The notes below the pieces were generated by a model. That model was not told where the DNA came from and did not search any database. It was given only the letters and a program-made list of their open reading frames with translations. A program made the translations under genes and the position numbers. 64,000 nucleotides of DNA from an uncultured Coriobacteriaceae bacterium (GTDB lineage Bacteria > Actinomycetota > Coriobacteriia > Coriobacteriales > Atopobiaceae), in assembly GCA_902773995.1 (NCBI GenBank), contig CACYGL010000001.1, positions 62,001 to 126,000 on the forward strand, written 5' to 3'. This document shows, piece by piece, positions 1-64,000 of this stretch; the stretch's first letter is position 1; every line of letters starts with the position of its first letter.

Positions 1-560
1 ACGGTTCGCAGGAGGAGCTCAAGCTCATGCTTGCCATGGTCAAGCCGCGCAACTTCATGCCGGTCCACGGCGAGGCCCAGCACCTTCGCGCCCACGCCAA
101 GCTCGCGCAGCAGGTCGGCATTCCCGAGAAGAACATCTTCATCCTCGACAACGGTGATTCGCTCGAGGTTCGTCACGGCAAGGCCCGTCGCGGCCCCTCG
201 GTCGACTCCGGCGTGGTCTACGTCGACGGTCTGTCCATCACCGATGCCAACCCCGTGGTCTTGCGCGACCGCCAGCGCCTTGCGCAGGATGGCGTCATCA
301 CCTGCGTGGTTGCCATCCGCTCGAGGAACCACTCCGTCGACACCATCGACCTTTCTGGGCGAGGCGTCTCCTTCGCCACGGACGAGGTGCTCATGGACGA
401 TGCCCGAGCGCTCGTTCGCTCCCAGGTCGAGCGTCTCGAGAAGGGCAACGGTGCGAGCATTGACACCGTGCGCAAGGGCGTGAGAAACTCGCTTTCCAAC
501 TTCCTCTGGAGCAAGACGCACACGCGACCGATGGTGATACCGGTCGTGATGGAGGTCTAG
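1..560 (+). CDS. rnj: Ribonuclease J, C-terminal part (5' end outside window)
   Basis: The reading frame is open from the first bases (codons start at base 3) to a TAG at 558-560, so only the C-terminal ~185 residues are present. The visible part has the late beta-CASP/metallo-beta-lactamase motif PVHGEAQHL, whose His is a zinc ligand in RNase J, followed by the linker and C-terminal domain (DNGDSLEV, then DGVITCVVAI and a V-R-S-L-S-NFLW end). RNase J is the 5'-3' exonuclease/endonuclease of mRNA decay in Gram-positive bacteria. ftsK follows after 4 bases, so the two are probably co-transcribed. The family call is firm. The nuclease core cannot be checked here because it lies upstream. Confidence 0.9.
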   Translation, partial: GSQEELKLMLAMVKPRNFMPVHGEAQHLRAHAKLAQQVGIPEKNIFILDNGDSLEVRHGKARRGPSVDSGVVYVDGLSITDANPVVLRDRQRLAQDGVITCVVAIRSRNHSVDTIDLSGRGVSFATDEVLMDDARALVRSQVERLEKGNGASIDTVRKGVRNSLSNFLWSKTHTRPMVIPVVMEV

Positions 561-564
561 GCAC

Positions 565-3081
565 ATGCCCTCAAATCGCAGATCAAACGCAGCAGGCAAG
601 GCAGCAAAGAAGGGGTCAAACTCGCGGGGTGCCGGCTCGCGCCAGGCGGCGCGCGGCCGGGGCTCGGCCGAGAAGGCCTCTCAGGGCCTCTCGTCAACGC
701 AGAACGACATCCTCGGCGTGATTCTGGCCGTAGTTGCCGTTGCCATGTTCGTCTCGCTGGTGGCTCCGTCCTCGGCTATCGTGACGAGTGCGGTTGGCCA
801 TCTGCTCACGCAGGGCTTTGGTGCTGGTGCCATCCTCGTGCCCATAGCGCTCTTCATCTTTGCGTGCACGTTCTTCATGGATGAGGACGGGCCAATCTCC
901 GGGCGTGTGGCGGGTGGCCTCGTGCTTATCGTGGTTGCCGTCCTCGCCCAGTTCTCGCTTAACCAGCCTGGCGTTGCCGATAACCCCGCTGCCGCCCTTG
1001 CCGAGCCTGCGCTCGAGTCTGCCGGCGGGTACGTGGGAGGGTTCGTTGCCTTCCTGCTCGTCCAGCTCGTGGGCGTGATCGTGGGCAACGTGGTCCTGGT
1101 AGGCGTCATCATTGCCGGCGCGGTGGTCTGTGGTTTCTCGATCTCTGGAGCTGTGTCAAAGATTCACCTGCGGGCGCAGGAGGCGTCCGAGAATCGCCGC
1201 ATCGCCCGTGAAGAGCGCGCGGCCGAGCGTGACGCGGCTCGCGAGGCCGCTCTTCCCGTGGCGCAGGCAGCTGGTACTGCCTCCAGCCGTACCCAGGGAT
1301 CGCTCTTTGACGAGACTGGCGAGGGAGAGACATCGTTCATCGGCACGCGCAAGACGAGCGTCCTGCGACGCGGCCGTGCCAAGAAGGCGGATCCCACCGT
1401 TGCCACCGCGGACGGGGGAGAGCAGGAGGCAAGCGCCACAACGCTTCTCGATGCGGCTCCCACCACGCTGCTCGACAAGCCTGCGAAGGCGACGAAGACC
1501 TCCAAGGCGCGTGGTTCTCGCAGCGCCAAGGACAAGGAGGCAACGCCCGCGTTTCTTGCCGGCCACACCTCTTCAGCAAAGCCTGCACCTGTGCCCGCGC
1601 CGTCCAACAACGAGGACGGCAAGGAGCTCCCGCCCGCAGACATGCTCAAGGTGAATCCCAACTCCGGCGTGAGCGCCGAGTCGGACGAGGAGCTCTCCTC
1701 TGTTGCCGCAAAGCTCCAGGGCACGCTCGAGGAGTTCGGCCTCACTTCGCGCGTGGTCGGCTGGGTTGCCGGCCCCTCCGTCACCACCTTTAAGATCGAG
1801 ATGGGCGAGGGCGAGCGCGTGAGCAAGATCACAAACCTCCAGGACGACATTGCGCTCTCGCTGGCCTCGCGCTCGGTGCGCATCTTTGCGCCCATTCCGG
1901 GCACCTCGCTCGTGGGCATCGAGATCCCCAACAAGACAACGCAGCCCGTCTACCTGGGAGACGTCCTTCCCTACGTCAAGGGAGGCCCGCTTGAGGCGGC
2001 GTTTGGCCGCGACTCCGAGGGAAACCCCGTGGTGGTAGACATCGCCGGGCTTCCGCACCTTCTGGTTGCGGGAACCACAGGCTCTGGTAAGTCTGTGCTG
2101 CTCAACAGCATTGTCATGACCATCCTCATGCGCGCCACGCCCGAGGAGGTCCGTCTCATCATGGTGGACCCCAAGCGCGTCGAGTTCACGTACTACGCCG
2201 GCCTGCCGCACCTCTATGTTCCCGTGGTGACCGAGCCTAACAAGGCCGCGAGCGCACTCTCCTGGGGCGTCACCGAGATGGAGCGCCGCCTTAAGGTCTT
2301 CGAGCACTACAAGGTCCGCGATATCAAGTCCTACAACCGTGACGTCGATGGTAGCAAGTACGCCGACATGGAGAATCCTCCCAAGCACATGCCGTACTTC
2401 GTCATCGTGATCGACGAGCTCTCTGACCTCATGATGGTTGCCGGCAAGGACGTCGAGGCCTCGATCGTGCGCATAGCCCAGCTGGGGCGCGCCGCCGGCA
2501 TCCACCTCATCGTTGCCACGCAGCGCCCCTCGGCAGACGTCGTGACGGGCCTTATCAAGGCCAACATCGACAACCGCGTGGCACTTTCGGTCGACAACGG
2601 CATGAACTCTCGCATCATCCTCGACCAGACAGGCGCCGAGCGCCTTCTTGGCCACGGTGACATGCTCTATAAGCTCCGCGGCTCTCGCCCCAGGCGTGCC
2701 CAGGGTTGCTTCGTCTCGGAGGAGGAGGTCGAGCATGTGGTGGACTTCATCAAGGAGCACCACGACACCGACTATCACGACGACATCCTTACTGCCGTCT
2801 CGCCCGTCACCCCTGGTGGTCCGAGCGAGGCGTCTGCCCCTGCCGATGACCCCCTTCTCTGGGAGGCGGCTGACATCGTTGTGAACTCTCAGCTGGGTTC
2901 TACCTCCAGCCTTCAGCGAGCCCTCTCGGTGGGGTACGCTAGGGCTGGAAGAATCATGGACATGCTCGAGAACAAGGGTGTCGTGGGGCCCGCCAACGGC
3001 TCCAAGCCGCGTGACGTCCTTCTCGACAAGGAGGGCCTCGAAGACCTCAAGGCCGCCGAGCAGGATTTTGAGGAGGTGTAG
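565..3081 (+). CDS. ftsK: DNA translocase FtsK/SpoIIIE
   Basis: An 838-residue septal DNA pump that moves chromosome termini through the closing division septum. The N-terminus is basic and Ala/Gly/Ser rich (1-48), followed by four or five hydrophobic segments (about 50-195), a charged Ala/Lys linker (200-360), and the RecA-like motor. Walker A is GTTGSGKS near residue 503. A Walker B region contains VIDELSDLMM, and IVATQRPSADVVTG follows. The last ~70 residues form a winged-helix gamma domain (SLQRALSVGYARAGRIMD), which in this family reads polar DNA sequences. The start ATG lies 4 bases after rnj, and the RodZ-like gene begins 6 bases after the stop. Length and domain order are normal for the family. 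Confidence 0.96.
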   Translation: MPSNRRSNAAGKAAKKGSNSRGAGSRQAARGRGSAEKASQGLSSTQNDILGVILAVVAVAMFVSLVAPSSAIVTSAVGHLLTQGFGAGAILVPIALFIFACTFFMDEDGPISGRVAGGLVLIVVAVLAQFSLNQPGVADNPAAALAEPALESAGGYVGGFVAFLLVQLVGVIVGNVVLVGVIIAGAVVCGFSISGAVSKIHLRAQEASENRRIAREERAAERDAAREAALPVAQAAGTASSRTQGSLFDETGEGETSFIGTRKTSVLRRGRAKKADPTVATADGGEQEASATTLLDAAPTTLLDKPAKATKTSKARGSRSAKDKEATPAFLAGHTSSAKPAPVPAPSNNEDGKELPPADMLKVNPNSGVSAESDEELSSVAAKLQGTLEEFGLTSRVVGWVAGPSVTTFKIEMGEGERVSKITNLQDDIALSLASRSVRIFAPIPGTSLVGIEIPNKTTQPVYLGDVLPYVKGGPLEAAFGRDSEGNPVVVDIAGLPHLLVAGTTGSGKSVLLNSIVMTILMRATPEEVRLIMVDPKRVEFTYYAGLPHLYVPVVTEPNKAASALSWGVTEMERRLKVFEHYKVRDIKSYNRDVDGSKYADMENPPKHMPYFVIVIDELSDLMMVAGKDVEASIVRIAQLGRAAGIHLIVATQRPSADVVTGLIKANIDNRVALSVDNGMNSRIILDQTGAERLLGHGDMLYKLRGSRPRRAQGCFVSEEEVEHVVDFIKEHHDTDYHDDILTAVSPVTPGGPSEASAPADDPLLWEAADIVVNSQLGSTSSLQRALSVGYARAGRIMDMLENKGVVGPANGSKPRDVLLDKEGLEDLKAAEQDFEEV

Positions 3082-3087
3082 CCCACC

Positions 3088-4749
3088 ATGCCGTCGCGTC
3101 CGCGCTTCAGCGAGATGCTTCTCGACCGCCGTCGCCAGCTCGGCCTTACGGTGGGACAGGCCTCGCAGGTCCTGAAGCTCAAGGAGCAGGTCCTCATTGC
3201 CTTCGAGGAGGGGGACTTCGATAACATCCCCCAGAGCGGCTACGCCCAGGGTATGCTTTCCTCGTATGCGCGTTACCTGGGCCTCAACCCGCGTGAGATC
3301 GTGGACCTCTTCCAGGAGGAGCTCTACGAGCACGTGCACGGTACCTCCTCGCATGAACTGCGCCGTCGCACGCGCGACACCCAGTCTGGCCGTGGCGTTC
3401 AGGGCTACGACGTCGTGAATGAGGCAGAGTCCCGCCCCAAGGCATACGTGCAGTACCGCGGGCTCCTTCCCACCTCGGGGGGGCCTGCGGGTGACATGGG
3501 CGCTTTTGCCACCACCTCGGGTCCCAGGCCGCGTACCCCGTCATCGGTGCCCCTTGCCGGATCGAGCTACCCCACATCATCCCGGAGCCAGTCTCCCTCG
3601 TACTCGCATGCCGAATATGTCTACGGAAGGCCGTACAACGCCACCTCGGAGCGCGACGAATACCGTGAGCGTGAGAGGGACCGCTATGCCTCTCGGCAGC
3701 GTGGAAGGTATGCGCAGCAGAGGCGCCGCGTTGACGACCCCGCAAACCGGCTCCTGCGCGAGGGCCAGAACGGCGTTGAGGAGCGACGCGAGACCGCTCG
3801 TGCCTACCGGCGTGATTCCTCTCGGGCCCAGCGTCTCTACGAGCGCGACAATGTGAGCACCAGGAGCGTCCGTGCCGGTGAGTACACCGATGACCTTCGC
3901 TACGACGATGGCGCCAGGCCCTATGACCGCGCGTCTACCATCTCGGGAAGGCGCTCGTCGAGAAACATCGCCAGTGTGGACAGGCCAAACGTACGTCGCC
4001 GCTCTGAGGGGCAGCGCGGCAGGATCCCCGGTGGCTCTCGCGGCCATAGTGGACAGGACCGTCGCACCACGCTGCTCGTGATTTGCGCCCTTGCGCTGGC
4101 GCTCACGCTCATCCTGGTCTTCTCGATTCGCTCATGCGTGAGCAGCAGGTCGACTACCTCACAGGAGTCGAAGACCACCGTGCCCGTAAGCACGACCTCC
4201 ACGGACTCGTCCTCGAGCGACACGGGCTCGACCGATTCCTCGTCGACGCAGACAACAACGACTACGACGGATACCAAAACGTCGACGGATGGCTCTTCTA
4301 CTACCGACGCGTCTTCTTCCGACTCCTCGGCCTCTACCGAGACCGTGGTCACGGTTTCTGTTGCCAGCGGTGAGACCTCATGGCTCGAGATCACCAATGA
4401 CGGCACAAGCGAGGAGGCGAGTACGGTTACGGGGCCCTGGGAGCAGAGCTACACCGTGACCGACTCCATCACCATTCGTGCAGGCAATCCCGGCGTGGTC
4501 ACCGTCACCGAGAACGGCACGCAGAAGAGCTTCGACTCTAGGGCCTCTGGCATCGGGTCCCTCACCATCCAGGGGACGCCAGCCACCACCGACGGAAGCT
4601 CGACGGACACCACGACGGGTACTACAACGGGGACCTCGAGCACCAGCACCACGGGCAGCTCGAGCACGTCTGGCTCGCAGACGTCGACTGGTAGCACCAC
4701 GACGTCATCCACGTCGTCTGGTACCACCGGCACTATCAAGAGCAACTAG
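3088..4749 (+). CDS. RodZ-like helix-turn-helix membrane protein with Ser/Thr-rich exterior
   Basis: A 553-residue single-pass protein. Residues ~5-75 are the HTH_25 domain typical of RodZ (LTVGQASQVLKLKEQVLIAF, then SGYAQGMLSSYARYLGL). An Arg/Tyr/Ser-rich cytoplasmic stretch follows (~110-320), then one transmembrane helix (~327-347). Outside come a Ser/Thr linker, a small beta domain (~415-500) in the place of the DUF4115 domain of RodZ, and a low-complexity T/S/G tail. RodZ couples MreB to the wall-elongation machinery. The order ftsK - RodZ-like - pgsA - cinA - recA matches Bacillus spoIIIE-ymfM-pgsA-cinA-recA, which supports the call. The external tail is longer than usual and could be wall-spanning or glycosylated (inference). 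Confidence 0.8.
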   Translation: MPSRPRFSEMLLDRRRQLGLTVGQASQVLKLKEQVLIAFEEGDFDNIPQSGYAQGMLSSYARYLGLNPREIVDLFQEELYEHVHGTSSHELRRRTRDTQSGRGVQGYDVVNEAESRPKAYVQYRGLLPTSGGPAGDMGAFATTSGPRPRTPSSVPLAGSSYPTSSRSQSPSYSHAEYVYGRPYNATSERDEYRERERDRYASRQRGRYAQQRRRVDDPANRLLREGQNGVEERRETARAYRRDSSRAQRLYERDNVSTRSVRAGEYTDDLRYDDGARPYDRASTISGRRSSRNIASVDRPNVRRRSEGQRGRIPGGSRGHSGQDRRTTLLVICALALALTLILVFSIRSCVSSRSTTSQESKTTVPVSTTSTDSSSSDTGSTDSSSTQTTTTTTDTKTSTDGSSTTDASSSDSSASTETVVTVSVASGETSWLEITNDGTSEEASTVTGPWEQSYTVTDSITIRAGNPGVVTVTENGTQKSFDSRASGIGSLTIQGTPATTDGSSTDTTTGTTTGTSSTSTTGSSSTSGSQTSTGSTTTSSTSSGTTGTIKSN

Positions 4750-4834
4750 GTCAAGGGGCCTCGAATTGGCCCAGGGTTTGAGAAACGCCAACGCGCAGCC
4801 AGATGGGGCGCGCACAGGCATGAGAGGATGACGC

Positions 4835-5332
4835 ATGGCCAAGGATTCCAGCTTCGACGTGGTCTCGACTGTCGACATGCAGGAGGTCGACAACGCCTAC
4901 CAGCAGGCGACCCGAGAGATTGCCCAGCGCTACGACCTCAAGGGTACGGGAGCGTCTCTTACCCTCGCCAAGGGCGAGGGCGTGTTCACGGTGGAGGCCC
5001 CCTCAGAGTTCGTCGCGGGCCAGGTGCGTGACATCCTCGGATCCAAGCTCGTCAAGCGCGGTGTCGACCTCGCTGCCCTGCGCTGGGACAAGCCGCAGGC
5101 TGCCTCGGGCATGAGCGTGCGTCAGCAGGGGCACCTTGTCCAGGGCATCGACGCCGAGCTGGCCAAAAGGATTTCCAAGGATATCCGTGACTCCAAGCTC
5201 AAGGCAAAGGCTACCATCGAGGGCGACAAGCTTCGCGTAAGCTCTCCCTCCAAAGACGCGCTGCAGCAGGTCATCGCCCTGCTTCGCGGCAACGACTACG
5301 GCCAGCCCCTCCAGTACGTCAACTACCGATAA
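4835..5332 (+). CDS. YajQ family nucleotide-binding protein
   Basis: A 165-residue protein matching the YajQ/DUF520 family along its full length. The N-terminus is SSFDVVSTVDMQEVDNAYQQ, there is a central RGVDLAALRWDKPQ segment and a VSSPSKDALQQVI segment, and the end is YGQPLQYVNYR. YajQ proteins have two RNP-like folds; some bind cyclic di-GMP and others tRNA or GTP. The role in this organism is unknown. The ATG at 4835 is preceded by GAGAGGATGACGC. It is followed after 9 bases by rimO, so the two may be translated from one message. Confidence 0.93.
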   Translation: MAKDSSFDVVSTVDMQEVDNAYQQATREIAQRYDLKGTGASLTLAKGEGVFTVEAPSEFVAGQVRDILGSKLVKRGVDLAALRWDKPQAASGMSVRQQGHLVQGIDAELAKRISKDIRDSKLKAKATIEGDKLRVSSPSKDALQQVIALLRGNDYGQPLQYVNYR

Positions 5333-5341
5333 GGTCAACTT

Positions 5342-6679
5342 ATGCCAAGCATTCTCTTTATCACCCGTGGGTGCGCCAAGAACGAGGTAGACACCGACCG
5401 CATGCGCGCCCTGCTCCTCGGCGCCGGCTACGACGAGACGGACGACCCCGATAAGGCTGACCTCGCGCTTATCAATACCTGCTCCTTTCTCGTCTCGGCC
5501 ACGCAGGAGTCGCTCGATACCACCCTCGAGATTGCGCAGCAGGAAAAGGACGAGGGTCGCACCCTCCCCATCGTGATGTGCGGCTGCGTGCCGTCCCGCT
5601 ACGGTGCCCCCCTTGCGGATGAGCTTCCGGAGGTTTCGGCCTTCGTTAACGCTGATGACGAGGATGGGATTGTTAGCGTTGTGGATGACGTGCTGGGCCT
5701 TGAGCGCGACGTTGCACCTGGCGTTCCCCAGGGCGTCCTGCGTACCGTGGACGGCGCGAGTGCGTATGTGAAGATCTCCGAGGGCTGCGACAGGTTCTGC
5801 GCGTTCTGCGCCATCCCGTACATTCGCGGGCGCTACCACTCCCGTGATGCCCGCGAGATCTGCGACGAGGTTCGCTCACTCATGGAGGGCGGCGTGCGAG
5901 AGGTCGTGCTCATTGGGCAAGACACCGGCATCTGGGGCTCAGACCTTGATGAGCCCCGTACCCTGGCTTCGCTCCTTCGCCAAGTCGCCGAGGTCGTGCG
6001 TTCCTACGGTGGCTGGGTGCGCGTTCTCTACCTGCAGCCCGAGGGCATGACCGAGGAGCTCGTCTCCACAATTCGTGACGTCCCCGAGGTGCTGCCCTAC
6101 ATCGACATCCCCATCCAGCACTGCTCGGCTAGCGTGCTCGAGCGCATGGGCCGCAAGGGGTCGGCAGAGGAGTTCTCCGCGCTCTTTGCGCACCTGCGCA
6201 AGGAGATTCCCGGCATGGTGCTCCGCACGACGGCCATGGCTGGGTTCCCGGGCGAGACGGATGAGGAGGCGCAGGAGCTGCTCGACTTCCTTCAGGATGA
6301 GGAGTTCGACTACTGCTCCGTGTTTACCTACTCGCCCGAGGAGGGCACGCGGGCTGCTGCCATGCCCGACCAGGTGCCCGACGAGGTCAAACTCGAGCGC
6401 ACGCAGCGCCTCATCGACCTCACGGAGCAGCTTGGCTTTGCGGCTGCCGAGAGGCACGTTGGCGAGCGTGTGCGCGTCATCATCGACGGCGTGGAGGAGG
6501 GTCCCGACGGCGCGGAGTTCATCGGTCACGCGTGGTTCCAGGCGCCCGATTCCGATGGCGTTGTCCACATCGAGAGCGGGGATCTTGCCGTTGGTGACGT
6601 TGTGACCTGCAATCTTGTCGACTCCTTCACCTATGACCTCGTGGGCGAGCTTGTCGATGACGAGGAGGGCACCCGATGA
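5342..6679 (+). CDS. rimO: Ribosomal protein S12 methylthiotransferase RimO
   Basis: A 445-residue radical-SAM enzyme that adds a methylthio group to an Asp of ribosomal protein S12. The N-terminal MTTase domain opens with ITRGCAKNEVDTDRM, has NTCSF, and carries a third cluster-ligand Cys in VMCGCVPSR. The radical-SAM Cys triad is CDRFCAFC near residue 148. LIGQDTGIWG and a C-terminal TRAM domain are present. The start SILFITRGCAKNEVD and IGQDTG distinguish it from MiaB, which is encoded separately at 13327. The end overlaps the pgsA start by four bases (ATGA), indicating coupled translation. Confidence 0.94.
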   Translation: MPSILFITRGCAKNEVDTDRMRALLLGAGYDETDDPDKADLALINTCSFLVSATQESLDTTLEIAQQEKDEGRTLPIVMCGCVPSRYGAPLADELPEVSAFVNADDEDGIVSVVDDVLGLERDVAPGVPQGVLRTVDGASAYVKISEGCDRFCAFCAIPYIRGRYHSRDAREICDEVRSLMEGGVREVVLIGQDTGIWGSDLDEPRTLASLLRQVAEVVRSYGGWVRVLYLQPEGMTEELVSTIRDVPEVLPYIDIPIQHCSASVLERMGRKGSAEEFSALFAHLRKEIPGMVLRTTAMAGFPGETDEEAQELLDFLQDEEFDYCSVFTYSPEEGTRAAAMPDQVPDEVKLERTQRLIDLTEQLGFAAAERHVGERVRVIIDGVEEGPDGAEFIGHAWFQAPDSDGVVHIESGDLAVGDVVTCNLVDSFTYDLVGELVDDEEGTR

Positions 6680-7293
6680 GCCCAGCTGCGTCCAAGGGCG
6701 GTGGCGGCACGACGTCTTCCATTTGGACTCCCGCCAACGTTGTTACCTGCGTCCGCGTTGTGGCCGTGCCTCTGTGGCTCCTTGTTGCTGAGTTCTCTCC
6801 CGCGGCTGGCACGGGCTCTGCGTGGTCTCTCGGCGTTTTTCTCTTCTTTGTGGTGCTCTCTCTCACAGATAAGCTCGACGGTTATCTTGCGCGGAGCAGG
6901 AACGAGGTCACAACATTTGGTAAGTTCCTGGACCCCATCGCTGACAAGCTCGTTGTGGTGGTTGCCCTGTGCTTCCTCCTCGAGCGCGGTGAGGTCTCCT
7001 CATGGCTGCTTCTCGTGATTGTCGCGCGTGAGTTCCTCGTGTCGGGCCTGCGCATGGTCGTGGCGTCGGCTGGCACCGTGATTGCGGCATCGCCTCTGGG
7101 CAAGGGCAAGACCGCTGTCACGATGGTTGCAATCTCGGCTTTGCTTCTGGCCATGGCGCTTCCCGCAGGCAGGGTCTCGGGCGGGTTCGAGCTCTTGGGG
7201 CAGATTCTCATGGTCGTTGCCGTGGTGCTTACGGCATGGTCCGGCATTGATTACTTCGTGAAGTCGTGGTCCTACATCGTTGGGAAGCGATAG
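6676..7293 (+). CDS. pgsA: CDP-diacylglycerol-glycerol-3-phosphate 3-phosphatidyltransferase
   Basis: A 205-residue polytopic membrane enzyme that makes phosphatidylglycerol phosphate. The CDP-alcohol phosphotransferase signature DG-x2-AR-x8-G-x3-D-x3-D lies at about residues 66-92 (LDGYLAR, then FGKFLDPIADK). It begins with TPANVVTCVRVVAVPLWLL and has five or six hydrophobic helices. The ATG overlaps the rimO stop by 4 bases. Position next to cinA-recA is the usual place for pgsA in Gram-positive genomes. A second CDP-alcohol enzyme is at 32586-33323. Confidence 0.92.
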   Translation: MSPAASKGGGGTTSSIWTPANVVTCVRVVAVPLWLLVAEFSPAAGTGSAWSLGVFLFFVVLSLTDKLDGYLARSRNEVTTFGKFLDPIADKLVVVVALCFLLERGEVSSWLLLVIVAREFLVSGLRMVVASAGTVIAASPLGKGKTAVTMVAISALLLAMALPAGRVSGGFELLGQILMVVAVVLTAWSGIDYFVKSWSYIVGKR

Positions 7294-7295
7294 GC

Positions 7296-7820
7296 TTGGT
7301 TCCTTCAATCATCTTTGATGGCGAGACGCTTGACCTCTGCGAGGCGCTCGTTGCTGCGTGCAGGGCGTCGGGCGTGACGGTTGGTACTGCAGAGTCGTGC
7401 ACAGGAGGCCTGGTGGCGTCGGCCATCACGGCGATTCCGGGATCCTCTGAGGCCATACGTGGTGGCGTCGTGAGCTATGCCATTCCGGTCAAGCATGAGG
7501 TGCTGGGCGTCTCGAACAGCATTCTCGACGCCCCGGGTGTGGGAGCGGTTTCGAGCGAGTGTGCCGCTGTCATGGCCAAGGGGGCCAGAAGGGTTCTGGG
7601 GTGCGATGTTGCCGTTTCGGTTACGGGAATTGCGGGCCCCGGTGGTGAAGAGCCTGGTAAGCCCGTGGGCACGGTATGGATGGGGATTGCAACCCCGTAC
7701 TCAACCAACGCCTTCCCCAACCTCTTCGAGGGAGATCGTTCCGAGGTGCGTGCTCGCGCCGTGAGGCGTGCCGTTGAACTTCTCGTGCAGGGCGTCAGGG
7801 AGACAGCCGAGAAGAACTAA
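7296..7820 (+). CDS. cinA: CinA C-terminal domain protein (nicotinamide-nucleotide amidase type)
   Basis: About 174 residues containing only the C-terminal amidase domain of CinA: GVTVGTAESCTGGLVASAIT, VVSYAIPVKHEVLGV and VTGIAGPGGEEPGKPVGTVW. Enzymes of this type (PncC) deamidate nicotinamide mononucleotide to nicotinic acid mononucleotide in NAD recycling. The N-terminal MoeA-like domain of long CinA proteins is absent. The start given is the TTG at 7296, 2 bases after the pgsA stop and 8 bases after GGGAAG. An in-frame ATG at 7266, inside pgsA, is the alternative. recA lies downstream, as in Bacillus and Streptococcus. Confidence 0.85.
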   Translation: MVPSIIFDGETLDLCEALVAACRASGVTVGTAESCTGGLVASAITAIPGSSEAIRGGVVSYAIPVKHEVLGVSNSILDAPGVGAVSSECAAVMAKGARRVLGCDVAVSVTGIAGPGGEEPGKPVGTVWMGIATPYSTNAFPNLFEGDRSEVRARAVRRAVELLVQGVRETAEKN

Positions 7821-7855
7821 GTTTTTTCTCGTTCTCGCCACGGGTTTTCGTTGAG

Positions 7856-7885
7856 CGCGGCCTCGTTTGCGAGGCCGCGTTTGTG
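7856..7885 (+). terminator. Rho-independent terminator after cinA
   Basis: A perfect 10-bp stem, CGCGGCCTCG (7856-7865) and CGAGGCCGCG (7870-7879), with a TTTG loop, followed by TTTGTG. It sits between cinA and the recA promoter and should separate the upstream operon from SOS-controlled recA. Confidence 0.75.
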
Positions 7886-7993
7886 CAGGTGAGGAACTAT
7901 GCGTGACAGAATCGTGACGGCGCTGTGCCAGCTGGATGCACGCCCGGCGTCAAATTGGTGCAAGGCCTCCCGTGTACGCTGTGCGCAGCGATG

Positions 7994-8022
7994 TTGACTA
8001 CGAACGGGTGTTCGTATATCAT
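7994..8022 (+). promoter_or_regulatory. recA promoter with LexA (SOS) box in the spacer
   Basis: The -35 TTGACT (7994-7999) and -10 TATCAT (8017-8022) are 17 bases apart. The spacer holds CGAACGGGTGTTCG (8001-8014), a perfect GAAC-N4-GTTC palindrome of the Gram-positive LexA type. LexA bound here would block RNA polymerase. LexA is encoded at 17807-18469. Confidence 0.85.
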
Positions 8023-8051
8023 CGACGGCAGCCAACAGATGAGGAGCAAGC

Positions 8052-9155
8052 ATGGCCAAGAGCAAGGGAACGGTCAAAGAGGTCAACCACCCCGAGACAA
8101 CTGAAGAGCGTGACAAGGCGCTCGAGGTCACCACCCAAGAGATTGAGAAGAAGTTTGGCAAGGGCGCCATCATGCGCTACGGCGATGACAGCGCCAGCTT
8201 GGAGGTCGAGGCTATCCCCACAGGTTCTCTGGCGCTCGATGCGGCCCTGGGAATCGGCGGTGTGCCTCGTGGGCGCATCGTCGAGATTTACGGCCCTGAG
8301 TCATCGGGCAAGACCACGCTCTCGCTGGAGATTCTGGCGGAGGCCCAGGCCATGGGCGGGGTCGTTGCCTTTATCGATGCCGAGCACGCGCTCGATCCCG
8401 GCTATGCGGCCCGCATCGGCGTGGATATTGACGAGGTGCTCATCTCCCAGCCAGATACGGGCGAGCAAGCGCTTGAGATCTGCGACATGCTGGTGCGCTC
8501 CGGTGCCATCGACGTTGTGGTCATCGACTCCGTGGCGGCACTTGTCCCGCGCGCTGAGATTGAGGGGGAGATTGGCGACACAACGGTAGGCCTCCAGGCG
8601 CGCCTTATGAGCCAGGCCCTTCGCAAGCTCGCTGGATCGCTCTCCAAGTCAAACACCACCTGCATCTTTATCAACCAGTTGCGCGAGAAGATCGGCGTCA
8701 TGTTTGGTAACCCCGAGACCACGCCCGGTGGCCGCGCGCTCAAGTTCTTCTCGTCCGTGCGCATGGACATCAGGCGCGTGGACAGCATCAAGGTCAATGG
8801 CGAGGTCGTTGGCAACCGCGTGAGGGTCAAGGTCGTCAAGAACAAGGTAGCTCCGCCGTTTAAGTCTGCTGAGTTCGACATCATGTACGGCACGGGCATC
8901 TCCAAGGAGGGCTCGGTGCTCGACATGGCGGTCGAGTACCAGATTGTCGACAAGTCCGGATCCTGGTTCACATACGAGGGCGAGCGGCTTGGCCAGGGCC
9001 GTGAGGCGGCCAAGGCCTTCTTGGCTTCCAACCCAGATCTCATGGAGGAGATTGATCACAAGGTTCGCGTTGCTTGTGGCCTCGTGCTTGGCGACGAGCG
9101 CGTTGGCGAGCCTGTCGAGGGTGCAGATTCCAACGCAGAGGGCACTGAGAAGTGA
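8052..9155 (+). CDS. recA: Recombinase RecA
   Basis: A 367-residue RecA that forms ATP-dependent filaments on single-stranded DNA for recombination and for triggering LexA self-cleavage. Walker [10 protein letters not shown] lies at ~80-88. [19 protein letters not shown] is the Walker B region, and L2 contains [17 protein letters not shown] followed by [13 protein letters not shown]. The C-terminus is acidic. The start is preceded by GAGGAG, and the stop overlaps the GTG start of recX. Control by the SOS box at 8001-8014 is expected. Confidence 0.98.
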
Positions 9156-9862
9156 CGCGTGCCGTAAAGGGCGAGTGGCCCAAGACGGATCTTGACTGGG
9201 AGATCCGCCTGCCCCAACGCGCTTCTCGCGGGTTGGGGCAGGCGGCTCCTCGGGCTGAGGTCGTGATAAGGACACCCCAGCGTGGCGAGGAGCACATTCG
9301 TGTGCCACTTGCGGTTGCCCGCTCTCTTGACTCTAAGGCCAGGGGCAAGGAGCTTCTACCATCCTCACGGGCAGAGCTCATGTTTGCGATGGGGGAGGTC
9401 TCTCGCAAGTGCGCCATGGAGCGCGCCGCTGCGCTCATCGACCGCAGGGACTACTCCGAGGACGAGCTTACTTCGCGACTCGCGAGGGATGGCTATGCAT
9501 CCCAGACGGTCGAGAGCACGGTCCGGAGGTCGGTCGAGTGCGGGCTGGTCGATAACTCCCGCTTTGCGGATACCTTTATTCGCTCCAAGCTCTCGCAGGG
9601 ATGGGGCAGGGTCCGTATCGAGCGCGAGCTCTCTCGTCGTGGCATCGAGGCAAGTGACGTTCCTGGCTGGCCGGAGCTCTATCTCTCAGAGGAGTCTGAG
9701 GAGGAGACTGCCTACGAGCTCGCTTCGCGTCGCCGTATCACGGGCAAGAACGATTACGAGAAGATAGTCCGTTTTCTTTCCTCAAGGGGCTACCCGTTGG
9801 GGCTTGCCACACGTACGGCTCGTCGCGTGCTCGATGACCTCAAAGAGGAAGACGAATCCTAA
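9152..9862 (+). CDS. recX: Regulatory protein RecX
   Basis: A 236-residue protein starting at GTG 9152, overlapping the recA stop by four bases. The C-terminal ~150 residues are RecX three-helix repeats: [40 protein letters not shown] and [11 protein letters not shown]. RecX binds RecA filaments and restrains their activity. The N-terminal ~85 residues (basic, with [14 protein letters not shown]) are longer than in the shortest RecX proteins and have no clear family match by eye. Position directly after recA is the classical one. Confidence 0.9.
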
Positions 9863-10197
9863 CTCGCGTCGTGTTCTTGAGGCGTGCTCGGTCTTGTGCG
9901 TATGTCTCTGGCACTGTCCCTTACCACGCCCGTATATTCCGTGAAGCGTGGCTTGTTTCGGCGCAGACGGTACCCTAACTGTTTGACAGGTATCAAATGC
10001 GAACATATGATTGAAAGGCCTGAGAGCGTATCTTCCGCTGGTTTACCAGCTGTGCATTGTATTTGTTTCACCGCGTCAGCATCATGGAACGTCATGTTTT
10101 TGGCATCTGCGGCCGGATACCCCGATGGCGGGTTCCTGAGCGCTATGCGCTTGGGTCTCCTGAACAAACTCGTGAATTTGTCATCTGAGGAGCGGCC
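9863..10197 (+). promoter_or_regulatory. recX-rny intergenic region with strong promoter and long leader
   Basis: This 335-base gap has no convincing gene. It holds a near-consensus promoter, TTGACA (9983-9988) and TATGAT (10006-10011), spaced 17 bases. Transcription would start near 10018, leaving a ~180-base 5' leader before rny. The leader contains a small hairpin, GCTGG-TTTA-CCAGC (10037-10050). A 109-codon open frame crosses the leader but has no ribosome site or family resemblance. Confidence 0.7.
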
Positions 10198-11748
10198 ATG
10201 GAAATCGTTATAGGAATCATCTGTCTAGCGTTGGGGGCTGGGTTGGCGTACTTCTTCCTTGCCGGGAAGAGCAACTCCAAGCTCAAGTCTGCCAACGAAC
10301 AAATCGAGAGCGCGCGCGGCGAGGCGGAACGCATCACGTCTGAGGCGCGTCGCCAGGCTGACACGGCTAAGAAGGAGGCCGTGCTCGAGGCCAAGGAGGA
10401 GATTCTGCAGCTCAAGCAGAACTCCGAGGCCGAGGAGAAGAAGCGCAAGGGCGAGCTGCAGTCCATGGAGGGTCGCATCATGCAGCGCGAGGAGTCCCTC
10501 GACCGCCGCAATGACGCCCTTGACAAGCGCGAGCGTCAGCTCTCTGGCCTCCAGAGCCAGCTGGACCGCCGTAAGAACGACCTCGACGCCCTCGAGGGCA
10601 AGCAGACCACCGAGCTCGAGCGCATCGCTGGTCTCTCTAAGGACGAGGCACATGATGAGCTCATCGCCCGTGTTCGCGCCGAGAGCGTGCGCGACGAGGC
10701 CCAGATTCTGCGCGAGTCCGAGCAGAACGTGCGCGCAAAGGCGGATAAGACCGCCCGCGAGATCATCTCCACTGCTATCCAGCGCTGTGCCGCAGACCAG
10801 GCCGGCGAAATCACGGTTACCACCGTCCACATCCCGTCCGACGACCTCAAGGGCCGCATCATCGGTCGCGAGGGCAGGAACATCCGCACGTTCGAGCAGG
10901 TCTCTGGTGTCTCCCTCGTCATTGACGACACGCCCGAGACCGTTGTCCTCTCGAGCTTTGACCCCGTCCGTCGAGAGACTGCGCGTGTGGCGCTCGAGAA
11001 CCTCATCGCTGACGGCCGCATTCACCCCGCCCGCATCGAGGAGCTCTACAAGAAGGCCGAGGACCTAGTCAACGAGCGCGTTCGCGAGGCCGGCGAGCAG
11101 GCGGCTTTCGACGCGGGCATCCATGACCTCCACCCAGAGATCGTTAAGACCCTCGGCGCCCTTAAGTACCGCACCTCCTTCGGCCAGAACGTCCTCTCTC
11201 ACTCCATCCAGGTCTCCGCGCTCTGCGGGATCATGGCCTCCGAGCTGGGCATGGATCCTGCTCCCGCCAAGCGTGCCGGCCTTCTCCACGACATTGGCAA
11301 GGCAATCGACCACGAGGTCGAGGGCCCGCATGCCGTCATTGGAGCCGACCTCGCCCGTCGCTACGGCGAGCGCCCCGAGATCGTGCACGCCATCGAGGCA
11401 CACCATGCCGACGTCGATCCGGACACCGTCCTCGACGTCCTCGTGCAGGCGGCCGATGCCATCTCTGCCGCCCGCCCTGGTGCCCGTCGCGAGTCTGCGG
11501 AGACCTACATCAAGCGCCTCGAGAAGCTCGAAGAGATCTCTAACGCCCACGAGGGAGTCGAGCGCACCTACGCCATGCAGGCAGGCCGCGAGCTTCATGT
11601 GATGGTCGAGCCCGAGAAGATCTCCGATGCGCAGGCGACTGTCCTTGCCCATGACATTGCCAAGCAGATCGAGGACGAGATGGAGTATCCCGGCCAGGTC
11701 CGCGTGGTGGTCATCCGCGAGTCTCGCGCGGTCGACGTCGCCAAGTAG
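10198..11748 (+). CDS. rny: Ribonuclease Y
   Basis: A 516-residue membrane-anchored endoribonuclease that starts decay of many mRNAs. An N-terminal transmembrane helix (IGIICLALGAGLAYFFLAG) is followed by a long charged coiled coil (~25-190). A KH domain (~205-270) contains IIGREGRNIRTFEQVSGV. An HD domain (~330-425) has LSHSIQ, then LLHDIGKAIDHE. Length matches Bacillus RNase Y. The ATG follows GAGGAGCGGCC. With rnj at the window start, both main Gram-positive decay nucleases are close together. Confidence 0.96.
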   Translation: MEIVIGIICLALGAGLAYFFLAGKSNSKLKSANEQIESARGEAERITSEARRQADTAKKEAVLEAKEEILQLKQNSEAEEKKRKGELQSMEGRIMQREESLDRRNDALDKRERQLSGLQSQLDRRKNDLDALEGKQTTELERIAGLSKDEAHDELIARVRAESVRDEAQILRESEQNVRAKADKTAREIISTAIQRCAADQAGEITVTTVHIPSDDLKGRIIGREGRNIRTFEQVSGVSLVIDDTPETVVLSSFDPVRRETARVALENLIADGRIHPARIEELYKKAEDLVNERVREAGEQAAFDAGIHDLHPEIVKTLGALKYRTSFGQNVLSHSIQVSALCGIMASELGMDPAPAKRAGLLHDIGKAIDHEVEGPHAVIGADLARRYGERPEIVHAIEAHHADVDPDTVLDVLVQAADAISAARPGARRESAETYIKRLEKLEEISNAHEGVERTYAMQAGRELHVMVEPEKISDAQATVLAHDIAKQIEDEMEYPGQVRVVVIRESRAVDVAK

Positions 11749-11763
11749 GCGAGGGGCGTCACT

Positions 11764-12861
11764 GTGGCAGAGGAGCAGGACCCCAGTTCGGCTGGGCTGG
11801 CCGACTTTGTTGCCCGCATGGGCGGGGAGCGTTCGCTTCGCGTGGAGGAGAACCTCGGCGAGGGCTATGTCCGCCTCCGTGTCGCGGAGGCGGAGCGCCG
11901 CCAGGCCAAGCACGACATTCGCTGCGTCGAGGATATGGTCATTGAGCTTCTCCGCAACTCCCGCGATGCTGGGGCAAAGCGTATCTACCTCGCTACTTCA
12001 CGCGAGGGGGATCTGCGCACCACGACCATACTCGATGATGGCTCCGGCGTACCCCAGGATATGCAGGAGCGCATCTTCGAGGCGCGCGTGACCTCCAAGC
12101 TCGAGAGCATCCATGTGGACAGGTGGGGCGTCCACGGGCGAGGCATGGCGCTCTACTCAGTGAGGGAGAACGCCGAGTCCGCGCGCGTGGCGTCCTCTGC
12201 CCCTGGGAAGGGCACATCCATCACGGTTGTCACTAATGCAACCAAGCTCGCCGAGCGCGCCGACCAGTCAACTTGGCCCACGCTTGGCGAGGACGAGGAC
12301 GGCAAGCGTACCTGCGCTCGTGGCCCTCACAACATCGTGCGCACCTGCTGTGAGTTCGCGCTCGAGGAGTACGGGACCTGCGAGGTGTACGTGGGTTCAC
12401 CGGCAGAGATTGCGGCGACTGCCCGCGCCCGCGTTACCCCCTCGGTGGATGGTTCGGAACTGCTCTTCATTGATGACCTATCTACGCTCCCGGTGTTGGA
12501 GCGTCTTCGCGCAGCCGCTGACGCCAGGGAGCTTCTCTCGGTTTGTAAAGGGCTTGGCCTCGAGATGAGTGAACGCACTGCCCATCGCGTGGTGTCGGGG
12601 CAGATTCGACCCCTTAGGAGCGTTGCCTCCCGCATGCTCCGCAAGGCTGATGCCCCAACCGGCCCAAAGCCAGTCGACCTCTATCGGGACAGACGGGGTC
12701 TCAAGCTCTCTAAGCCAGACGCTGAGGAGTTCTCACGGGTCCTTGCCAAGGACTTCTCGTTCATCGAGGACCGCTACTACGTGTCGCTGGTGCATGACCC
12801 CAAGGTGAGGGTTGGCAAGGGTCGTATCACCGTTACCTTTGACTTGGAGGATGCGGACTAG
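11764..12861 (+). CDS. Uncharacterised GHKL-type ATP-binding protein
   Basis: A 365-residue protein starting at GTG 11764 (GAGGGG upstream). It has the Bergerat fold motifs of GHKL ATPases: N box VIELLRNSRDAGA (~60), G1 DDGSGVP (~90) and G2 WGVHGRGMALYSV (~121). A TSITVVTN strand follows. There is no histidine phosphoacceptor, no kinase DHp helix and no transmembrane segment, so it is not an ordinary sensor kinase. Residues ~185-365 match nothing I recognise and end in a beta-rich VGKGRITVTFDLED. It lies 15 bases after rny and before spoVS, where Bacillus carries the phosphodiesterase gene ymdB. A role linked to RNA decay or SpoVS is only a guess from position. Confidence 0.7.
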   Translation: MAEEQDPSSAGLADFVARMGGERSLRVEENLGEGYVRLRVAEAERRQAKHDIRCVEDMVIELLRNSRDAGAKRIYLATSREGDLRTTTILDDGSGVPQDMQERIFEARVTSKLESIHVDRWGVHGRGMALYSVRENAESARVASSAPGKGTSITVVTNATKLAERADQSTWPTLGEDEDGKRTCARGPHNIVRTCCEFALEEYGTCEVYVGSPAEIAATARARVTPSVDGSELLFIDDLSTLPVLERLRAAADARELLSVCKGLGLEMSERTAHRVVSGQIRPLRSVASRMLRKADAPTGPKPVDLYRDRRGLKLSKPDAEEFSRVLAKDFSFIEDRYYVSLVHDPKVRVGKGRITVTFDLEDAD

Positions 12862-12902
12862 GTGGCTTTGCTATTTGCCACCCCAGGAAACACACTTCAC
12901 GT

Positions 12903-12930
12903 TTGCATTAGCTAACTGGGACATTACAAT
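12903..12930 (+). promoter_or_regulatory. Candidate promoter for spoVS-miaB-miaA-hflX
   Basis: TTGCAT (12903-12908) and TACAAT (12925-12930) are spaced 16 bases, in the 147-base gap before spoVS. Just upstream GGTGGC and GCCACC (12861-12882) can form a 6-bp hairpin after the ATPase gene. It lacks a T run, so termination there is doubtful. Confidence 0.5.
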
Positions 12931-13008
12931 CGTTCGTATATGCACTTCCACTAAGGACGACTAATCGCACCATACTGACAACCACTGCACCATTGGAGCA
13001 TCAGCAGC

Positions 13009-13326
13009 ATGGATTTTCTGAAGGTCTCGAGCAAGTCATCCCCGGCATCGGTGGCCGGGGCCATCGCTGGCATGGTAAAGGACGGAGTTCCCGTCAACAT
13101 GCAGTGCGTTGGAGCTGGTGCGGTCAACCAGGCCGTTAAGGCGCTTGCCATCGCGCGTGGCTTCCTCATCCCAACGGGAGTCGACATCTCATGTGCTCCC
13201 ACGTTCTCCGACATCGACATCGCGGGAGAGAAGCGCACGGCCATTCGCTTTGCCGTCTACGTGCACAGACTCACTCCTCAGAGCACCTCGGCTGACGCCA
13301 TGGACAACGGGAGCGTGGTCGCGTAG
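13009..13326 (+). CDS. spoVS: Stage V sporulation protein S homologue
   Basis: A 105-residue protein conserved along its length: EVLKVSSKSSPASVAGAI is the family pattern, here starting MDFLKVSSKSSPASVAGAIA. GAGAVNQAVKALAIARGFL and IAGEKRTAIRFAV follow. SpoVS is an Alba-like nucleic-acid-binding protein. In Bacillus it affects late sporulation, but it is also found in non-sporulating lineages where its job is unclear. GGAGCATCAGCAGC precedes the ATG. The miaB ATG follows its stop directly, so translation is probably coupled. Confidence 0.92.
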   Translation: MDFLKVSSKSSPASVAGAIAGMVKDGVPVNMQCVGAGAVNQAVKALAIARGFLIPTGVDISCAPTFSDIDIAGEKRTAIRFAVYVHRLTPQSTSADAMDNGSVVA

Positions 13327-14700
13327 ATGGCTTCTCCTGACACCCAGGCCCTTGTCGGCAAGACTTACCACATCAAGACCTTTGGCTGCCAGATGAACAT
13401 GCATGACTCCGAGAGGGTCTCAGGCCTTCTCGACTCGTGCGGCTGCATCGAAGTTGCAAGCCCTGACGATGCCGATATCGTCGTCTACATGACCTGCTGC
13501 GTCCGCGAGAACGCCGATCAGCGCCTCTATGGCCAGGCGTCTGCCATGGTCTCGGCGCCTACGCCACCCTCGGGAAGGCGCATCGTGGCCGTGGGCGGCT
13601 GCATTGCGCAGCGCGACGGCGAGCGCCTCCGCGCGCACATTCCCAACGTCGACGTTGTCTTTGGCACAAGCGCTCTTGCTAGCCTCCCAAGGCTTCTTTC
13701 CGAGGCATTTGGTGAGCAGCCAGGTGCCATAGAGGTGGACACGGAGGAGTCGGGCACAGGATTTTCGACCGACCTGCCCAGCCATCGTGCCGAGCGCTAC
13801 CACGCGTGGGTGCCCATCATGAGCGGCTGCAACAACTTCTGCACCTACTGCATCGTTCCATACGTCCGCGGGCGTGAGCGCAGTCGCACCATCGAGAGCG
13901 TAGTCGCCGAGTGCCGCCTGCTCGTTGCCGATGGCGTGCGCGAGATTTGCCTCCTCGGCCAAAACGTCAACTCCTACGGGAGGAACATCTACGGAGAGCC
14001 TCGCTTTGCCGAGCTCCTGCGTGCGGTGGGTGAGACGGGCATCGAGCGTATCCGCTTCACCTCGAGCAACCCCAAGGACCTCTCCGACGAGACCATCGCT
14101 GCCATGGCTGAGGTGCCTGCCGTGATGCCGCATCTCCACCTGGCGGTGCAGTCGGGCTCCACACGCGTGCTCAAGGCGATGAACCGTAGCTATACAAGGG
14201 ACGAGTATCTGGCCTTGGTTGGGCGGCTCCGTGCCGCTATCCCCAACATCGCGCTCTCCACTGACATTATTGTCGGCTTCCCCGGTGAGACGGAGGAAGA
14301 CTTCCAGGACACGCTCTCACTTGTTCGCGAGGCTGGGTTCTCCTCCGCCTTCACGTTCATCTACTCGCCGCGCCCTGGTACCCCAGCCGCGAAGATGGTG
14401 GACAACACGCCCCATGAGGTCATCCAGGATCGCTTTGACCGCCTTGCGGAGCAGGTCGCCCAACAAGCTCACGACGCAAACCAGGAGGACTTGGGGCAGC
14501 TCGTTGGCGCCCTGGTCGAGGGGCCGTCTAAGCGAGACGATTCTGTCATGGTCGGCCACAGCGAGAAGAACCGCACCGTCCACTTCCAGCTCCCCGTGGG
14601 TATGAGGCCGAAGGATGCGGTGGGCAAGATTGCCCACGTTCGCGTCAAGGAGGCACGTACTTGGTATCTGCGGGGGACCGTCGAAGGCGACCTTTCGTGA
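13327..14700 (+). CDS. miaB: tRNA-2-methylthio-N6-dimethylallyladenosine synthase MiaB
   Basis: A 457-residue radical-SAM methylthiotransferase that modifies A37 of tRNAs already prenylated by MiaA. The N-terminal MTTase motif is HIKTFGCQMNMHDSERVSG, with further ligand Cys in MTCCVRENA and GGCIAQRDGE. The radical-SAM triad is CNNFCTYCIVPYVRG (~168-182). LLGQNVNSYG and a C-terminal TRAM domain follow. The next gene, miaA, supplies its substrate and starts at the overlapping GTGA. Confidence 0.96.
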   Translation: MASPDTQALVGKTYHIKTFGCQMNMHDSERVSGLLDSCGCIEVASPDDADIVVYMTCCVRENADQRLYGQASAMVSAPTPPSGRRIVAVGGCIAQRDGERLRAHIPNVDVVFGTSALASLPRLLSEAFGEQPGAIEVDTEESGTGFSTDLPSHRAERYHAWVPIMSGCNNFCTYCIVPYVRGRERSRTIESVVAECRLLVADGVREICLLGQNVNSYGRNIYGEPRFAELLRAVGETGIERIRFTSSNPKDLSDETIAAMAEVPAVMPHLHLAVQSGSTRVLKAMNRSYTRDEYLALVGRLRAAIPNIALSTDIIVGFPGETEEDFQDTLSLVREAGFSSAFTFIYSPRPGTPAAKMVDNTPHEVIQDRFDRLAEQVAQQAHDANQEDLGQLVGALVEGPSKRDDSVMVGHSEKNRTVHFQLPVGMRPKDAVGKIAHVRVKEARTWYLRGTVEGDLS

Positions 14701-15665
14701 GCGAACCCGCTGCTTTCAGGCGTGTCATCTGCATCGTTGGTCCCACTGCCTCTGGCAAGAGCGCGCTTTCCGAGCTCGTTGCCCAGAGGCTTGGTTCTTC
14801 TGTTGTCTCTGTCGATGCCATGCAGGTCTATCGTGGCATGGACGTGGGAACGGCAAAGACGCCTGCTGCCGAGAGGCGCGTCCCTCTTCTTATGGTTGAT
14901 GTGGCCAACGTGGACGAGGACTACTCGGTCCAGCGCTTCCAGCACGACGCCCGCTCTTGCGTGGATGAGCTTCTTGAGCGCGGCGCTGTTCCTGTTCTGT
15001 GTGGGGGCACGGGTCTCTACCTCGATGCGGTTATCGACGAGATGGACTTCCCTTCTGGCGAGATGGGAGACGACCGTCGGCTGCGCTACGAGCGCATTGC
15101 GGCAGAGCAAGGTGCCGAGGCGCTCCACGCCCTTCTCGCCAAGCGCGACCCAGAGAGTGCAGCGCTCATTCACCCCAACAACGTCCGGCGATGCGTTCGC
15201 GCCCTGGAGATGCTGGATGAGGGCGTGAGCTATGCACAAAACCATGAGGGGCTCAAGAGCCACGTGCCGCACTATGCTGCACGTATCTGGGCCATCTCCA
15301 TGCCCCGCGAGCTACTTTACGAGCGTATTGACCAGCGTGTCGACAGGATGTTCGAGGACGGCCTGGTAGAGGAGGTCCGGAGCCTTCACAAGCGTGGACT
15401 CGACCGAGCGCACACCGCCGGGCAGGCGATTGGCTACAAGGAAGTGCTGGCTGCCCTTGCGGGGGAGTGCAGCCTTGACGAGGCCAGGGACGAGGTCAAG
15501 CGACGTACGAGACGCTATGCCAAGCGGCAGCTCTCGTGGCTCAAGAGAGATGGCCGGGCCCGTTGGATAGACGTTCGCGACATGGGCGAGGAGCAAGCCT
15601 GCGAGCTCATTGTCCGCGATGCGCTGGTACAGTCGGAGCCCTTCCAAAACGTCGAGAGAGGTTGA
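14697..15665 (+). CDS. miaA: tRNA dimethylallyltransferase MiaA
   Basis: A 322-residue enzyme that transfers a dimethylallyl group to A37 of tRNA. The P-loop IVGPTASGKSAL (~14-25), SVDAMQVYRGMDVGTAKT, LCGGTGLYLDAVID and the C-terminal AGQAIGYKE are all standard. The GTG at 14697 overlaps the miaB stop by four bases and is preferred. An upstream in-frame ATG at 14661 would overlap miaB by 40 bases. hflX follows 6 bases after the stop, the same pairing as in many bacteria. Confidence 0.94.
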   Translation: MSEPAAFRRVICIVGPTASGKSALSELVAQRLGSSVVSVDAMQVYRGMDVGTAKTPAAERRVPLLMVDVANVDEDYSVQRFQHDARSCVDELLERGAVPVLCGGTGLYLDAVIDEMDFPSGEMGDDRRLRYERIAAEQGAEALHALLAKRDPESAALIHPNNVRRCVRALEMLDEGVSYAQNHEGLKSHVPHYAARIWAISMPRELLYERIDQRVDRMFEDGLVEEVRSLHKRGLDRAHTAGQAIGYKEVLAALAGECSLDEARDEVKRRTRRYAKRQLSWLKRDGRARWIDVRDMGEEQACELIVRDALVQSEPFQNVERG

Positions 15666-15671
15666 GTAGCC

Positions 15672-17003
15672 ATGGCACGCTTTGAGCCCAAGTCGACGGC
15701 TCCTGTGCGCGAGAAGGCAATTCTCGTGGGCGTTGACTTTGGCAGGAATACCGACTGGACGCTTGACGAGTCTATGGCGGAGCTCTCTCGTCTTGCCGAG
15801 ACGGACGGCGCCGACGTGGTCTTCACACTTACCCAAAGGCTCGAGGCGCCGGTCCCGCGGACCTTCATTGGCAAGGGCAAGGTCGAGGAGCTTGTCTCCT
15901 ACGTGCGCAACCTCGATGCTGATGTCGTGATCTTTGATGATGAGCTCACGCCGTCTCAGCAGTCCAACCTCGAGAAGATCGTGGGCGAGCCCGTCAAAAT
16001 CATCGACCGTACCGCGCTCATCCTCGATATCTTTGGCGTGCACGCGACCACGCGTGAAGGGCGCCTCCAGGTTCAGCTTGCGCAGCTCCAGTATGTCCTG
16101 CCCAGGCTGCGTGGCATGTGGAGCCACCTGGTGGGCGAGCAGACACGTGGTGGCATTGGGTCGCGCTTTGGCCAGGGCGAGAGTCAGCTCGAGGTCGACC
16201 GCCGCCTTGTGCGTAAGCGCATTTCGACGCTTCGTGACGAGCTTGCGCGGCTCGAGACAAGGCGAGAGGTGCAGTCAAAGGCCCGTTGGGATTCAGGGGT
16301 CTATCGCGTGGCGCTTGCCGGCTACACAAACGCGGGCAAGTCGACGCTCCTTAATGCACTCACGGGTTCTGACGTGTACGTGCGCGATGAGCTCTTTGCC
16401 ACCCTGGATCCCACCACACGCTCAATCGAGCTTGAGGAGGGCCGCAAGGTCACCCTCACCGACACCGTCGGGTTCATCCAGAAGCTGCCCACCACGCTCG
16501 TGGAGGCATTCAAGTCCACGCTGGCAGAGGTAAGAGCCGCTGACCTCGTGCTGCTTGTGGCTGATGCGTCTGATTCTGGGGCAGAGCGGCAGATATGCGC
16601 CGTTCAAACGGTTCTCGAGGAAATTGGGGCGAACCAGATTCCCTCTGTGCTCGTCCTCAACAAGTGCGACCTTATCTCTGCTGAGGAGCTTACGAGTCTC
16701 CAGGCAAGACATCCCGATGCCGTGACCATCTCCGCCCGAGAGGGGACTGGCCTTGCGGGGCTACTTTACCGCGTGGCACGGGAGGCCTCGCGTGGTGATG
16801 TCACGGTTACTGTCTTGGTACCGTTTTCCAAGGGCATCCTCATGAAGATGGTCCACGAGCGCTGCCAGGTACTACGTGAGGTCTATACCGAGCAGGGTCT
16901 GCTTGCCACCGTGAGCGCATCCGAGAGAATGCGCTCGACCTTGGCCCCATACGTTGTCCCAGACGATGCCCTGGGTGCCGTGGATCCTCTCTCTGGCGAG
17001 TAG
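15672..17003 (+). CDS. hflX: Ribosome-associated GTPase HflX
   Basis: A 443-residue GTPase that splits stalled or stressed 70S ribosomes. The N-terminal HflX domain contains TFIGKGKVEEL and VIFDDELTPSQQSNLE, then IDRTALILDIF. A helical linker with GGIGSRFGQGESQLEVDRR precedes the G domain: G1 GYTNAGKSTLLN (~217), G3 DTVGFIQKLP and G4 NKCD. The ATG follows GAGAGGTTGAGTAGCC. The stop is 12 bases from the converging acyltransferase gene, with no clear terminator between. Confidence 0.95.
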   Translation: MARFEPKSTAPVREKAILVGVDFGRNTDWTLDESMAELSRLAETDGADVVFTLTQRLEAPVPRTFIGKGKVEELVSYVRNLDADVVIFDDELTPSQQSNLEKIVGEPVKIIDRTALILDIFGVHATTREGRLQVQLAQLQYVLPRLRGMWSHLVGEQTRGGIGSRFGQGESQLEVDRRLVRKRISTLRDELARLETRREVQSKARWDSGVYRVALAGYTNAGKSTLLNALTGSDVYVRDELFATLDPTTRSIELEEGRKVTLTDTVGFIQKLPTTLVEAFKSTLAEVRAADLVLLVADASDSGAERQICAVQTVLEEIGANQIPSVLVLNKCDLISAEELTSLQARHPDAVTISAREGTGLAGLLYRVAREASRGDVTVTVLVPFSKGILMKMVHERCQVLREVYTEQGLLATVSASERMRSTLAPYVVPDDALGAVDPLSGE

Positions 17004-17015
17004 TGCTCGCAAGTC

Positions 17016-17804
17016 CTAAACCACACCCGTGAGCAGGAGCAGAACGGGTTGGTGTATTACATAGACGAGAAGCGCGTGACGACCCACAAAGTTGAGTGGG
17101 GGGACGTTGGCGTTGATGGCCCATTCGGAGTACCCGCGCTCTTTGAACCATGCGCCCATGGAAGCCCCGGCAAGGTACATGAACACAAAGGGGATGAGCG
17201 GATAGTAGTCTCCCGACGAGAATCCCGGTCCAGGAATCCCTAACCATGCAAGCCCCGGAACGCTATAGATGGCGTGGGGGAGAGCAACCGAGAGCGGACC
17301 GATACCAATCGTTCCAGAGGGTATCCCCAGCGCCAGCAGGAAGCAGACAAAGAGGGCAGATGCCGCAATTGGTCCCCTTGGAAGGCACTTGGCCTTTCCG
17401 AGTGCCCATGCCACCAGCGTGCAGGCTGACATGCAGTAGATGATGCCAAACGATATCGGGGTATCAACCGCGGCAAGAGCCGTGACTGCATAGATGGCAA
17501 GGGCAACGGCGCCGTAGGTGAGGCCACGCCTGAGGTTGCTTCTTGAAAGCGTGCACATGCAGCCTGCTACAAACAGGAAGGTCCATGAGATGCTTGCCCG
17601 CCAGATGTCCTGTAGGGGAGGGGCAAACCAAGGTAAGTCCACGCCCGCGAGGAACCGTAGGTCATAGCAGAGGTGGAAGAGTACCATCGAGATGACGGAG
17701 AATCCCCTCACTGCGTCGAAGATGCCAATCCTTCTCCGTTGGCCCTTGCTGCCTTTGGCAAAGCCTGAACTCTGCATGTCGCCTGCACGGGATGGTTCTG
17801 CCAT
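17016..17804 (-). CDS. HGSNAT-type (DUF1624) integral membrane acyltransferase
   Basis: A 262-residue polytopic membrane protein. RIGIFDAVRGFSVISMVLFH near the N-terminus is the signature of the heparan-alpha-glucosaminide N-acetyltransferase catalytic domain (formerly DUF1624). About seven hydrophobic helices follow, ending NFVGRHALLVYVIHQPVLLL. The substrate in bacteria is unknown, but acetylation of a surface glycan is the usual guess. The ATG is only 2 bases after the lexA stop on the same strand and lacks a clear ribosome site. It is therefore probably expressed by coupling from the lexA message and could respond to DNA damage. Confidence 0.8.
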   Translation of the reverse strand: MAEPSRAGDMQSSGFAKGSKGQRRRIGIFDAVRGFSVISMVLFHLCYDLRFLAGVDLPWFAPPLQDIWRASISWTFLFVAGCMCTLSRSNLRRGLTYGAVALAIYAVTALAAVDTPISFGIIYCMSACTLVAWALGKAKCLPRGPIAASALFVCFLLALGIPSGTIGIGPLSVALPHAIYSVPGLAWLGIPGPGFSSGDYYPLIPFVFMYLAGASMGAWFKERGYSEWAINANVPPLNFVGRHALLVYVIHQPVLLLLTGVV

Positions 17805-17806
17805 AG

Positions 17807-18469
17807 CTAGGAGAGACTGCGGATGAGTGCCGTCACGCGACCGAGAATGACCGGGTTATCCGCGTAGATGGGGCTCATGTGGTCATTCTCGGGCTGGAGT
17901 CGAATGCGGTCCTTCTCCCGATAGAAGGTCTTGACCGTTGCGGAGTCATCGATAAGAGCAACGACTATCTCTCCGTCATGAGCGTCGTGCTGCTCTTTTA
18001 CCACGATATAGTCACCATCGAAGATTCCAGCATTGATCATCGACTCGCCTCGAACACGCAGAATAAACGAGCTGGCATCGCCCACAATGCTTGTGGGGAG
18101 TGTGAGCGTCTCTTCGACGTTCTGCTCGGCGAGGATGGGTACGCCCGCAGCCACGCGGCCAACGAGAGGCAAAGTAATCGAATTCTTGTCAACGTCCTCC
18201 TGCACGGCGACAAGCTTCTCTTGGGCGCTGCCATCCTCTGACACCTGCTTGTCAGGAACAACTTCAATTGTGCGAGGCTTCTTTGGGTCCCTGCTGATGA
18301 GGCCCATCTCCTCAAGAACCTTGAGATGCATGTGGACCGTCGACGGCGAGGCAAGGCCTACAGCAGCGCCTATCTCCCTCACCGAGGGGGGATAGCCGTG
18401 CTCGTCCGTGTATGAGCAGATGAAGTCATAGATGGCCCTTTGGCGCTTGCTGAGCTTTCCCTTTGACAT
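17807..18469 (-). CDS. lexA: SOS repressor LexA
   Basis: A 220-residue repressor. The N-terminal winged helix contains YPPSVREIGAAVGLASPSTV. The self-cleavage site is Ala108-Gly109 in RVAAGVP, and the Ser-Lys dyad is Ser143 (GESMINAG) with Lys180 (SATVKTFYRE). The start ATG at 18469 has GAGGAG upstream. An upstream in-frame start at 18520 would add 17 residues and is unlikely. It represses recA, the divergent LysM gene and itself through boxes at 8001-8014 and 18519-18582. Confidence 0.96.
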   Translation of the reverse strand: MSKGKLSKRQRAIYDFICSYTDEHGYPPSVREIGAAVGLASPSTVHMHLKVLEEMGLISRDPKKPRTIEVVPDKQVSEDGSAQEKLVAVQEDVDKNSITLPLVGRVAAGVPILAEQNVEETLTLPTSIVGDASSFILRVRGESMINAGIFDGDYIVVKEQHDAHDGEIVVALIDDSATVKTFYREKDRIRLQPENDHMSPIYADNPVILGRVTALIRSLS

Positions 18470-18491
18470 GGCGTCTCCTCTCGTCGGGTCA

Positions 18492-18582
18492 ATAGTACTC
18501 TTGTCCCTGAACACTTGCAAACAAATGTTCGAATTAGACTTGACACGAACAAATGTACGTAGATACTAGAGTACAGATGTTC
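18492..18582. promoter_or_regulatory. Divergent lexA / LysM-gene promoters with three LexA boxes
   Basis: The minus-strand lexA promoter reads TTGCAA (18515-18520), 17 bases, TACTAT (18492-18497). The plus-strand promoter reads TTGACA (18540-18545), 16 bases, GATACT (18562-18567). Three near-palindromes of the GAAC-N4-GTTC type occur: AAACAAATGTTC (18519-18530, overlapping the lexA -35), GAACAAATGTAC (18547-18558, in the plus-strand spacer) and GTACAGATGTTC (18571-18582, near the plus-strand start point). Each has one mismatch, unlike the perfect recA box. This is the classical layout of an autoregulated lexA with a divergent SOS gene. Confidence 0.82.
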
Positions 18583-18664
18583 GGTCCCTAACGCAAGGCA
18601 CTAATTTCTGTCCCGCGTGGCAGCTATAAAGGTTCCCGATAAGCACACCAGAGGGGAGCACATA

Positions 18665-19114
18665 ATGACTAACGCTAATCGTATGTTTGGTACCGAGGGC
18701 TCTTCGGCTCTTGTTCCTTCCTATCCTTCGCTCATGCTTCTTGAGGGAGGCGCGGGTAAGAGGACCTCTGGAGTTGCTCGTCGTGCCCAGGGACAGACGC
18801 CTTATCATCAGGCAGCCTCTCGTCTAGACGTCTTTACCGTTGTCGTCTGCACGCTGCTTGTTGCTGCGGGGCTTTTTGGCGCTCTTGTCGCAGGCAATGC
18901 CGCCATCGCCTCCCGTAAGGATGCGGCTCTTTCGTCAATTCCGACTCAAGATGTTGTGGTTGAGCCTGGTGATTCCGTTTGGGGCCTTGCTTCTCAGTAT
19001 CAGGTAGATGGTTACAGTACGGCAGAGCTTGCGCAGTGGATCACCGAGAAGAACTCTCTCACCACGTCTACCCTTCAACCCGGTCAGTCGTTGCTGGTTC
19101 CCGCATCACGCTAA
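18665..19114 (+). CDS. LysM membrane protein, probable SOS cell-division inhibitor (YneA-like)
   Basis: 149 residues: a cytoplasmic N-terminus (1-54), one transmembrane helix (~55-78, VFTVVVCTLLVAAGLFGALV) and an outer LysM domain (~97-146, VVVEPGDSVWGLASQY to LQPGQSLLVP). The ATG at 18665 follows GAGGGGAGCACATA. It is divergent from lexA under three SOS boxes. Bacillus yneA and the mycobacterial Rv2719c gene have the same architecture and sit beside lexA; they delay division after DNA damage. Sequence resemblance outside LysM is weak by eye, so function rests on architecture, regulation and position. Confidence 0.75.
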   Translation: MTNANRMFGTEGSSALVPSYPSLMLLEGGAGKRTSGVARRAQGQTPYHQAASRLDVFTVVVCTLLVAAGLFGALVAGNAAIASRKDAALSSIPTQDVVVEPGDSVWGLASQYQVDGYSTAELAQWITEKNSLTTSTLQPGQSLLVPASR

Positions 19115-19240
19115 AGCGATTTACTGGGCTTGCTTGTGGTCAGATTCAGGAGTCTGCGTAGTCTTGCCACATCGTTTTCGTTTCCAGTTTGGATTTATAG
19201 AGTCCTTTGTGGTGGGATTTTGGACGCTTTGTGTTAAGTT

Positions 19241-19259
19241 CCTAATGGAGTCCATTAGG
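19241..19259. promoter_or_regulatory. Palindrome overlapping the nrdR ribosome-binding site
   Basis: CCTAATGGA (19241-19249) and TCCATTAGG (19251-19259) form a perfect 9-bp inverted repeat around a single G. The last three bases are shared with the AGGAGG ribosome site (19257-19262) of nrdR. It could be a DNA operator or an RNA fold that hides the ribosome site. It does not resemble the NrdR box of nrd promoters. Confidence 0.55.
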
Positions 19260-19266
19260 AGGTTTG

Positions 19267-19716
19267 ATGCGCTGTCCAAAATGCGGGTGCGAGGAGTCGA
19301 AGGTTGTTGACTCTAGGCCATCGGAGAGCAACGACGCCATTCGTCGTCGACGCGAGTGCGTCAAATGCGGCTATCGGTTCACGACGTACGAGCGCCGTGA
19401 GGAAATGCCTCTCCTTGTGGTCAAGAAAGATGGGCGCAAGGAGACGTTCGATCGGCAGAAGCTCATGCGTGGGCTCTTGGCTGCTACCGTTAAGCGGAGC
19501 GTGCCTGTCGAGGCGCTTGATAACCTCATCGATGACATCGAATCGGAGTTGAGGGACGAGGGCGTTAATGAGGTCTCCTCGCATGACCTGGGAAGCATGG
19601 TCCTCAAGCGTTTGGTAGACGTAGACAAGGTGGCGTACATTCGCTTCGCGTCGGTCTATAGGGACTTCAAGGACGTTGATGAGTTCAGCGAGGAGCTGAG
19701 GAGCCTCAATAAATGA
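19267..19716 (+). CDS. nrdR: Transcriptional repressor NrdR
   Basis: 149 residues. The zinc ribbon uses Cys3, Cys6, Cys31 and Cys34 ([10 protein letters not shown] and [16 protein letters not shown]). An ATP-cone follows (~49-139, [18 protein letters not shown] and [13 protein letters not shown]). NrdR senses ATP/dATP and represses ribonucleotide reductase operons. The ATG at 19267 follows AGGAGG by four bases; a TTG directly before it is in frame but not needed. The gene overlaps dut, so repressor and dUTPase, both dNTP-pool functions, are co-translated. Confidence 0.95.
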
Positions 19717-20159
19717 TGGATAATAAGGTCGTACTTCCCATCAAGCGTCTTGACCCAACAGTAGAGCTCCCAAGCTACGCTTATGATGGTGATGCTGGTC
19801 TCGATTTGCGCTCAAACGAGGATGTTACGCTTGCGCCCTTTGAGCGTCGGCTTGTCGGAACCGGTCTCGCCATTGCCATACCTGAGGGGTATGCAGGCTT
19901 TGTCCAGCCCAGGAGTGGACTCGCCCTTCGCGAGGGACTGTCCATGGCAAATACGCCCGGCCTCATAGATGCCCACTACCGTGGCGAGCTCAAGGTGTGC
20001 GCAATCAACCTCGACCCATCCAAGAGCATCCACATCGAGCGCGGCGAGAGAATCGCTCAGCTCGTCATTCAACAGGTCCCTGTCGTCTCCCCTCTGGAGG
20101 TCGATGAGCTCGATGAGACCGATCGCGGTGCCGGTGGTTTTGGCTCGAGTGGCGTCTAA
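19713..20159 (+). CDS. dut: dUTP diphosphatase
   Basis: 148 residues with the trimeric dUTPase motifs in order: [10 protein letters not shown] (motif 1), [11 protein letters not shown] (2), [15 protein letters not shown] (3), [10 protein letters not shown] (4) and the glycine-rich tail [10 protein letters not shown] (5). It hydrolyses dUTP to dUMP, keeping uracil out of DNA and feeding dTMP synthesis. The ATG overlaps the nrdR stop; a second ATG follows directly. GCCACA and TGTGGC (20187-20205) form a short hairpin after the gene. Confidence 0.95.
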
Positions 20160-20247
20160 TCCTACTCATCTATTCGCTCTGTTGCTGCCACACTTTGTCT
20201 GTGGCTTGTGACATAGGCCTTGCTGTTCGGGAAGAAAGGAAGGGCAC

Positions 20248-21561
20248 GTGGAGAAGTTCTTCAAGATGGGGGAGAGAGGGTCGTCGACGGGACAGGAGAT
20301 TCGTGCCGGACTCACCACTTTCCTCGCCATGGCGTACATCATCGCCGTCAACCCCTCGCTGCTCGCTGCAGCCGGTGTTCCTATGAACGCTGCGGTTACC
20401 TCGACCTGCGTTGGGGCCGGCATCATGACCATTTTCATGGGCCTCTTTGCCAATAGGCCCCTTGCCTGCGCCTCCGGCATGGGCATCAATGCAGTGGTCG
20501 CATATACCCTCGCCGCGCTTAACGGTGCGGATTGGCAGGTCTCAATGGCAGTCATCTTTGTTGAGGGCTGCGCCATTCTCATTCTGGTTCTCTGCGGCCT
20601 TCGCGAGGCCATCATGGATGCCATTCCCGTCTCGCTTCGTCACGCCATCTCTGTTGGCCTTGGCCTCTTCATTGCAATGATTGGCCTCGCCGATGGCGGC
20701 ATCATCGTTGCTAACGAGTCCACCATGGTTTCCTTTGGTGATGTCACAAGCCCCACGTTTCTCGTCGGCCTTATCTCCATTGTTGCCACGGTCATTCTTT
20801 ACTCGATGAACATCAAGGGTTCCATCCTCATTGGCATCATCATCGCTGTGCTTTGTGGTATCCCCCTTGGCGTAACGCAGATGCCCTCGGGCATTGTCTC
20901 CGCCCTCGACTTCTCGTCCTTTGGTGCCCCCTTCATGGCAGATTCAACGGGTACCGTTGCAGTCGTCAAGGTTCTTACCACGCCAATCCTTCTCGTCTTT
21001 GCATTCTCCCTCATGATGTCGGACTTCTTTGACACCATGGGTACTGCGATGGCCGTTGCCAAGCAGGGCGAGTTCTTGAACGAGGATGGAACCGTCGAGA
21101 ACATCCGAGAGATTCTGATTGCAGACTCTGCGGCAGCTGCCGTTGGTGGCCTTGTGGGTGCCTCTTCCATCACAACCTTCGTCGAGTCTGCTTCCGGCGC
21201 TGCCGATGGTGGTCGCACTGGCCTCACCTCTGTCTTCACCGGTGTTCTCTTCATCCTTGCAGCGTTCTTCGCTCCTGTGATCTCGGTTGTGAGCAGCGCT
21301 GCCACCTGCGGCGCCCTTGTTATCGTTGGCTTCCTCATGATGACTGACGTAGTCGACATCGACTGGACCGACCTCCTGGAGGGCTTCCCCGCCTTCATGG
21401 TTATCGCAGGTATCCCTCTTACGTACTCCATCTCCAACGGCATCGGCATGGGCTTTATCGCGTATGTCATCGTTGCCCTGGTCACTGGTCGTGCCAAGAA
21501 GATCAAGCCTCTCATGTGGGTCGCCACTGCAGCGTTTGTCGTCTATTTCCTGCTTTCCTAG
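20248..21561 (+). CDS. NCS2 family purine permease (AzgA/PbuG type)
   Basis: A 437-residue polytopic transporter starting at GTG 20248 after GAAAGGAAGG. STGQEIRAGLTTFLAMAYII and NPSLLAAAGVP at the N-terminus, GMGINAVVAYTLA, and the central FFDTMGTAMAVAKQGEFL place it in the AzgA-like branch of the NCS2 family. That branch imports adenine, guanine and hypoxanthine by proton symport. About 12 hydrophobic segments are visible. An 88-base gap separates it from dut, and no purine riboswitch is recognisable there. A uracil permease of the other NCS2 branch follows. Confidence 0.88.
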   Translation: MEKFFKMGERGSSTGQEIRAGLTTFLAMAYIIAVNPSLLAAAGVPMNAAVTSTCVGAGIMTIFMGLFANRPLACASGMGINAVVAYTLAALNGADWQVSMAVIFVEGCAILILVLCGLREAIMDAIPVSLRHAISVGLGLFIAMIGLADGGIIVANESTMVSFGDVTSPTFLVGLISIVATVILYSMNIKGSILIGIIIAVLCGIPLGVTQMPSGIVSALDFSSFGAPFMADSTGTVAVVKVLTTPILLVFAFSLMMSDFFDTMGTAMAVAKQGEFLNEDGTVENIREILIADSAAAAVGGLVGASSITTFVESASGAADGGRTGLTSVFTGVLFILAAFFAPVISVVSSAATCGALVIVGFLMMTDVVDIDWTDLLEGFPAFMVIAGIPLTYSISNGIGMGFIAYVIVALVTGRAKKIKPLMWVATAAFVVYFLLS

Positions 21562-21612
21562 CCTGCTTGCAAGGACATCGCAGAGCATGGATGCAACGAA
21601 ATGAAACTCACT

Positions 21613-21648
21613 GGGGACTCGGAGGCATTCCTTCGAGTCCCCGTTTTT
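21613..21648 (+). terminator. Terminator or attenuator between the two NCS2 permease genes
   Basis: GGGGACTCGGAGG and CCTTCGAGTCCCC (21613-21642) form a long stem with one mismatch and a CATT loop, followed by GTTTTT. It ends the purine-permease transcript, or attenuates readthrough into the uracil-permease gene. Confidence 0.8.
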
Positions 21649-21674
21649 CAACCTGCCGAAAGTTCGCCAACAAG

Positions 21675-21722
21675 TCTTGGAGCGTCTGAATTATTTTTCT
21701 TCGGACCTTCAAGGCTCCAAGA
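21675..21722 (+). promoter_or_regulatory. Inverted repeat in the uracil-permease leader
   Basis: TCTTGGAGC (21675-21683) and GCTCCAAGA (21714-21722) are perfect 9-bp arms around a 30-base AT-rich loop. The right arm ends 3 bases before the AGGAG ribosome site at 21726. The fold could control translation of the permease. No PyrR-type anti-antiterminator consensus is visible. Confidence 0.45.
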
Positions 21723-21742
21723 AAAGGAGTGTGGTCTATCGC

Positions 21743-23056
21743 ATGCAACGACACGAACGAGAGATAATCGGCGTCGATGACAGGGTCTCTGTCTCGCGCG
21801 CCATCCCGCTGGGCATCCAGCACATGATGAGCATGTTTGGCTCGACGGTTCTGGTTCCGGTCCTCACGGGCCTTGACCCAAACGTTGCCATCATGTGCTC
21901 AGGCATCGGAACCATCTGCTACCTCTTGGTAACCAGGAACAAGATTCCCAGCTACCTGGGTAGCTCGTTTGCCTTCATCAGCCCCATTGTGATCATTGGT
22001 GCCACGCGTGGCCTCAATGCCGCCCTCTCTGGCGTTGTTGTGGCAGGCTTGGTGTTCCTCGCTGTTGCGGGAATCATCAAGCTCGTGGGCACCGGATGGC
22101 TCGACAGGCTGCTCCCGCCGGTACTTGTCGCCTCCGTCATGGTGGTCATCGGCGTTGGCCTCTCTGCGACTGCTGCCAAGATGGCCTTTCAGACGACGGC
22201 GGCGGATGGGACTACCGTGTTCTACGGGCTTGGAGCCATTATTGCCGCAATCACCCTGTTTGCGGCTGTCATCTTCTCGAGCATGGGTGGTCTCATCGGT
22301 ACTGTTCCCGTGCTTCTCGCCATCATCCTTGGCTACCTTGTCTCTTTGGCCTGTGGGCTCGTCGACTTCCAGCCGGTCATTGATGCCGCGTGGATTGGAC
22401 TTCCCACGTTCCAGCATCCCGTATGGGACTGGGGTGCTATTGCCCTCATTGGGCCCGTCGCTCTCGTCGTGGTGATTGAGCATATCGGCCACCTCCTGGC
22501 GGTTGGCGAGATCGTAGGCAAGGACTATCGCCCCATGCTGCCGCGCTCTCTTGCCGGTGACGGCATCTCGACGGTGATCTCGGGCTTCCTGGGAGGTCCT
22601 CCCACCACGACGTATGCTGAGAACATCGGCGTCATGAGCGTCACGCGCGTCTACTCTACGCAGGTCTTCTGGTACGCTGCCGGGTTCGCGCTGGTCGTTG
22701 GTGGTTTCTGCCCCAAGCTTGCGGCGCTCATCCGCTCCATTCCGTCTCCCGTCATGGGTGGCGTGAGCCTTCTGCTCTTTGGACTCATCGCCTCAAATGG
22801 CCTCAGGATGTTCGTCACTAATAAGGTTGACTTTGGCGCCAACCGCAACCTCATGATTGCCTCCGTTGTCATCATCCTGGGCGTTGGCATGGAGACCTCC
22901 GGCATCTCCATCCCCATCGGCCAGTATGCGCTTCCTGGCATGGCAACCTCTACGCTGGTGGGTATCATCATGAACCTCGTGCTGCCTATGCCACCCGCGG
23001 AGAAGACTGCTCATCCGGAGGCAACCCAGGATGGGCCTACTATGCCTCAGGCTTAG
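21743..23056 (+). CDS. NCS2 family uracil permease (UraA/PyrP type)
   Basis: About 437 residues with some 14 hydrophobic segments. Hallmarks are LGIQHMMSMFGSTVLVPVLT, IPSYLGSSFAFISP, VVIEHIGHLLAVGEIVGKD and GGPPTTTYAENIGVMSVTRV. The last is the uracil-branch signature; substrate-binding Glu residues lie in these segments. It imports uracil for salvage. The ATG at 21743 is used; GTG 21731 is a possible alternative closer to AGGAG. A start at 21677 would begin inside the leader stem and is unlikely. A symmetric hairpin follows at 23089-23125. Confidence 0.88.
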   Translation: MQRHEREIIGVDDRVSVSRAIPLGIQHMMSMFGSTVLVPVLTGLDPNVAIMCSGIGTICYLLVTRNKIPSYLGSSFAFISPIVIIGATRGLNAALSGVVVAGLVFLAVAGIIKLVGTGWLDRLLPPVLVASVMVVIGVGLSATAAKMAFQTTAADGTTVFYGLGAIIAAITLFAAVIFSSMGGLIGTVPVLLAIILGYLVSLACGLVDFQPVIDAAWIGLPTFQHPVWDWGAIALIGPVALVVVIEHIGHLLAVGEIVGKDYRPMLPRSLAGDGISTVISGFLGGPPTTTYAENIGVMSVTRVYSTQVFWYAAGFALVVGGFCPKLAALIRSIPSPVMGGVSLLLFGLIASNGLRMFVTNKVDFGANRNLMIASVVIILGVGMETSGISIPIGQYALPGMATSTLVGIIMNLVLPMPPAEKTAHPEATQDGPTMPQA

Positions 23057-23088
23057 TTTCGTTCTGCAAGCGCTTCGATATTTCGCGT

Positions 23089-23125
23089 ATCCCCACGGCC
23101 CTCAGCGCGAGGCTCCTGTGGGGAT
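23089..23125 (+). terminator. Hairpin after the uracil-permease gene
   Basis: ATCCCCAC (23089-23096) and GTGGGGAT (23118-23125) are perfect 8-bp arms, with CTC/GAG pairing inside. No T run follows, so strength as a terminator is uncertain. Confidence 0.4.
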
Positions 23126-23151
23126 TCACATATGTTAGTGAGAAAGTCGTA

Positions 23152-23176
23152 TATACCACCCATCAGGTGGGGTATA
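23152..23176. promoter_or_regulatory. Interrupted palindrome upstream of the TrxB-like gene
   Basis: TATACCACC-CATCA-GGTGGGGTATA is symmetric at both ends (TATACC/GGTATA) and in the centre (ACC/GGT), with two extra Gs on one side. It looks like an operator. The form with ATACC...GGTAT ends recalls sites of the CsoR/CstR repressor family, but that is only a resemblance. Confidence 0.4.
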
Positions 23177-23245
23177 GCAGGGGAGAGCAAAGCAAAACTG
23201 TAGGCCAGGGGAGTGCCGCGTACTCTGCTCGCCTTGCCGGATTGG

Positions 23246-24208
23246 ATGCAAATGGAAAGCAATAACAAGCAGGTAAAAGACCTCGTCATTGTTGGCGGTG
23301 GCCCCGCCGGTCTCACGGCGTCAATCTATGCGCAGCGCTCGCTCTTGGACGCGGTGACTTTGGAGCAGGAGGCCTTTGGCGGACAGACCATCTTGACGAG
23401 TGAGATTGACAACTATCCGGGGCTCCCGCACACGGATGGCTACACGCTCTCAGAGGCCATGCGTTCCCAGGCAACAGACCTTGGGGCCGAGGTCCGCATG
23501 GAGCAGGTCACGGGCATCTCTCGCGATGACAAGAGTGGACTCTTCACGCTTGCCACACCGGACGGTGACATTGTTGCCAAGTCCGTCATTCTCGCCGGGG
23601 GCGCTACGCCGCGACGTGCCGGCTTCCAGGGCGAGGAGAAGTTCGCCTCCCATGGCGTTTCGTACTGCGCTACCTGCGATGGCATGTTCTATCGAGGCAA
23701 GCGCGTCTACGTTGTTGGCGGCGGGAACTCCGCGGCCGAGGAGGCCCTGTTCCTCACGCGCTTTGCAGACGAGGTTATCTTGATCGTGCGCAAGGATCAC
23801 CTGCGTGCTCAGGCTGCGGTTGCTCGCGAGCTCGAGGAGAACGAGAAGGTAACCGTAAGGTACCTTACGAGTATTGTCTCGCTTGAGGGCGGGGAGCTTC
23901 CTAGCACCATCACCTTCAGGAACAACGAGACAGGCGAGACTACGGTCGAGACCTACGACGAGGGTTCCTTTGGCGTCTTCGTCTTTGTGGGGCGCATGCC
24001 GGCAAGCCAGCTCGTAGAAGGCCTTGTCGAGCTTGATCCGTCTGGATACGTGATTACCGACGAGCGCATGGCGACAAGCACTCCGGGGCTCTATGCCGCG
24101 GGAGACGTTCGCAAGACGCCGCTGCGCCAGATCGTGACGGCTGCTGCCGATGGCGCCATTGCGGCCAACAGTGCGGCAGCGTATCTCGGGAGGCCCGTGG
24201 AGGGCTAA
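23246..24208 (+). CDS. Thioredoxin-reductase-like flavoprotein
   Basis: About 320 residues with the TrxB fold. The FAD-binding LVIVGGGPAGLTASIYAQRS is near the N-terminus. The redox-active CATC is at 141-144 (SYCATCDGMFY), the NADPH-binding VYVVGGGNSAAEEALFLTR follows, and the C-terminal FAD segment is GLYAAGDVRKTPLRQIVTAA. TrxB reduces thioredoxin with NADPH, but related enzymes use other small redox proteins, and no thioredoxin gene is adjacent. The start is unclear: ATGs at 23246 and 23252 and a GTG at 23213 are all possible, and none has a well-spaced ribosome site. Confidence 0.82.
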   Translation: MQMESNNKQVKDLVIVGGGPAGLTASIYAQRSLLDAVTLEQEAFGGQTILTSEIDNYPGLPHTDGYTLSEAMRSQATDLGAEVRMEQVTGISRDDKSGLFTLATPDGDIVAKSVILAGGATPRRAGFQGEEKFASHGVSYCATCDGMFYRGKRVYVVGGGNSAAEEALFLTRFADEVILIVRKDHLRAQAAVARELEENEKVTVRYLTSIVSLEGGELPSTITFRNNETGETTVETYDEGSFGVFVFVGRMPASQLVEGLVELDPSGYVITDERMATSTPGLYAAGDVRKTPLRQIVTAAADGAIAANSAAAYLGRPVEG

Positions 24209-24241
24209 GACGCATTCTTTTGCGCGGGAAACTTACTCATG

Positions 24242-24290
24242 GGGCGCGTTCCAGGCGGCTGTGAGGGTCGCTGGTTACGCGCCCTGTTCT
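24242..24290 (+). terminator. Hairpin after the TrxB-like gene
   Basis: GGGCGCGT (24242-24249) and ACGCGCCC (24277-24284) are perfect 8-bp arms with a 27-base loop, followed by TGTTCT. The loop is long for an intrinsic terminator. The rest of the gap up to 24442 is AT-rich and shows no gene. Confidence 0.4.
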
Positions 24291-24442
24291 ATGTCGGACT
24301 CCCCTCATATATAACCGCGATAATATATCTTATGTAAAGTTGAGATAAGCGTCTGCGTATCTGGTAGCTACCTGAGTAGCAAGACGTACTTGAATGTGCA
24401 ACACTTTCAGCTAAGGTCCCCCACTTAGAAGGAGGCTGGAGC

Positions 24443-25123
24443 ATGGTTGCAAAGCAGAGACGCTCAATGCTGCTTGTGCTTGCTATTGGGCTTTGCTGCC
24501 TCGCTGGCGCTATCGTTGCTCTGTTCGCAGTCTCCAAGAGACCTTCTAACGCTTCGAACAATGCTCACCTAGACTATGTCACCGGAACCGTTGTCTCTGT
24601 AGAACCTGCGGAACATGCTTTGTCTATCCATCCCGAAGCTATGGGTAGTGACGCGCCTTTCTCAGAGGATCCCATTCGCTTTGTTTTTCGGAACAACGAT
24701 GAGCTCTACGACTCTGACCTTGGGTATCGGGTAACTATAGGCTACTTCCATAGCTCGGTTGGCGTAGAGGGTGCCCGAGATGGATACTGCTTCGAGTTTA
24801 AAGACTTGGACTCTCCATCTGCGCGCGACCCAATGCTCGCCAACGCGAGGGACCTGTCTTCGTCGGACGTGTATGCCTGTGAAGGAACCATTGACTCGCT
24901 TGATGCCGAGGATGGCGTGGTAACGCTGCTGGTTGACTCTACTTCGTCCAACGCGCAAGATCTTGGGCTTGTGGCTGGCTCCACGTGTTCGTTTGACCTC
25001 TCGGCGTGGACCATGCGCGAGAACCTTACTGACTATAGCGTTGGCGACTCCATCGGCGTCTGGTTCTCGGAACTCACTGCAGATGACGGAGCGTATAGGG
25101 CTTGGTGTGCCCAGCCCCTTTAG
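24443..25123 (+). CDS. Uncharacterised membrane-anchored protein with two OB-like repeats
   Basis: 226 residues, not recognised as a known family. A single N-terminal hydrophobic helix (~8-33, LLVLAIGLCCLAGAIVALFA) anchors a secreted acidic domain. The outer part seems to contain two similar beta-rich units. The first starts DYVTGTVVSVEPAEHALSI (~44) and the second ACEGTIDSLDAEDGVVTLLV (~150), each later showing a V-G-D/Y...G-Y/W pattern, as in OB-fold proteins. AAGGAGG lies before the ATG, and the gene stands alone between TrxB-like and the convergent ClC gene. Confidence 0.6.
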   Translation: MVAKQRRSMLLVLAIGLCCLAGAIVALFAVSKRPSNASNNAHLDYVTGTVVSVEPAEHALSIHPEAMGSDAPFSEDPIRFVFRNNDELYDSDLGYRVTIGYFHSSVGVEGARDGYCFEFKDLDSPSARDPMLANARDLSSSDVYACEGTIDSLDAEDGVVTLLVDSTSSNAQDLGLVAGSTCSFDLSAWTMRENLTDYSVGDSIGVWFSELTADDGAYRAWCAQPL

Positions 25124-25169
25124 AGCTCTCCCCTCTCATAAAATAACGGCGAAATTACCCAAATATTCC

Positions 25170-26783
25170 TTACCGTGTATTTGACGGCGTCCATTGCGTG
25201 TCGACGCTCGCGCGCGTCATCTGCTGCAGCTTAAGGCTTGCATCGCTCTCCGTGTCGGTATCCATGATGATGAGCAGATTGTCCAAAGCCATGATGCGCG
25301 TGCTCCCCGTGGGGACGATTTCCTGTCCCGCACGCTCAACCGTCACCACGCGCACGTTGTCTGGCCAGGGAATATCGCGGATGAGCATGTTCTCGATGCG
25401 CGCGCCCGCGCCTACCGCATAGGTATGGAGGATCTTCTCGCCAGCTTCGCCGTTGACCATGGGGTCGTCAGGCGTCACGCCCAGGAGTTTGGCAAGCAGG
25501 TGCTCATAGAAGGGGTCGACGCGAAGGACGTTTGCGGTGACGTATGCAAGGATTGCCACGATGGACACGGAGAGCAGCGAGTCGAGTGACCCCGTGAGCT
25601 CAAAGACGAGCACCACGGCGGTCACAGGGGCCCTCACAACGCCGGAGAAGCATCCTGCCACACCCAATGCCACAAAGTTCACGACATAGGCCTGGGGAAG
25701 GCCCAAGGCGTTGATGGCAATGACCCCAAAAAGCCCGCCCACAAGAGACCCCATGGCAACTAGCGGGAAGAGCGTGCCGCCTGGCGCCCCAGAGGCAAAG
25801 CATATGGTCGTGAAGAGGTACTTGCCAAGGAGAAGGCTCATGATGGTCCACCAGGTGAGGCCGCCCGTTTGCTGGATGGTCTCAACAATGGCATCGCCAC
25901 CGCACATGAGCTGGGGAAACGTGAACGCTACTACACCAGCAAGCGCAAACGGGATGGCAAGGCGCGCATACGGCAGGTGACGCTGGATCTTGTCATAGCA
26001 ACGTTGAGCAAAGAACATGCCGCTGTTGTGAAGGGCTCCCAGGACGCCGCATGCAAGGCCGAGAACAATGACGAGCGCGTAGTCGATGTGTGGAAGGTCG
26101 GCCGCAAAGGAGAGGCTGAGAACCGGCCGCACCCCCAGCACCTGCGAGACGAGAAAGTCCGAGACGACCGACGCCGTCATGACCGAGATGATAAGCGGTG
26201 CGCTGAACTGCTTGTGGATTTCCTCGACAGCAAAGAGGACGCCCGTGAGCGGCGCGTGGAAGGCCGCGGACATACCGGCCGCGGCCCCACAGGTGACGAG
26301 CAGGCGCTCCTCTCCCCTTCCGCGCTTAAGCGTGCGGGCGACTGCCTTGCCGGACATGCCTCCAAGCTGAACGGATGGTCCTTCTCGCCCTAAAGAGAGT
26401 CCGGCAAAGGCGCAGAGCGTACCCTCGGCGAACTTCGCCGCGATAACACGGTGCCAGGGCATGTCGATGCGTCCGATGACCTCAGCGTCTACCTGAGGAA
26501 TGCCACTCCCCTGCGTATAGGGCTCCCACAGCAGGAGCTTCGAAACCACAACGAGCAAAACGGCGAGAATGGCGAACCATGCGGCAACGAGGATGGCATG
26601 ACCGGCAAAGGCGCTCGTAATGGAGCGCAGGCCCTTCTCGGCAAGGGAGAGGGCGAGGCGATAGAGGGTCACGACGCCGCCACCGAGAAGTCCCGCGAGC
26701 GCACCCTCACCCACTAGGTTGACTTGGAACCTCCGCGAGAGGCGACGCCCCACCGAGAGCTTGCGCGCCGCTCGCTCTGTCAT
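25170..26783 (-). CDS. ClC family chloride channel/antiporter with TrkA-C domain
   Basis: About 537 residues. The ClC selectivity motifs are present: GSGIPQ (~93), GREGPSVQLG (~140, including the gating Glu) and SGAPGGTLFPLVAMG (~350). More than ten hydrophobic helices are seen. The C-terminal ~80 residues form a TrkA-C/RCK-C regulatory domain (ARIENMLIRDIPWPDNVRVV, DNLLIIMDTD). Proteins of this type exchange chloride or fluoride for protons and aid acid or halide tolerance. The ATG at 26783 is chosen; an upstream in-frame start at 26804 would add 7 residues. Confidence 0.9.
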   Translation of the reverse strand: MTERAARKLSVGRRLSRRFQVNLVGEGALAGLLGGGVVTLYRLALSLAEKGLRSITSAFAGHAILVAAWFAILAVLLVVVSKLLLWEPYTQGSGIPQVDAEVIGRIDMPWHRVIAAKFAEGTLCAFAGLSLGREGPSVQLGGMSGKAVARTLKRGRGEERLLVTCGAAAGMSAAFHAPLTGVLFAVEEIHKQFSAPLIISVMTASVVSDFLVSQVLGVRPVLSLSFAADLPHIDYALVIVLGLACGVLGALHNSGMFFAQRCYDKIQRHLPYARLAIPFALAGVVAFTFPQLMCGGDAIVETIQQTGGLTWWTIMSLLLGKYLFTTICFASGAPGGTLFPLVAMGSLVGGLFGVIAINALGLPQAYVVNFVALGVAGCFSGVVRAPVTAVVLVFELTGSLDSLLSVSIVAILAYVTANVLRVDPFYEHLLAKLLGVTPDDPMVNGEAGEKILHTYAVGAGARIENMLIRDIPWPDNVRVVTVERAGQEIVPTGSTRIMALDNLLIIMDTDTESDASLKLQQMTRASVDTQWTPSNTR

Positions 26784-26878
26784 GCACCAACCACCGCTTT
26801 CCACGCATACATGTCTAAGGAAGTATTCAACAGCTTACTCCAATGCGAGAGGAGTATGTCGCGGCCAGATACAGAAAC

Positions 26879-26901
26879 GCGCCCCTGCAGTGCAGGGGCG
26901 C
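26879..26901 (-). terminator. Terminator after the NlpC/P60 gene
   Basis: GCGCCCCTGCA (26879-26889) and TGCAGGGGCGC (26891-26901) form a perfect 11-bp palindrome. On the minus strand it is followed by GTTTCTGT. It lies between the NlpC/P60 and ClC genes. Confidence 0.75.
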
Positions 26902-26928
26902 GCAAGCATCAATGACGTGCAGATGGGA

Positions 26929-28131
26929 CTAGTAGGAACCGCCACCGTAGAAGCCGTAGATGGGGCCAACGATAACGCCCGAGGACGGGTTGGCGGCGTG
27001 GACGATCTGGCCGTTGCCAAGGTAGATGCCAACATGGCTGCCGCCGTACTCAAAGACGAGGTCGCCATAGGAGAGCTGGTCCGTGCTCGTCTTCCAGCCG
27101 CCGCTGGCCTTGATCGAGTTGATCATGGCATACGTGGTACGCCCACGGGCGTAGCCGTAGACATAGCAGACAAGTCCAGAGCAGTCGAACGCGTTGGGAC
27201 CAGAGGCACCGTAGACGTAGGGGTGGCCGACAAGCGCCAGAGCAGCAGACACACCGCCGCCAGAAGGCACGTTAGTGGTGCTGGAGCTGCTGTTGGAGCT
27301 CGAGTTGCTGCTCGAACTGGAGCTGTTGGAGTTTGAGCTGTTGGAGGAGCTGCTGCTGTTTGAGGTGTTGCTCGTGTTGCTCGAGGTGTTGCTGGTAGTT
27401 GAGTTGTCCGTGGTCGTAGTCTGAGTGGTGTCACCGCCGTTGGAGTTGATGGTCTCCTGCGTCTGAATGGCCTGGACAACGGTAGTTACCGAGTTGGACT
27501 CCTGGGACTCTGCAGCCTCGGCTGCCTCTGCGGCAAGCTGCGCCTGCACCTCCTCGTTAAGCGAGTCGTAGTAGGCCTGCGCCTCTGCCACTTGGTTCTG
27601 GTAGTCAGACGTCTGCGACTGGAGGCTGTCAACCTGGGCCTGCTGATCGGCCTGCTGCTGCTCAAGGTCGCTCTTCTGCTGCTCGAGCTGGTTGGAGAGC
27701 GCCTGAACCTCGGAGATGGCCGCGGCGTCAGACTCGGAGACCTTGTCGAGGTAGTAGATGTTGGACGAGAGCTCCTCGAAGGAGGCGGACGAGAGGATGA
27801 GGTCGAGCGCGCTTGAAGAGCCGGACTTGTACGAGCTCTTCATACGAGCTCCCAGCTCTTGGCGCTTCTCGTCCAGCTGGGTCTGGGTGTCGGAAATCTG
27901 CTGCTCGGTATCTGCGATGCTATAGGTGGTCTGCTCGAGCTCGGAAGTGGCCGAGGAAAGCTGATCCTGCAGGGAGGAGAGCGTGGAGCCCAGCGAGTCG
28001 AGCTTGGCGGAGGCAGCAGAGAGGTCATCCTCGGGGCTTGCCATGGCAACGGTGGGCGCAACGGTGAGCGCGCAGGGCGTGGCGAGGGCAAGAACCAATC
28101 CGGCAGTGATGATGCATCTTGCGTGGGTCAT
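26929..28131 (-). CDS. Secreted NlpC/P60 peptidoglycan hydrolase with coiled-coil domain
   Basis: 400 residues. A signal peptide (~1-31, IITAGLVLALATPCALTV, cleavage after AMA) leads into a long coiled coil (~35-190) rich in Gln, Glu and Ser. A Ser/Asn/Thr low-complexity linker (~215-285) follows, then the NlpC/P60 domain with catalytic Cys317 (AFDCSGLVCYVYG), His366 (GGSHVGIYLG) and His378 (IVHAANP). Enzymes of this RipA/CwlO-like layout cut peptide cross-links during growth and daughter-cell separation. The start at 28131 follows GAAAGGAC. A longer in-frame start at 28161 would spoil the signal peptide. The linker DNA is made of short degenerate repeats and may vary in length. Confidence 0.92.
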   Translation of the reverse strand: MTHARCIITAGLVLALATPCALTVAPTVAMASPEDDLSAASAKLDSLGSTLSSLQDQLSSATSELEQTTYSIADTEQQISDTQTQLDEKRQELGARMKSSYKSGSSSALDLILSSASFEELSSNIYYLDKVSESDAAAISEVQALSNQLEQQKSDLEQQQADQQAQVDSLQSQTSDYQNQVAEAQAYYDSLNEEVQAQLAAEAAEAAESQESNSVTTVVQAIQTQETINSNGGDTTQTTTTDNSTTSNTSSNTSNTSNSSSSSNSSNSNSSSSSSNSSSNSSSSTTNVPSGGGVSAALALVGHPYVYGASGPNAFDCSGLVCYVYGYARGRTTYAMINSIKASGGWKTSTDQLSYGDLVFEYGGSHVGIYLGNGQIVHAANPSSGVIVGPIYGFYGGGSY

Positions 28132-28224
28132 TGCGTAGTCCTTTCGACGCTTGATGAACATTCTACGTCAGGCATCGGTAAAGGGCACGGCTTTCCATAC
28201 GATGGGCAGAAGGCTCTAATGCAA

Positions 28225-28255
28225 CTTGGCCGCCCCCGTGAAGGAAGCGGCCAAG
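28225..28255 (-). terminator. Terminator-like hairpin after apt
   Basis: CTTGGCCGC (28225-28233) and GCGGCCAAG (28247-28255) are perfect 9-bp arms with a 13-base loop. On the minus strand TTGCATT follows. It would end the pgsA2-to-apt transcript. Confidence 0.6.
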
Positions 28256-28260
28256 AACGT

Positions 28261-28300
28261 TGTGATGATATAGGACTTCTTGTGGTGATATAGGACTTCC
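28261..28300. repeat. Tandem 20-bp duplication abutting the apt stop codon
   Basis: TGTGATGATATAGGACTTCT (28261-28280) is repeated as TGTGGTGATATAGGACTTCC (28281-28300) with two differences. The second copy touches the stop codon of apt. It looks like a recent small tandem duplication of 3' non-coding sequence. Confidence 0.8.
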
Positions 28301-28837
28301 CTACTTGACAGGAATGAGCGTGTAGACCTCGCGGTCGGGGTATTCCTTGGCAATGACGTCGCGGGGGTTCAGGAAGGTGAGCTCGAGGATGAACGAGAAG
28401 CCCTCGATCCGCGCGCCGGACTGCTCGACGAGCTTTGCCGTTGCCGCCGCCGTACCACCCGTGGCAACAAGGTCGTCCACAATGAGGACAACGTCGTCAG
28501 GGCTGAGGGCGTCCTTGTGGATCTGCAGCTCGTCGGTGCCGTACTCGAGCGAGTAGGACTGGGAGTAGACCTCGCGGGGAAGCTTGCCGGGCTTGCGTGC
28601 CGGGACAAAGCCCGCACCCAGCTTGTAGGCAACGGGAGCGCCAACGAGGAAGCCGCGGGCCTCGGCGCCAACGACCTTGGTGATGCCGCGGCCCAGGAAG
28701 TGGTCGGCGATGTCGTCAACGAGGTGCACAAGGCCATCGGGATCGGCGAACAGCGGCGTGATGTCCTTAAAGATGACCCCCTTCTCCGGATAGTCGGGGA
28801 TGCTCACGATGCGGCTCTCGTAGTCGAAATCAGACAC
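28301..28837 (-). CDS. apt: Adenine phosphoribosyltransferase
   Basis: 178 residues. It converts adenine and PRPP to AMP. The type I PRTase PRPP motif is VLIVDDLVATGGTAAAT. VGAEARGFLVGAPVAYKLGA, KPGKLPREV and the N-terminal PEKGVIFKDITPLF are all typical. The GTG start at 28837 has GAGGAAAGGAA upstream and fits the family length; frames further upstream are not conserved. It lies 55 bases after the MerR gene. Together with the purine permease at 20248 it gives an adenine salvage route. Confidence 0.95.
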   Translation of the reverse strand: MSDFDYESRIVSIPDYPEKGVIFKDITPLFADPDGLVHLVDDIADHFLGRGITKVVGAEARGFLVGAPVAYKLGAGFVPARKPGKLPREVYSQSYSLEYGTDELQIHKDALSPDDVVLIVDDLVATGGTAAATAKLVEQSGARIEGFSFILELTFLNPRDVIAKEYPDREVYTLIPVK

Positions 28838-28892
28838 GTGCAGTTCCTTTCCTCGGTAACTACTGTAGCTATGGCAGGGAGGGGCCCGTGGG

Positions 28893-29630
28893 CTAGCCCT
28901 CCATGTCCTTGAATGACTGGTGGACAAGCCTGCGGATGAGCTCGGTGCGCACCACGTCTGTAAGGGCGAGCATGCGCGAGAAGGCCTGCTCGAAGCGTTC
29001 GCGCGTCTCGTCCGTGACCTCGGTCTCCACTCCGCCGCCCTTCTTGGCGTAGACCACCAGCGCCTGCTCGAACATGGCAGACTCACGGTTTGCCGAGTTC
29101 ACGTACTGGCGCAGGTTCTTGGGGCCAATCCCATAGTGCCGCAGCTCGTCGCAGGTGCGAATGAGGCCAATGTCATGGCCATCCACAAGGTCGCGCCCAT
29201 GGGGAGACCGCTTGAGCGTAATGACGCCCGCCTCGGAGAGCTGTCGCACGAAGCTCACGGGGACGCCAGCAACCTCGGGCATGCGGTCGATGGGATGGAA
29301 CTTCTCGACCAGCTCCTCGTCCACGGGGCCTACGAGCGAGGCCTCGACCGCAGACTCGGCGGCTGCCGCGGGCGGCTCCCCGGCGTCTTGGCGGTCAAGC
29401 TCGTCCTTGATGATAGATAGTGGCAGGAACCTGTTCTTCTGCAGGTAGAGGATGGTTTCCAGCCGTTTGATATCACGCTGCGAATAGAGACGGTATCCCC
29501 CGGGGGTGCGGGACGGGTTGAGAAGTCCCTCGTCCTCGAGGTAGCGGACCTTCGATATGGTGAGGTCGGGATAGAGGCCCTGGAGCCGCTTCACGACCTT
29601 GCCGATGGTGAGGTATCCGGCGTCAGGCAT
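28893..29630 (-). CDS. MerR-family regulator (FtsR-like)
   Basis: 245 residues. The N-terminal MerR winged helix (~5-75) contains LTIGKVVKRLQGLYPDL, KVRYLEDEGLLNP and RTPGGYRLYSQRDIKRLE. The C-terminal half is acidic then helical, with a second MerR-like region (~115-160: SFVRQLSEAGVITLKRSPHG). There is no Cys metal or thiol-sensing site. The same layout and the place right after a GarA-type FHA gene match the actinobacterial MerR protein that in Corynebacterium (FtsR) activates ftsZ. The ATG is 3 bases after the FHA stop, so the pair is translationally coupled. Confidence 0.85.
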   Translation of the reverse strand: MPDAGYLTIGKVVKRLQGLYPDLTISKVRYLEDEGLLNPSRTPGGYRLYSQRDIKRLETILYLQKNRFLPLSIIKDELDRQDAGEPPAAAAESAVEASLVGPVDEELVEKFHPIDRMPEVAGVPVSFVRQLSEAGVITLKRSPHGRDLVDGHDIGLIRTCDELRHYGIGPKNLRQYVNSANRESAMFEQALVVYAKKGGGVETEVTDETRERFEQAFSRMLALTDVVRTELIRRLVHQSFKDMEG

Positions 29631-29633
29631 GGC

Positions 29634-30068
29634 CTAGCCCTCGGCGTCGATCCTACGCGGGCGTGCATTGGTGTGGAACACCATGCGGAACGTGCCGATC
29701 TGGATGGTGGAGCCGTCCTTGAGGGAGGCCTTGCTCACAATGGCGCCATCGACCCACGTGCCGTTGAGCGAGCCAAGATCCTCGACCGTGGCCCTCCCCT
29801 GCGGGCAGGCAGAGAGGTCCATCTTCGCATGGTGGCGCGAGACGGTCATGTCGTTCAGGAAGACGCTGTTGCGCGGGTCGCGGCCAAGAGTGATGATGGG
29901 GGCGTCGAGCTCGAACGTCTCACCAATCTGGGGACCCTTGACAATGGTCAGCGTGGGGTGGGCCGGCTTCTCCTGGGCCATGAGGTCTGGAACGGTAGCA
30001 TCTGCAGAGGGCATGCGGAAAATCTCCGTTGCCCCCATGTCGGTGGCGTGGTTGTTGGTGGGCTGCAT
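29634..30068 (-). CDS. FHA-domain protein (GarA-like)
   Basis: 144 residues: a short Thr-containing N-terminus (1-45) and one FHA domain (~47-135). The domain has ITLGRDPRNSVFLND, VSRHHAK and LGSLNGTWVDG, the phosphothreonine-binding loop residues. GarA/OdhI proteins have this layout; when a kinase phosphorylates the N-terminal Thr they switch off 2-oxoglutarate metabolism. The N-terminal ATEIFRMP stretch resembles the region around the GarA phospho-site, but the canonical ETTS is not exact, so a similar switch is only inferred. GAGGGGAG precedes the ATG. Confidence 0.85.
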   Translation of the reverse strand: MQPTNNHATDMGATEIFRMPSADATVPDLMAQEKPAHPTLTIVKGPQIGETFELDAPIITLGRDPRNSVFLNDMTVSRHHAKMDLSACPQGRATVEDLGSLNGTWVDGAIVSKASLKDGSTIQIGTFRMVFHTNARPRRIDAEG

Positions 30069-30110
30069 CGAATCTCCCCTCGAGTAAACCTTACTCTCTC
30101 ATGATACCGC

Positions 30111-30488
30111 TTACCTGCAGGCCACGCAGTCCATCTCGACGAGCGCACCAAGAGGAAGGGCAGACACCGCAACCACCGAGCGCGAGGGCGCGGGCTGCGG
30201 GAAGCGCTGTGCAAAGACCTTGTCCATCGCCTCAAAATCCTCGATGCGGGACAGGTAGACGGTGGTCTGCGCAACATCCGAGAGCGAGCAGCCCACCTCG
30301 GCGAGAATGGCTTCGATGATGTCGATGACGCGCGACGTCTGCGTTGTGACGGAGGCGCCTACGATGGTCTTGCCGTCTGATCCCACGGGGAGCTGTCCCG
30401 ATGTGTAGACAAACCTCCCAGCCGTTGTGCCCTGCGAGCAGGAGCCGTAGGCATCTGGCGCCTGGGCCGCGTTGATCGCGTACTTCAT
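30111..30488 (-). CDS. ridA: RidA family enamine/imine deaminase
   Basis: 125 residues of the YjgF/YER057c/UK114 family: the N-terminus pairs QGTTAGRFVYTSGQLPV with a central EVGCSLSDVAQTTVYL and ends in PSRSVVAVSALPLGALVEMD. The conserved Arg (PSRS) and terminal Glu are present. RidA hydrolyses reactive 2-aminoacrylate made by pyridoxal-phosphate enzymes. It lies 9 bases after the GcvT-like gene and 42 before the FHA gene, in the same minus-strand operon. Confidence 0.92.
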   Translation of the reverse strand: MKYAINAAQAPDAYGSCSQGTTAGRFVYTSGQLPVGSDGKTIVGASVTTQTSRVIDIIEAILAEVGCSLSDVAQTTVYLSRIEDFEAMDKVFAQRFPQPAPSRSVVAVSALPLGALVEMDCVACR

Positions 30489-30497
30489 CTGACCTCC

Positions 30498-31391
30498 CTA
30501 CCCTTCCAGGATTCCACGTGCGCCGACAAAGTCATTCCCACGACGCAGGAGTCCCCACGCACGCAGGTTCTGCTCCGCTATCTCTACCACGTCTGTGGAG
30601 TCGAGCCTCTGCGACCAGGGGAGTTGCGACCAGGTGCCCAGCACGGCGGCACGACCCACAGGCTCGACCCAGGTAAAGGAAAGGAGGCTTCGCCACATCA
30701 CGCGTGCGGCTGTCTTTGGAACGAGAAGCACGTAGGCGGGCACGCCTCCGGCAATGTCCACCGGCATGCCCATCAGGAGCGCGGGGATGTGGCCATCAAG
30801 CGTCACGCTCTCGACGGCGCCTCGCGCAGGAAGCGCACGGGCCGCAGAAGGAAGGTAGTCTGCCAGGAGCTCGTTTGCCCGGGCGCCCATGATGAGCAGC
30901 GGCACGAGCATGCCGCTTGCCTCCTCGACGGAGGTTCCCTCATAGGGCGCGTTTCCGTTGCTGCTCACCTGCGAGAGGAACGTGAGCCAGCCTGCCACCA
31001 CAGATCCCCTGCGCGTGGGGTCGAGCAGCACGTACTCATGCGTTCCCGTGCGTGCGAGAAGCGCGACTGAGGTTATGGCGCCGTCACCTGTGAGCGCCGG
31101 CTCGAAGGCACACTGGCCAACACGCAGCTTGCGCGCGCAGAACGCCGCCTCGCAGAGTTCCTGCGGATGTGCACCAGAGACCAGCCGATACGTTGCGCCG
31201 GTAAGATCTGAGATCACCGCCCCCTCGAGCGCAAGGTCGAGTGGCTGCTCGTGCGCATACGATGCGGGATAGGTAAGTCCGGTGTCCTCGGCGCGATCAA
31301 AGCTCACACCAAGGGCAAGGTGCTCCTCGTAAAGTTCTCCTCGCACCGTCCGGGACGCATGGCCGCTCCCCTGCTCACGCTCGTCTGCCAC
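30498..31391 (-). CDS. GcvT/YgfZ-like folate-binding-fold protein, function unknown
   Basis: 297 residues starting at GTG 31391, with AAGGAGGCTCTT upstream. The first half follows the pattern of the aminomethyltransferase fold: FDRAEDTGLTYPASY, then LTGATYRLVSGAHPQELCE, then a segment ending ARTGTHEYVLLDP, like the YgfZ/GcvT folate-binding domain. A GVPAYVLLVPKTAARVMW segment and a GLLRRGNDFVGARGILE end fit the second half. No glycine-cleavage genes are nearby and the YgfZ Cys motif is not evident. It may be a diverged enzyme or a tetrahydrofolate-binding protein. Family placement is by pattern only. Confidence 0.5.
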   Translation of the reverse strand: MADEREQGSGHASRTVRGELYEEHLALGVSFDRAEDTGLTYPASYAHEQPLDLALEGAVISDLTGATYRLVSGAHPQELCEAAFCARKLRVGQCAFEPALTGDGAITSVALLARTGTHEYVLLDPTRRGSVVAGWLTFLSQVSSNGNAPYEGTSVEEASGMLVPLLIMGARANELLADYLPSAARALPARGAVESVTLDGHIPALLMGMPVDIAGGVPAYVLLVPKTAARVMWRSLLSFTWVEPVGRAAVLGTWSQLPWSQRLDSTDVVEIAEQNLRAWGLLRRGNDFVGARGILEG

Positions 31392-31440
31392 AAGAGCCTC
31401 CTTCTGGCGCCAAGTCTACAGGCACCGTTTGCATTGTCCA

Positions 31441-32589
31441 CTATGCGGCATACCCATAGAGGGGCAAGGTGAACACGTTCACGCGAGGATTGTTGTCCAA
31501 GGTGAGGCGAGCCGTATAGTGGACGCTCCCCGCCGTCCTGCCATCCTGCGTCCAGGTTGTTGACCCAACGAGCTGCCCGTCTTCAACCAGGAGGTTGCGC
31601 TGGAGCATGGTCGTGCTAAAGGAGAGGCTCCCACCCTGCGGCCACGTGATGGCGCTTTCGTCATCTGTTGCCATGACCTTGCAGGTCATGGCAAAGTTGT
31701 CGGCATAGGGCCTCACGCCCACAATCCACGAGCTCTTGGCCACAGGGGTCTGCTTGAAGTTCGAGTACGCCCAGTTGAGAAGCGACACCGTGTCGGTAAA
31801 GCGACCGGAGCTGGTCTGTGCACCAAGAACGCAGGTGAAGAGCTCCACGCCATTGCGCTGGCAGGCCCCGAGGAAGGCAGCACTGCCCGCAACGTAGCCG
31901 GTCTTGATGCCGCGAATCCCCTTGTAGGTCCCAAGGAGCTCGTCTGTCGAGTAGAACGTCTTCTGCGTCCCGGCCACGCTCACGGTTATCGAGCGTGTGT
32001 GCACGGTGCCGGCGATAAACGGGTACTCAGAGAGGGCCACCCTGCCCATAAGTGCCAGGTCAGAGACGGTGGAGTAGTGCCCGTCCTCGTCCAGGCCATG
32101 CGGGTTCATGAAGTGGGTGTTGGTCATGCCCAGTTCTTGGGCCTTCTCGTTCATGAGCTCGACAAAGGCATCCTCTGAGCCGGCGACGTTAAGGGCAATG
32201 TTCTCTGCGGCGTCGTTTGCCGAGTAGATGAGCATCACGCGGAGAAGCTCGCGCAGCGTGGGGGTGTCACCCTCCACAAAGCCTGCGGTCTGGGAATCCG
32301 CGCCCAGGTCGGTTGCGTGAATCTGACACGGAGTGTCAAGGTCGATGCCTGAGTCGAGGGCGACCATGGCAGTCATAACCTTAGTGATGGACGCCATGGG
32401 CATCTGCGTGTCCGCGTTCTTCTCGTAAAGCACGTTGCCGGCAGAATCCTCGACGATGGCGCACTGGGCCTCGCTCAGGACGGGGTCAGAGATGCCCGTC
32501 TCGTCGGCGTGAGCCACTTGAGGAAGTGCGAGGAACAGCGCAAGGACGAGAAGTGCCGCTGCAGCGGTCTGCTTTCGTTGAGAGGTCAC
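31441..32589 (-). CDS. D-alanyl-D-alanine carboxypeptidase (class A PBP5-like)
   Basis: 382 residues. The signal peptide is residues 1-28 (AAALLVLALFLALPQVAHA). Serine-peptidase motifs are Ser67-x-x-Lys70 (MASITKV), SANDAAEN (~125) and GIKTGYV (~235). It removes the terminal D-Ala of peptidoglycan stem peptides. The C-terminal ~100 residues form a beta-rich domain, but there is no obvious amphipathic membrane anchor. The GTG start overlaps the stop of the upstream phosphatidyltransferase gene by four bases. Confidence 0.92.
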   Translation of the reverse strand: MTSQRKQTAAAALLVLALFLALPQVAHADETGISDPVLSEAQCAIVEDSAGNVLYEKNADTQMPMASITKVMTAMVALDSGIDLDTPCQIHATDLGADSQTAGFVEGDTPTLRELLRVMLIYSANDAAENIALNVAGSEDAFVELMNEKAQELGMTNTHFMNPHGLDEDGHYSTVSDLALMGRVALSEYPFIAGTVHTRSITVSVAGTQKTFYSTDELLGTYKGIRGIKTGYVAGSAAFLGACQRNGVELFTCVLGAQTSSGRFTDTVSLLNWAYSNFKQTPVAKSSWIVGVRPYADNFAMTCKVMATDDESAITWPQGGSLSFSTTMLQRNLLVEDGQLVGSTTWTQDGRTAGSVHYTARLTLDNNPRVNVFTLPLYGYAA

Positions 32590-33323
32590 TTGTCCTTCTC
32601 CCCCTCCTGCTCAGAAAGCGCCTCGCGACGAATCTGAATGCCCTCGCGGGTGTAGATGACTGCGGTTGTTATCGAGCAAACAAGGCCGGCATAGACAAAG
32701 AAGATGCCCAGAGCGGCAGGCTGTGCGTTGAGCCCGGGGAGCCAGGAAACGTTAGCCAGACCCAGCCCAGGCACAACGGGGGCTCCTAGCAGGAGGTCGC
32801 AGAAGCCAAACATAAGAAGTGCCGTGGTGACCTTACCTATGTAGACCACGTCAACAGGGCGACGGCGGTACTTCTGCAGGATGAGCGCGCCAATTCCCAG
32901 GTAGCAGTCTCGGCCAATGACGAGCACCGCGACCCACACCGGCAGCTCGCCGGTGAGAACTATGGCTAGCACGCCGGTGAAGAGCAGAACGCGGTCCATA
33001 ATGGGGTCCATGACCTTGCCAAGCCAGCTCACGGTTTGGGTGCGGCGGGCGACCTGGCCATCCAGGAAGTCCGTCACGGCCGCGATGGCATAGAAGCAAA
33101 GTGCCAATACTCGGTTGGTGCCACGCACAAAGAGTACGAGAAAGGCAATCGTGAGGGCTAGGCGGCATGCCGTGATAACGTTGGCCACGGTGAGAATCTT
33201 GAACGAGGGGTTGTCTGGCGTCCCTACCGGCGCGGTGGTGGTACCCGCACGTTGGGCGGACTCGGCGTCCGAGTCGGTCACGCTCCTGATCTGGGAACCC
33301 AAGTTCTCGAGTTTTCTTGCCAC
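32586..33323 (-). CDS. Second CDP-alcohol phosphatidyltransferase
   Basis: About 245 residues. The CDP-alcohol signature is complete: FLDGQVARR, then VSWLGKVMDPIMDRVL. Six hydrophobic helices follow a ~45-residue hydrophilic N-terminus. It is a paralogue of PgsA at 6676; the alcohol acceptor (glycerol-phosphate, inositol-phosphate or cardiolipin-type) cannot be told from motifs alone. GTG 33323 is chosen because AAGGG lies 8 bases upstream; a TTG at 33344 would add 7 residues. In mycobacteria a pgsA paralogue (pgsA2) also heads the operon containing garA and the MerR gene. Confidence 0.85.
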   Translation of the reverse strand: MARKLENLGSQIRSVTDSDAESAQRAGTTTAPVGTPDNPSFKILTVANVITACRLALTIAFLVLFVRGTNRVLALCFYAIAAVTDFLDGQVARRTQTVSWLGKVMDPIMDRVLLFTGVLAIVLTGELPVWVAVLVIGRDCYLGIGALILQKYRRRPVDVVYIGKVTTALLMFGFCDLLLGAPVVPGLGLANVSWLPGLNAQPAALGIFFVYAGLVCSITTAVIYTREGIQIRREALSEQEGEKDK

Positions 33324-33356
33324 AGCACTGCCCTTCTGGCGCAATCCAATCCGGCA

Positions 33357-33395
33357 ATCCGCACACGTGCGGATGCCCCTGAAGTCCTCATACTA
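33357..33395 (-). promoter_or_regulatory. Candidate promoter and palindromic operator before the second pgsA-type gene
   Basis: On the minus strand TAGTAT (33390-33395) is a good -10, but no clear -35 is seen. About 15 bases downstream lies ATCCGCAC-AC-GTGCGGAT (33357-33374), a perfect 8-bp inverted repeat placed where a repressor would sit on the start point. Confidence 0.4.
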
Positions 33396-33479
33396 CCCCA
33401 AATGCACGGTCCCTCCGCCTTTTCGCCAGTGACCCCAAAACCTGACCAGACCGCGATACCCTCATCCAGATGAGCCTGA

Positions 33480-34874
33480 CTAGAGGATGGTACTCTCCAG
33501 AAGACGCACCAGAACGCGAATGCCCTGTGCGTACGTGCGGCGAGAAATGCGCTCGTTCACGCCGTGAACGCCTGTTGCCTCCTCCTCCGGCGTGGGCCTA
33601 AATGGGATGACGCGAAGGATGGAGTCGCAGACCGCTTCGTAGCGAATGGCGTCGGTGCCGCCGCATACAAAGGAGGGCACCACATCGACGTCACGGTAGT
33701 AGTGCTCGAGCGCCTCGGCGACCTCCGCGTAACCGGCCCCGCTCGTTGAGTCCATCCTTCCCGCAGGCGTGTAATGGACAGTCGTCGCGGTGACGCCGGT
33801 TCCGCTCAGTGCGCCCTCTACCCAGGCAAGTACGTCGTCTGCCGTGGTTCCCGGCAGGAGGCGGAAGTTAATCGTCGCACTCACGTCGCCGGGCATCACG
33901 TTGGGCGCGGCAGAGCCACCCTGGAGCATGTCGACGGCCATCGTGGTTGCCACGAAGGGGTAGAGGTCGCGCCTGGAGGCGACAAGTGCGGCGATCTTCT
34001 CGGCGTTGGCATCCACGTCCTGGACAAGCGTGCGGAGCGGCTCCTCGGTGATGTGAGGCGCAAGCGCGCGGAAAGTGTCGCTCACAATCGGGGTTAGCCG
34101 GGGAGCCGGGCGCGACTCCACGACGCGCGAGATTGCCACGCAGAGGCGCTCGAGTGAGGTGCCTCCAAAGGGGTTCGAGGAGTGACCGCCCCCGCCGTGA
34201 GCGTCCAGCCGCAGGTCAAGGTAGCCCTTCTGAGAGATGCACACATCGGCAAGCACGCGACCTGTGGCACCCCACAGAGCACCGTCAAACATGGTTGTCG
34301 TACCCTCATCGAGCAGCCACGCTGCGCGTACGCCGCGCTCCTTGAGGATGCCTGCCAGCTTGGTGGCTCCTGCGCTTGCGGTCTCCTCGTCTGCGCCAAA
34401 GGCCAGGATGACGGTGCGGCGCGGGCGGTCGCCACGGGAAAGGAGGTACTCGAGCGCCTCAAGCTCTCCCATGAGCATGTCCTTGATGTCGAGCGCTCCC
34501 CTGCCCCAGATGAAGGTCTCATCGAGGTCACCGGCAAAGGCATTGTGCAACCAATCCTTCTCCGTGCCAGGGACTACGGGAACTACGTCCTGGTGGGCCA
34601 GGAGCAGTACGCAGGGAAGCGAAGGGTCTGTTCCCTGGCAGGTGATGAGAAGGTTTCTCCCCACCTCCTCGAAGGTAGATGCCGCCATGATGTGCGGAAA
34701 CGAGGAGCGCACGAGCGCGTGCAGGCGCTCGAAGGGTACGTCCTCGGTCTTCTCGCCATGGTCTATGGTCTTGCAGGAGATCGCGCTCGCAAGACGCTCG
34801 CAGGCGCCAGAATAGTCGAGGTCTGGGTAGTCTTCCTCGCTTGTGTAATGCGCGTATACATTGATACCGCTCAT
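33480..34874 (-). CDS. M20 family metallopeptidase (carboxypeptidase S-like)
   Basis: About 464 residues. The zinc peptidase pattern is seen in VLLLAHQDVVPVVPGTEKDW, WGRGALDIKDML and LAFGADEETASAGA, with a later AHGGGGHSSNPFG dimerisation/metal segment. Length and WGRGALDIK match the carboxypeptidase S/PM20D1 branch, which hydrolyses N-acyl amino acids or dipeptides. No signal peptide is present, so it is cytoplasmic. The ATG at 34874 follows GAAGGGAAACC; the upstream in-frame start at 34895 is less likely. Confidence 0.88.
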   Translation of the reverse strand: MSGINVYAHYTSEEDYPDLDYSGACERLASAISCKTIDHGEKTEDVPFERLHALVRSSFPHIMAASTFEEVGRNLLITCQGTDPSLPCVLLLAHQDVVPVVPGTEKDWLHNAFAGDLDETFIWGRGALDIKDMLMGELEALEYLLSRGDRPRRTVILAFGADEETASAGATKLAGILKERGVRAAWLLDEGTTTMFDGALWGATGRVLADVCISQKGYLDLRLDAHGGGGHSSNPFGGTSLERLCVAISRVVESRPAPRLTPIVSDTFRALAPHITEEPLRTLVQDVDANAEKIAALVASRRDLYPFVATTMAVDMLQGGSAAPNVMPGDVSATINFRLLPGTTADDVLAWVEGALSGTGVTATTVHYTPAGRMDSTSGAGYAEVAEALEHYYRDVDVVPSFVCGGTDAIRYEAVCDSILRVIPFRPTPEEEATGVHGVNERISRRTYAQGIRVLVRLLESTIL

Positions 34875-35043
34875 GGTTTCCCTTCTACCGCCCACGGTCT
34901 GGTGGATTTGTCTTTTCCATGGTAGACGGCGTAATTTGGGCTACTCACCGAGAAGGCGCCGCTTTCACGTTCAAGAAATGATTATGCAGATAAACTCTGT
35001 CTATGGGCGCAGGAGGCGCCCGGTCCCGAAAGAAGGAGTAGCC

Positions 35044-35385
35044 ATGGCGGAAGACGAGGAGTACTTCGAAGACGCCGAGCTCGACTTTGACGAGCCGGAG
35101 GTAGACGATGACTATGACTTCGGGGACCAAGGTGGCTGGGCCGACGACGACCCCGAGACCATAACTCTCGAATACGATGACGGCACCTCGGAGAAGTGTG
35201 ATGTGCTGGGGATTTTCCCGTATGATGGCAGGGAGTACATTGCGCTTGCGCCAGAGGGCAACCAGGAGTCGCTCTATCTCTACGGGTACGTCGAGCATGA
35301 TGACGGTACCAACGACATCGTGCCCATCGAGGATGACGCCGAGTTTGACGCCGTGGCCGCAGAGTACCAGTCGCTCATGGAGTAG
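35044..35385 (+). CDS. DUF1292 family protein
   Basis: 113 residues. The very acidic N-terminus (1-40, D/E/F/Y rich) is followed by the DUF1292 core: ETITLEYDDGTSEKCDVLGI, EYIALAP, LYLYGYV and PIEDDAEFDAVAAEYQSLM. The family (Bacillus YrzB) is small, soluble and of unknown function. AGAAGGAG precedes the ATG. In the leader, GGGCGC-AGGAG-GCGCCC (35005-35021) is a hairpin whose loop is a ribosome-site-like AGGAG. Confidence 0.85.
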   Translation: MAEDEEYFEDAELDFDEPEVDDDYDFGDQGGWADDDPETITLEYDDGTSEKCDVLGIFPYDGREYIALAPEGNQESLYLYGYVEHDDGTNDIVPIEDDAEFDAVAAEYQSLME

Positions 35386-35427
35386 CGCCGTTGGGTCGCG
35401 CTCCACGCAGAGCGCATTACAAAGAGA

Positions 35428-35463
35428 AACCGCCCCATCAAGATGCATCTGGATGGGGCGGTT
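35428..35463. terminator. Bidirectional terminator between DUF1292 and serA
   Basis: AACCGCCCCATC (35428-35439) and GATGGGGCGGTT (35452-35463) form a perfect 12-bp stem. On the minus strand it is followed by TCTCTTTG, on the plus strand only by GCATG. It lies between convergent genes and mainly serves serA. Confidence 0.8.
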
Positions 35464-35491
35464 GCATGACGGGACCTTGCGCGAGGCAGGG

Positions 35492-36658
35492 CTACGCGCG
35501 AATCACACGGATGCGCCGGACGCCGTCGGCCTGAGCAAGGTGATCAATGACATCCGTCGGCACCTCGCCTGCAATGTCGATGAGCGTGTAGGCCATCGTG
35601 CCGCGGCTCTTGTTTGCCATGTTCTCGATGTTGATGCCGCTGTCGGCCAGGTACTGCGAGAACTTGCCAATCATGCCCTGCACGTTCTGGTGGATGATGG
35701 CTAGGCGCTCACCGGCGGCAATGGGGCCAAGGTCAACGGCACCAAAGTTCACGGAGTGCGTGATGTTACCGTTCTCGATGAAGTCTCGCAGCTCCTCTGC
35801 GGCCATGGCGGCGCAGTTCTCCTCCGCCTCGGTGGTGGAGGCGCCCAGGTGCGGCAGGACGATCGCGTTCTTCATGTCTGCCGAGATGGGGTTGGGGAAG
35901 TCCGTCACGTAGCGGGCAATGTGACCCTCGGCGAGGGCGGCGGCCATGGCCTGCTCGTCCACAATGGTGTTGCGGGCAAAGTTAAGCACCACGGCTCCGG
36001 GCTTCATCTGCGAGATGAGCTCGGCGTTGATCATGCTCTTGGTGGAGTCCATGGCGGGCACGTGGATGGTGATGTAGTCGCAATCGGCGACAAGGCGGGA
36101 GAGGTCGTCGGCGTGCTCGATGCGGCGGTCGAGGTTCCACGCGGCAGAGACCGAGAGGTACGGGTCATAGCCCACGGCCTGCATGCCAAAGCGGGTGGCG
36201 GTGTTGGCCACGGCGGCACCAATGGCGCCAAGGCCAATGACGCCCAGGCGCTTGCCGGCAAGCTCGTGGCCGGCAAACTGCTTCTTGGCCTTCTCGGCGT
36301 GCTTGGCGATGTCAGGGTCGTCGGCGTTGGCGCGCACCCACTCGATACCGCCCACAATGTCGCGGCTGGCAAGAAGCAGCCCCGCAAAGACGAGCTCCTT
36401 CACGGCGTTTGCATTGGCACCGGGCGTGTTGAAGACAACGATGCCCTCGTCAGCGCAGCGGTCGAGCGGGATGTTGTTCACGCCGGCACCGGCACGTGCG
36501 ATGGCGAGAAGGCCCTTGGGGAACTGGGTCTCGTGGAGGCTCGCGCTCCTCACCATGATGGCGTCAGCGTCCTCGAGGGCGTCGGTGAGTTCGTAGTTGG
36601 CCCCAAGGCGATCGGTGCCTGCCTTGGCGATGTTGTTCATGCAGTGAACCTTGTACAT
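35492..36658 (-). CDS. serA: D-3-phosphoglycerate dehydrogenase
   Basis: 388 residues. It oxidises 3-phosphoglycerate, the first step of serine synthesis. IARAGAGVNNIPLDRCADEG, the NAD-binding RLGVIGLGAIGAAVANTA, VLNFARNTIVDE (catalytic Arg region) and LPHLGASTTEAEENCA (catalytic His) are present. The last ~75 residues are an ACT domain (LAIIHQNVQGMIGKFSQYLA), so serine feedback is plausible. The ATG at 36658 has AAGGAGCCATCCAC upstream. It follows serC by 54 bases in a serCA operon. Confidence 0.95.
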   Translation of the reverse strand: MYKVHCMNNIAKAGTDRLGANYELTDALEDADAIMVRSASLHETQFPKGLLAIARAGAGVNNIPLDRCADEGIVVFNTPGANANAVKELVFAGLLLASRDIVGGIEWVRANADDPDIAKHAEKAKKQFAGHELAGKRLGVIGLGAIGAAVANTATRFGMQAVGYDPYLSVSAAWNLDRRIEHADDLSRLVADCDYITIHVPAMDSTKSMINAELISQMKPGAVVLNFARNTIVDEQAMAAALAEGHIARYVTDFPNPISADMKNAIVLPHLGASTTEAEENCAAMAAEELRDFIENGNITHSVNFGAVDLGPIAAGERLAIIHQNVQGMIGKFSQYLADSGINIENMANKSRGTMAYTLIDIAGEVPTDVIDHLAQADGVRRIRVIRA

Positions 36659-36712
36659 GTGGATGGCTCCTTGGGTCTTGTGGAATGGTGGCAAAAGCGC
36701 TGGCGAGATGGT

Positions 36713-37801
36713 CTAGGCCTTCTTGTGGGAGCGCTCGAAGCCATCCATGAAGTTCACGAGCGCCTCGACGCCCGCCTTGGGCATGGCGTTGTAGATGGAG
36801 GCGCGCATGCCGCCAACGGTGCGGTGGCCCTTGAGGTTCACGAGACCGGCCTCTGCCGCCTGGGCGACAAACTCGGCGTCGAGGTCCTTGTCGCCCGTGA
36901 CGAAGGGCACGTTCATAAGAGAGCGGCTCTCTGGGTCGGTAACCGTGGGGTGGAAGAGCTCAGAGGCGTCAAGGTAGTCGTAGAGGATCTTGGCCTTCTC
37001 GGCGTTCTTCTCGTGCATGGTCGCAAGGCCACCGTTCTCGAGCAGCCACTGGAACACCAGGCCGCACATGTAGATGCCCCAGCAGTTGGGCGTGTTGTAG
37101 AGCGATCCCTTGTCGGCCTGCGTCTTGAAGCGCAGCATCGTGGGAACGCCGGGGAGGTCATCGGGGATGAGGTCCTCGCGCACAATCACAATCTGCACGC
37201 CGGCGGGACCAACGTTCTTCTGGACACCCGCGTGGATGCACCCAAACTTGGTCACGTCAACAGGCTCGGAGAGGAACATCGAGCTCTGGTCGGCAACAAG
37301 CGTGTGGCCCTTCGTGTTGGGCAGGGTGTGGTACTGCGTGCCGTAGATGGTGTTGTTCTGGCAGATATAGAGGTAGTCGGTGTCCTCGCGGATGGGGAGG
37401 TCCGAGCAGTCGGGGATGTAGGTGAAGTTCTTGTCTGCCGAGCTTGCCACCACGTTGGGGTCGCCAAGGATCTGAGCCTCCTGGTACGCCTTCTTTGCCC
37501 AGTTGCCCGTGATCACGAAGTCTGCCTTGCGGTGCGGTGCCAGGTTGATGAAGGTAGTCGCAAAGAGCAGCGAATCACCACCCTGCAGGAAAAGGACCTT
37601 GTAGTTCTCGGGAATACCCATAAGGGTGCGGATGTCGGCCTCGGCCTTGTCGATGATGCCCTGGAAGACCTTGGACCTGTGGCTCATCTCCATGACGGAC
37701 ATGCCGGAGCCCTGGTAGTCGAGGATCTCAGAACCCGCGCGAGAGAGCACCTCCTCCGGAAGTACGGCGGGGCCGGCGGAGAAGTTGTACACGCGTGCCA
37801 T
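36713..37801 (-). CDS. serC: Phosphoserine aminotransferase
   Basis: 362 residues. This pyridoxal-phosphate enzyme makes phosphoserine from 3-phosphohydroxypyruvate. VYNFSAGPAVLPEEVL starts it, and FLQGGDSLLFATTFINL is in its usual place (most homologues read GGA here). The Schiff-base Lys lies in IHAGVQKNVGPAGV. The ATG at 37801 follows GGAGTGATCTAC and is where family similarity begins. Upstream in-frame sequence to 38113 is not conserved. A phosphoserine phosphatase is not next to it; the divergent HAD gene at 38046 is a possible but unproven candidate. Confidence 0.95.
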   Translation of the reverse strand: MARVYNFSAGPAVLPEEVLSRAGSEILDYQGSGMSVMEMSHRSKVFQGIIDKAEADIRTLMGIPENYKVLFLQGGDSLLFATTFINLAPHRKADFVITGNWAKKAYQEAQILGDPNVVASSADKNFTYIPDCSDLPIREDTDYLYICQNNTIYGTQYHTLPNTKGHTLVADQSSMFLSEPVDVTKFGCIHAGVQKNVGPAGVQIVIVREDLIPDDLPGVPTMLRFKTQADKGSLYNTPNCWGIYMCGLVFQWLLENGGLATMHEKNAEKAKILYDYLDASELFHPTVTDPESRSLMNVPFVTGDKDLDAEFVAQAAEAGLVNLKGHRTVGGMRASIYNAMPKAGVEALVNFMDGFERSHKKA

Positions 37802-38045
37802 GTAGATCACTCCAAATTCTGGTGCATCGCGGTTTCCCGGCTGCAGCCGCGCAGGCGCTCGGCTCGTAGTCGGCTCGTGTTTCAACATGATAGCCGGCGA
37901 ATGACGAGAGTTTTCATCCGTTACGCTTTGATAACCTAGGCGCCCGGTGGGAATTTGTGCGGGGGTGTTGCCTCGCGACCATCGAACGCTGCCCCTGCAC
38001 CAGCTGCTAGACTTGGACCAACGGCTTCGAGCAAGGAGGCGTTCC

Positions 38046-38825
38046 ATGGGACAGGCGGCAGGAAGCGGCGAGCCTGATGCTCGCCCGGGCGTAGACGTGG
38101 TCTTCTTTGACATCGACGATACCCTGTACGACCAGGCAAAGCCCTTTGCCTATGCGGTGAGGCGCGTCTGCGGTGACCTTCCCGGCGCAACTGACGCAGC
38201 CCTCTACGATGCGAGCCGCAGGCACAGTGGCCCCATCTTTGCTGCCTTCTCGGCGCGGCGTACCCCTACTACGGAGGAGTATGCCCTGCGTATGCAGCAG
38301 ACCCTTGCCGACTTTGGCGTTTCCATCGACCACAAGACCGCTGTGGAGGCACAACGAGTCTACGCTGACGAGTCGGGCGTGGCCATGTCGCTCTCCCCTG
38401 CCATGGCATCCTGCCTGGATGCGTGTCGCTCGCGAGCCCGCCTGGGCGTGGGCGTGATCTCCAATGGCCGCAAGGAGCTCCAGGCTGAGAAGCTCGGCAT
38501 TCTCGGCATAGCGCGGTGGGTCTCTCCCGGGGCCGTCTTTGTCTCACAGGCCGTGGGCCTGGCAAAGCCCGACCCGGCGCTCTTTGACTACGCATGCGAC
38601 CACCTTGGCACAACGCCCCGTCGCTGCATCTATGTTGGTGACGCCTGGGACACGGACGTCGTGGGTGCATGTGCGGCGGGGATGCCGTGCGTATGGCTCA
38701 ACCGTCGTGGGCGCATGCGGCCGCAGGACGCAAGGGGGGTCTCCCCAACTTGGGAGGTTGGGAGCGAGGAGGAGCTCCGTGCGCTAATCGGCTGCGAGTC
38801 CTTTTGGCGGTTCTCGCACACATAA
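38046..38825 (+). CDS. HAD family hydrolase
   Basis: 259 residues. HAD motifs: VVFFDIDDTLYDQ (motif I, two Asp), GVISNGRKELQAEKLG (motif II), a Lys in GLAKPDPALFDYA (III) and YVGDAWDTDVVGACAAGM (IV). The alpha-helical cap (~35-120) makes it a subfamily I HAD phosphatase, close to YjjG/pyrimidine nucleotidase types. The substrate is unknown. The ATG at 38046 follows AAGGAGG. It is divergent from serC, so a phosphoserine phosphatase role is a testable idea only. Confidence 0.85.
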   Translation: MGQAAGSGEPDARPGVDVVFFDIDDTLYDQAKPFAYAVRRVCGDLPGATDAALYDASRRHSGPIFAAFSARRTPTTEEYALRMQQTLADFGVSIDHKTAVEAQRVYADESGVAMSLSPAMASCLDACRSRARLGVGVISNGRKELQAEKLGILGIARWVSPGAVFVSQAVGLAKPDPALFDYACDHLGTTPRRCIYVGDAWDTDVVGACAAGMPCVWLNRRGRMRPQDARGVSPTWEVGSEEELRALIGCESFWRFSHT

Positions 38826-38866
38826 GGCGCACTATGATGGGCACACGCTAAGAGAGAGGGCAGGAT

Positions 38867-40921
38867 ATGGATTCAAGGCTTGAACCACTGTTCACTCCGT
38901 GGAGTATCGGCGGCTGCGAGATCAAGAACCGCATCGTCATGACGTCCATGGGCGGTACCAACATCTTTGGGTGGATGGAGAGAAACCACTTCGACCGGGA
39001 CGGTGCCCGCTTCCTCATGGAGCGCGCGCAGAACAACGTGGGGCTACTGCTTCCCGGCTGCCAGCCCGTCTACAACCCCATCGGCGGCCAGTGGCTAGAT
39101 CAGAATCGCACCATGTACGAGGAGCTCAAGCCCTTCATGGAGGAGCTGCACGCCACGGGAGCCAAGATGTTCGTGCAGCTCACGGCTGGCTTTGGGCGAA
39201 GCTTCACGGTGTCTGACTCCATGGAGGAGCTCTACACCAACCCGCTGCTGCGCGCGTTGTCAAAGCCCTTCCTCGATTTGGACAAGATCTGCGCTACAGC
39301 GTCCCCCTCGCCCAACCGTTGGTCGGACAAGGTCCCGTCACGCGAGATGACCATCGGTGAGATCGACCGGATTGTGGAGGCGTTTGCTACCTGCGCAAAG
39401 ATGCTGCGTGATGCCGGCGTTGACGGCGTGGAGGTGCATGCCGTCCACGAGGGCTACCTTCTCGACCAGTTCACCCTCCCCTACGTGAACCACCGCAACG
39501 ACATCTACGGCGGCTCGCGCGAGAACCGCTACCGCTTCCCGGTGCGCATTGTCCACGCCATCCACGACGCAGCAGGTGAGGACTTCCCTGTGTCGCTTCG
39601 CTACTCGGTGGTGAGCCGCACCAAGGGCTTCCGCGAGGGGGCGCTCCCCGGCGAGGACTACGTCGAGGTGGGGCGCACCATGGAAGAGTCCGAATGGGCC
39701 GCACGCTACCTCACCGACGAGGGCTACGCAATGCTCAACTGCGACAACGGTACCTACGACGCCTGGTACTGGGCTCACCCGCCTATCTACATGCCCGAGA
39801 ACTGCAACCTTGCAGATGTCGAGCACATCAAGGGATACGTGGACGTGCCGGTTGTCTGTGCCGGCCGCATGGACCCCTATGTGGGCGCACAGGCCGTGGC
39901 CGAGGGCAAGCTTGACGCCGTGGGCTTTGCTCGCCAGTTCCTGGCCGACGGCGAGTGGGTCACCAAGCTTGTCGAGGGGCGCGAGAAGGACATTCGTCCC
40001 TGCATCTGCTGCCACAACGGCTGCTTCAACATGTGCCACTACAGGGGGCACGCAAACACGCAGACTCTCGAGGACTCGCTGCATCTCTCGCGTTGCGCGG
40101 TGAACCCCGAGACTATGCAGTACGAGAAGCACCACATCCGCCCCACCACCACGCCCCGGCGCGTCGCCGTGGTTGGTGGCGGCATTGGTGGCATGGAGGC
40201 CGCACGCGTGCTTGCGCTTCGCGGCCACTGGCCCGTCATCTACGAGCAGTCAGACCATCTGGGCGGCGTCTTCCGCGAGGCCGCATCCGCGAGCTTCAAG
40301 GGCAAGCTCCGCGACCTTCTCGCCTGGTACGAGCGGCAGATGAAGGAGCTTGGCGTCGAGATCCACTACAACCGCGAGGTCATCGACGTGCAGGAGCTTG
40401 ACGAGGACTACGCCATTGTGGCCACCGGCGCCACGCCCAAGCGCCTGCCCGTCCAGGGCTTCGAGCGCGCGATGGATGCCTTGGACTACCTCGATGGCGC
40501 CGAGGTTGGCCAGCGCGTGGTGGTCATTGGTGGTGGCCTCACCGGCTGCGAGGTGGCGCTCGAGCTCTACCTCTCCGGCAAGGAGCCCGTCATCGTGGAG
40601 ATGAAGGACGACCTGGTGGCACAGGACGGTGTGTGCCTTGCCAACTCGAGCTACCTGCGTGAGTTCTTTGCCTGGAAGAAGGTTCTCGTCTATCTGGAGT
40701 CCACGGTGCGCGCCATTGGCGAGGACTGGGTGCAAATCTCGCACAAGGACGGTACGCTCGAGCGCATCGCGTGCGACTCGGTGGTGAGCGCCGTTGGCTA
40801 CACGCCCGATCCCGTTTCGCAGCCAGACGGCCGCCACGTTCAGCTTGTTGGCGACTGCGCCGGAGTAGGCAACTTGCGCTCGGTCATTTGGCGTGCCTAC
40901 GAGGCCGCCTCGCGCGTCTAG
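38867..40921 (+). CDS. NADH:flavin oxidoreductase / 2,4-dienoyl-CoA reductase-like Fe-S flavoenzyme
   Basis: 684 residues in three parts. The first is an FMN TIM barrel (~1-370: LFTPWSIGGCEIKNRIVMTS, then VDGVEVHAVHEGYLLDQF, YVNHRNDIYGGS and GFARQFLADGEW). The second is a 4Fe-4S site, RPCICCHNGCFNMC with a following LSRCAVNPE (~385-425). The third is FAD/NAD(P)-binding Rossmann domains (RVAVVGGGIGGMEAARVLA and VVVIGGGLTGCEVALELYL). This is the layout of dienoyl-CoA reductase, trimethylamine dehydrogenase and BaiCD-type gut reductases. It leads an operon with aconitase-X subunits 36 bases downstream, suggesting it reduces the product or precursor of a dehydration. The substrate is unknown. Confidence 0.88.
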   Translation: MDSRLEPLFTPWSIGGCEIKNRIVMTSMGGTNIFGWMERNHFDRDGARFLMERAQNNVGLLLPGCQPVYNPIGGQWLDQNRTMYEELKPFMEELHATGAKMFVQLTAGFGRSFTVSDSMEELYTNPLLRALSKPFLDLDKICATASPSPNRWSDKVPSREMTIGEIDRIVEAFATCAKMLRDAGVDGVEVHAVHEGYLLDQFTLPYVNHRNDIYGGSRENRYRFPVRIVHAIHDAAGEDFPVSLRYSVVSRTKGFREGALPGEDYVEVGRTMEESEWAARYLTDEGYAMLNCDNGTYDAWYWAHPPIYMPENCNLADVEHIKGYVDVPVVCAGRMDPYVGAQAVAEGKLDAVGFARQFLADGEWVTKLVEGREKDIRPCICCHNGCFNMCHYRGHANTQTLEDSLHLSRCAVNPETMQYEKHHIRPTTTPRRVAVVGGGIGGMEAARVLALRGHWPVIYEQSDHLGGVFREAASASFKGKLRDLLAWYERQMKELGVEIHYNREVIDVQELDEDYAIVATGATPKRLPVQGFERAMDALDYLDGAEVGQRVVVIGGGLTGCEVALELYLSGKEPVIVEMKDDLVAQDGVCLANSSYLREFFAWKKVLVYLESTVRAIGEDWVQISHKDGTLERIACDSVVSAVGYTPDPVSQPDGRHVQLVGDCAGVGNLRSVIWRAYEAASRV

Positions 40922-40957
40922 CTTGGGGGAATCACGAGAAGGAAGGGAGGCCAGCCC

Positions 40958-42229
40958 ATGGAGCTGACCCAGGAGGAGCGTGACATCCTCGATGGCAAGC
41001 AAGGAGAGACGCTTGCTAAGGTGATGAGAACGCTCGTTGAGTACGGAGAGGCATTTGGCGCCACGCGCATGGTCAAGGTGACGGCACCGGGGCACCTGGT
41101 AACTAGCTTTGGCATTTCAATCCTCGAGGCGAACTTCCGCCTGATGGACGAGCTCATCAATGCCGGGCTTAAGACCAAGGAACCCTTCACCGTTGACCCG
41201 CGTCCCATCGACAACGCAGATGTCCCTGCCAGCGTGGTCCAGAAGGTCGTAGGCGCGGTCACATACAGCAAACAGGACGCCTACGAGCGTCAGCTGCGTG
41301 CTGTTGGCCTCAAGGACGAGAACGCCTTCACCTGCACCTGCTACCTGCCCGAAGTTGGCAACTCCCCAAAGCGCGGCGACATCCTGAGCTGGGCAGAGTC
41401 TTCAGCCGTGGTCTACGCCAACTCTGTCCTTGGCGCGCGCTGCAACCGGAACAGCGGATTCATTGACCTCTTTGGCAACATCGTGGGCGAAGTCCCGGAG
41501 TTTGGCCTTCTCACCGATGAGGGACGCAAGGCCACATGGGTCGTGGACGTGGAGTGCACCAAGAAGCCCCAGGCGCAGGTGCTGGGCTCTGCCATTGGCA
41601 TGAAGGTGATGGATGAGGTTCCCTACATCCGTGGGCTTGACCAGTGGCTGGGCTGCACGCTTGACGATGCGGCGAAGGCCTACCTCAAGGACATGGGGGC
41701 CGCCACGGCGTCAAACGGCGCCGTGGGCCTCTACCACGTGGCAGGCATAACGCCCGAGGCGGCAGATCTGAGCGAGTCCCTCATCGCTGAGGGTGCGAAG
41801 CACTACGTTATCGACGACGCGGAGCTTGAGCGCGTGAAGGCGAGCTACCCCAACATCTGGAAGAAGCCCGACGCCCGCCCCCGTCTGGCGTTCATCGGCT
41901 GCCCGCACTGCTCGCTTGAACAGCTCAAGGACTGGTCGCATCGCATTCCCGAGGCCCTCGCCCGCGAGGGGCGCACGCGCGTTGCGGTACCCACGGTTGT
42001 CTCGAGCGCACCCGATGTACTTGCGGCCTTTGACGGAACGCCTGAGAAGCGCAAGCTCCTGGCGACGGGCGCCAAGCTCACCTACATCTGCCCGCTCATG
42101 TACATGGACAATCCCGCCACCGACCTGCCGGTAGTGACGTGCTCCAACAAGCTGCGCACGTATACGAGCGCGCGCTACTTTGACGAGGACGACCTGCTCC
42201 GCATCATCGCGAGGGGAAGGATTGACTAA
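40958..42229 (+). CDS. Aconitase X catalytic (large) subunit, DUF521 family
   Basis: 423 residues matching the AcnX catalytic domain: LTQEERDILDGKQGETLAKV, APGHLVTSFGISIL, FTCTCYLPEVGNSPKRGD, SSAVVYANSVLGARCNRNSG, FIGCPHCSLEQLKDW and a C-terminal TCSNKLRTYTSARYF. Characterised AcnX enzymes dehydrate cis-3-hydroxy-L-proline (bacteria) or mevalonate 5-phosphate (archaea) using an iron-sulfur or iron site. Cys in CTCY, GARC and GCPHC are candidate ligands. The swivel subunit is the next gene (stop and start overlap as TAATG). AGGAAGGGAGG precedes the ATG. The true substrate is not evident. Confidence 0.88.
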   Translation: MELTQEERDILDGKQGETLAKVMRTLVEYGEAFGATRMVKVTAPGHLVTSFGISILEANFRLMDELINAGLKTKEPFTVDPRPIDNADVPASVVQKVVGAVTYSKQDAYERQLRAVGLKDENAFTCTCYLPEVGNSPKRGDILSWAESSAVVYANSVLGARCNRNSGFIDLFGNIVGEVPEFGLLTDEGRKATWVVDVECTKKPQAQVLGSAIGMKVMDEVPYIRGLDQWLGCTLDDAAKAYLKDMGAATASNGAVGLYHVAGITPEAADLSESLIAEGAKHYVIDDAELERVKASYPNIWKKPDARPRLAFIGCPHCSLEQLKDWSHRIPEALAREGRTRVAVPTVVSSAPDVLAAFDGTPEKRKLLATGAKLTYICPLMYMDNPATDLPVVTCSNKLRTYTSARYFDEDDLLRIIARGRID

Positions 42230-42678
42230 TGGCTGAGAAGACCTTCAGGGGGCGCGTTGTTGTTGGCGGAGCCGTGAGCGCAAAGGCGCTGGTAAGCCAT
42301 GGCGGCTTCAACACGCTGGCAAGCTACCAGCAGCCGCTCATCCTAAAGAACGTGAAGGCACCCTGCTCTGATCAGAACAACCCGGATCTCTATAAGAAGC
42401 CGCTCCAGGGCGCGGCCATCTGCCTGCCGCAGACCATCGGCTCTACCACGGGTGGCATGGTCCTCATGTGCGCGTGCGATATGGGCGCAGGTCCGGCCTG
42501 CATGCTCTTCTCTAAGCCCATCGACCCCCTGGCCGCGGCGGGGGCCATTCTCGCCAAGAACTGGACCGAGCACCCATTTGTCGTGGTTGACCAGTTGGGT
42601 GACGAGTTTCTCAGCTACGTGCATGATGGTATGAAGGTGAGCGTTGCCGAGGATGGTACCGTCACCGTTACGGGGTGA
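42229..42678 (+). CDS. Aconitase X swivel (small) subunit, DUF126 family
   Basis: 149 residues matching the AcnX swivel domain: FRGRVVVGGAVSAKALVSHG, then ILKNVKAPCSDQNNPDLYKK, CLPQTIGSTTGGMVLM and VVDQLGDEFLSYVHDGMKV. The conserved PQTIGSTTGG Ser region forms part of the active site in AcnX enzymes. Large and small subunits are separate genes here, as in the archaeal type. The ATG overlaps the stop of the large subunit by one base, so equal synthesis is expected. Confidence 0.88.
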   Translation: MAEKTFRGRVVVGGAVSAKALVSHGGFNTLASYQQPLILKNVKAPCSDQNNPDLYKKPLQGAAICLPQTIGSTTGGMVLMCACDMGAGPACMLFSKPIDPLAAAGAILAKNWTEHPFVVVDQLGDEFLSYVHDGMKVSVAEDGTVTVTG

Positions 42679-42704
42679 CGTTGTCGCTTCTGCGAAAATG
42701 CGCC

Positions 42705-42857
42705 TTTGGGCGAGAATTTGGCGCCTGAACAGCGGTTATAGCAGCATTTACGTCTAAAGAAGGCCCTCCGGCGTCACTTTGGCGCCGGAGGGCCCATCTC
42801 GTACATAATCCCGTCGTAAACCCTCGTTCGGGCGTCATTCTGGCGCCGGAACGAAGG
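42705..42857. repeat. Three related hairpins between the AcnX operon and recQ
   Basis: Three stem-loops share a core of GGCG, a 9-base loop ending TGG, and CGCC. Copy 1 has 8 pairs (42705-42712/42722-42729, loop AGAATTTGG). Copy 2 has 12 perfect pairs (42762-42773/42783-42794, loop TCACTTTGG). Copy 3 pairs 12 of 14 bases (42821-42834/42844-42857, loop TCATTCTGG). The outer stems differ in sequence yet still pair. On the minus strand copy 3 lies just after recQ, and copy 2 is followed by TTCTTTA, so they could act as tandem terminators for convergent transcripts. Confidence 0.7.
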
Positions 42858-42864
42858 TTTTGTC

Positions 42865-44484
42865 CTATCGGTTGATTTCCTCGAGAAAAGCGTCACCGTA
42901 GCGCTGGAGCTTGGCGCGCCCCACGCCGGAGACCTTGAGCAGGTCCTCAACGTTTGCGGGACGGCGTCGTACCATGGCTCGCAGCGTTGCGTCCGAGAAG
43001 ACCATGTAGGGCCGGACGCTGTACTCGTCTGCCAGTTGCTTGCGCAGCGCGCGAAGGCGCTGGAAGAGTCGCTCGTCCTCGTCGGTGACTTCGGTCTCGC
43101 TGGGTAGTTCGCGCGTGCGATAGCTGCCGCTGGATCCTGAGGCGCCAAAGGCCCTGCGCGGGCGTGCGGCACGCAGATACTCGTCGGCGGAGCTACCAAG
43201 GCACACGGAGCAGCCGCCGCACCCGGCAGAGCCATCGCCTGCCCCAAGCGACGAAGCGTCCTGGCCAAAGTAGCAAAGCACCCGGACTCGTAGGCACGAT
43301 TCGCTCATCGCATAACCAATCATTGCCGAGAGGAGCCGCTCCCTGTTGCGCAGCAGCGTCTTCCTCTCGGCTTGTGGGGTCTCGGGCGGGAACTCGGTGT
43401 TGTCAATGAAGTAGTGGCACGTTCGTATGTCACCGCGGCTCCACAGGAGGTAGCACTCGGCAGGCTCTCCGTCGCGACCGGCGCGTCCCGCCTCTTGGTA
43501 GTACTCCTCAAGCGAGAGGGGCAGCCCGCAGTTCACCACAAAGCGCACGTCTGACTTGTCGATGCCCATGCCAAACGCGTTGGTGGCCACCATGAGGCGA
43601 GCTTCGTCGCGCACAAAGGCTTCCTGCGAGGCGGCCCGCTCGTCGTTCTCCATGCCGGCGTGGTAGCTCACCGCGGTGACTCCGGCGGCACGCAGGGCCT
43701 CTGCAAGCTCGTCCACCTTCTTGCGCGTGGTCGCATAGACAATGCCGGACCACGTGGGGTGTGCCGTAAGGTAGCCCAGAAGCCAGCGCGTGCGGTCCCT
43801 GGGCGTAAGCTCAAAGGACGAGAGGCGCAGGTTCGGCCGGTCGAAGCCGTTCACCTGGACGGAGGGATTGCGCAAGTCGAGCAGGCGGGAGACGTCCTGT
43901 CGCACCCGCGCCGTGGCGGTTGCCGTGAGCGCGCAGACAACGGGGCGCTGTGGGAGTTGGTTGACAAAGGCGGGAATGCCGCGATACGCCGGGCGAAAGT
44001 CCTGTCCCCACTGGCTCACGCAGTGCGCCTCATCAACGGCCACAAGCGGCACGCGCATCTGCTGAGCAAAGGCAATGAAGCGCTGGTCAGACAGGCGTTC
44101 CGGCGCAACGTACATGATGTCATACCACCCGGCTATGGCGCGCGCCATCACGACCTCCTGCTGGCGTGGCGTGAGCGTGGAGTTGAGGTAGGAACCCCGT
44201 ATGCCCGCCTCCTTGAGCGAGCGCACTTGGTCGCCCATGAGCGAGATGAGCGGCGACACCACAAGCGTGAGTCCGTCGAGAAGCACGGCCGGAATCTGGT
44301 AGCAGATGGACTTTCCGGCTCCCGTAGGCATGACGGCAAGCGCGTCGCGACCAGAGAGAATCGACGAGATGACCTCCTCCTGGCCGGGCCGGAAGGAGTC
44401 ATAGCCAAAATAGGTGCGCAGGGCTTCTCGGGCGCGAGCCATTGCCTCTTCTCGCCTGTCTATGCCGTTCTCGCCCGCCACCAT
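42865..44484 (-). CDS. recQ: ATP-dependent DNA helicase RecQ
   Basis: 539 residues. The helicase core has Walker A MPTGAGKS (~52-59), [32 protein letters not shown] (DEAH) and [15 protein letters not shown] with AGRAGRDG (motif VI). A zinc-binding/RQC region has the Cys pattern [11 protein letters not shown] and CGGCSVC. An HRDC domain lies at ~450-539 ([36 protein letters not shown]). RecQ unwinds recombination intermediates and stalled forks. The ATG at 44484 follows AGGAGGATCA; an upstream in-frame start at 44514 is less likely. Slightly shorter than E. coli RecQ but complete. Confidence 0.94.
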
Positions 44485-44564
44485 TGATCCTCCTGTATGA
44501 CTACTTGAAGACAATGCCGCTCACCGATTGTTCGGCACCGCCCACAGGTACTACCATACAACCC

Positions 44565-45935
44565 ATGGGAAGTAAGGAAGACACAGCAGCGGCAAAGTAT
44601 CGGCAGATGACGGAGGAGCCCGTACGACCCCTCATCCTCACGCTTGCAGCTCCCTCGATTGTCTCTAACCTCGTTACCAGCATCTACAACCTCTGTGACA
44701 CCTTCTTCGTGGGGTCGCTGGGAACCTCCGCCGAGGGCGCCATTGGCATATCATTTGTGGTCATGACCGCCATCCAAGCCGTTGGCTTTGGTATGGGACA
44801 GGGCACGGGTAACGCAATCTCGCGCTACCTTGGCGCAAAGGACCGTGATCGCGCCTGCGTCATGGCAACCAACGGCCTAGCAACTACGCTTCTTCTCGGC
44901 ACGCTCATCGCCATTGTGGGCAACATCTTCATCGAGCCCATCTGCCTGGTAGCGGGTTCGACCGAGACCATCCTCCCCTACGCCAAGACCTTCGTGGGCA
45001 TCATTCTTCTAGGCGCACCCTTCATGTGCAGCTCGCTCATGCTCAACATGCAGTTGCGCTTCGAGGGAGAGGCGCTCCACTCCATGATTGCCATCATGAC
45101 AGGCGCCCTCATCAACATTGGCCTTGAGCCGCTCCTCATCTATGGGGCTGGTCTGGGCATAGCGGGCAGCGCCATCTCTACGGTGATCTGCCAGTTCATC
45201 AGCTTTTGCATTCTCGTCTGGCAGATCCAGCACGTGGGGATAACGCCTCTTTCGCCTAAGTGGCTGAGAAGACCCACCCGCGCCATGGTCACCAAGATCG
45301 TGAACGGCGGTCTTCCCTCCTTTGTGCGCCAGTGCATGCTCGGCGTGGCCACCACGCTCCTCAACGAGGCGGCCCGCCCCTTTGGCGACGCAGCGATAGC
45401 CGCGCTCGCCGTGGTGCAGCGCATCACGAGCATTGGGAACTACGTTCAGATTGGCATTGGCCAGGGCTTCCAGCCGGTGGTTGGCTACAACTACGGGGCC
45501 AAGCTCTACGAGCGCATTAGGGCTGGCTACCGCTTTGCCGTACGCACGGCGTTTGTTTTAGTGGCACTTCTGGGCGTTGTGACCTTCGCCTTGGCGCCGC
45601 AGCTCGTGGGGCTCTTCTCGAATGACACCGAGGTCGTGAGCATAGGAACGCTCGCCCTGCGCGTGGAGAGCTTCACGCTTCCCCTCACGGGCACCGCTAT
45701 GATCACCAACTTCTTGCTGCAGACCACCGGGCGTATGTGGCGTGCGACCATCCTGGGAGCCTGCAGGCTTGGCCTTGTGCTTGGTCCCGTGGTGCTTGTT
45801 CTTCCGCCCATGCTGGGGCTTCTCGGCGTCCAGCTGGCGCAGCCCGTGACCGACGTCATCACGTTTCTGGTGACGATTCCCATGGCGTGGTCGATTCTGC
45901 GCGAGCTTGGGCAGGAGGAGCGAGAGGGGCGCTGA
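44565..45935 (+). CDS. MATE family efflux transporter
   Basis: About 456 residues with 12 hydrophobic helices in two halves: PLILTLAAPSIVSNLVTSIY, FGMGQGTGNAISRYLGAKD, then GLPSFVRQCMLGVATTLLNE and IGQGFQPVVGYNYGAK. It belongs to the DinF/NorM-like MATE proteins that export cationic compounds against Na+ or H+. The start is uncertain: ATG 44565 is used, another ATG lies 13 codons on, and neither has a strong ribosome site. It is divergent from recQ. Confidence 0.88.
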   Translation: MGSKEDTAAAKYRQMTEEPVRPLILTLAAPSIVSNLVTSIYNLCDTFFVGSLGTSAEGAIGISFVVMTAIQAVGFGMGQGTGNAISRYLGAKDRDRACVMATNGLATTLLLGTLIAIVGNIFIEPICLVAGSTETILPYAKTFVGIILLGAPFMCSSLMLNMQLRFEGEALHSMIAIMTGALINIGLEPLLIYGAGLGIAGSAISTVICQFISFCILVWQIQHVGITPLSPKWLRRPTRAMVTKIVNGGLPSFVRQCMLGVATTLLNEAARPFGDAAIAALAVVQRITSIGNYVQIGIGQGFQPVVGYNYGAKLYERIRAGYRFAVRTAFVLVALLGVVTFALAPQLVGLFSNDTEVVSIGTLALRVESFTLPLTGTAMITNFLLQTTGRMWRATILGACRLGLVLGPVVLVLPPMLGLLGVQLAQPVTDVITFLVTIPMAWSILRELGQEEREGR

Positions 45936-46021
45936 CGCTCCACCGCCCAGATATGCGACTATCATGAGCCGCTGTGGATAGTTTCGCGCGTTGCGCGCAT
46001 GACATATGGAGGCATCTGCCA

Positions 46022-47224
46022 ATGGAAACCTTTGATGAGCTGTACTACACGAAGCCCTACCTGCGCGAGTTTGATGGCAAGGTCGTGTCATGCGAGGCGG
46101 CTGATGGCGGCTTCTCCATCGTTCTAGACCAGACCGCGTTCTACCCCACAGGTGGAGGCCAGCCGGGTGACCGCGGGACGCTGTGCGTTGGCACGGGTGA
46201 CGATATCCTCGTGGCACACGTGCGCGAAGCGGTCCCGGGCAATGGCGCGGGCGAAGTCATCCATCTCACGGACGTCGCGCTTCCGGTTGGTGCCAGCGTG
46301 CACGGGTCGCTTGACTGGACCTGGCGTCGTGACAACATGGAGGCGCACACAGGCGAACACATTGTCTCGGGCATCGTGCACGCGCTCTTTGGCTACAACA
46401 ACGTGGGCTTTCACATGGGCGAGCGTTGCATCGAGGTCGACTTTGACGGCGTCCTGACGCCCGATGACGTGCTGGACGTCGAGCGACGTGCCAACGCGGC
46501 CATCCGTGAGGACGTGAGCGTGGAGGCACTTCTCCCCTCTCCTGCCGAGCTTGCCGAGATGGACTACCGCAGCAAGAAGGATCACGACGGCCAGATCCGA
46601 GTGGTGAGAATCGATGGCGTGGACTCCTGCGCCTGCTGTGGAACGCACGTCTCGTCCACGGGACAGGTGGGGCTCATCAAGATTCTGCGCACGATCACCA
46701 AGAAGAAGCGGACGCGCCTTGAGCTTCTCTGTGGTCGCCGCGCGCTTGAGGCCTGTGAGGACGCCATGGCAGCCCTCCGCGAGACGAGCAACTTCCTCAC
46801 GGTTGCGGACGAGGAGGTGCCCGAGGCGGTGCAACGTCTCTCTGCTGAGAAGGACGACCTCAAGCACCAGCTCAAGCAGGCAGGCCGCAAGCAGATTGAC
46901 CAATACGTGGCTGGCCTGGCATCTGTTGGCGCACTGGCTATCTGCTGTCTCCCCGGACTGGGCGTTGAGGACCTCCGTTACCTATGCGAGCGCGTGCTCG
47001 AGTCGACGGATGCCACGGTATGTTCGGCTCTCTCGCCCGTGGCCGGAGATAGTACGCGCCTGGCGTATGTCATGGCGTCTTCCGACGAGGACCTGAGGCC
47101 TGCGTGCAAGGAGCTCAACTCCAGGCTCGACGGCCGTGGCGGCGGAAAGGCCCAGATGGTCCAGGGTAGCTGGGACGCGAGCGGCGCCGACGCCGAGGCG
47201 GCCATCCGTGAGGTGCTGGCCTAG
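46022..47224 (+). CDS. AlaX-type alanyl-tRNA editing protein with DHHA1 domain
   Basis: 400 residues. The N-terminal second-additional-domain fold has FYPTGGGQPGDRGTL and zinc ligands His109 and His113 (HTGEH), then a CACCGTH motif (~203). A coiled helix (~255-300) leads to a DHHA1 domain (~300-400) ending GGGKAQMVQGSWD. Free-standing AlaX proteins remove serine or glycine from mischarged tRNA-Ala; this long form with DHHA1 is AlaX-L like. The ATG at 46022 follows GGAGG. The gene ends where the defence island begins. Confidence 0.9.
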   Translation: METFDELYYTKPYLREFDGKVVSCEAADGGFSIVLDQTAFYPTGGGQPGDRGTLCVGTGDDILVAHVREAVPGNGAGEVIHLTDVALPVGASVHGSLDWTWRRDNMEAHTGEHIVSGIVHALFGYNNVGFHMGERCIEVDFDGVLTPDDVLDVERRANAAIREDVSVEALLPSPAELAEMDYRSKKDHDGQIRVVRIDGVDSCACCGTHVSSTGQVGLIKILRTITKKKRTRLELLCGRRALEACEDAMAALRETSNFLTVADEEVPEAVQRLSAEKDDLKHQLKQAGRKQIDQYVAGLASVGALAICCLPGLGVEDLRYLCERVLESTDATVCSALSPVAGDSTRLAYVMASSDEDLRPACKELNSRLDGRGGGKAQMVQGSWDASGADAEAAIREVLA

Positions 47225-47328
47225 GCCGCGCGCCAGAGGCGCTTCTCGGCCAACGGTCCTGGAGGAGGTCTTCGTCTCGAAGTTCCCTACGCTTCCGAAG
47301 CAACCTGCCGGTGCGCCGCTCTCGTCCA

Positions 47329-47424
47329 AAACCTCACACGTGTTGTTACTTTCTTGATATTACGGACACGCCATCTGGCCTTTTCCCGAGAAACATCAAA
47401 GAAGAAATATCACGTGTGAGGTTT
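47329..47424. repeat. 14-bp perfect inverted repeat in the convergent gap
   Basis: AAACCTCACACGTG (47329-47342) and CACGTGTGAGGTTT (47411-47424) are exact inverted copies 68 bases apart. TTCTTGAT/ATCAAAGAA inside can add to the fold. The short string CTGCCGGTG also occurs on both outer sides in inverted order (once next to the arm, once 16 bases away). It lies between the alaX-type gene and the truncated GmrSD-like gene, at the edge of the island. It may be a terminator fold or an element end. The remainder of 47225-47439 shows nothing. Confidence 0.7.
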
Positions 47425-47439
47425 CACCGGCAGCGCAGA

Positions 47440-49125
47440 TCACCCCTTGTCGGCGAACGTCTGCAGCGCGACCTCCCTCAGGCGCAGCAGCATGTCCCGC
47501 ATCCACGTCTGGGCCTCGACCCAGTCCTGCCTGTCGTAGTCGAAGTCGCGCCGCAGCCAGAGTGCCTTGTGCTTCATCGCATCGTTGGGATCGCTCCACT
47601 GGAAGAGATTGACGTACTCCCCGAACTCGGACTCTATCTCGTCCCCTCTCGCGTACAAGTCCCCGTAGCCCGCGCCAGTGGGCAGGTAGATGCCGACACC
47701 GGCATAGTGGTCCCTCCTGTTGGCTCTGCACTCCAAATGGCATTCGGGGAGCCCGATGCTAAAAGTTTTCCACAATCTAATACTCTGCGGCTTGCCGGTC
47801 GGATCCCCAAAGGCGTCAACGAACGCCTGGGACTCGCCGCACAGCTCGTAGAACCCGTGCCAGTACTCTGCGCGGAACTGCTCGTTGTCCGTCGCGACGC
47901 TCTTCCGCCTAGGCCGGAACGAGTCCACCACGTCCGCGGGCAGGTCGGGGAACGCCCAGACCTCCAGCGCCCTCTGGGCCAGCCGCTTGCCGCGGGCCTC
48001 AATGCTCACTGGCGTCCACTCGGTCGCTTCGCGCAGATCGGCCGAGATGCTTATGAACTCGTTGTCGTAGCCGCCGGTGACGCGCTCCTTCTTCTGCTGG
48101 AACGTTCCGTCGGAGAGCTCGGAGTTGTACGCGGTGAGGGTGAGGTTGCCAAGGTTGTGCAGAAGGTGCTCGAACTCCTCGTCATCCACGTCGCCCAGCA
48201 TGTCACGCCACTCCGGGTGCGCCAGCGCATTCTGCGGCATGATGTGCTCGATCGTGTACTGACCGTTGGAGAAGTCGCGCTCGTCCTTGGGGTGGTAGCT
48301 GTTCTCGAGGCGAGACAGCAGGTAGAGCGACCGCCTGAAGTGGTATGCGTCGCGCGTCCGAAGCTTGTCCAGGAACTCGGCGTCTGTGGGGAAACGTCTC
48401 GCGGTCCCCGCCTCTCCCAGCAGAAAAGCCTGCAAGGCCTGCAGGTAGTTGCGCTTCTCGTCTCGTGCCTTCGCAAGACGGGCAATCAGCGAGGAGAAGA
48501 ACTTCTGCAGGCTGTTCGTCGCGCAGTCGCAGACCGAGCGGCGAAAGAGGTAGCTCTCGAGCGTGGAGAGAATGGCGAGAAGGTCGTCCCGGCTGAGCGC
48601 ACCGTTGTCGTGGTCGTCGAGGACGGACATGAGCAGCGGGTCAACGACAGAGATGTCCAGCCGGTGTATGCGCGAGAGGAGCCTGTCCACCTCGGCATCG
48701 CCCGAGGCCTTGCCGCCAATCTGCGCGTAGTAGGTGGCAAACCTCTTGAGCTCCTTGAGGAGCTCCTCAACGGGAACCTCCACGCCATAGCCCCGCGACT
48801 CGTAGTATCGCTTGAACAGCTGGTAGACGTCTCGCCTCACAAGCGACTCCGGCGCGTTGCGCACGGTGAGCCAATCGCTCACGAAGTCGTCGAACTCCTC
48901 GTCGTAGGTCGAGGCGCCAAGCGCTACCTCGATGGGGCGCCAGTAGTTCAGGTAGAGCTCGTCCTGCTTGGGGTGGCCCATCAGCACGAAGTTGCGGATG
49001 AGGTCCGCGGACGAGAGGTCCTTGCCAGTCGAGTTCATCGACTCGAATATTAGCTGCGGGTTGTCCTGCCCCTGCGTCAGCGAGATGGAGACGACCTCGA
49101 GCAGCTGGACGCCCTTCCACACCAC
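47440..49125 (-). pseudogene. 5'-truncated GmrSD-like (DUF262/DUF1524/DUF4268) nuclease gene
   Basis: 561 codons remain. The start is the last part of a DUF262 domain (DNPQLIFESMNSTGKDLS, ADLIRNFVLMG). A DUF1524 HNH-type domain follows, with YTIEHIMPQN near residue 290 and NLGNLTLTAYN, and then a C-terminal DUF4268-like region (YWHGFYELCG to ALWLRRDFDYDRQDW). GmrSD-type enzymes are modification-dependent type IV restriction nucleases. The ParB-like N-terminal half, with its DGQQR-type site, is missing: an in-frame TAG lies just upstream of the conserved part (about 49145) and no other frame continues it. The reading frame is otherwise intact. The break is ~110 bases from a transposase fragment. 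Confidence 0.75.
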
Positions 49126-49261
49126 AAATGACGCAATCGTAAGTGACTACGTAATTGTTGAACATGGCGTCCAAGCTCGCGCATAAGGGTAGCTTATTAC
49201 TGTCGCGCTCCCGTCGCACAATCGTTGTCGTAGGGCGGACGCGGGAGAGGGGCGGCGCGGC

Positions 49262-49483
49262 GTGACGAGCATGAGCACGCGGATGGTGAGGGCGGCGGAC
49301 GGAGACGACGGGGACCTCCTGTCGTTCGGGGACGAGGAGTCGTGCAAGGAGGAGCTGATGCGGCTGCGCTTCCCCGGTGGAAGCCCGGAGCGGAGGCGCT
49401 GGCGGATGGGATGGAAAGGTCTTCTCTCTCAGTCGATGACCCCTGTGGTCCTCTCGCATTCTAGGCGTCTGCATATTTGGTAG
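49262..49483 (+). pseudogene. IS1595-type transposase N-terminal fragment
   Basis: A 73-codon frame (GTG 49262 or ATG 49271). DLLSFGDEESCKEELMRLRF resembles the start of IS1595/ISXO2-like transposases, where F-x-[DS]-E-E-x-C-x-x-x-L-x-x-x-R-[WF]-P-x-G precedes a zinc ribbon. The zinc Cys residues and everything after are lost; the frame changes character after PGGSPERRR. No terminal repeats were found. It looks like the scar of an old insertion or deletion. The stretch 49126-49579 otherwise holds only a candidate promoter for drmE. Confidence 0.4.
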
Positions 49484-49486
49484 AAT
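49478..49486 (+). promoter_or_regulatory. Candidate extended -10 promoter for drmE
   Basis: TG-G-TAGAAT is an extended -10 element 94 bases before the drmE ATG. The -35 region is poor. It is the best promoter candidate in the AT-richer DNA that begins here. Confidence 0.4.
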
Positions 49487-49579
49487 CATCGGACGAAGAT
49501 TGCACAAGGTCGGCAGACGATTCTCCTTTCCTAATCGGTCGTTGTCGGCTGGTGTCCCAACGAATGGAGGCGCTGGTTA

Positions 49580-52219
49580 ATGGGTCAGGAAATGTCATTC
49601 AATACATTTCTTGATTCTGCAATTCAGGCCTTAACCCCTTTAGATGGACCATCACTTGCTTTCCCTGATGTTGGTGATGTCCATTTCACCACTCTAACTA
49701 CGACAAATTTAGCTCTCCTTCGTAAAGCACATGCCTCGGGATACCCTGGCCTCATAGTTAGCTGTCCGGATTTCGAGAGAGAGGCCATAGCAACGGCTTT
49801 TCTTGCTGCTTTGCTTCATCTTGAATTTGATGAGGGTAAGCATGGCTTGCATGAAGCTGAGGCCGGTGAGAAGGCAGCCGTCGGTAGTTGCGTTGTTAAA
49901 ATCACTGAAGTCAACGATGACGAGGTCATGTATTCTTCTTTTGACCAAGTTGAGGGAATCGATAAGAGTTATCGAGCTTTCCCCCTCGTGCATCGGGCTT
50001 CTCCTGATGCTGACCTCTCTAGAACAAAGAACACCAAGAAACGCAAGCACCCATCGTTGGTGAAAGAGGCTTCGCGCTATGAGAACCTTCCCGCACCACT
50101 TCGGCACATCTTAGATTGCTGCGGGAAACCGGTTCCTTCAGTTGGATATGTCACCTCGCCTTCGCAGTACGCCAACGAAGCTCCCACTCGCCTGCTTAGC
50201 GGTCGTATTCTTTTTGACGGGGTTTCCTATAACCTTTCGGAAGTTTTGCCCATTACTTATCTTTCTCCCAAGGGCGACAGGCGTAACGGTTTCAGTTGGC
50301 CCTTTGACTGTCCGCCGTCTATCCTTGTGGGGCCTCGTGTTAACGGTGTCGGCAGCGCTTCCGAAATCGCTGATTTAGCCGACGACGGTCTTCCGGTTGA
50401 CTTCGTCGCTTGCAACATATCGAGCCCCGATCTGATGGACACCGAGCTTTTGTCGGATATCTTGGATCTCAAGGATAGAGGCATTGCTGTCATCGCCTTT
50501 TGCGATCGCTGGACGTTGGCTAGGCTACAGCCTCTCAAAAACAATGGCTTTCTTCCTTTTGACTGGGATGATTGCCGCTTCTTGGACAACAAGCAGGGGC
50601 TTCACTTGTCTTCCATTCAAAACCGGATGCTCACCAGACAACACGAGAAGGTACTTCCGGTTTCTGATGAAGACAGTGGCCTCGCACGCGCAAAGCAAAT
50701 TCTCTACGACGATCTCAGAATCTCTGATATCGACGATGACGATGTTCTCGCAGCCATACAAGACCTGTTTGGGGTGCTTGGTTCAGCCATTAGAATGACC
50801 GAGGCTCCTGATGAGGCGTATAGCAATCGACAGAGAGAACTCATTGACGACTCCCTAGACACAATCAGGTCATCGATGATATTGAGCTCGCAGGAGTTTG
50901 GCGAGATAACAGTCGTCTGCGATATCCTTTCTAAGTTCTTCGAGCCTGGTAGGCTTGCTCCGAAAGAGCAGAGGATTTATGACCTCATCACTCACTTTTT
51001 AAAGAACAAATCGCCCGTGGTTCTGGTTGTCGATAGGAACAGGACCGAAGCCGCCTACAAATACTGGTGCGGAGAGCTTTCCTACAATGGCTACGACACC
51101 GGGTTATTCACTGTTGTGACGACGCGTGATTTCCTTGGAAGCAACTCGCTCGTCGGCGACGAGAACGTTATTTTCAGTGGCTGGTATGACAAGGGAACGA
51201 TGGATCGCTGCCTCCATTCCGGAATAGCAACGAACATGATTTTTGTGCTCTACGGGCATGACGGCGGTGATTTGGAGCTTGAGTGGTGGCTCAATGCAAA
51301 CGAACAGTGGCATAGGGAATCGGACAAATGCGCACTTGCAACCGACAAGGCCCTCGCCAAACTGGGAATCGAACCGCTCAAAAGGTCCAAGAAGGCAGGG
51401 TCAATAGCGACGAGGCGGCGCGACAACGCATCTGAGGGCACTGAGGATAAATCTCCCGCCTCTGTAGTAACAACCATAGAGCGACGCAGGATACAAAGCG
51501 AGCTCGCACGCGAGGGAGAGAAATCCGTCCCTGCCGTGCCTGTCATGTTTCACGACGGTACCCACGTGTGGCTCAAGGCCGACCCTAACCAAGCTAGGAG
51601 TAGCCATCTCCTCGTGATTACCGATTGCCTCACGGGCCAAGATGACGAACCGGATCAGAAGTCTGCTTCTGCGCTCTTACCTGGTGATGTTGTCCTGCGC
51701 ACCCACTCTGACAAGAGCTTTATACGTAGAACCTCTGAAAGCACGACCGAGGGATACGATGACGTTATGGCCTTGGCGCAAAGATGGCGGGAGCCTATTC
51801 TCCGTGCGAGGCGACATGGGTATTCCGATGCCGAAATCATCAACAAGATTTATTCCCGTGTAGCCAAGACTCGCACCAAGGATGGTGTCCGTGGGTGGGT
51901 TAAGGGCAACCCCATCGCCCCTCAGACTAAAGCTGATATCCAGGCGGTGTATTCGTCCCTTGGCTACCCTTTGGCCGATGGCGAGCTGGATCAAATTGCG
52001 GGCGCGGTTCGCAAGATTCGGAACAAGCATCGTGCTGTTGGGCGAATGGCCAAAAAAAGCATGGTTGCCGATTTCCTTAAAGATGTAGAGCGATATGGGC
52101 TCGATGATGCCGTTGAGGGTTTCGACGAAAGGCACGAAGCAGGCGATATCGAGCTTTTGCGAGTAGCCGCTGTTGGTGAGCGAAAGAATGTAGCCGTCGA
52201 TCGTGTCGACGTTCTGTGA
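49580..52219 (+). CDS. drmE: DISARM-associated protein DrmE-like
   Basis: 879 residues, soluble. Identification rests mainly on position directly before drmA-drmB with a cytosine methyltransferase, the gene set of class 2 DISARM, where DrmE is a large protein of unknown function. Visible features: SGYPGLIVSCPDFEREAIAT near the N-terminus, an Asp-rich middle (~390-400), a Rossmann-like SPVVLVVDRNRTEAAYKYW segment (~480), FSGWYDKGTMDRC, and a C-terminal helical region (GYSDAEIINKIYSRVAKTRT, ~755). No Walker motif is seen. GGAGG lies 10 bases before the ATG. The end overlaps drmA by 17 bases. Composition is clearly less G+C rich than housekeeping genes. Confidence 0.72.
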   Translation: MGQEMSFNTFLDSAIQALTPLDGPSLAFPDVGDVHFTTLTTTNLALLRKAHASGYPGLIVSCPDFEREAIATAFLAALLHLEFDEGKHGLHEAEAGEKAAVGSCVVKITEVNDDEVMYSSFDQVEGIDKSYRAFPLVHRASPDADLSRTKNTKKRKHPSLVKEASRYENLPAPLRHILDCCGKPVPSVGYVTSPSQYANEAPTRLLSGRILFDGVSYNLSEVLPITYLSPKGDRRNGFSWPFDCPPSILVGPRVNGVGSASEIADLADDGLPVDFVACNISSPDLMDTELLSDILDLKDRGIAVIAFCDRWTLARLQPLKNNGFLPFDWDDCRFLDNKQGLHLSSIQNRMLTRQHEKVLPVSDEDSGLARAKQILYDDLRISDIDDDDVLAAIQDLFGVLGSAIRMTEAPDEAYSNRQRELIDDSLDTIRSSMILSSQEFGEITVVCDILSKFFEPGRLAPKEQRIYDLITHFLKNKSPVVLVVDRNRTEAAYKYWCGELSYNGYDTGLFTVVTTRDFLGSNSLVGDENVIFSGWYDKGTMDRCLHSGIATNMIFVLYGHDGGDLELEWWLNANEQWHRESDKCALATDKALAKLGIEPLKRSKKAGSIATRRRDNASEGTEDKSPASVVTTIERRRIQSELAREGEKSVPAVPVMFHDGTHVWLKADPNQARSSHLLVITDCLTGQDDEPDQKSASALLPGDVVLRTHSDKSFIRRTSESTTEGYDDVMALAQRWREPILRARRHGYSDAEIINKIYSRVAKTRTKDGVRGWVKGNPIAPQTKADIQAVYSSLGYPLADGELDQIAGAVRKIRNKHRAVGRMAKKSMVADFLKDVERYGLDDAVEGFDERHEAGDIELLRVAAVGERKNVAVDRVDVL

Positions 52220-55200
52220 TGGGGTGTTCGAGTTGGATGACAATGTTGATTGCAATGAGCTTGACGAAGAACTGAGGCGACGCTTGTATGCGTCTGTCTA
52301 CGAGGAGTTCGTCGGACCCATTGATTCCGACTCCGAGGAAACCTTGGATGAGTTCTCTTCGCCATCGCTTCGGTATCATGCTGGCGTTCTTTACCCAAGG
52401 GGCACCCAAATTGATGCGGCCGGGGACAAGAACGCTTCTTCTGATGACGAGGGCCTTGGCGGGTCTCCTGCTGGGACAAGCGCAGGAGATTCGTCTCTGC
52501 CTATTGGAGCGGATGTGCCTGACGGTTCTGAAGTAACCGAAGAGGCGCCAGACGAGGATTACGAAGAGCCAGTATCGCTCTCAAACGCCCGCGCCCAGTC
52601 TGCCATGAGCATGACCTTGTGTGTTCGCGAAGATGATAAAATCTCGGTTAGCATAAGGTGCGCGAGATATATCCGGCAGAACGTCGATGGCAAGAGCTGC
52701 TACAGACGCATCCCTCTCCAATTCGACCTCTCTTCCGAGAATGTTGAGCTTCCTACCGGCACTGGGGACGATGTCAAGCGCGGGTACAAACTTGATGAAG
52801 GAGCCCTTGAGCTCTGGCTGGTTTTCCGGCGCCGGATTCCCGAAGGCGGCGTCGTTCTCACCATTGCCCTATGCAACACGAACACTGCCACTTCTGGGCA
52901 GCGTGACAATTCCTCAGCTTGCTATTACCAAGTCGGATTCAAAGTAAACTCTATTTCGGGCCTTATCCCGCCCGTATGGAAAAGGCTCGATGAATCCTCC
53001 TCCGATGAGGAAGCCAGCAAGAACCTTATTTACCGAAACGTACGCAACTACGCCATAGGGCATGGGTGTGCGACATGCTGGGACCAGGGCGCTGAGGTGA
53101 AGTGGGCCAAGACTCAGGTTATGCCCGTTTCCGATACGCACCCCATGAAGCCCCTCCATCCCCTGATGGAGGGGATAACCCTATCGATTGAGAGCTTCGG
53201 CAAGGTGGAATGTTGGAGCGAGACCTTAGGTGCCATGCACATCCTCTGCGATAAGTACTCTCTCTGGATTAGCCAGACCCGGGAAAAAGCCTCGAAGCTT
53301 CCCAAGCAGTATGAAAGTGCTGCAAAACGGAACCTAGGCCAATGTGATCTCTGCCTTACCCGCATAAAAGACGGAATCAATATCCTAGATAGCGACCAGA
53401 TTGCTAGGCGGGCGTTCATCATGGCCAACGAAGCCATGTACGACCAGTTTCTTCACTACAGCGTGGTATCGGGAGAGCGAAAGAGTCTAGATGAACCCAT
53501 CGGATATACAAGAAGTTGGAGGCCCTTCCAGCTTGCGTTTATCCTCATGAACATCAGGTCGATTATCGACGAGACCTGTGATGACAGGGGCATTGTTGAC
53601 CTCATCTGGTTCCCAACTGGCGGCGGCAAGACAGAAGCCTACCTTGGACTCACCGCATTCGTCCTCATCTGGGAACGCCTTTCCCACGTGGAGAGTGAAG
53701 GGGTCACTGTTTTCATGAGGTACACACTACGGTTGCTGACCTCACAGCAGTTCGATCGCGCCTCGTCTCTGATTTGCGCCCTAGAGTCCATGCGCCGCCG
53801 CATGCCTGATTTGCTCGGGCACCGCGAGTTTCGTATCGGCCTTTGGGTAGGACGAGAAGCGAGCCCAAACACCCGAGACCAAGCTGAGCAGATGCGGCGC
53901 GCCTTCGTTGATCGTAACGAGGGCAGGAACCCCTTCCCTGTCCGCAAATGTCCGTGGTGCGGAAGCAGCTTGGAAGAGAACAAGAGGATATCGTACAGAC
54001 GCGAACGAGGTATGAAGAAGCTTCTCTTCGTGTGCCCGAACGAGGGCTGCGAGTTTTCCAGGGGCGATGGGCTGCCATTGGACGTGGTCGATGAGGAGGT
54101 CTACGCCAATCCGCCATCACTTCTTGTGGGGACTATTGACAAATTCGCCATGCTTCCTTACAGGCGAGAGGCCCTTCCCCTTTTTGGCATCACCGGGGAA
54201 GGAAGGCGGCGTCCGCCCAAGCTTATCATTCAAGACGAGCTGCACCTAATATCTGGGCCTCTAGGTTCAATGACCGGCCATTATGAGACGCTCATATCTT
54301 CCCTCTGCGAGAGAGATGAGGGCGGAAGGAAAGTCCTCCCAAAGATTGTCGCATCAACTGCAACCGTCAGCCGGGCCAAAGAGCAGTGCAACCAGCTGTA
54401 TGCATGTGGCGAGGAAAACGTCTTCCAGTTCCCTCCGTCCGGTATTGACTACGACGACTCTTTCTTCTCGGTCGAAGACAAGCAGTCAAGAGGCCGCCGC
54501 TATGTGGGGGTGTTCGTTCCGACTCTTAACGCCGCCTCGACCAACATACGCCTCTACGCCGACCTCCTTTGGGAACCAGCGACTTGGAAAGACGTGCCGG
54601 ATAATTGGAAGGATCCCTACTGGACAACCATCGGATACTACGGCACCACTAGAGAGCTTGGCCAAGCCGTAACCTGGATGGGCGGCGACATTCCAGAACG
54701 TCTTTGGGAGCATAGGAAGCGTGCCGAGCGTGCCGGCGATGATACCGTTCGTTACATCAACGTCGCCAAGGAGCTTACCGGACGCAAGGATGCCGATGAG
54801 GTCCGAAAGGGGCTTGACAGCCTCTCAATCTCCTATCCTTCCCGCTACGCAGTAGATCTCTGCTTTGCCACAAACATGATCTCCGTCGGTCTAGATGTTG
54901 GACGTTTAGGTCTGATGGTCGTTGAAGGTCAGCCGAAGACCACCGCTGAGTACATCCAAGCTACTAGTCGAGTTGGGCGTGGCAGGGCCAAGGGTATCGT
55001 GTTTGTCGTCTACAGCACCACCAAACCAAGGGATCGGTCGCACTACGAGAACTTTGCCATGTATCATCAGAGCTTCTACCAGAATGTGGAGCCTTCAAGC
55101 GTCACTTCTTTCTGCAGGCAAGTACGCTACCGCGCTCTGTTTGGCACTCTTGCGGGAATATACCGTTCTGTTGATGATGATGATTCGGAAGCCTTCCGTT

Positions 55201-55541
55201 ATCCCGAGGAAGAGCCATTCCATGTTGCTGCCGAGACGATTCTCAGCCGCGTGAAAAAGGTTGATCCCCACGAGCTGCTTAGGACCAAAGAGGACCTTGA
55301 TGTGATATACGAAGACTGGAATACCAGCGACTACGATCGATGGTTTGAACTAAAACCCGAGAACTTTGACCCACCGACACCTCTCATGCACCCCACAGGG
55401 GCAGGGAGCTCTGACGCATGGAGCGGTGGCACATTCGAGGTGCCGACTTCTATGCGAAGTGTTGACGCCCAGTGCAAGGTGAGGATTCTCGGCACGTATG
55501 GTGGCTACGGCGATAACGAGAGAGGCAACAATGATGCCTAG
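52203..55541 (+). CDS. drmA: DISARM helicase DrmA
   Basis: 1112 residues. A non-conserved acidic N-terminus (~1-130) is followed by a domain with WDQGAEVKWAKTQVMPVSDT. The SF2 helicase core follows: Walker A WFPTGGGKTEAYLGL (~470), IIQDELHLISGPLGS (a DELH form of motif II, ~677), VASTATVSRAKEQC (motif III, ~718), and LDVGRLGLMVVEG with IQATSRVGRGRAKG (motif VI, ~920). A Cys4 insert, KCPWCGSSLEENK with VCPNEGCEF (~582), probably binds zinc. DrmA is the core helicase of DISARM, acting with DrmB on incoming phage DNA. GTG 52203 is the start, overlapping drmE. Confidence 0.88.
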   Translation: MSTFCDGVFELDDNVDCNELDEELRRRLYASVYEEFVGPIDSDSEETLDEFSSPSLRYHAGVLYPRGTQIDAAGDKNASSDDEGLGGSPAGTSAGDSSLPIGADVPDGSEVTEEAPDEDYEEPVSLSNARAQSAMSMTLCVREDDKISVSIRCARYIRQNVDGKSCYRRIPLQFDLSSENVELPTGTGDDVKRGYKLDEGALELWLVFRRRIPEGGVVLTIALCNTNTATSGQRDNSSACYYQVGFKVNSISGLIPPVWKRLDESSSDEEASKNLIYRNVRNYAIGHGCATCWDQGAEVKWAKTQVMPVSDTHPMKPLHPLMEGITLSIESFGKVECWSETLGAMHILCDKYSLWISQTREKASKLPKQYESAAKRNLGQCDLCLTRIKDGINILDSDQIARRAFIMANEAMYDQFLHYSVVSGERKSLDEPIGYTRSWRPFQLAFILMNIRSIIDETCDDRGIVDLIWFPTGGGKTEAYLGLTAFVLIWERLSHVESEGVTVFMRYTLRLLTSQQFDRASSLICALESMRRRMPDLLGHREFRIGLWVGREASPNTRDQAEQMRRAFVDRNEGRNPFPVRKCPWCGSSLEENKRISYRRERGMKKLLFVCPNEGCEFSRGDGLPLDVVDEEVYANPPSLLVGTIDKFAMLPYRREALPLFGITGEGRRRPPKLIIQDELHLISGPLGSMTGHYETLISSLCERDEGGRKVLPKIVASTATVSRAKEQCNQLYACGEENVFQFPPSGIDYDDSFFSVEDKQSRGRRYVGVFVPTLNAASTNIRLYADLLWEPATWKDVPDNWKDPYWTTIGYYGTTRELGQAVTWMGGDIPERLWEHRKRAERAGDDTVRYINVAKELTGRKDADEVRKGLDSLSISYPSRYAVDLCFATNMISVGLDVGRLGLMVVEGQPKTTAEYIQATSRVGRGRAKGIVFVVYSTTKPRDRSHYENFAMYHQSFYQNVEPSSVTSFCRQVRYRALFGTLAGIYRSVDDDDSEAFRYPEEEPFHVAAETILSRVKKVDPHELLRTKEDLDVIYEDWNTSDYDRWFELKPENFDPPTPLMHPTGAGSSDAWSGGTFEVPTSMRSVDAQCKVRILGTYGGYGDNERGNNDA

Positions 55542-57387
55542 GAGGAACGCCCGCAACACGCGGAGAGAGACCAAAGGCAAGGAATATTCCCTTCGCATGG
55601 GACAACTCTTCGGTCCTTATAGTGTAGGTGCGATTTATCCATGCGACGCCAACACGACCGTGATGATTGCCGGACTCGATGCATACGAGGGCCAGATTGA
55701 CAAAGGTCGGCTGAAGGAGGTCCGAGACTCAAGGCTCAAGCACTACATTGGGGTTAACAAGCTTTATGCACCGCCCATGGGCGATGGCCCCAACAACGGC
55801 TTTATTCCTGCGGTGAGGTTCCCGAATTGGCTGTACTGCCCTCGCTGCGGCCAGATGAAGTATGTGAGCCCGACTAATTCGAGTGCGTCACTTCGTTGCG
55901 AGTCTTGCAGCAAGAAGTATCACCATGATGTTAGGTTGGTCCCAGAGCGTTTTGTCGTCGTATGCCCCCACGGGCACATAGACAGCTTCCCGGTTATGAA
56001 ATGGGTTCATAGTGGAACCGATATAGATCCTAGAGACCCCGGCCATACTGTTTACAGGCATACCAAGGGCGGAAGCACGACCATGGGCGACATCGAATAT
56101 CGTTGCACCTGCGGAGCCCATCGGTCCCTCAGTGGTGCGAATACTCCTGGCGGGCTGGACAAGATTGGCTACCACTGCACTGGGCGGCAGCCTTGGCTCG
56201 ACCGTACCTCGAACCAGCCGTGCCCTGCGGATAACAAGGATCTCAGGGTGGTCATCATGGGCGCCACGAACGTCTGTTATCCGGATGTCGTCAGCTCGGT
56301 GCTAATCCCAGATGCGCTTGACGAGCAGGTCAAATCCGTTGTTGATCGACAGTTTTCGGTCATGCTCGAGATGGACCGGATGGGCTTTCTCGACAAGATC
56401 ATCGACATACTTGCTAAGGACAACAACGTCAGGCCGGATTCGCTTCGACTCGCCTACAACCAGAAGAAGACTGCCGGGAACGCAGAGCAATCCGAGGTGG
56501 AATACCTCCATGACGAGTTTTTGACACTGCGGGATCCTCAGATATCCAAGCGGGGCGAGTTCATAGGTCGCTCGGTCAATGTCTCGGATTACACCCTTCC
56601 GCAAATGCACAAGTTCATCTCGAAGGTAACCCTAGTGGAGACCCTTACCGTGACGCGGGCGCTCGTTGGATTCACGCGGCTTAACCCCGAGTACAACGAT
56701 TCCAAGACCATGGACGAAAGGCGAAGAGCCTTGTCTCGGAAGAAACTCGATTGGACTCTTGCCAATCAGACAGTCGGAGAGGGCATCTTCATTGACCTAG
56801 ATGAGAAGTGCTTGAAACAATGGGCAAAGCGGCCCGAAGTGATTGCCCGAGTAAGGACTATGCAAGAAAACCTCAATGAGTCTAGGTCTAAGCGCAATCT
56901 CGCTCCGAAAGAGTTGAACCCAAATTACGTGGTTATCCACACTCTCTCCCACCTGTTACTCCTAGGCATCAGCGAGGTCTGTGGTTACACTACCGCTTCT
57001 CTGCGCGAGAGGATTTACTGTCAGGATTTCCTAGGCGATGACGGCGCCGAGGATTTCGAGGACATGCATGGCCTCCTTATCTACACCGCATCATCTTCTG
57101 GAGACGGTTCCTTGGGCGGGCTTGTCCGTTCGGGAGAGCCCGGGCGCTTTGAGGACATCGTTGTTAATGCCCTTCAAAAGGCAACCTGGTGCTCTGATGA
57201 CCCGGTTTGCATAGAATCCACTGGACAAGGTCTCGATTCCTGTAATTTGGCCGCCTGCTACAACTGCGCTCTTCTTCCGGAAACGGCATGTGAGAATGGC
57301 AATAAGTTCTTGGACAGAGGCCTTGTGGTGGGTACATTGGATGAGCCACTAGTTGGCCTCTTCCGAGGCGAGCTCCAAGGTAATTAA
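55531..57387 (+). CDS. drmB: DISARM protein DrmB (DUF1998)
   Basis: About 618 residues. An N-terminal region with GQLFGPYSVGAIYP and a zinc ribbon YCPRCGQMKYVSP with CESCSKKY (~102-130) is followed by VVCPHGHIDSFP and EYRCTCGAH. The C-terminal third is a DUF1998 domain: HTLSHLLLLGISEVCGY, GLLIYTASSSGDGSLGGL and ACYNCALLPETACENGN. DrmB partners DrmA in DISARM. ATG 55531 has GAGAGG just upstream and overlaps the drmA end by 11 bases; an in-frame ATG at 55498 is the alternative. Its stop codon overlaps the converging methyltransferase stop. Confidence 0.88.
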   Translation: MMPRRNARNTRRETKGKEYSLRMGQLFGPYSVGAIYPCDANTTVMIAGLDAYEGQIDKGRLKEVRDSRLKHYIGVNKLYAPPMGDGPNNGFIPAVRFPNWLYCPRCGQMKYVSPTNSSASLRCESCSKKYHHDVRLVPERFVVVCPHGHIDSFPVMKWVHSGTDIDPRDPGHTVYRHTKGGSTTMGDIEYRCTCGAHRSLSGANTPGGLDKIGYHCTGRQPWLDRTSNQPCPADNKDLRVVIMGATNVCYPDVVSSVLIPDALDEQVKSVVDRQFSVMLEMDRMGFLDKIIDILAKDNNVRPDSLRLAYNQKKTAGNAEQSEVEYLHDEFLTLRDPQISKRGEFIGRSVNVSDYTLPQMHKFISKVTLVETLTVTRALVGFTRLNPEYNDSKTMDERRRALSRKKLDWTLANQTVGEGIFIDLDEKCLKQWAKRPEVIARVRTMQENLNESRSKRNLAPKELNPNYVVIHTLSHLLLLGISEVCGYTTASLRERIYCQDFLGDDGAEDFEDMHGLLIYTASSSGDGSLGGLVRSGEPGRFEDIVVNALQKATWCSDDPVCIESTGQGLDSCNLAACYNCALLPETACENGNKFLDRGLVVGTLDEPLVGLFRGELQGN

Positions 57388-58946
57388 TGGGCTTCGTTTT
57401 CTGAAGTCCACGAATGGGTGCACCCCAAGTAGTATCTTGCTTCAGCGCCTAGCGCTGAAGCAACCACCGATGCGATTTGCTGGGCGAGGAGTGGTGGCAC
57501 AGCATTTCCTACCTGCGTGTACTGCGAGGTGCGATTGCCCTCGAAGAAGTAGTCGTCGGGGAACGTCTGGAGCCTTGCGGCCTCCCGGACAGTGAGGCTG
57601 CGGCATTGCTCAGGATCTGGATGGATGTAGTAGTGGCCGTCTTTGGCAATGTGCGAGGTTATCGTTGTTGAGGGTCTATCGAACACTTGGACTCGAAACC
57701 TATCGTTGAACTCGTACTCGCCGCCCTCCTTGACCTCAGAGATATTCTCGGTGACGTTCTTATGGTTAGGGAGCAGCTCGTCAGGGAAGTCTTCCAGTCG
57801 AGCCGAAACTCCATTAACCTCCGCATAAGCCGAGCAGAACAGGTAGCGATCGAGGTCTTTTGCCAAGTGGGACCTGGCCTCGTGATTGGCTAATAATCTG
57901 CTGCGTTTGAATCGCCATCTATACCACTCGTCATAAAGCCCCTTCTCGTCCGTCACCTTTACCTTTTTCGAAAGCTTGGGGGGACGAGTTGAAATCACCC
58001 GCTGCATCACCGGTACCAGCTCTTTGCAGTCCTCGGCAGCCGCAATCCTTTGCGCGGCCTCGTCTACGTATCTGGCCCAGTTCATTTCGCGCCAGCCTTT
58101 ATTGCGTTCCGAAAAGTTACTCCTCACCTTTGGGATGCCGGTAAGTGCCATTCTGAGAGTTGTGGTTTCTCGGGGCGTCAGGATTGACGTGGTCAGGCCC
58201 GACCCCTGTCTCACCCCGAGGAGAATAACCCTGTGTCGCATCTGAGGAACGCCGAAGTTCTCCGCTTCCACAACGTAGTCTTTCGGCTCCTCGGGATCCT
58301 GCATGACTAGTGACCGTATCTCATAACCCGCCTCAAGCATGTCTTGATAGATATGATCGAACACGCCAGATCCTTGGTGTTTAGCCGAGAGCAGCCCCTT
58401 GACGTTCTCCATCACGAACATCTCTGGATTTAGGCCATTTATGAAGGACAGGTAGCACTTGTAGAGCGTGTGCTTCTTGTCCTTGTCGAAATCTGCATCA
58501 TGCTTACGTCTGGAACGGCCTACGAGTGAGTAAGCTTGGCACGGGGGCCCACCAATGAGAACCAGCGGCTTTTCGCCATTAGCTGCTCGCCACTCCTCTA
58601 GTCTTCTTTTTCCCTCGTTTACAAGATTATCGTTTCCCTCAACGAGGGTAGCGCAGACTGCCTCTTTTTCTGCCGCTTTCCATGCTTCCGGTCTGTATGA
58701 GGTAAGATCATCCCATGCTTTATCATCGTGGTCGCTCATGTAGCGTAGGTACACGCTTGGTACCGTACCATCGTCGCGAAGAATCTTGCGGACATAAGAA
58801 CGCAGTTGTAGCGTTTTATGTGCAGACTCATTCTGCTCGACCGACATGATGATTTGGAAAATCGGCTTGCCGTTCTCATCGGTAAGAGATGAGAACCCCT
58901 CGCCAAGTCCTCCTGGACCTGCGAACAAGTCGATTACCGGTATCAC
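57384..58946 (-). CDS. drmMII: DNA (cytosine-5) methyltransferase, DISARM DrmMII-like
   Basis: About 520 residues. C5-methyltransferase motifs in order: IDLFAGPGGLGEGF (I), LIGGPPCQAYSLVGR (IV, catalytic Cys ~138), MFVMENVKGLL (VI), QMRHRVILLGVR (VIII), a target-recognition region (~250-400), REAARLQTFPDDYFF (IX) and QYTQVGNAVPPLLA (X). Class 2 DISARM uses such an enzyme to mark host DNA. GTG 58946 follows AAGGGGG at good spacing; TTG 58952 is too close to it. It faces drmB, and the two stop codons overlap (57384-57387), leaving no room for a terminator. Confidence 0.88.
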   Translation of the reverse strand: MIPVIDLFAGPGGLGEGFSSLTDENGKPIFQIIMSVEQNESAHKTLQLRSYVRKILRDDGTVPSVYLRYMSDHDDKAWDDLTSYRPEAWKAAEKEAVCATLVEGNDNLVNEGKRRLEEWRAANGEKPLVLIGGPPCQAYSLVGRSRRKHDADFDKDKKHTLYKCYLSFINGLNPEMFVMENVKGLLSAKHQGSGVFDHIYQDMLEAGYEIRSLVMQDPEEPKDYVVEAENFGVPQMRHRVILLGVRQGSGLTTSILTPRETTTLRMALTGIPKVRSNFSERNKGWREMNWARYVDEAAQRIAAAEDCKELVPVMQRVISTRPPKLSKKVKVTDEKGLYDEWYRWRFKRSRLLANHEARSHLAKDLDRYLFCSAYAEVNGVSARLEDFPDELLPNHKNVTENISEVKEGGEYEFNDRFRVQVFDRPSTTITSHIAKDGHYYIHPDPEQCRSLTVREAARLQTFPDDYFFEGNRTSQYTQVGNAVPPLLAQQIASVVASALGAEARYYLGCTHSWTSENEAH

Positions 58947-58952
58947 GCACAA

Positions 58953-59252
58953 TCCCCCTTCAAAACATCATTTCGCGCACCTAGGCTACCAGGATGTGAA
59001 ATATGTATCCAGGGGCTGAGGTCAACGAAAGTAATTTACCAGATTTCCCCTTAAGAAACCATGGCACTACCCATCACCACGTTGTGACCCCATCCGGCAA
59101 TGCCATTTCACACTTGCAAACTTGGCGGCCAGCACGAAATGCCAAGCTCACTGTTCTGGCGATTCGAGAGAGTGAAGCACGCCATATTTCCGCGATCTCA
59201 CGTACCGAAATTCAGCGCACATCAAACGAACCTCACGGTAGCCGACGTCACC
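58953..59252 (-). promoter_or_regulatory. Upstream region of the methyltransferase gene with candidate promoter
   Basis: About 300 bases without a convincing gene. On the minus strand TTGACC (59020-59025) and TATTTC (58998-59003) spaced 16 bases could drive the methyltransferase. The part from 59026 to 59240 shows no recognisable feature and may be the right flank of the island. Confidence 0.4.
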
Positions 59253-59903
59253 CTACCACGCCAACACCTGCAGAAGCTCGCCCACGCTGTCGACAACCAC
59301 CGTCGCCCCGGCGCCAACAAGCTCCTCCCGTGACCCGTAACCATACCTCACGCCGACGAACCCAACGCCCGCAGCCAGCGCACCCCTCGCGTCCTGGGCA
59401 CGGTCTCCCACCATGGTGACCATGTTCTTCTCGTCATGCATGCCAAGCCGCCTGAGCGCCTCGTTGATCACATCTGCCTTTGCGGTGCGCTTCTCGTCAA
59501 GCGTAGCCCCTACCACCTGGTCAAAGAGGTCTGTCATCCCAAAGTGGTCGAGGATATTGAGGACGAAAGGCTCGGGTTTGGACGAAGCCACGCAAGTGAT
59601 GATGCCTGTTGCCCTTAGCGTGCCGAGAAGTTCAATAATCCCCTGGTACGGGTGGTTCTCAAAGAGCCCCACGGTTGTGTAGCGTTCACGATAGAGCTCG
59701 AGCGCCCGCAAGGCCTCGTCGTGCGACATTCCAGAGAAGTCCATGAACTCCTGAACGAGCGGTGGACCAATGAAGACCGTGAGCGCAGAGGGGTCCGGCA
59801 CCTCTCGTCCCATCTTCTCGAGGGCGTACTGGACGGACCTTACGATTCCCTCCCCGGATGCGGTGAGCGTTCCGTCGAGGTCAAAGAGCACCGCCTTGGG
59901 CAT
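59253..59903 (-). CDS. HAD hydrolase, phosphoglycolate phosphatase-like
   Basis: 216 residues. KAVLFDLDGTLTASGEGI (motif I), CVASSKPEPFVLNIL (II), a Lys in ATLDEKRTAKADVI (III) and VTMVGDRAQDARGALAAGVG (IV) define a Gph-type HAD phosphatase with a helical cap (~18-85, including FIGPPLVQEFMDFSGM). IGPPL and the YGYGSREEL end are typical of PGP/pyrophosphatase PpaX-like proteins. The substrate is not certain. ATG 59903 follows AAAGGAGTGAAT; an upstream start at 59933 is less likely. Confidence 0.85.
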   Translation of the reverse strand: MPKAVLFDLDGTLTASGEGIVRSVQYALEKMGREVPDPSALTVFIGPPLVQEFMDFSGMSHDEALRALELYRERYTTVGLFENHPYQGIIELLGTLRATGIITCVASSKPEPFVLNILDHFGMTDLFDQVVGATLDEKRTAKADVINEALRRLGMHDEKNMVTMVGDRAQDARGALAAGVGFVGVRYGYGSREELVGAGATVVVDSVGELLQVLAW

Positions 59904-59957
59904 ATTCACTCCTTTGCCTGCCAGTCGTACCAAGAAGCCATATAATGCCGCTCACTA

Positions 59958-60036
59958 GAGTTTAGCTCCTGTTCTTAAACGGCTTCTACATTTGCCCAGG
60001 TCGCTGGAAACCGTTTTAAGAAATGGAGCTAAACTC
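59958..60036. repeat. Large imperfect palindrome, MITE-like stem-loop
   Basis: GAGTTTAGCTCC (59958-59969) pairs with GGAGCTAAACTC (60025-60036). After a 2-base mismatch TTCTTAAACGG (59972-59982) pairs with CCGTTTTAAGAA (60011-60022) with one bulge. Arms are ~25 bases and the loop is 28 bases. It lies between the HAD gene and hypA. To its right CCGCAGCGA occurs twice (60036-60044 and 60051-60059). No T run, gene or clear target-site duplication was found. Confidence 0.7.
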
Positions 60037-60086
60037 CGCAGCGAGAACTTCCGCAGCGAACAGTCTCGCGCGGTGAGAAGGACAAG

Positions 60087-60113
60087 GCGGCCCCGGCGCA
60101 AACCCGGGGCCGC
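60087..60113 (-). terminator. Terminator after hypA
   Basis: GCGGCCCCGG (60087-60096) and CCGGGGCCGC (60104-60113) form a perfect 10-bp stem with a 7-base loop. On the minus strand CTTGTCCTTCTC follows. It lies 4 bases after the hypA stop. Confidence 0.7.
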
Positions 60114-60117
60114 TCGC

Positions 60118-60462
60118 TTATACAGCTTGGATGTCCTTCACCATCACGTCTCGGCCGGTCACGAGGTAGGTGTTGTGACCGCCGCAGACGGGACAGGCCT
60201 TTCCGTACTCGGTGGTGCGGTAGGTCTTCTTGCAGTCGCGGCAGTACGAGATGCCTGCCACGATGATCATGTTGAGCTCGCACTCCTGCATGTGCTCGGT
60301 GCGGAGTTTTGCCCACTCGAAGCAGTCGCGGAAGTAGCTGGGCACGATGGTGCTGACCTCCCCCACCTCGAGGTCAACGCGCACCACCTTGCTCACGCCG
60401 TTCATGCGAGCGGCCTCCTCGACCATGTCGATCACACGCACGACAATGCCCAGCTCGTGCAT
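60118..60462 (-). CDS. hypA: Hydrogenase nickel metallochaperone HypA
   Basis: 114 residues. The N-terminal MHELGIV carries the nickel-binding His2. The zinc site is Cys74, Cys77, Cys90 and Cys93 (YCRDCKKT and ACPVCGGHN). HypA passes nickel with HypB to NiFe-hydrogenase precursors. The ATG follows directly on the stop of the large flavoprotein gene (TAAATG), so the two are co-translated. Confidence 0.92.
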   Translation of the reverse strand: MHELGIVVRVIDMVEEAARMNGVSKVVRVDLEVGEVSTIVPSYFRDCFEWAKLRTEHMQECELNMIIVAGISYCRDCKKTYRTTEYGKACPVCGGHNTYLVTGRDVMVKDIQAV

Positions 60463-63369
60463 TTATGCGTTCTCCTCACGCGACTCGTCGCTCGAGTTAC
60501 CTGTGTAGGGATGCGTGCGGTTGAACTCCTTGTGCGTGCGGTTGTACTCGCGGCGCTTCTCTCGCATGATCTTGGCCTCGTCCGACCCAGAGTTTGCCAC
60601 GATCTTCACCGCGCGCTTGATTGCGTAGCTCGCAAGCCCTGCCACCTTGTCCTCGGCCACGCGCATGTCGGTCATCTCGGGGTGATCGCGGTAGAGGTGG
60701 ATGGCGTCGAACTTGCAGCGGGTCGTGCAGATGCCGCAGCCAATGCACTTGTTGGGGTCAACGACGGAGGCGCCGCAGCTCAGGCAGCGCTTGGTCTCTA
60801 TTGCCACCTGCTCGGCCGTGAGGGTACGGTGCGTGTCGCGGAAGCGGTCGGCACCCTCGGGGTCCATGCCCTCCTCCTGGCGCCCCGCGTTGTCGTAGGA
60901 GTCGATGAGAAGGTCATCCTTGTCGAACTCCAGGTAGTTGTGGCGGTCGCGGCCAATGGTCATGCTCGCACCCTCCTGCACGCGGCGGTGCAGCGACTCG
61001 GCGGCATAGTGGCCGGCGGCAATGGCGTCAATCACGAACTTGGGGCCGGTAAGGACGTCACCGCCCACAAAAATGTCCTTGTCTGCCGTCTGGAACGTGA
61101 GGGCGTCTGCCTGCGGGTAGTTGCCGTGGTGGAAGGTGACCGAACGGCCGTCGAGAAGGCCGCCCCACTCAATGGCCTGGCCAATGGCAAACACCACCTG
61201 GGTGCAGGGCACGGTGATGGTCTCGTCTTCGTTGTAGAGCGGCGAGAAACGCTTTGTCTTGGGGTCGATGACCTGCGTGCAGCGCTTGAAGACGACGCCC
61301 CTCACGTGGCCGGCCTCGTCGACGAGCACCTCCTTGGGGCCCCAGCCGTTCTGGACGGTTACGCCATCCTCGAGCGTCTCGGCAATCTCTGCGTTGGTTG
61401 CCGGCATCTCGTCGCGCTGCTCGAGTGAGACCATCGTAACGGTGGCGGCGCCACGGCGCTTGGCGTTACGCGCACAGTCGACGGCCACGTTGCCGCCACC
61501 AACCACCACAACGTCGCCGGACATGGCGGGGTTGCCCTTGGCCATGGAGTCCTCGAGGTAGTGCACGGCAACGTCCGTGCCCTCGGCTGTGTCGCCGGGG
61601 ACTCCGGGGCGCCTGCCGCCCTGGCAGCCCACGGCCACGAAGAACGCCTGGAAGCCCTGTTCACGCAGCTGATCGAGAGTCACGTCGCGGCCAACCTCGA
61701 CGCCGCAGCGAATCTCGACGCCCAGGCTCTTGATGATCTCGACCTCGGCGAGAAGCACGTCCTTCTCGAGCTTGTAGGACGGGATGCCGTACATCATCAT
61801 GCCGCCGGGTTGCTCGTGCTTCTCGAACACGACGGGCGAGTAGCCGAGAAGGGCCAGGTAGTACGCGCAGGAGAGTCCTGCAGGGCCCGCACCGATGATT
61901 GCGATCTTCTGATCGAAGTGGTCGTGGACCGAGGGAACCGCGCGGTTGGGCACGGCATGCTCTGCCTGCGCAAGGTCGTAGTCGGCGACGAACTTCTTGA
62001 CCGCGTCGATGGAGACGGGCTGGTCTATGGTGCCACGCGTGCACGCGTCCTCGCAGCGCTTGTTGCAGATTCGGCCGCATACGGCGGGGAACGGGTTCAT
62101 GGTACGGATGAGCTCGACGGCCTCCTGATACTTGCCCTCCTTGGCCTTCTGGAGGTAGGCCTGCACGGGTACGTGCGCCGGGCAGGCGGCCTTGCAGGGG
62201 GCAGAGCCCGTGGGCCAGGTGTTGTGCATGCGGGCAGTGTCGCGGTAGTTCTCGTCCCAGGCGTACTTGCCCCAGTGGATGGCGTCGGGAAGGATGGCAC
62301 GCGGATACTTGGGCTGCTCGCCGTTGGCGCGGCAGAGCTTCTGGCCCAGCTTCACGGCACCTGCCGGGCAGGACTCCACGCAGAGGCCGCAAGCGACGCA
62401 GTTCTCGGGCGTGACCTTGGCCGTGAAGGAGGAGCGCGAAAGGTTGGGCGTGTTGAAGAGCATGCTGGTGCGCAGGGCGTTGCAGATCTTCACGTCGCAG
62501 TTGCAGATGTCGAAGATCTTGTTCTCGCCGTCGATGTTGGTGATCTGGTGGACAAAGCCGTTGTCCTCGGCGCGCTTGAGAATCTCAAGCGCCTCCTCGG
62601 TGGTGATGTAGTGCGCGCGGCCAGTCTCAACGGTGTAGTCGGCCATGTCGCCAACCTGGATGCACCAGTCGTCGGGGTCATCCGCACAACCCTCGCCAAG
62701 CTTCGTGCGAGAGTAGCGGCAGGAGCAAATGCCTGCTGAGATGTGGCCCTCGTACTTCTTGAGCCAGTAGGAGATGCGCTCGAGCTTGACGGCCTCGTTC
62801 TGGAAGTTGACGGCCTCCTCGACGGGGATTACGTGCATGCCGACGCCGTCGCCTCCTGGCGGGACCATCTGCGTGATGCCAGCGAGCGGGATGAAGGTCA
62901 TGCGCTCGAAGAAGTTCGCGACGGCGGGGTTCTTGTCGATGCGGTCCTTGCTTGAGTTGAAGAGCTCTGCAGAGCCGGGGACAAAGAACGGCAGGCGCCA
63001 GCGCTTGATGCGCGGTGCGTCCGCTATGGGGCCGTCATCGTTGTAGTGGTCACCATAGTCGTACTCGAGGATGCCAATGACGCTCATCTGGTCGAGGAGC
63101 TCCTGCAGGTGGGCGGGCTCAATCTCGGGCGCCAGGGCCATCATCTGGTCAAAGTCGTAGAACTGGCGGAGCTTCATGCGGTTGCCAAGATCGACCATCT
63201 CGTCGGTGAGGACCTCCTTGAGGCCCCAGTACTCGGGATCGTTTGTCTTGACGCCGCCAATCTTGTGCTTCACAACGTCGGTGATCTTGCGGCCGAGCTT
63301 TGCCACGGCAGCGTTGCGCTGGGCCTCGTTCTGGTAGATGGAACGGGGCTGTTCAAACTGTTCCGGCAT
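60463..63369 (-). CDS. Multi-cluster Fe-S flavoprotein with GltD-like NAD(P)H domain
   Basis: 968 residues. Residues 1-~310 form an N-terminal unit with a Cys-rich pattern (ICSCRYSRTKLGEGC, then DWCIQ and ICNCDVKICN). A ferredoxin site follows (CVACGLCVESCPAG, ~316), then the GltD-type helical Fe-S domain (CKAACPAHVPVQAYLQKA, CGRICNKRCEDAC, ~393-440). FAD binding is IAIIGAGPAGLSCAYYLALL (~488), NAD(P)H binding is VVVVGGGNVAVDCARNAKRR (~620), and a C-terminal ferredoxin lies at ~870-905 (RCLSCGASV, CIGCGICTTRCKFDAI). The C-terminal two thirds resemble glutamate synthase beta-chain oxidoreductases. Placement between hypB and hypA suggests electron transfer to or from a hydrogenase, which is inference. 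Confidence 0.85.
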   Translation of the reverse strand: MPEQFEQPRSIYQNEAQRNAAVAKLGRKITDVVKHKIGGVKTNDPEYWGLKEVLTDEMVDLGNRMKLRQFYDFDQMMALAPEIEPAHLQELLDQMSVIGILEYDYGDHYNDDGPIADAPRIKRWRLPFFVPGSAELFNSSKDRIDKNPAVANFFERMTFIPLAGITQMVPPGGDGVGMHVIPVEEAVNFQNEAVKLERISYWLKKYEGHISAGICSCRYSRTKLGEGCADDPDDWCIQVGDMADYTVETGRAHYITTEEALEILKRAEDNGFVHQITNIDGENKIFDICNCDVKICNALRTSMLFNTPNLSRSSFTAKVTPENCVACGLCVESCPAGAVKLGQKLCRANGEQPKYPRAILPDAIHWGKYAWDENYRDTARMHNTWPTGSAPCKAACPAHVPVQAYLQKAKEGKYQEAVELIRTMNPFPAVCGRICNKRCEDACTRGTIDQPVSIDAVKKFVADYDLAQAEHAVPNRAVPSVHDHFDQKIAIIGAGPAGLSCAYYLALLGYSPVVFEKHEQPGGMMMYGIPSYKLEKDVLLAEVEIIKSLGVEIRCGVEVGRDVTLDQLREQGFQAFFVAVGCQGGRRPGVPGDTAEGTDVAVHYLEDSMAKGNPAMSGDVVVVGGGNVAVDCARNAKRRGAATVTMVSLEQRDEMPATNAEIAETLEDGVTVQNGWGPKEVLVDEAGHVRGVVFKRCTQVIDPKTKRFSPLYNEDETITVPCTQVVFAIGQAIEWGGLLDGRSVTFHHGNYPQADALTFQTADKDIFVGGDVLTGPKFVIDAIAAGHYAAESLHRRVQEGASMTIGRDRHNYLEFDKDDLLIDSYDNAGRQEEGMDPEGADRFRDTHRTLTAEQVAIETKRCLSCGASVVDPNKCIGCGICTTRCKFDAIHLYRDHPEMTDMRVAEDKVAGLASYAIKRAVKIVANSGSDEAKIMREKRREYNRTHKEFNRTHPYTGNSSDESREENA

Positions 63370-63372
63370 CTC

Positions 63373-64000
63373 TTACGCCCTCCAGAGGTCGATTTCGTGG
63401 CGAACCCAATCGGCGAGCTGGTCCATGCCCTCGCCCGTCTTGGCCGAGATCTTGATGAGCTGGCAGCCGGGATTGCGCTGACGCAGGTAGGTCTCAAAGG
63501 TATCGAGGTCAAAGTCGAAGTACGGCATCACGTCAATCTTGTTGAGAAGCACAACGTCGGCCTTCTCGAACATGAGGGGGTACTTGAGGGGCTTGTCATC
63601 GCCCTCGGGAACGGAGAGGATCACGGCATTCTTGGACGCGCCGGTATCGAACTCGGCGGGGCACACGAGATTGCCCACGTTCTCAAGGAAGACGAGGTCA
63701 AGCCCCGTGGCATCAAGGGAGTCGATGCCTGTGCGCGTCATTCCGGCATCCAGGTGGCACATGCCGCCAGTGTGGAGCTGGATGGCGCGGGCTCCCGTCT
63801 GGCTGATGATGTGGTCGGTGTCAACGGCTCCGTCGATGTCCGCCTCCATCACGCCTATGCGATAGGTGTCCTTGAGCAGGTTGATGAGACGTGTGAGCGT
63901 CGTGGTCTTGCCCGAACCTGGGGAGCTCATGACGTTGAGAAGAAATTGCCCGCGTGACTTGAGGTCTTCTCGCACGCGGTCTGCCTCGGCGTCATTGTCG
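63373..64000 (-). CDS. hypB: Hydrogenase nickel incorporation GTPase HypB (5' end outside window)
   Basis: At least 208 residues, open to the window edge; the frame before the first in-window start candidate (GTG 63975) reads NDAEADRVREDL, typical HypB sequence, so the gene starts beyond 64000. G1 MSSPGSGKTTTLTRLI, then GVMEADIDGAVDTD, HTGGMCHLDAGM (metal-binding Cys/His), VFLENVGNLVCPAEFD and LLNKIDVMPYFDF are present. HypB is the GTPase that drives nickel insertion. Whether it has an N-terminal His-rich stretch cannot be seen. The flavoprotein gene starts 3 bases after its stop. Confidence 0.92.
   Translation of the reverse strand, partial: DNDAEADRVREDLKSRGQFLLNVMSSPGSGKTTTLTRLINLLKDTYRIGVMEADIDGAVDTDHIISQTGARAIQLHTGGMCHLDAGMTRTGIDSLDATGLDLVFLENVGNLVCPAEFDTGASKNAVILSVPEGDDKPLKYPLMFEKADVVLLNKIDVMPYFDFDLDTFETYLRQRNPGCQLIKISAKTGEGMDQLADWVRHEIDLWRA

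Follow-up and report, generated by a model that had tools for sequence, protein, structure and literature searches.

A lexA-linked LysM membrane protein as a probable SOS-induced division inhibitor in Coriobacteriia, and its LysM-less relatives

The lexA–nrdR locus and its operator

The window, by which we mean the whole 64,000-nucleotide stretch analysed here, carries lexA on its reverse strand (17807..18469; 220 aa; TIGR00498, 221.7 bits against a cut-off of 110.95, with PF00717 and PF01726). By eye, its product shows what we take to be the marks of an active LexA, an Ala-Gly site for cleavage together with the Ser and Lys. Divergent from lexA, across a spacer of 195 bp, lies a forward-strand gene of the YneA/ChiZ type for a protein of 149 aa (18665..19114; ATG at 18665, stop at 19112–19114), preceded by a ribosome-binding-like AGGGGAG and encoding a LysM domain and one predicted transmembrane (TM) helix; nrdR follows directly on the same strand (19267..19716; TIGR00244, 187.4 bits, cut-off 124.65). 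An earlier note on this DNA, covering 18492–19114 (spacer plus gene, the coding part being 18665–19114), had described a one-TM LysM protein that shares a promoter region with lexA, and this is borne out by the match to PF01476, the helix predicted at residues 53–90 and the divergent arrangement. There is also a membrane protein reading frame (17016–17804) immediately past lexA, in the same orientation. A search of Rfam with 17500–21000 gave no match, and neither did a search of a phage collection.

All three LexA-type boxes of the locus, judged against CGAAC-N4-GTTCG, lie in the spacer: box 1 (CAAACAAATGTTCG, 18518..18531) and box 2 (CGAACAAATGTACG, 18546..18559), each with one mismatch, and box 3 (AGTACAGATGTTCG, 18570..18583), with two. 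Boxes had been reported at 18519, 18547 and 18571; they are real, but each starts one base lower. A divergent sigma-70-type promoter (TTGACA-16-GATACT, 18540..18567, forward strand; 10/12 matches) was the one found in the region, where 0.4 were expected. Box 2 fills the spacer of this promoter and box 3 sits over its likely transcription start, as had been proposed, but box 1 would overlap the −35 only of a weak lexA promoter candidate (TTGCAA-17-TACTAT, 18492..18520, reverse strand), one among several with 8/12 matches. Taken singly, sites of LexA-box quality are unremarkable (34 in the window versus 37.3 expected), whereas three boxes within a 66-bp stretch upstream of lexA correspond to a Poisson mean of ∼0.04 and a probability of ∼1e-5. 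We therefore rejected chance as their origin: single sites fit it, the cluster and the class-wide conservation described below do not.

A perfect LexA box (CGAACGGGTGTTCG, 8001..8014) lies ∼90 bp upstream of recA, whose match starts at window position 8106 (G000:C1:70106), on the same contig as lexA. The only other perfect box in the genome (G000:C40:25978–25991; positions 1501–1514 of stretch L002) is found ∼50–90 bp upstream of a gene pair, at 1567–1896 and 1871–2248 of that stretch, which by eye resembles a Phd/YefM-like antitoxin with a PIN-type toxin, and which is possibly an SOS-linked toxin–antitoxin module. Genome-wide, CGAAC-N4-GTTCG with at most one mismatch is far rarer than its reversed control (56 versus 346 sites), and many of these sites cluster in CGAAGG-like repeats on several contigs.

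The LysM protein and its distribution

The window protein has one LysM domain (PF01476, 31.7 bits, cut-off 20.9). In a structure predicted with AlphaFold2 from 41 class relatives, the helix spans residues 53–90 and is followed by LysM elements at 94–146 (mean pLDDT 83); the N-terminus, ∼50 residues before the helix that hold a G[TSN]xAL motif in the form GSSAL, is of low confidence (pLDDT ∼55). The topology would be a cytoplasmic N-terminus, a single TM and an extracytoplasmic LysM. LysM folds came out on top in a Foldseek comparison with the PDB (best E 6.5e-3, none below 0.001), and a profile search of PDB sequences returned LysM chains such as that of LytE.

The best NCBIfam match is YneA (NF010723), at 55.6 bits over residues 81–147. 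Because this is under the equivalog cut-off of 60 bits, we rejected YneA as an outright name, and none of 119 phylum genomes had a protein above that cut-off. The model was nevertheless matched by all 41 class members tested, so that the view in the earlier note that similarity is poor outside LysM could not be upheld. Identity to the window protein across our alignment (A1) was 20–43%.

We then compared lexA neighbourhoods across the class, presumably Coriobacteriia, in which a LysM protein is present in 104 of 149 genomes and lexA in 145. The comparison took in 140 of the 145 lexA genomes and the window, 141 neighbourhoods from 20 families; left out were G032, which is in pieces, and G091, G131 and G145, where contigs end, although G131 and G145 also have a divergent LysM gene. 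Such a gene was found in 103 of the 141, with nrdR directly behind it on the same strand every time (103/103; nrdR stop 200–662 bp past the LysM stop, at least one low value coming from a contig-cut stretch). A TM protein without LysM took its place beside lexA in 32 neighbourhoods, for 26 of which the stretch also matches NrdR on that strand, and in six neither kind was recognised; a TM-bearing product is thus present at 135 of 141 loci. The suggestion that the protein may be the checkpoint factor of its class fits the 103 LysM loci but is too broad for the LysM form, given the 32 without LysM and the six with nothing recognisable.

The operator is conserved across the class. In 131 of 141 neighbourhoods the region upstream of lexA has a box with one mismatch or none, compared with 1.1 expected from mononucleotide shuffling (97/103 with LysM, 28/32 LysM-less, 6/6 gene-less), and successive boxes are mostly spaced by 24–31 bp.

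Beyond the class, we ran the class LysM profile on one genome from each of 40 other families of the phylum. A LysM gene diverges from lexA in 18 of them and is absent there in 22. Among those with the gene, nrdR follows it on the same strand in seven, has the opposite orientation in four and is absent from the stretch in seven. One relative, with lexA and nrdR alongside, was found at 42 bits in L195, which we take to be Mycobacterium-like. The lexA / LysM / nrdR block would thus be common to Coriobacteriia and other actinobacterial families.

LysM-less products of the same slot

Two size groups stand out among the LysM-less proteins. Those of 73–128 aa occur in family f2 (17 of 20 genomes, none of which has the LysM form) and in two genomes of f1; microproteins of 36–38 aa, of two types, occur in nine genomes of f4 and f6. 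We take f1, f2 and f3 to be Atopobiaceae, Eggerthellaceae and Coriobacteriaceae. In 29 of the 32 the hydrophobic window ends 0–4 residues from the C-terminus, the exceptions being L115, L116 and L112, with 10, 20 and 22 residues beyond it. None of the five LysM-less proteins tested matched a Pfam or NCBIfam family.

We scanned the first 35 residues for G[TNS]xA[LRM], a motif picked after viewing the sequences. It was present in 14 of 16 f2 proteins (0.1 expected) and in the LysM forms of f1 (16/20; 0.34 expected) and f3 (23/24; 0.38 expected), as compared with 1 of 59 LysM proteins (0.87 expected) and 0 of 13 LysM-less proteins in other families. Of the two LysM-less f1 proteins, one had the motif at the scan and the other once its start was corrected. 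A less circular test used a profile of the 42 N-terminal residues of f2, which placed the LysM gene above every other reading-frame segment of its locus for 13 of 20 f1 and 12 of 24 f3 loci (0.5 expected in each) and in 0 of 59 elsewhere. Since the whole-length f2 profile reaches LysM genes only at E ∼1 or worse, the case for homology between the two forms is made by the N-terminal motif and the rank test; these indicate that, within the window's order, forms with and without LysM very probably have a common origin. In families outside that order the link consists of position, operator and helix.

Outside the window's order, a Glu directly precedes the TM helix in 33 of 57 LysM proteins (5.8 expected; two rows with no residues before the helix were dropped) and in 10 of 13 LysM-less proteins (2.4 expected). 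Within the order it is found in 4 of 44 LysM proteins (5.8 expected) and 3 of 19 LysM-less proteins, the window protein having Asp, and we rejected it as a universal signature. E6 is essential in B. subtilis YneA (PMC13396833); the resemblance of the TM-entry Glu to this residue, which was noticed by position and not by alignment with YneA, is a lead only.

The microproteins are, to judge from codon comparisons, under purifying selection. L103 and L107 differ by 22 synonymous and two nonsynonymous changes in 37 codons (pN/pS 0.03), and other microprotein pairs give 0.10–0.52. Pairs from f2 (0.33–0.78) and the LysM-less f1 pair (0.67) appear to be only mildly constrained, the higher values being soft because synonymous sites are saturated. 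A microprotein profile run on 396 class genomes recovered, at E < 1e-10, only its six source rows; matches at E 5e-4 to 0.1, in 20 genomes, were taken as chance.

On a quick LexA+NrdR tree of the 128 loci that have both genes, at least six changes between LysM and no LysM are needed (shuffled mean 19.6), and with gene-less rows pooled with the LysM-less ones, well supported branches require six. The tree itself gives no direction; loss is the simpler reading, because LysM occurs in most families and across the phylum.

Function of the slot product

Like the window protein, YneA of B. subtilis is linked to lexA and has one TM followed by LysM. The two differ, as compared through the NCBIfam model, in that the window protein scores under the equivalog cut-off, has ∼50 cytoplasmic residues before its helix and has nrdR as a neighbour. 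The earlier note had equated the layout with Bacillus lexA–yneA. The likeness holds, but the layout is equally mycobacterial, because nrdR lies directly behind the LysM gene throughout the class and an Rv2719c-nrdR-Rv2717c operon under LexA has been published for M. tuberculosis (PMC4181829). There, Rv2719c (ChiZ) is likewise divergent from lexA with nrdR behind it, and the spacer is described as containing several SOS boxes (PMC4181829, PMC8151990), of which a later paper gives one to lexA and another three to the operon next to it (PMC8151990). ChiZ, too, has one TM and a C-terminal LysM; the N-terminus of the window protein has its order-specific G[TSN]xAL motif instead. ChiZ is presented as a cell wall hydrolase with FtsI and FtsQ as interaction partners, and its LysM, according to the same review, is apparently dispensable (PMC3989709). 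The lexA-linked LysM kind is therefore already known; what is new is this member and the class Coriobacteriia. Among open-licence papers on LexA in the class, Eggerthella or Collinsella, none was, judged by title, an SOS study of Coriobacteriia.

Taking the sequence together with known SOS biology and the YneA analogy, we are fairly confident that the window gene encodes an SOS-induced division brake of the lexA-linked YneA/ChiZ kind. It has the layout of such LysM inhibitors, being adjacent to lexA, with boxes on its promoter (at the level of sequence) and a TM followed by LysM. In an undamaged cell, LexA bound to the three boxes across both promoters would repress lexA and the LysM–nrdR unit. 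On DNA damage, RecA would provoke LexA self-cleavage and the divergent promoter would open, a step with which the position of recA itself behind a perfect LexA box agrees. The product would enter the membrane through its one TM helix, leaving the N-terminus on the cytoplasmic side and LysM on the outer one. The TM of B. subtilis YneA docks on TM7 of FtsW, and its LysM blocks nascent septal glycan (PMC13396833). By analogy, this mechanism appears to be the best model for the window protein, whose helix would bind FtsW, the septal synthase, encoded in the genome by a gene scoring above its cut-off, while LysM would seize nascent glycan. Septum synthesis would then be halted until LexA returns, and the co-transcribed nrdR may tune dNTP supply. 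The YneA score under the cut-off, the TM-entry Glu unconserved in the window's order and the two mismatches of box 3 count against reading the protein as a brake.

If the protein were instead a SOS wall protein of the ChiZ kind, it would mainly remodel or hydrolyse the wall under stress, and a delay in division would be a side effect. LysM binds peptidoglycan, and the description of ChiZ as a hydrolase with divisome contacts (PMC3989709) would suit such a role; we nevertheless regard it as unlikely, because Pfam and NCBIfam reveal no catalytic domain besides LysM in the window protein, and because tail-anchored LysM-less relatives, which would be unable to attach to the wall or cut it, retain the operator. 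We give very little credence to the idea that what the slot conserves is mainly the nrdR transcript, the small membrane protein being a fast-evolving, near-neutral passenger under the LexA promoter. Low identity among the proteins would agree with it, as would the six loci where the gene is absent, nrdR lies close to lexA in some, and boxes are kept; a TM protein at nearly every locus, the scarcity of nonsynonymous changes between L103 and L107, and an N-terminal motif common to LysM and LysM-less forms all argue the other way. That the gene encodes a LexA-independent or constitutive LysM envelope protein, sharing the spacer with lexA by chance, is scarcely credible with boxes 2 and 3 lying on the divergent promoter and boxes kept over 20 families, even though LysM proteins are common and Rv2719c in M. 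tuberculosis reportedly, in work by Brooks et al. in 2006 cited in PMC13396833, also responds to damage without RecA.

A brake acting exactly as YneA does would not account for the whole class. The LysM step of the model is not general there, since LysM has been lost in 32 of 141 neighbourhoods and the whole gene in six, and its second step breaks down for relatives without LysM. In the Coriobacteriia slot, a domain that is essential in Bacillus YneA thus seems to have been dispensed with repeatedly. Tentatively, and with more doubt than conviction, we suggest that the lexA–nrdR slot holds one evolving brake that acts through its membrane helix and the cytoplasmic flank of that helix, not through LysM. 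On this view there would have been six or more losses or gains of LysM, yielding the tail-anchored proteins of f2 and, independently, the microproteins of f4 and f6, which would still stop division via FtsW, in the membrane or from the cytoplasmic side.

DivS of C. glutamicum, an SOS-induced division suppressor encoded beside lexA and having one TM (PMC3989709, PMC6851548), resembles the window protein in these respects. Unlike it, DivS has no LysM and is closer there to the LysM-less coriobacterial forms; a DivS-like identity was rejected for the window protein, which has LysM. Two small membrane proteins that inhibit division in the SOS response, SosA of S. aureus and SidA of C. crescentus, may be compared with the LysM-less forms; SidA is not known to have a LysM. 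SosA, as described in PMC6851548, also has no LysM and requires its extracytoplasmic part, which is missing from 29 of the 32 LysM-less forms. The apparent dispensability of LysM in ChiZ points the same way as the LysM-less forms, and the need of SosA for its outer part points the opposite way.

The brake reading of the window gene would add Coriobacteriia to the bacteria with a small-membrane-protein SOS checkpoint. The LysM-less series offers ready natural constructs for studying the role of LysM in YneA-type inhibitors and whether FtsW can be blocked by a TM helix on its own, and, if a helix-based brake is true, it would be a natural truncation series set against the rule from YneA and SosA of an indispensable extracytoplasmic part.

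Two minor observations concern the edges of the survey. The six gene-less loci (L038, L042, L052, L054, L055 and L105) retain LexA boxes between lexA and nrdR, so that nrdR may be under direct SOS control in these genomes. Most LysM proteins of f5–f16, outside the window's order (L121, L123, L125 and others), end alike, in an Ala-rich stretch often with Arg as the last residue, and this shared tail might be a protease or anchoring signal.

What the first reader, a model, noticed from the sequence alone, without database searches (positions are those of the whole stretch)
49580..58946. Class 2 DISARM-like defence locus lacking drmC in a Coriobacteriia-type genome
The sequence shows a large DrmE-like protein, a DELH-box DrmA helicase with a zinc insert, a DUF1998 DrmB and a C5-cytosine methyltransferase. 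Known class 2 DISARM has these plus the PLD-type DrmC. No HKD-motif gene occurs in or beside the locus. It is either a minimal working form or one whose nuclease role is taken by another protein.
Basis: partly seen in the sequence, partly recalled or inferred. Interest (0 to 1): 0.8.

Follow-up and report, generated by a model that had tools for sequence, protein, structure and literature searches.

The report
DISARM-like phage-defence operon without drmC
This is a four-gene bacterial anti-phage system of the DISARM kind that lacks the usual nuclease gene; that absence is already known to be common, but here a whole lineage lacks it, mostly carrying other nuclease-helicases instead, while this version carries none at all.

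Summary
Window 49580-58952 encodes a DrmE-family protein, DrmA, DrmB and, convergently, a C5-cytosine methyltransferase of the DrmMII type. No drmC lies at the locus or elsewhere in the genome (about 91% complete); the only PLD-type domain found is in polyphosphate kinase. The locus is DISARM-related, but it fails the published type II definition (DrmA+B+C+E+MII), the DrmE equivalog cut-off and, narrowly, the DrmA one. Missing drmC is not new: a 2022 paper calls it dispensable and often missing. What comparison adds: (i) the four genes are one mobile cassette, 81% identical in another genus with sharp edges just outside the genes and dN/dS 0.07-0.10, so it is maintained without drmC; (ii) that second genome is a single 99%-complete contig with no PLD domain found, which argues against the published idea that DISARM borrows a host PLD nuclease; (iii) none of ten DrmB-bearing loci in the order has drmC; most carry a NERD-SF1 or other helicase, and two adjoin a type II restriction enzyme; (iv) DrmA's tree puts the DrmE loci on one branch. 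Best reading: a minimal, conserved, effector-stripped variant acting as a methylation-gated translocase that blocks phage DNA. Function is untested.

The parts
49376..59015 (.). four-gene cassette as a unit; edges defined by the end of homology with genome G043
   Evidence: single 9677-bp blastn match, 80.9% identity, no homology outside
49580..52219 (+). drmE-family gene (879 aa); the central part may hold a RecA2-like domain of SF2-helicase type (about residues 459-570), no Walker A found
   Evidence: NCBIfam DrmE_fam 87.7 bits (cut-off 80), Pfam DrmE_C 51 bits; fold comparison Z about 8-9 on a pLDDT 70.5 model, a lead only; motif scan
52203..55541 (+). drmA (1112 aa), SF2 helicase with zinc insert; overlaps drmE by 17 bp
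   Evidence: PADLOC DrmA 3e-213; NCBIfam DISARM_DrmAS 880 bits (cut-off 950); homologous to solved DrmA 7s9v_A, 1.3e-144
55498..57387 (+). drmB (629 aa), DUF1998/MZB protein; overlaps drmA by 44 bp
   Evidence: NCBIfam DrmB_fam 411 bits (cut-off 240); homologous to solved DrmB 7s9v_B, 4.4e-65
57384..58952 (-). drmMII-type C5-cytosine methyltransferase (522 aa), convergent with drmB (4-bp overlap of the ends); alternative GTG start at 58946
   Evidence: PADLOC DrmMII 2.4e-91; Pfam DNA_methylase 9.7e-50; catalytic PPCQ at residue 136
47440..49125 (-). neighbour, not part of the cassette: remnant of a GmrSD-type (type IV) restriction gene that lacks its N-terminal 182 residues
   Evidence: Pfam GmrSD_C, DUF4268, partial GmrSD_N; homologue in G034 is 839 aa and matches only from residue 183
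47227..59273 (.). variable island between flanks that are about 92-94% identical in same-genus genomes G002 and G005
   Evidence: flank alignment; G002 holds 4.2 kb of other genes and G005 about 0.57 kb there

Best explanation
A mobile, minimal DISARM-type defence cassette (DrmE-DrmA-DrmB plus DrmMII) that works without DrmC and without a dedicated nuclease. Proposed mechanism: the C5-MTase methylates host DNA (inferred); DrmAB stays autoinhibited on methylated or duplex host DNA and, as shown for Serratia DrmAB, loads on unmethylated 5'-overhang or single-stranded phage DNA and hydrolyses ATP; it then translocates and blocks circularisation and replication of the phage DNA (inferred by homology). 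DrmE, perhaps a helicase-like protein without a Walker A, would be an accessory or recognition subunit (inference). In sister loci a nuclease-helicase or an adjoining restriction enzyme may add destruction of the DNA; this lineage carries none in the cassette. Shown here: gene identities, intact motifs, no drmC, conserved cassette edges, purifying selection. Not shown: any activity.
For: Profiles and motifs. Homology to the solved Serratia DrmAB 7s9v, whose ATPase is activated by unmethylated DNA and inhibited by m5C, with DrmC dispensable (PMC9142583). The same four genes and no others in G043, 80.9% identical over 9.7 kb with sharp ends. dN/dS 0.096, 0.083, 0.071 and 0.090 for the four genes. 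No DrmC model match in either genome, no NERD in the own genome, no PLDc_2 domain at all in single-contig G043, and only polyphosphate kinase in the own genome. No further ORF over 80 aa within the cassette outside the four genes (the 138-aa ORF at 59003 lies almost wholly beyond the edge).
Against: No experiment. dN/dS averages over a long divergence and would not show a recent loss of function. A nuclease acting in trans (RecBCD/AddAB or another) cannot be excluded. The assembly is only about 91% complete. Five related loci carry a nuclease-like helicase, so this lineage could instead have lost a useful effector.
Confidence: 0.55

Rival explanations
1. DrmAB works with a chromosomally encoded nuclease that is not of the PLD type (for example RecBCD/AddAB), recruited or simply exploiting stalled phage DNA.
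For: A recruited nuclease is proposed in PMC9142583. Relatives join DrmAB to nuclease-like helicases (NERD or GIY-YIG) or have restriction enzymes beside it, which suggests that DNA cutting is often useful.
Against: No candidate is linked to the cassette. The proposed PLD type is ruled out, as far as domain search can do so, in complete genome G043.
Confidence: 0.25
2. DrmAB recruits a host PLD-family nuclease in place of DrmC, as proposed in 2022.
For: Proposed in PMC9142583.
Against: G043 (one contig, 99% complete) has no PLDc_2 match at E 0.001; the own genome's only match is polyphosphate kinase.
Confidence: 0.03
3. The system is a decaying remnant that has lost its effector, and no longer protects.
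For: A degraded GmrSD gene lies next to it. By tree and identities a NERD-helicase was probably present in sister loci: NERD-helicase identity tracks DrmA identity in G169, G262 and G347.
Against: All four ORFs and their motifs are intact, dN/dS is below 0.1 in all four genes, and the same four-gene content is kept in two genera.
Confidence: 0.12
4. DrmE (or another part) hides an unrecognised nuclease, so the system has not lost nuclease activity.
For: DrmE has no assigned function; much of its N-terminal half is unmodelled.
Against: No nuclease family matches. The only fold leads are helicase RecA-like domains.
Confidence: 0.05

Closest known systems
Type II (class 2) DISARM: drmE, drmA, drmB, drmC, drmMII
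   Same: DrmA, DrmB, a DrmE-family protein and a DrmMII-type C5-MTase in one locus
   Different: no drmC anywhere; DrmE far below the DISARM_DrmE equivalog cut-off and unmatched by PADLOC; DrmA slightly below its equivalog cut-off; MTase convergent rather than in the operon
Serratia DISARM DrmAB (PDB 7s9v/7s9w)
   Same: DrmA and DrmB homologous over most of their length, including the helicase motifs and zinc sites
   Different: DrmA shorter (1112 against 1325 aa); the methylation-sensing Val1296 region could not be aligned; no DrmC and a single MTase here
DrmAB loci with UvrD and NERD-helicase partners (Rhizobium, Azospirillum, Rhodococcus plasmids; G087, G169, G262, G347)
   Same: DrmA-DrmB core without drmC; four of them also have DrmE
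   Different: they carry an extra NERD-SF1 helicase (active-site E-D-ExK conserved) that this locus lacks
ARMADA (2025)
   Same: YprA-family helicase defence system, no DrmC
   Different: ARMADA has BrxHII-like and PglX-like genes and a nuclease fused to the helicase; here DrmA and DrmB are separate and no such genes occur

Membership tests
Type II (class 2) DISARM, PADLOC definition (PMC9252829) | DrmA present | tested here: met
   PADLOC DrmA 3e-213; NCBIfam equivalog 880 bits, below its cut-off of 950
Type II (class 2) DISARM, PADLOC definition (PMC9252829) | DrmB present | tested here: met
   PADLOC 5e-67; NCBIfam DrmB_fam 411 bits, cut-off 240
Type II (class 2) DISARM, PADLOC definition (PMC9252829) | DrmE present | tested here: inconclusive
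   NCBIfam DrmE_fam (87.7, cut-off 80) and Pfam DrmE_C met; no PADLOC match; DISARM_DrmE equivalog 14.6 against 250
Type II (class 2) DISARM, PADLOC definition (PMC9252829) | DrmMII present | tested here: met
   PADLOC DrmMII 2.4e-91
Type II (class 2) DISARM, PADLOC definition (PMC9252829) | DrmC (PLD nuclease) present | tested here: not met
   no match in the genome with a model that finds control DrmCs; no HKD motif in the window
DISARM core (DrmAB) | separate SF2 helicase DrmA followed by DUF1998 protein DrmB | tested here: met
DISARM core (DrmAB) | unmethylated-DNA-stimulated ATPase and phage protection | not testable with these tools
   needs biochemistry and phage assays
[quoted passage not shown] helicase not split | tested here: not met
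   the four cassette proteins match none of these; DrmA and DrmB are separate genes
Type II restriction-modification | cognate restriction endonuclease beside the MTase | tested here: not met
   no further gene in the cassette; present in relatives G169 (EcoRII-C) and G347 (HpaII)

The most novel reading that the evidence does not exclude
A distinct DrmC-free DISARM lineage in this order, and by architecture also on other phyla's plasmids, in which the effector slot is interchangeable (NERD-SF1 helicase, GIY-YIG-helicase, AIPR, an adjoining type II restriction enzyme); the present four-gene form has dropped the effector and defends with no nuclease of its own, purely by a methylation-gated translocase.
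Probability: 0.35. Interest if true: 0.62.

Novelty: new variant of a known kind. Interest (0 to 1): 0.42.

Why it matters
How DISARM stops phages without DrmC is an open question in the literature. A compact four-gene cassette, conserved between genera, in a complete genome with no PLD domain found, is a clean natural test of whether DrmAB needs any nuclease. The swap of DrmC for NERD- or GIY-YIG-helicases in relatives points to where effectors dock. A search of the held library for papers naming both DISARM and NERD gave two, and the passages read do not describe this pairing; papers outside that library were not seen.

Tried and rejected
Sought drmC at the locus, in the window and in the genome: absent. 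Tested the one PLD hit: polyphosphate kinase. Considered the adjacent GmrSD gene as a replacement nuclease: rejected, because it is truncated and lies outside the conserved cassette. Considered the 138-aa ORF 59003-59419: composition-driven, outside the cassette edge, no support. Full-length DrmE model was poor (pLDDT 54.8); its fold hits are not used. Tested whether DrmE is a degenerate relative of the UvrD or NERD helicases in the same operon positions: profile comparison negative. DrmE C-terminal model (pLDDT 70.5): helicase RecA2-like matches at Z 8-9, in the range the tool warns may be only a common arrangement, so kept as a lead. Plasmid records gave no DrmE hit by tblastn, so no canonical drmC-bearing class 2 locus could be put in the tree. 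Alignment of the sensing Val1296 region failed. Promoter and terminator scans were at chance level.
Full report
What is there. The window holds four intact genes at the stated place: drmE-family (49580-52219 +), drmA (52203-55541 +), drmB (55498-57387 +) and, convergent, a C5-cytosine methyltransferase (57384-58952 -). Curated profiles support each name: DrmE_fam and Pfam DrmE_C; PADLOC DrmA 3e-213; DrmB_fam 411 bits; PADLOC DrmMII 2.4e-91. DrmA and DrmB match the solved Serratia proteins (7s9v; 1.3e-144 and 4.4e-65). Walker A, DELH, motif VI, cysteine pairs and the MTase motifs are intact. Two reservations: DrmA scores 880 bits against the equivalog cut-off of 950, and DrmE passes only the broad subfamily model, not the DISARM_DrmE equivalog (14.6 against 250), and no PADLOC DrmE model.

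No drmC. There is no HKD motif in window ORFs over 100 aa. PADLOC model PDLC02585, which recovers two independent annotated DrmC proteins at 93.8 and 150.6 bits, has no match in the genome. The only PLDc_2 domain is in polyphosphate kinase. No NERD domain is found either. The assembly is 90.8% complete, so absence is not absolute.

The unit. The DNA of 49376-59015 matches a locus in G043, another genus of the same family, as one 9677-bp block at 80.9% identity; nothing outside matches. The edges lie about 200 bp before drmE and about 60 bp beyond the MTase start, so the four genes are the unit that moves. dN/dS between the two is 0.07-0.10 for each gene (Nei-Gojobori, dS 0.85-1.13), i.e. purifying selection. 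The cassette lies in a variable site: in G002 and G005 of the same genus the flanks (up to 47226 and from 59274) are joined by 4.2 kb of other genes and by about 0.57 kb. GC is about 53% against about 62%. The neighbouring GmrSD gene is a remnant without its first 182 residues and is not part of the cassette.

Relatives. DrmB_fam exceeds its cut-off in 10 of 395 genomes of the order. BLAST with two DrmC proteins found none at any of the ten loci (two contigs, G124 and G125, end soon after the locus), and the DrmC profile gave only weak matches, of 18 bits or less and in long unrelated frames, in the eight genomes tested. Seven loci have DrmE: own and G043 (four genes only); G169 (also record OMWB01000022, RUG002), with C5-MTase and an EcoRII-C enzyme upstream and a NERD-SF1 helicase downstream; G262 and G347, with NERD-helicase and C5-MTase, G347 also with a HpaII-type enzyme; G087, with NERD-helicase between drmE and drmA and a DrmMII 63% identical to the own one; G028, with a GIY-YIG/SLFN-type helicase and an Abi_2 gene and no MTase recognised. 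G022, G124 and G125 have instead UvrD-DrmA-DrmB, G022 and G124 also an Hsp70-like gene, with AIPR (G022) or UvrD-type (G124, G125) genes downstream. In nine NERD-helicases, from Actinomycetota, Alphaproteobacteria and Deinococcus, the residues E19, E52/D54 and E68-x-K70 are invariant, as expected for an active PD-(D/E)xK-type site (activity is inference). Plasmid loci with the closest DrmA proteins, such as Azospirillum and two Rhizobium, read UvrD-DrmA-DrmB-NERD without drmC; drmC occurs in the cyanobacterial class 1-type and Pseudanabaena loci. These were chosen by similarity and are not a census.

Evolution. In a tree of 21 DrmA proteins the seven DrmE loci lie on one side of a branch (100/99), own and G043 inside. 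NERD-helicase identities follow DrmA identities in G169, G262 and G347 (52 and 75% against 50 and 79%), which suggests joint inheritance there; in G087 the helicase is more divergent and sits elsewhere. The MTase does not follow: own against G087 is 63% in the MTase but 42% in DrmA. So the lineage of the window probably exchanged its MTase and lost its helicase; this is inference.

How it may work. Published work shows Serratia DrmAB to be an autoinhibited ATPase that is activated by unmethylated DNA, prefers ssDNA or 5' overhangs and is slowed by m5C; DrmC did not co-purify and is dispensable (PMC9142583). The authors propose a borrowed PLD nuclease. G043 is a single contig, 99% complete, with no PLDc_2 match, so that proposal is unlikely for this cassette. 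The most economical model is a methylation-gated translocase that blocks circularisation and replication, any degradation being left to host enzymes. DrmE: residues about 459-570 resemble SF2-helicase RecA2 domains (Z 8-9 on a pLDDT 70.5 model), no Walker A was found, and profile comparison with operon helicases is negative. A helicase-like accessory subunit is a lead, no more.

Verdict. Observation confirmed. The label class 2 DISARM is only partly right, because one defining gene is absent and DrmE is divergent. Absence of drmC is already known in general. The added value is a conserved minimal cassette, an order-wide DrmC-free lineage with alternative effectors, and a complete genome that removes the PLD-recruitment explanation. 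New variant of a known kind; moderate interest. No activity has been tested.

Noticed in passing
47440-49125 (-): GmrSD-type type IV restriction gene lacking its N-terminal 182 residues and an internal stretch relative to the 839-aa homologue in G034; probably a remnant.
   Followed up: yes
47227-59273: Variable insertion site between a tRNA_SAD (alanyl-tRNA editing-like) gene and a HAD phosphatase; other species of the genus carry different content there.
   Followed up: partly
L026:1865-14214, L088:93-12673: Second DrmC-free DrmAB architecture: coiled-coil protein, Hsp70/actin-like ATPase, UvrD helicase, DrmA, DrmB, then AIPR or a UvrD-type helicase. A chaperone-like ATPase in a DISARM-type operon is unusual.
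   Followed up: partly
L002:5054-17214; L038:5482-17566: Type II restriction-modification pairs (EcoRII-C type, HpaII type) lie beside DrmE-DrmA-DrmB-NERD-helicase in the same orientation, which suggests a joint MTase.
   Followed up: partly
L024:4015-5772 (-): GIY-YIG-like/Schlafen-group-3-type helicase downstream of DrmB in G028, in the position of the NERD-helicase of sister loci; the GIY-YIG match is weak (17.8 bits, below cut-off).
   Followed up: no
57384-58952: The MTase is 63% identical to that of G087 although DrmA is only 42% identical: the MTase seems to be exchanged independently of the core.
   Followed up: partly
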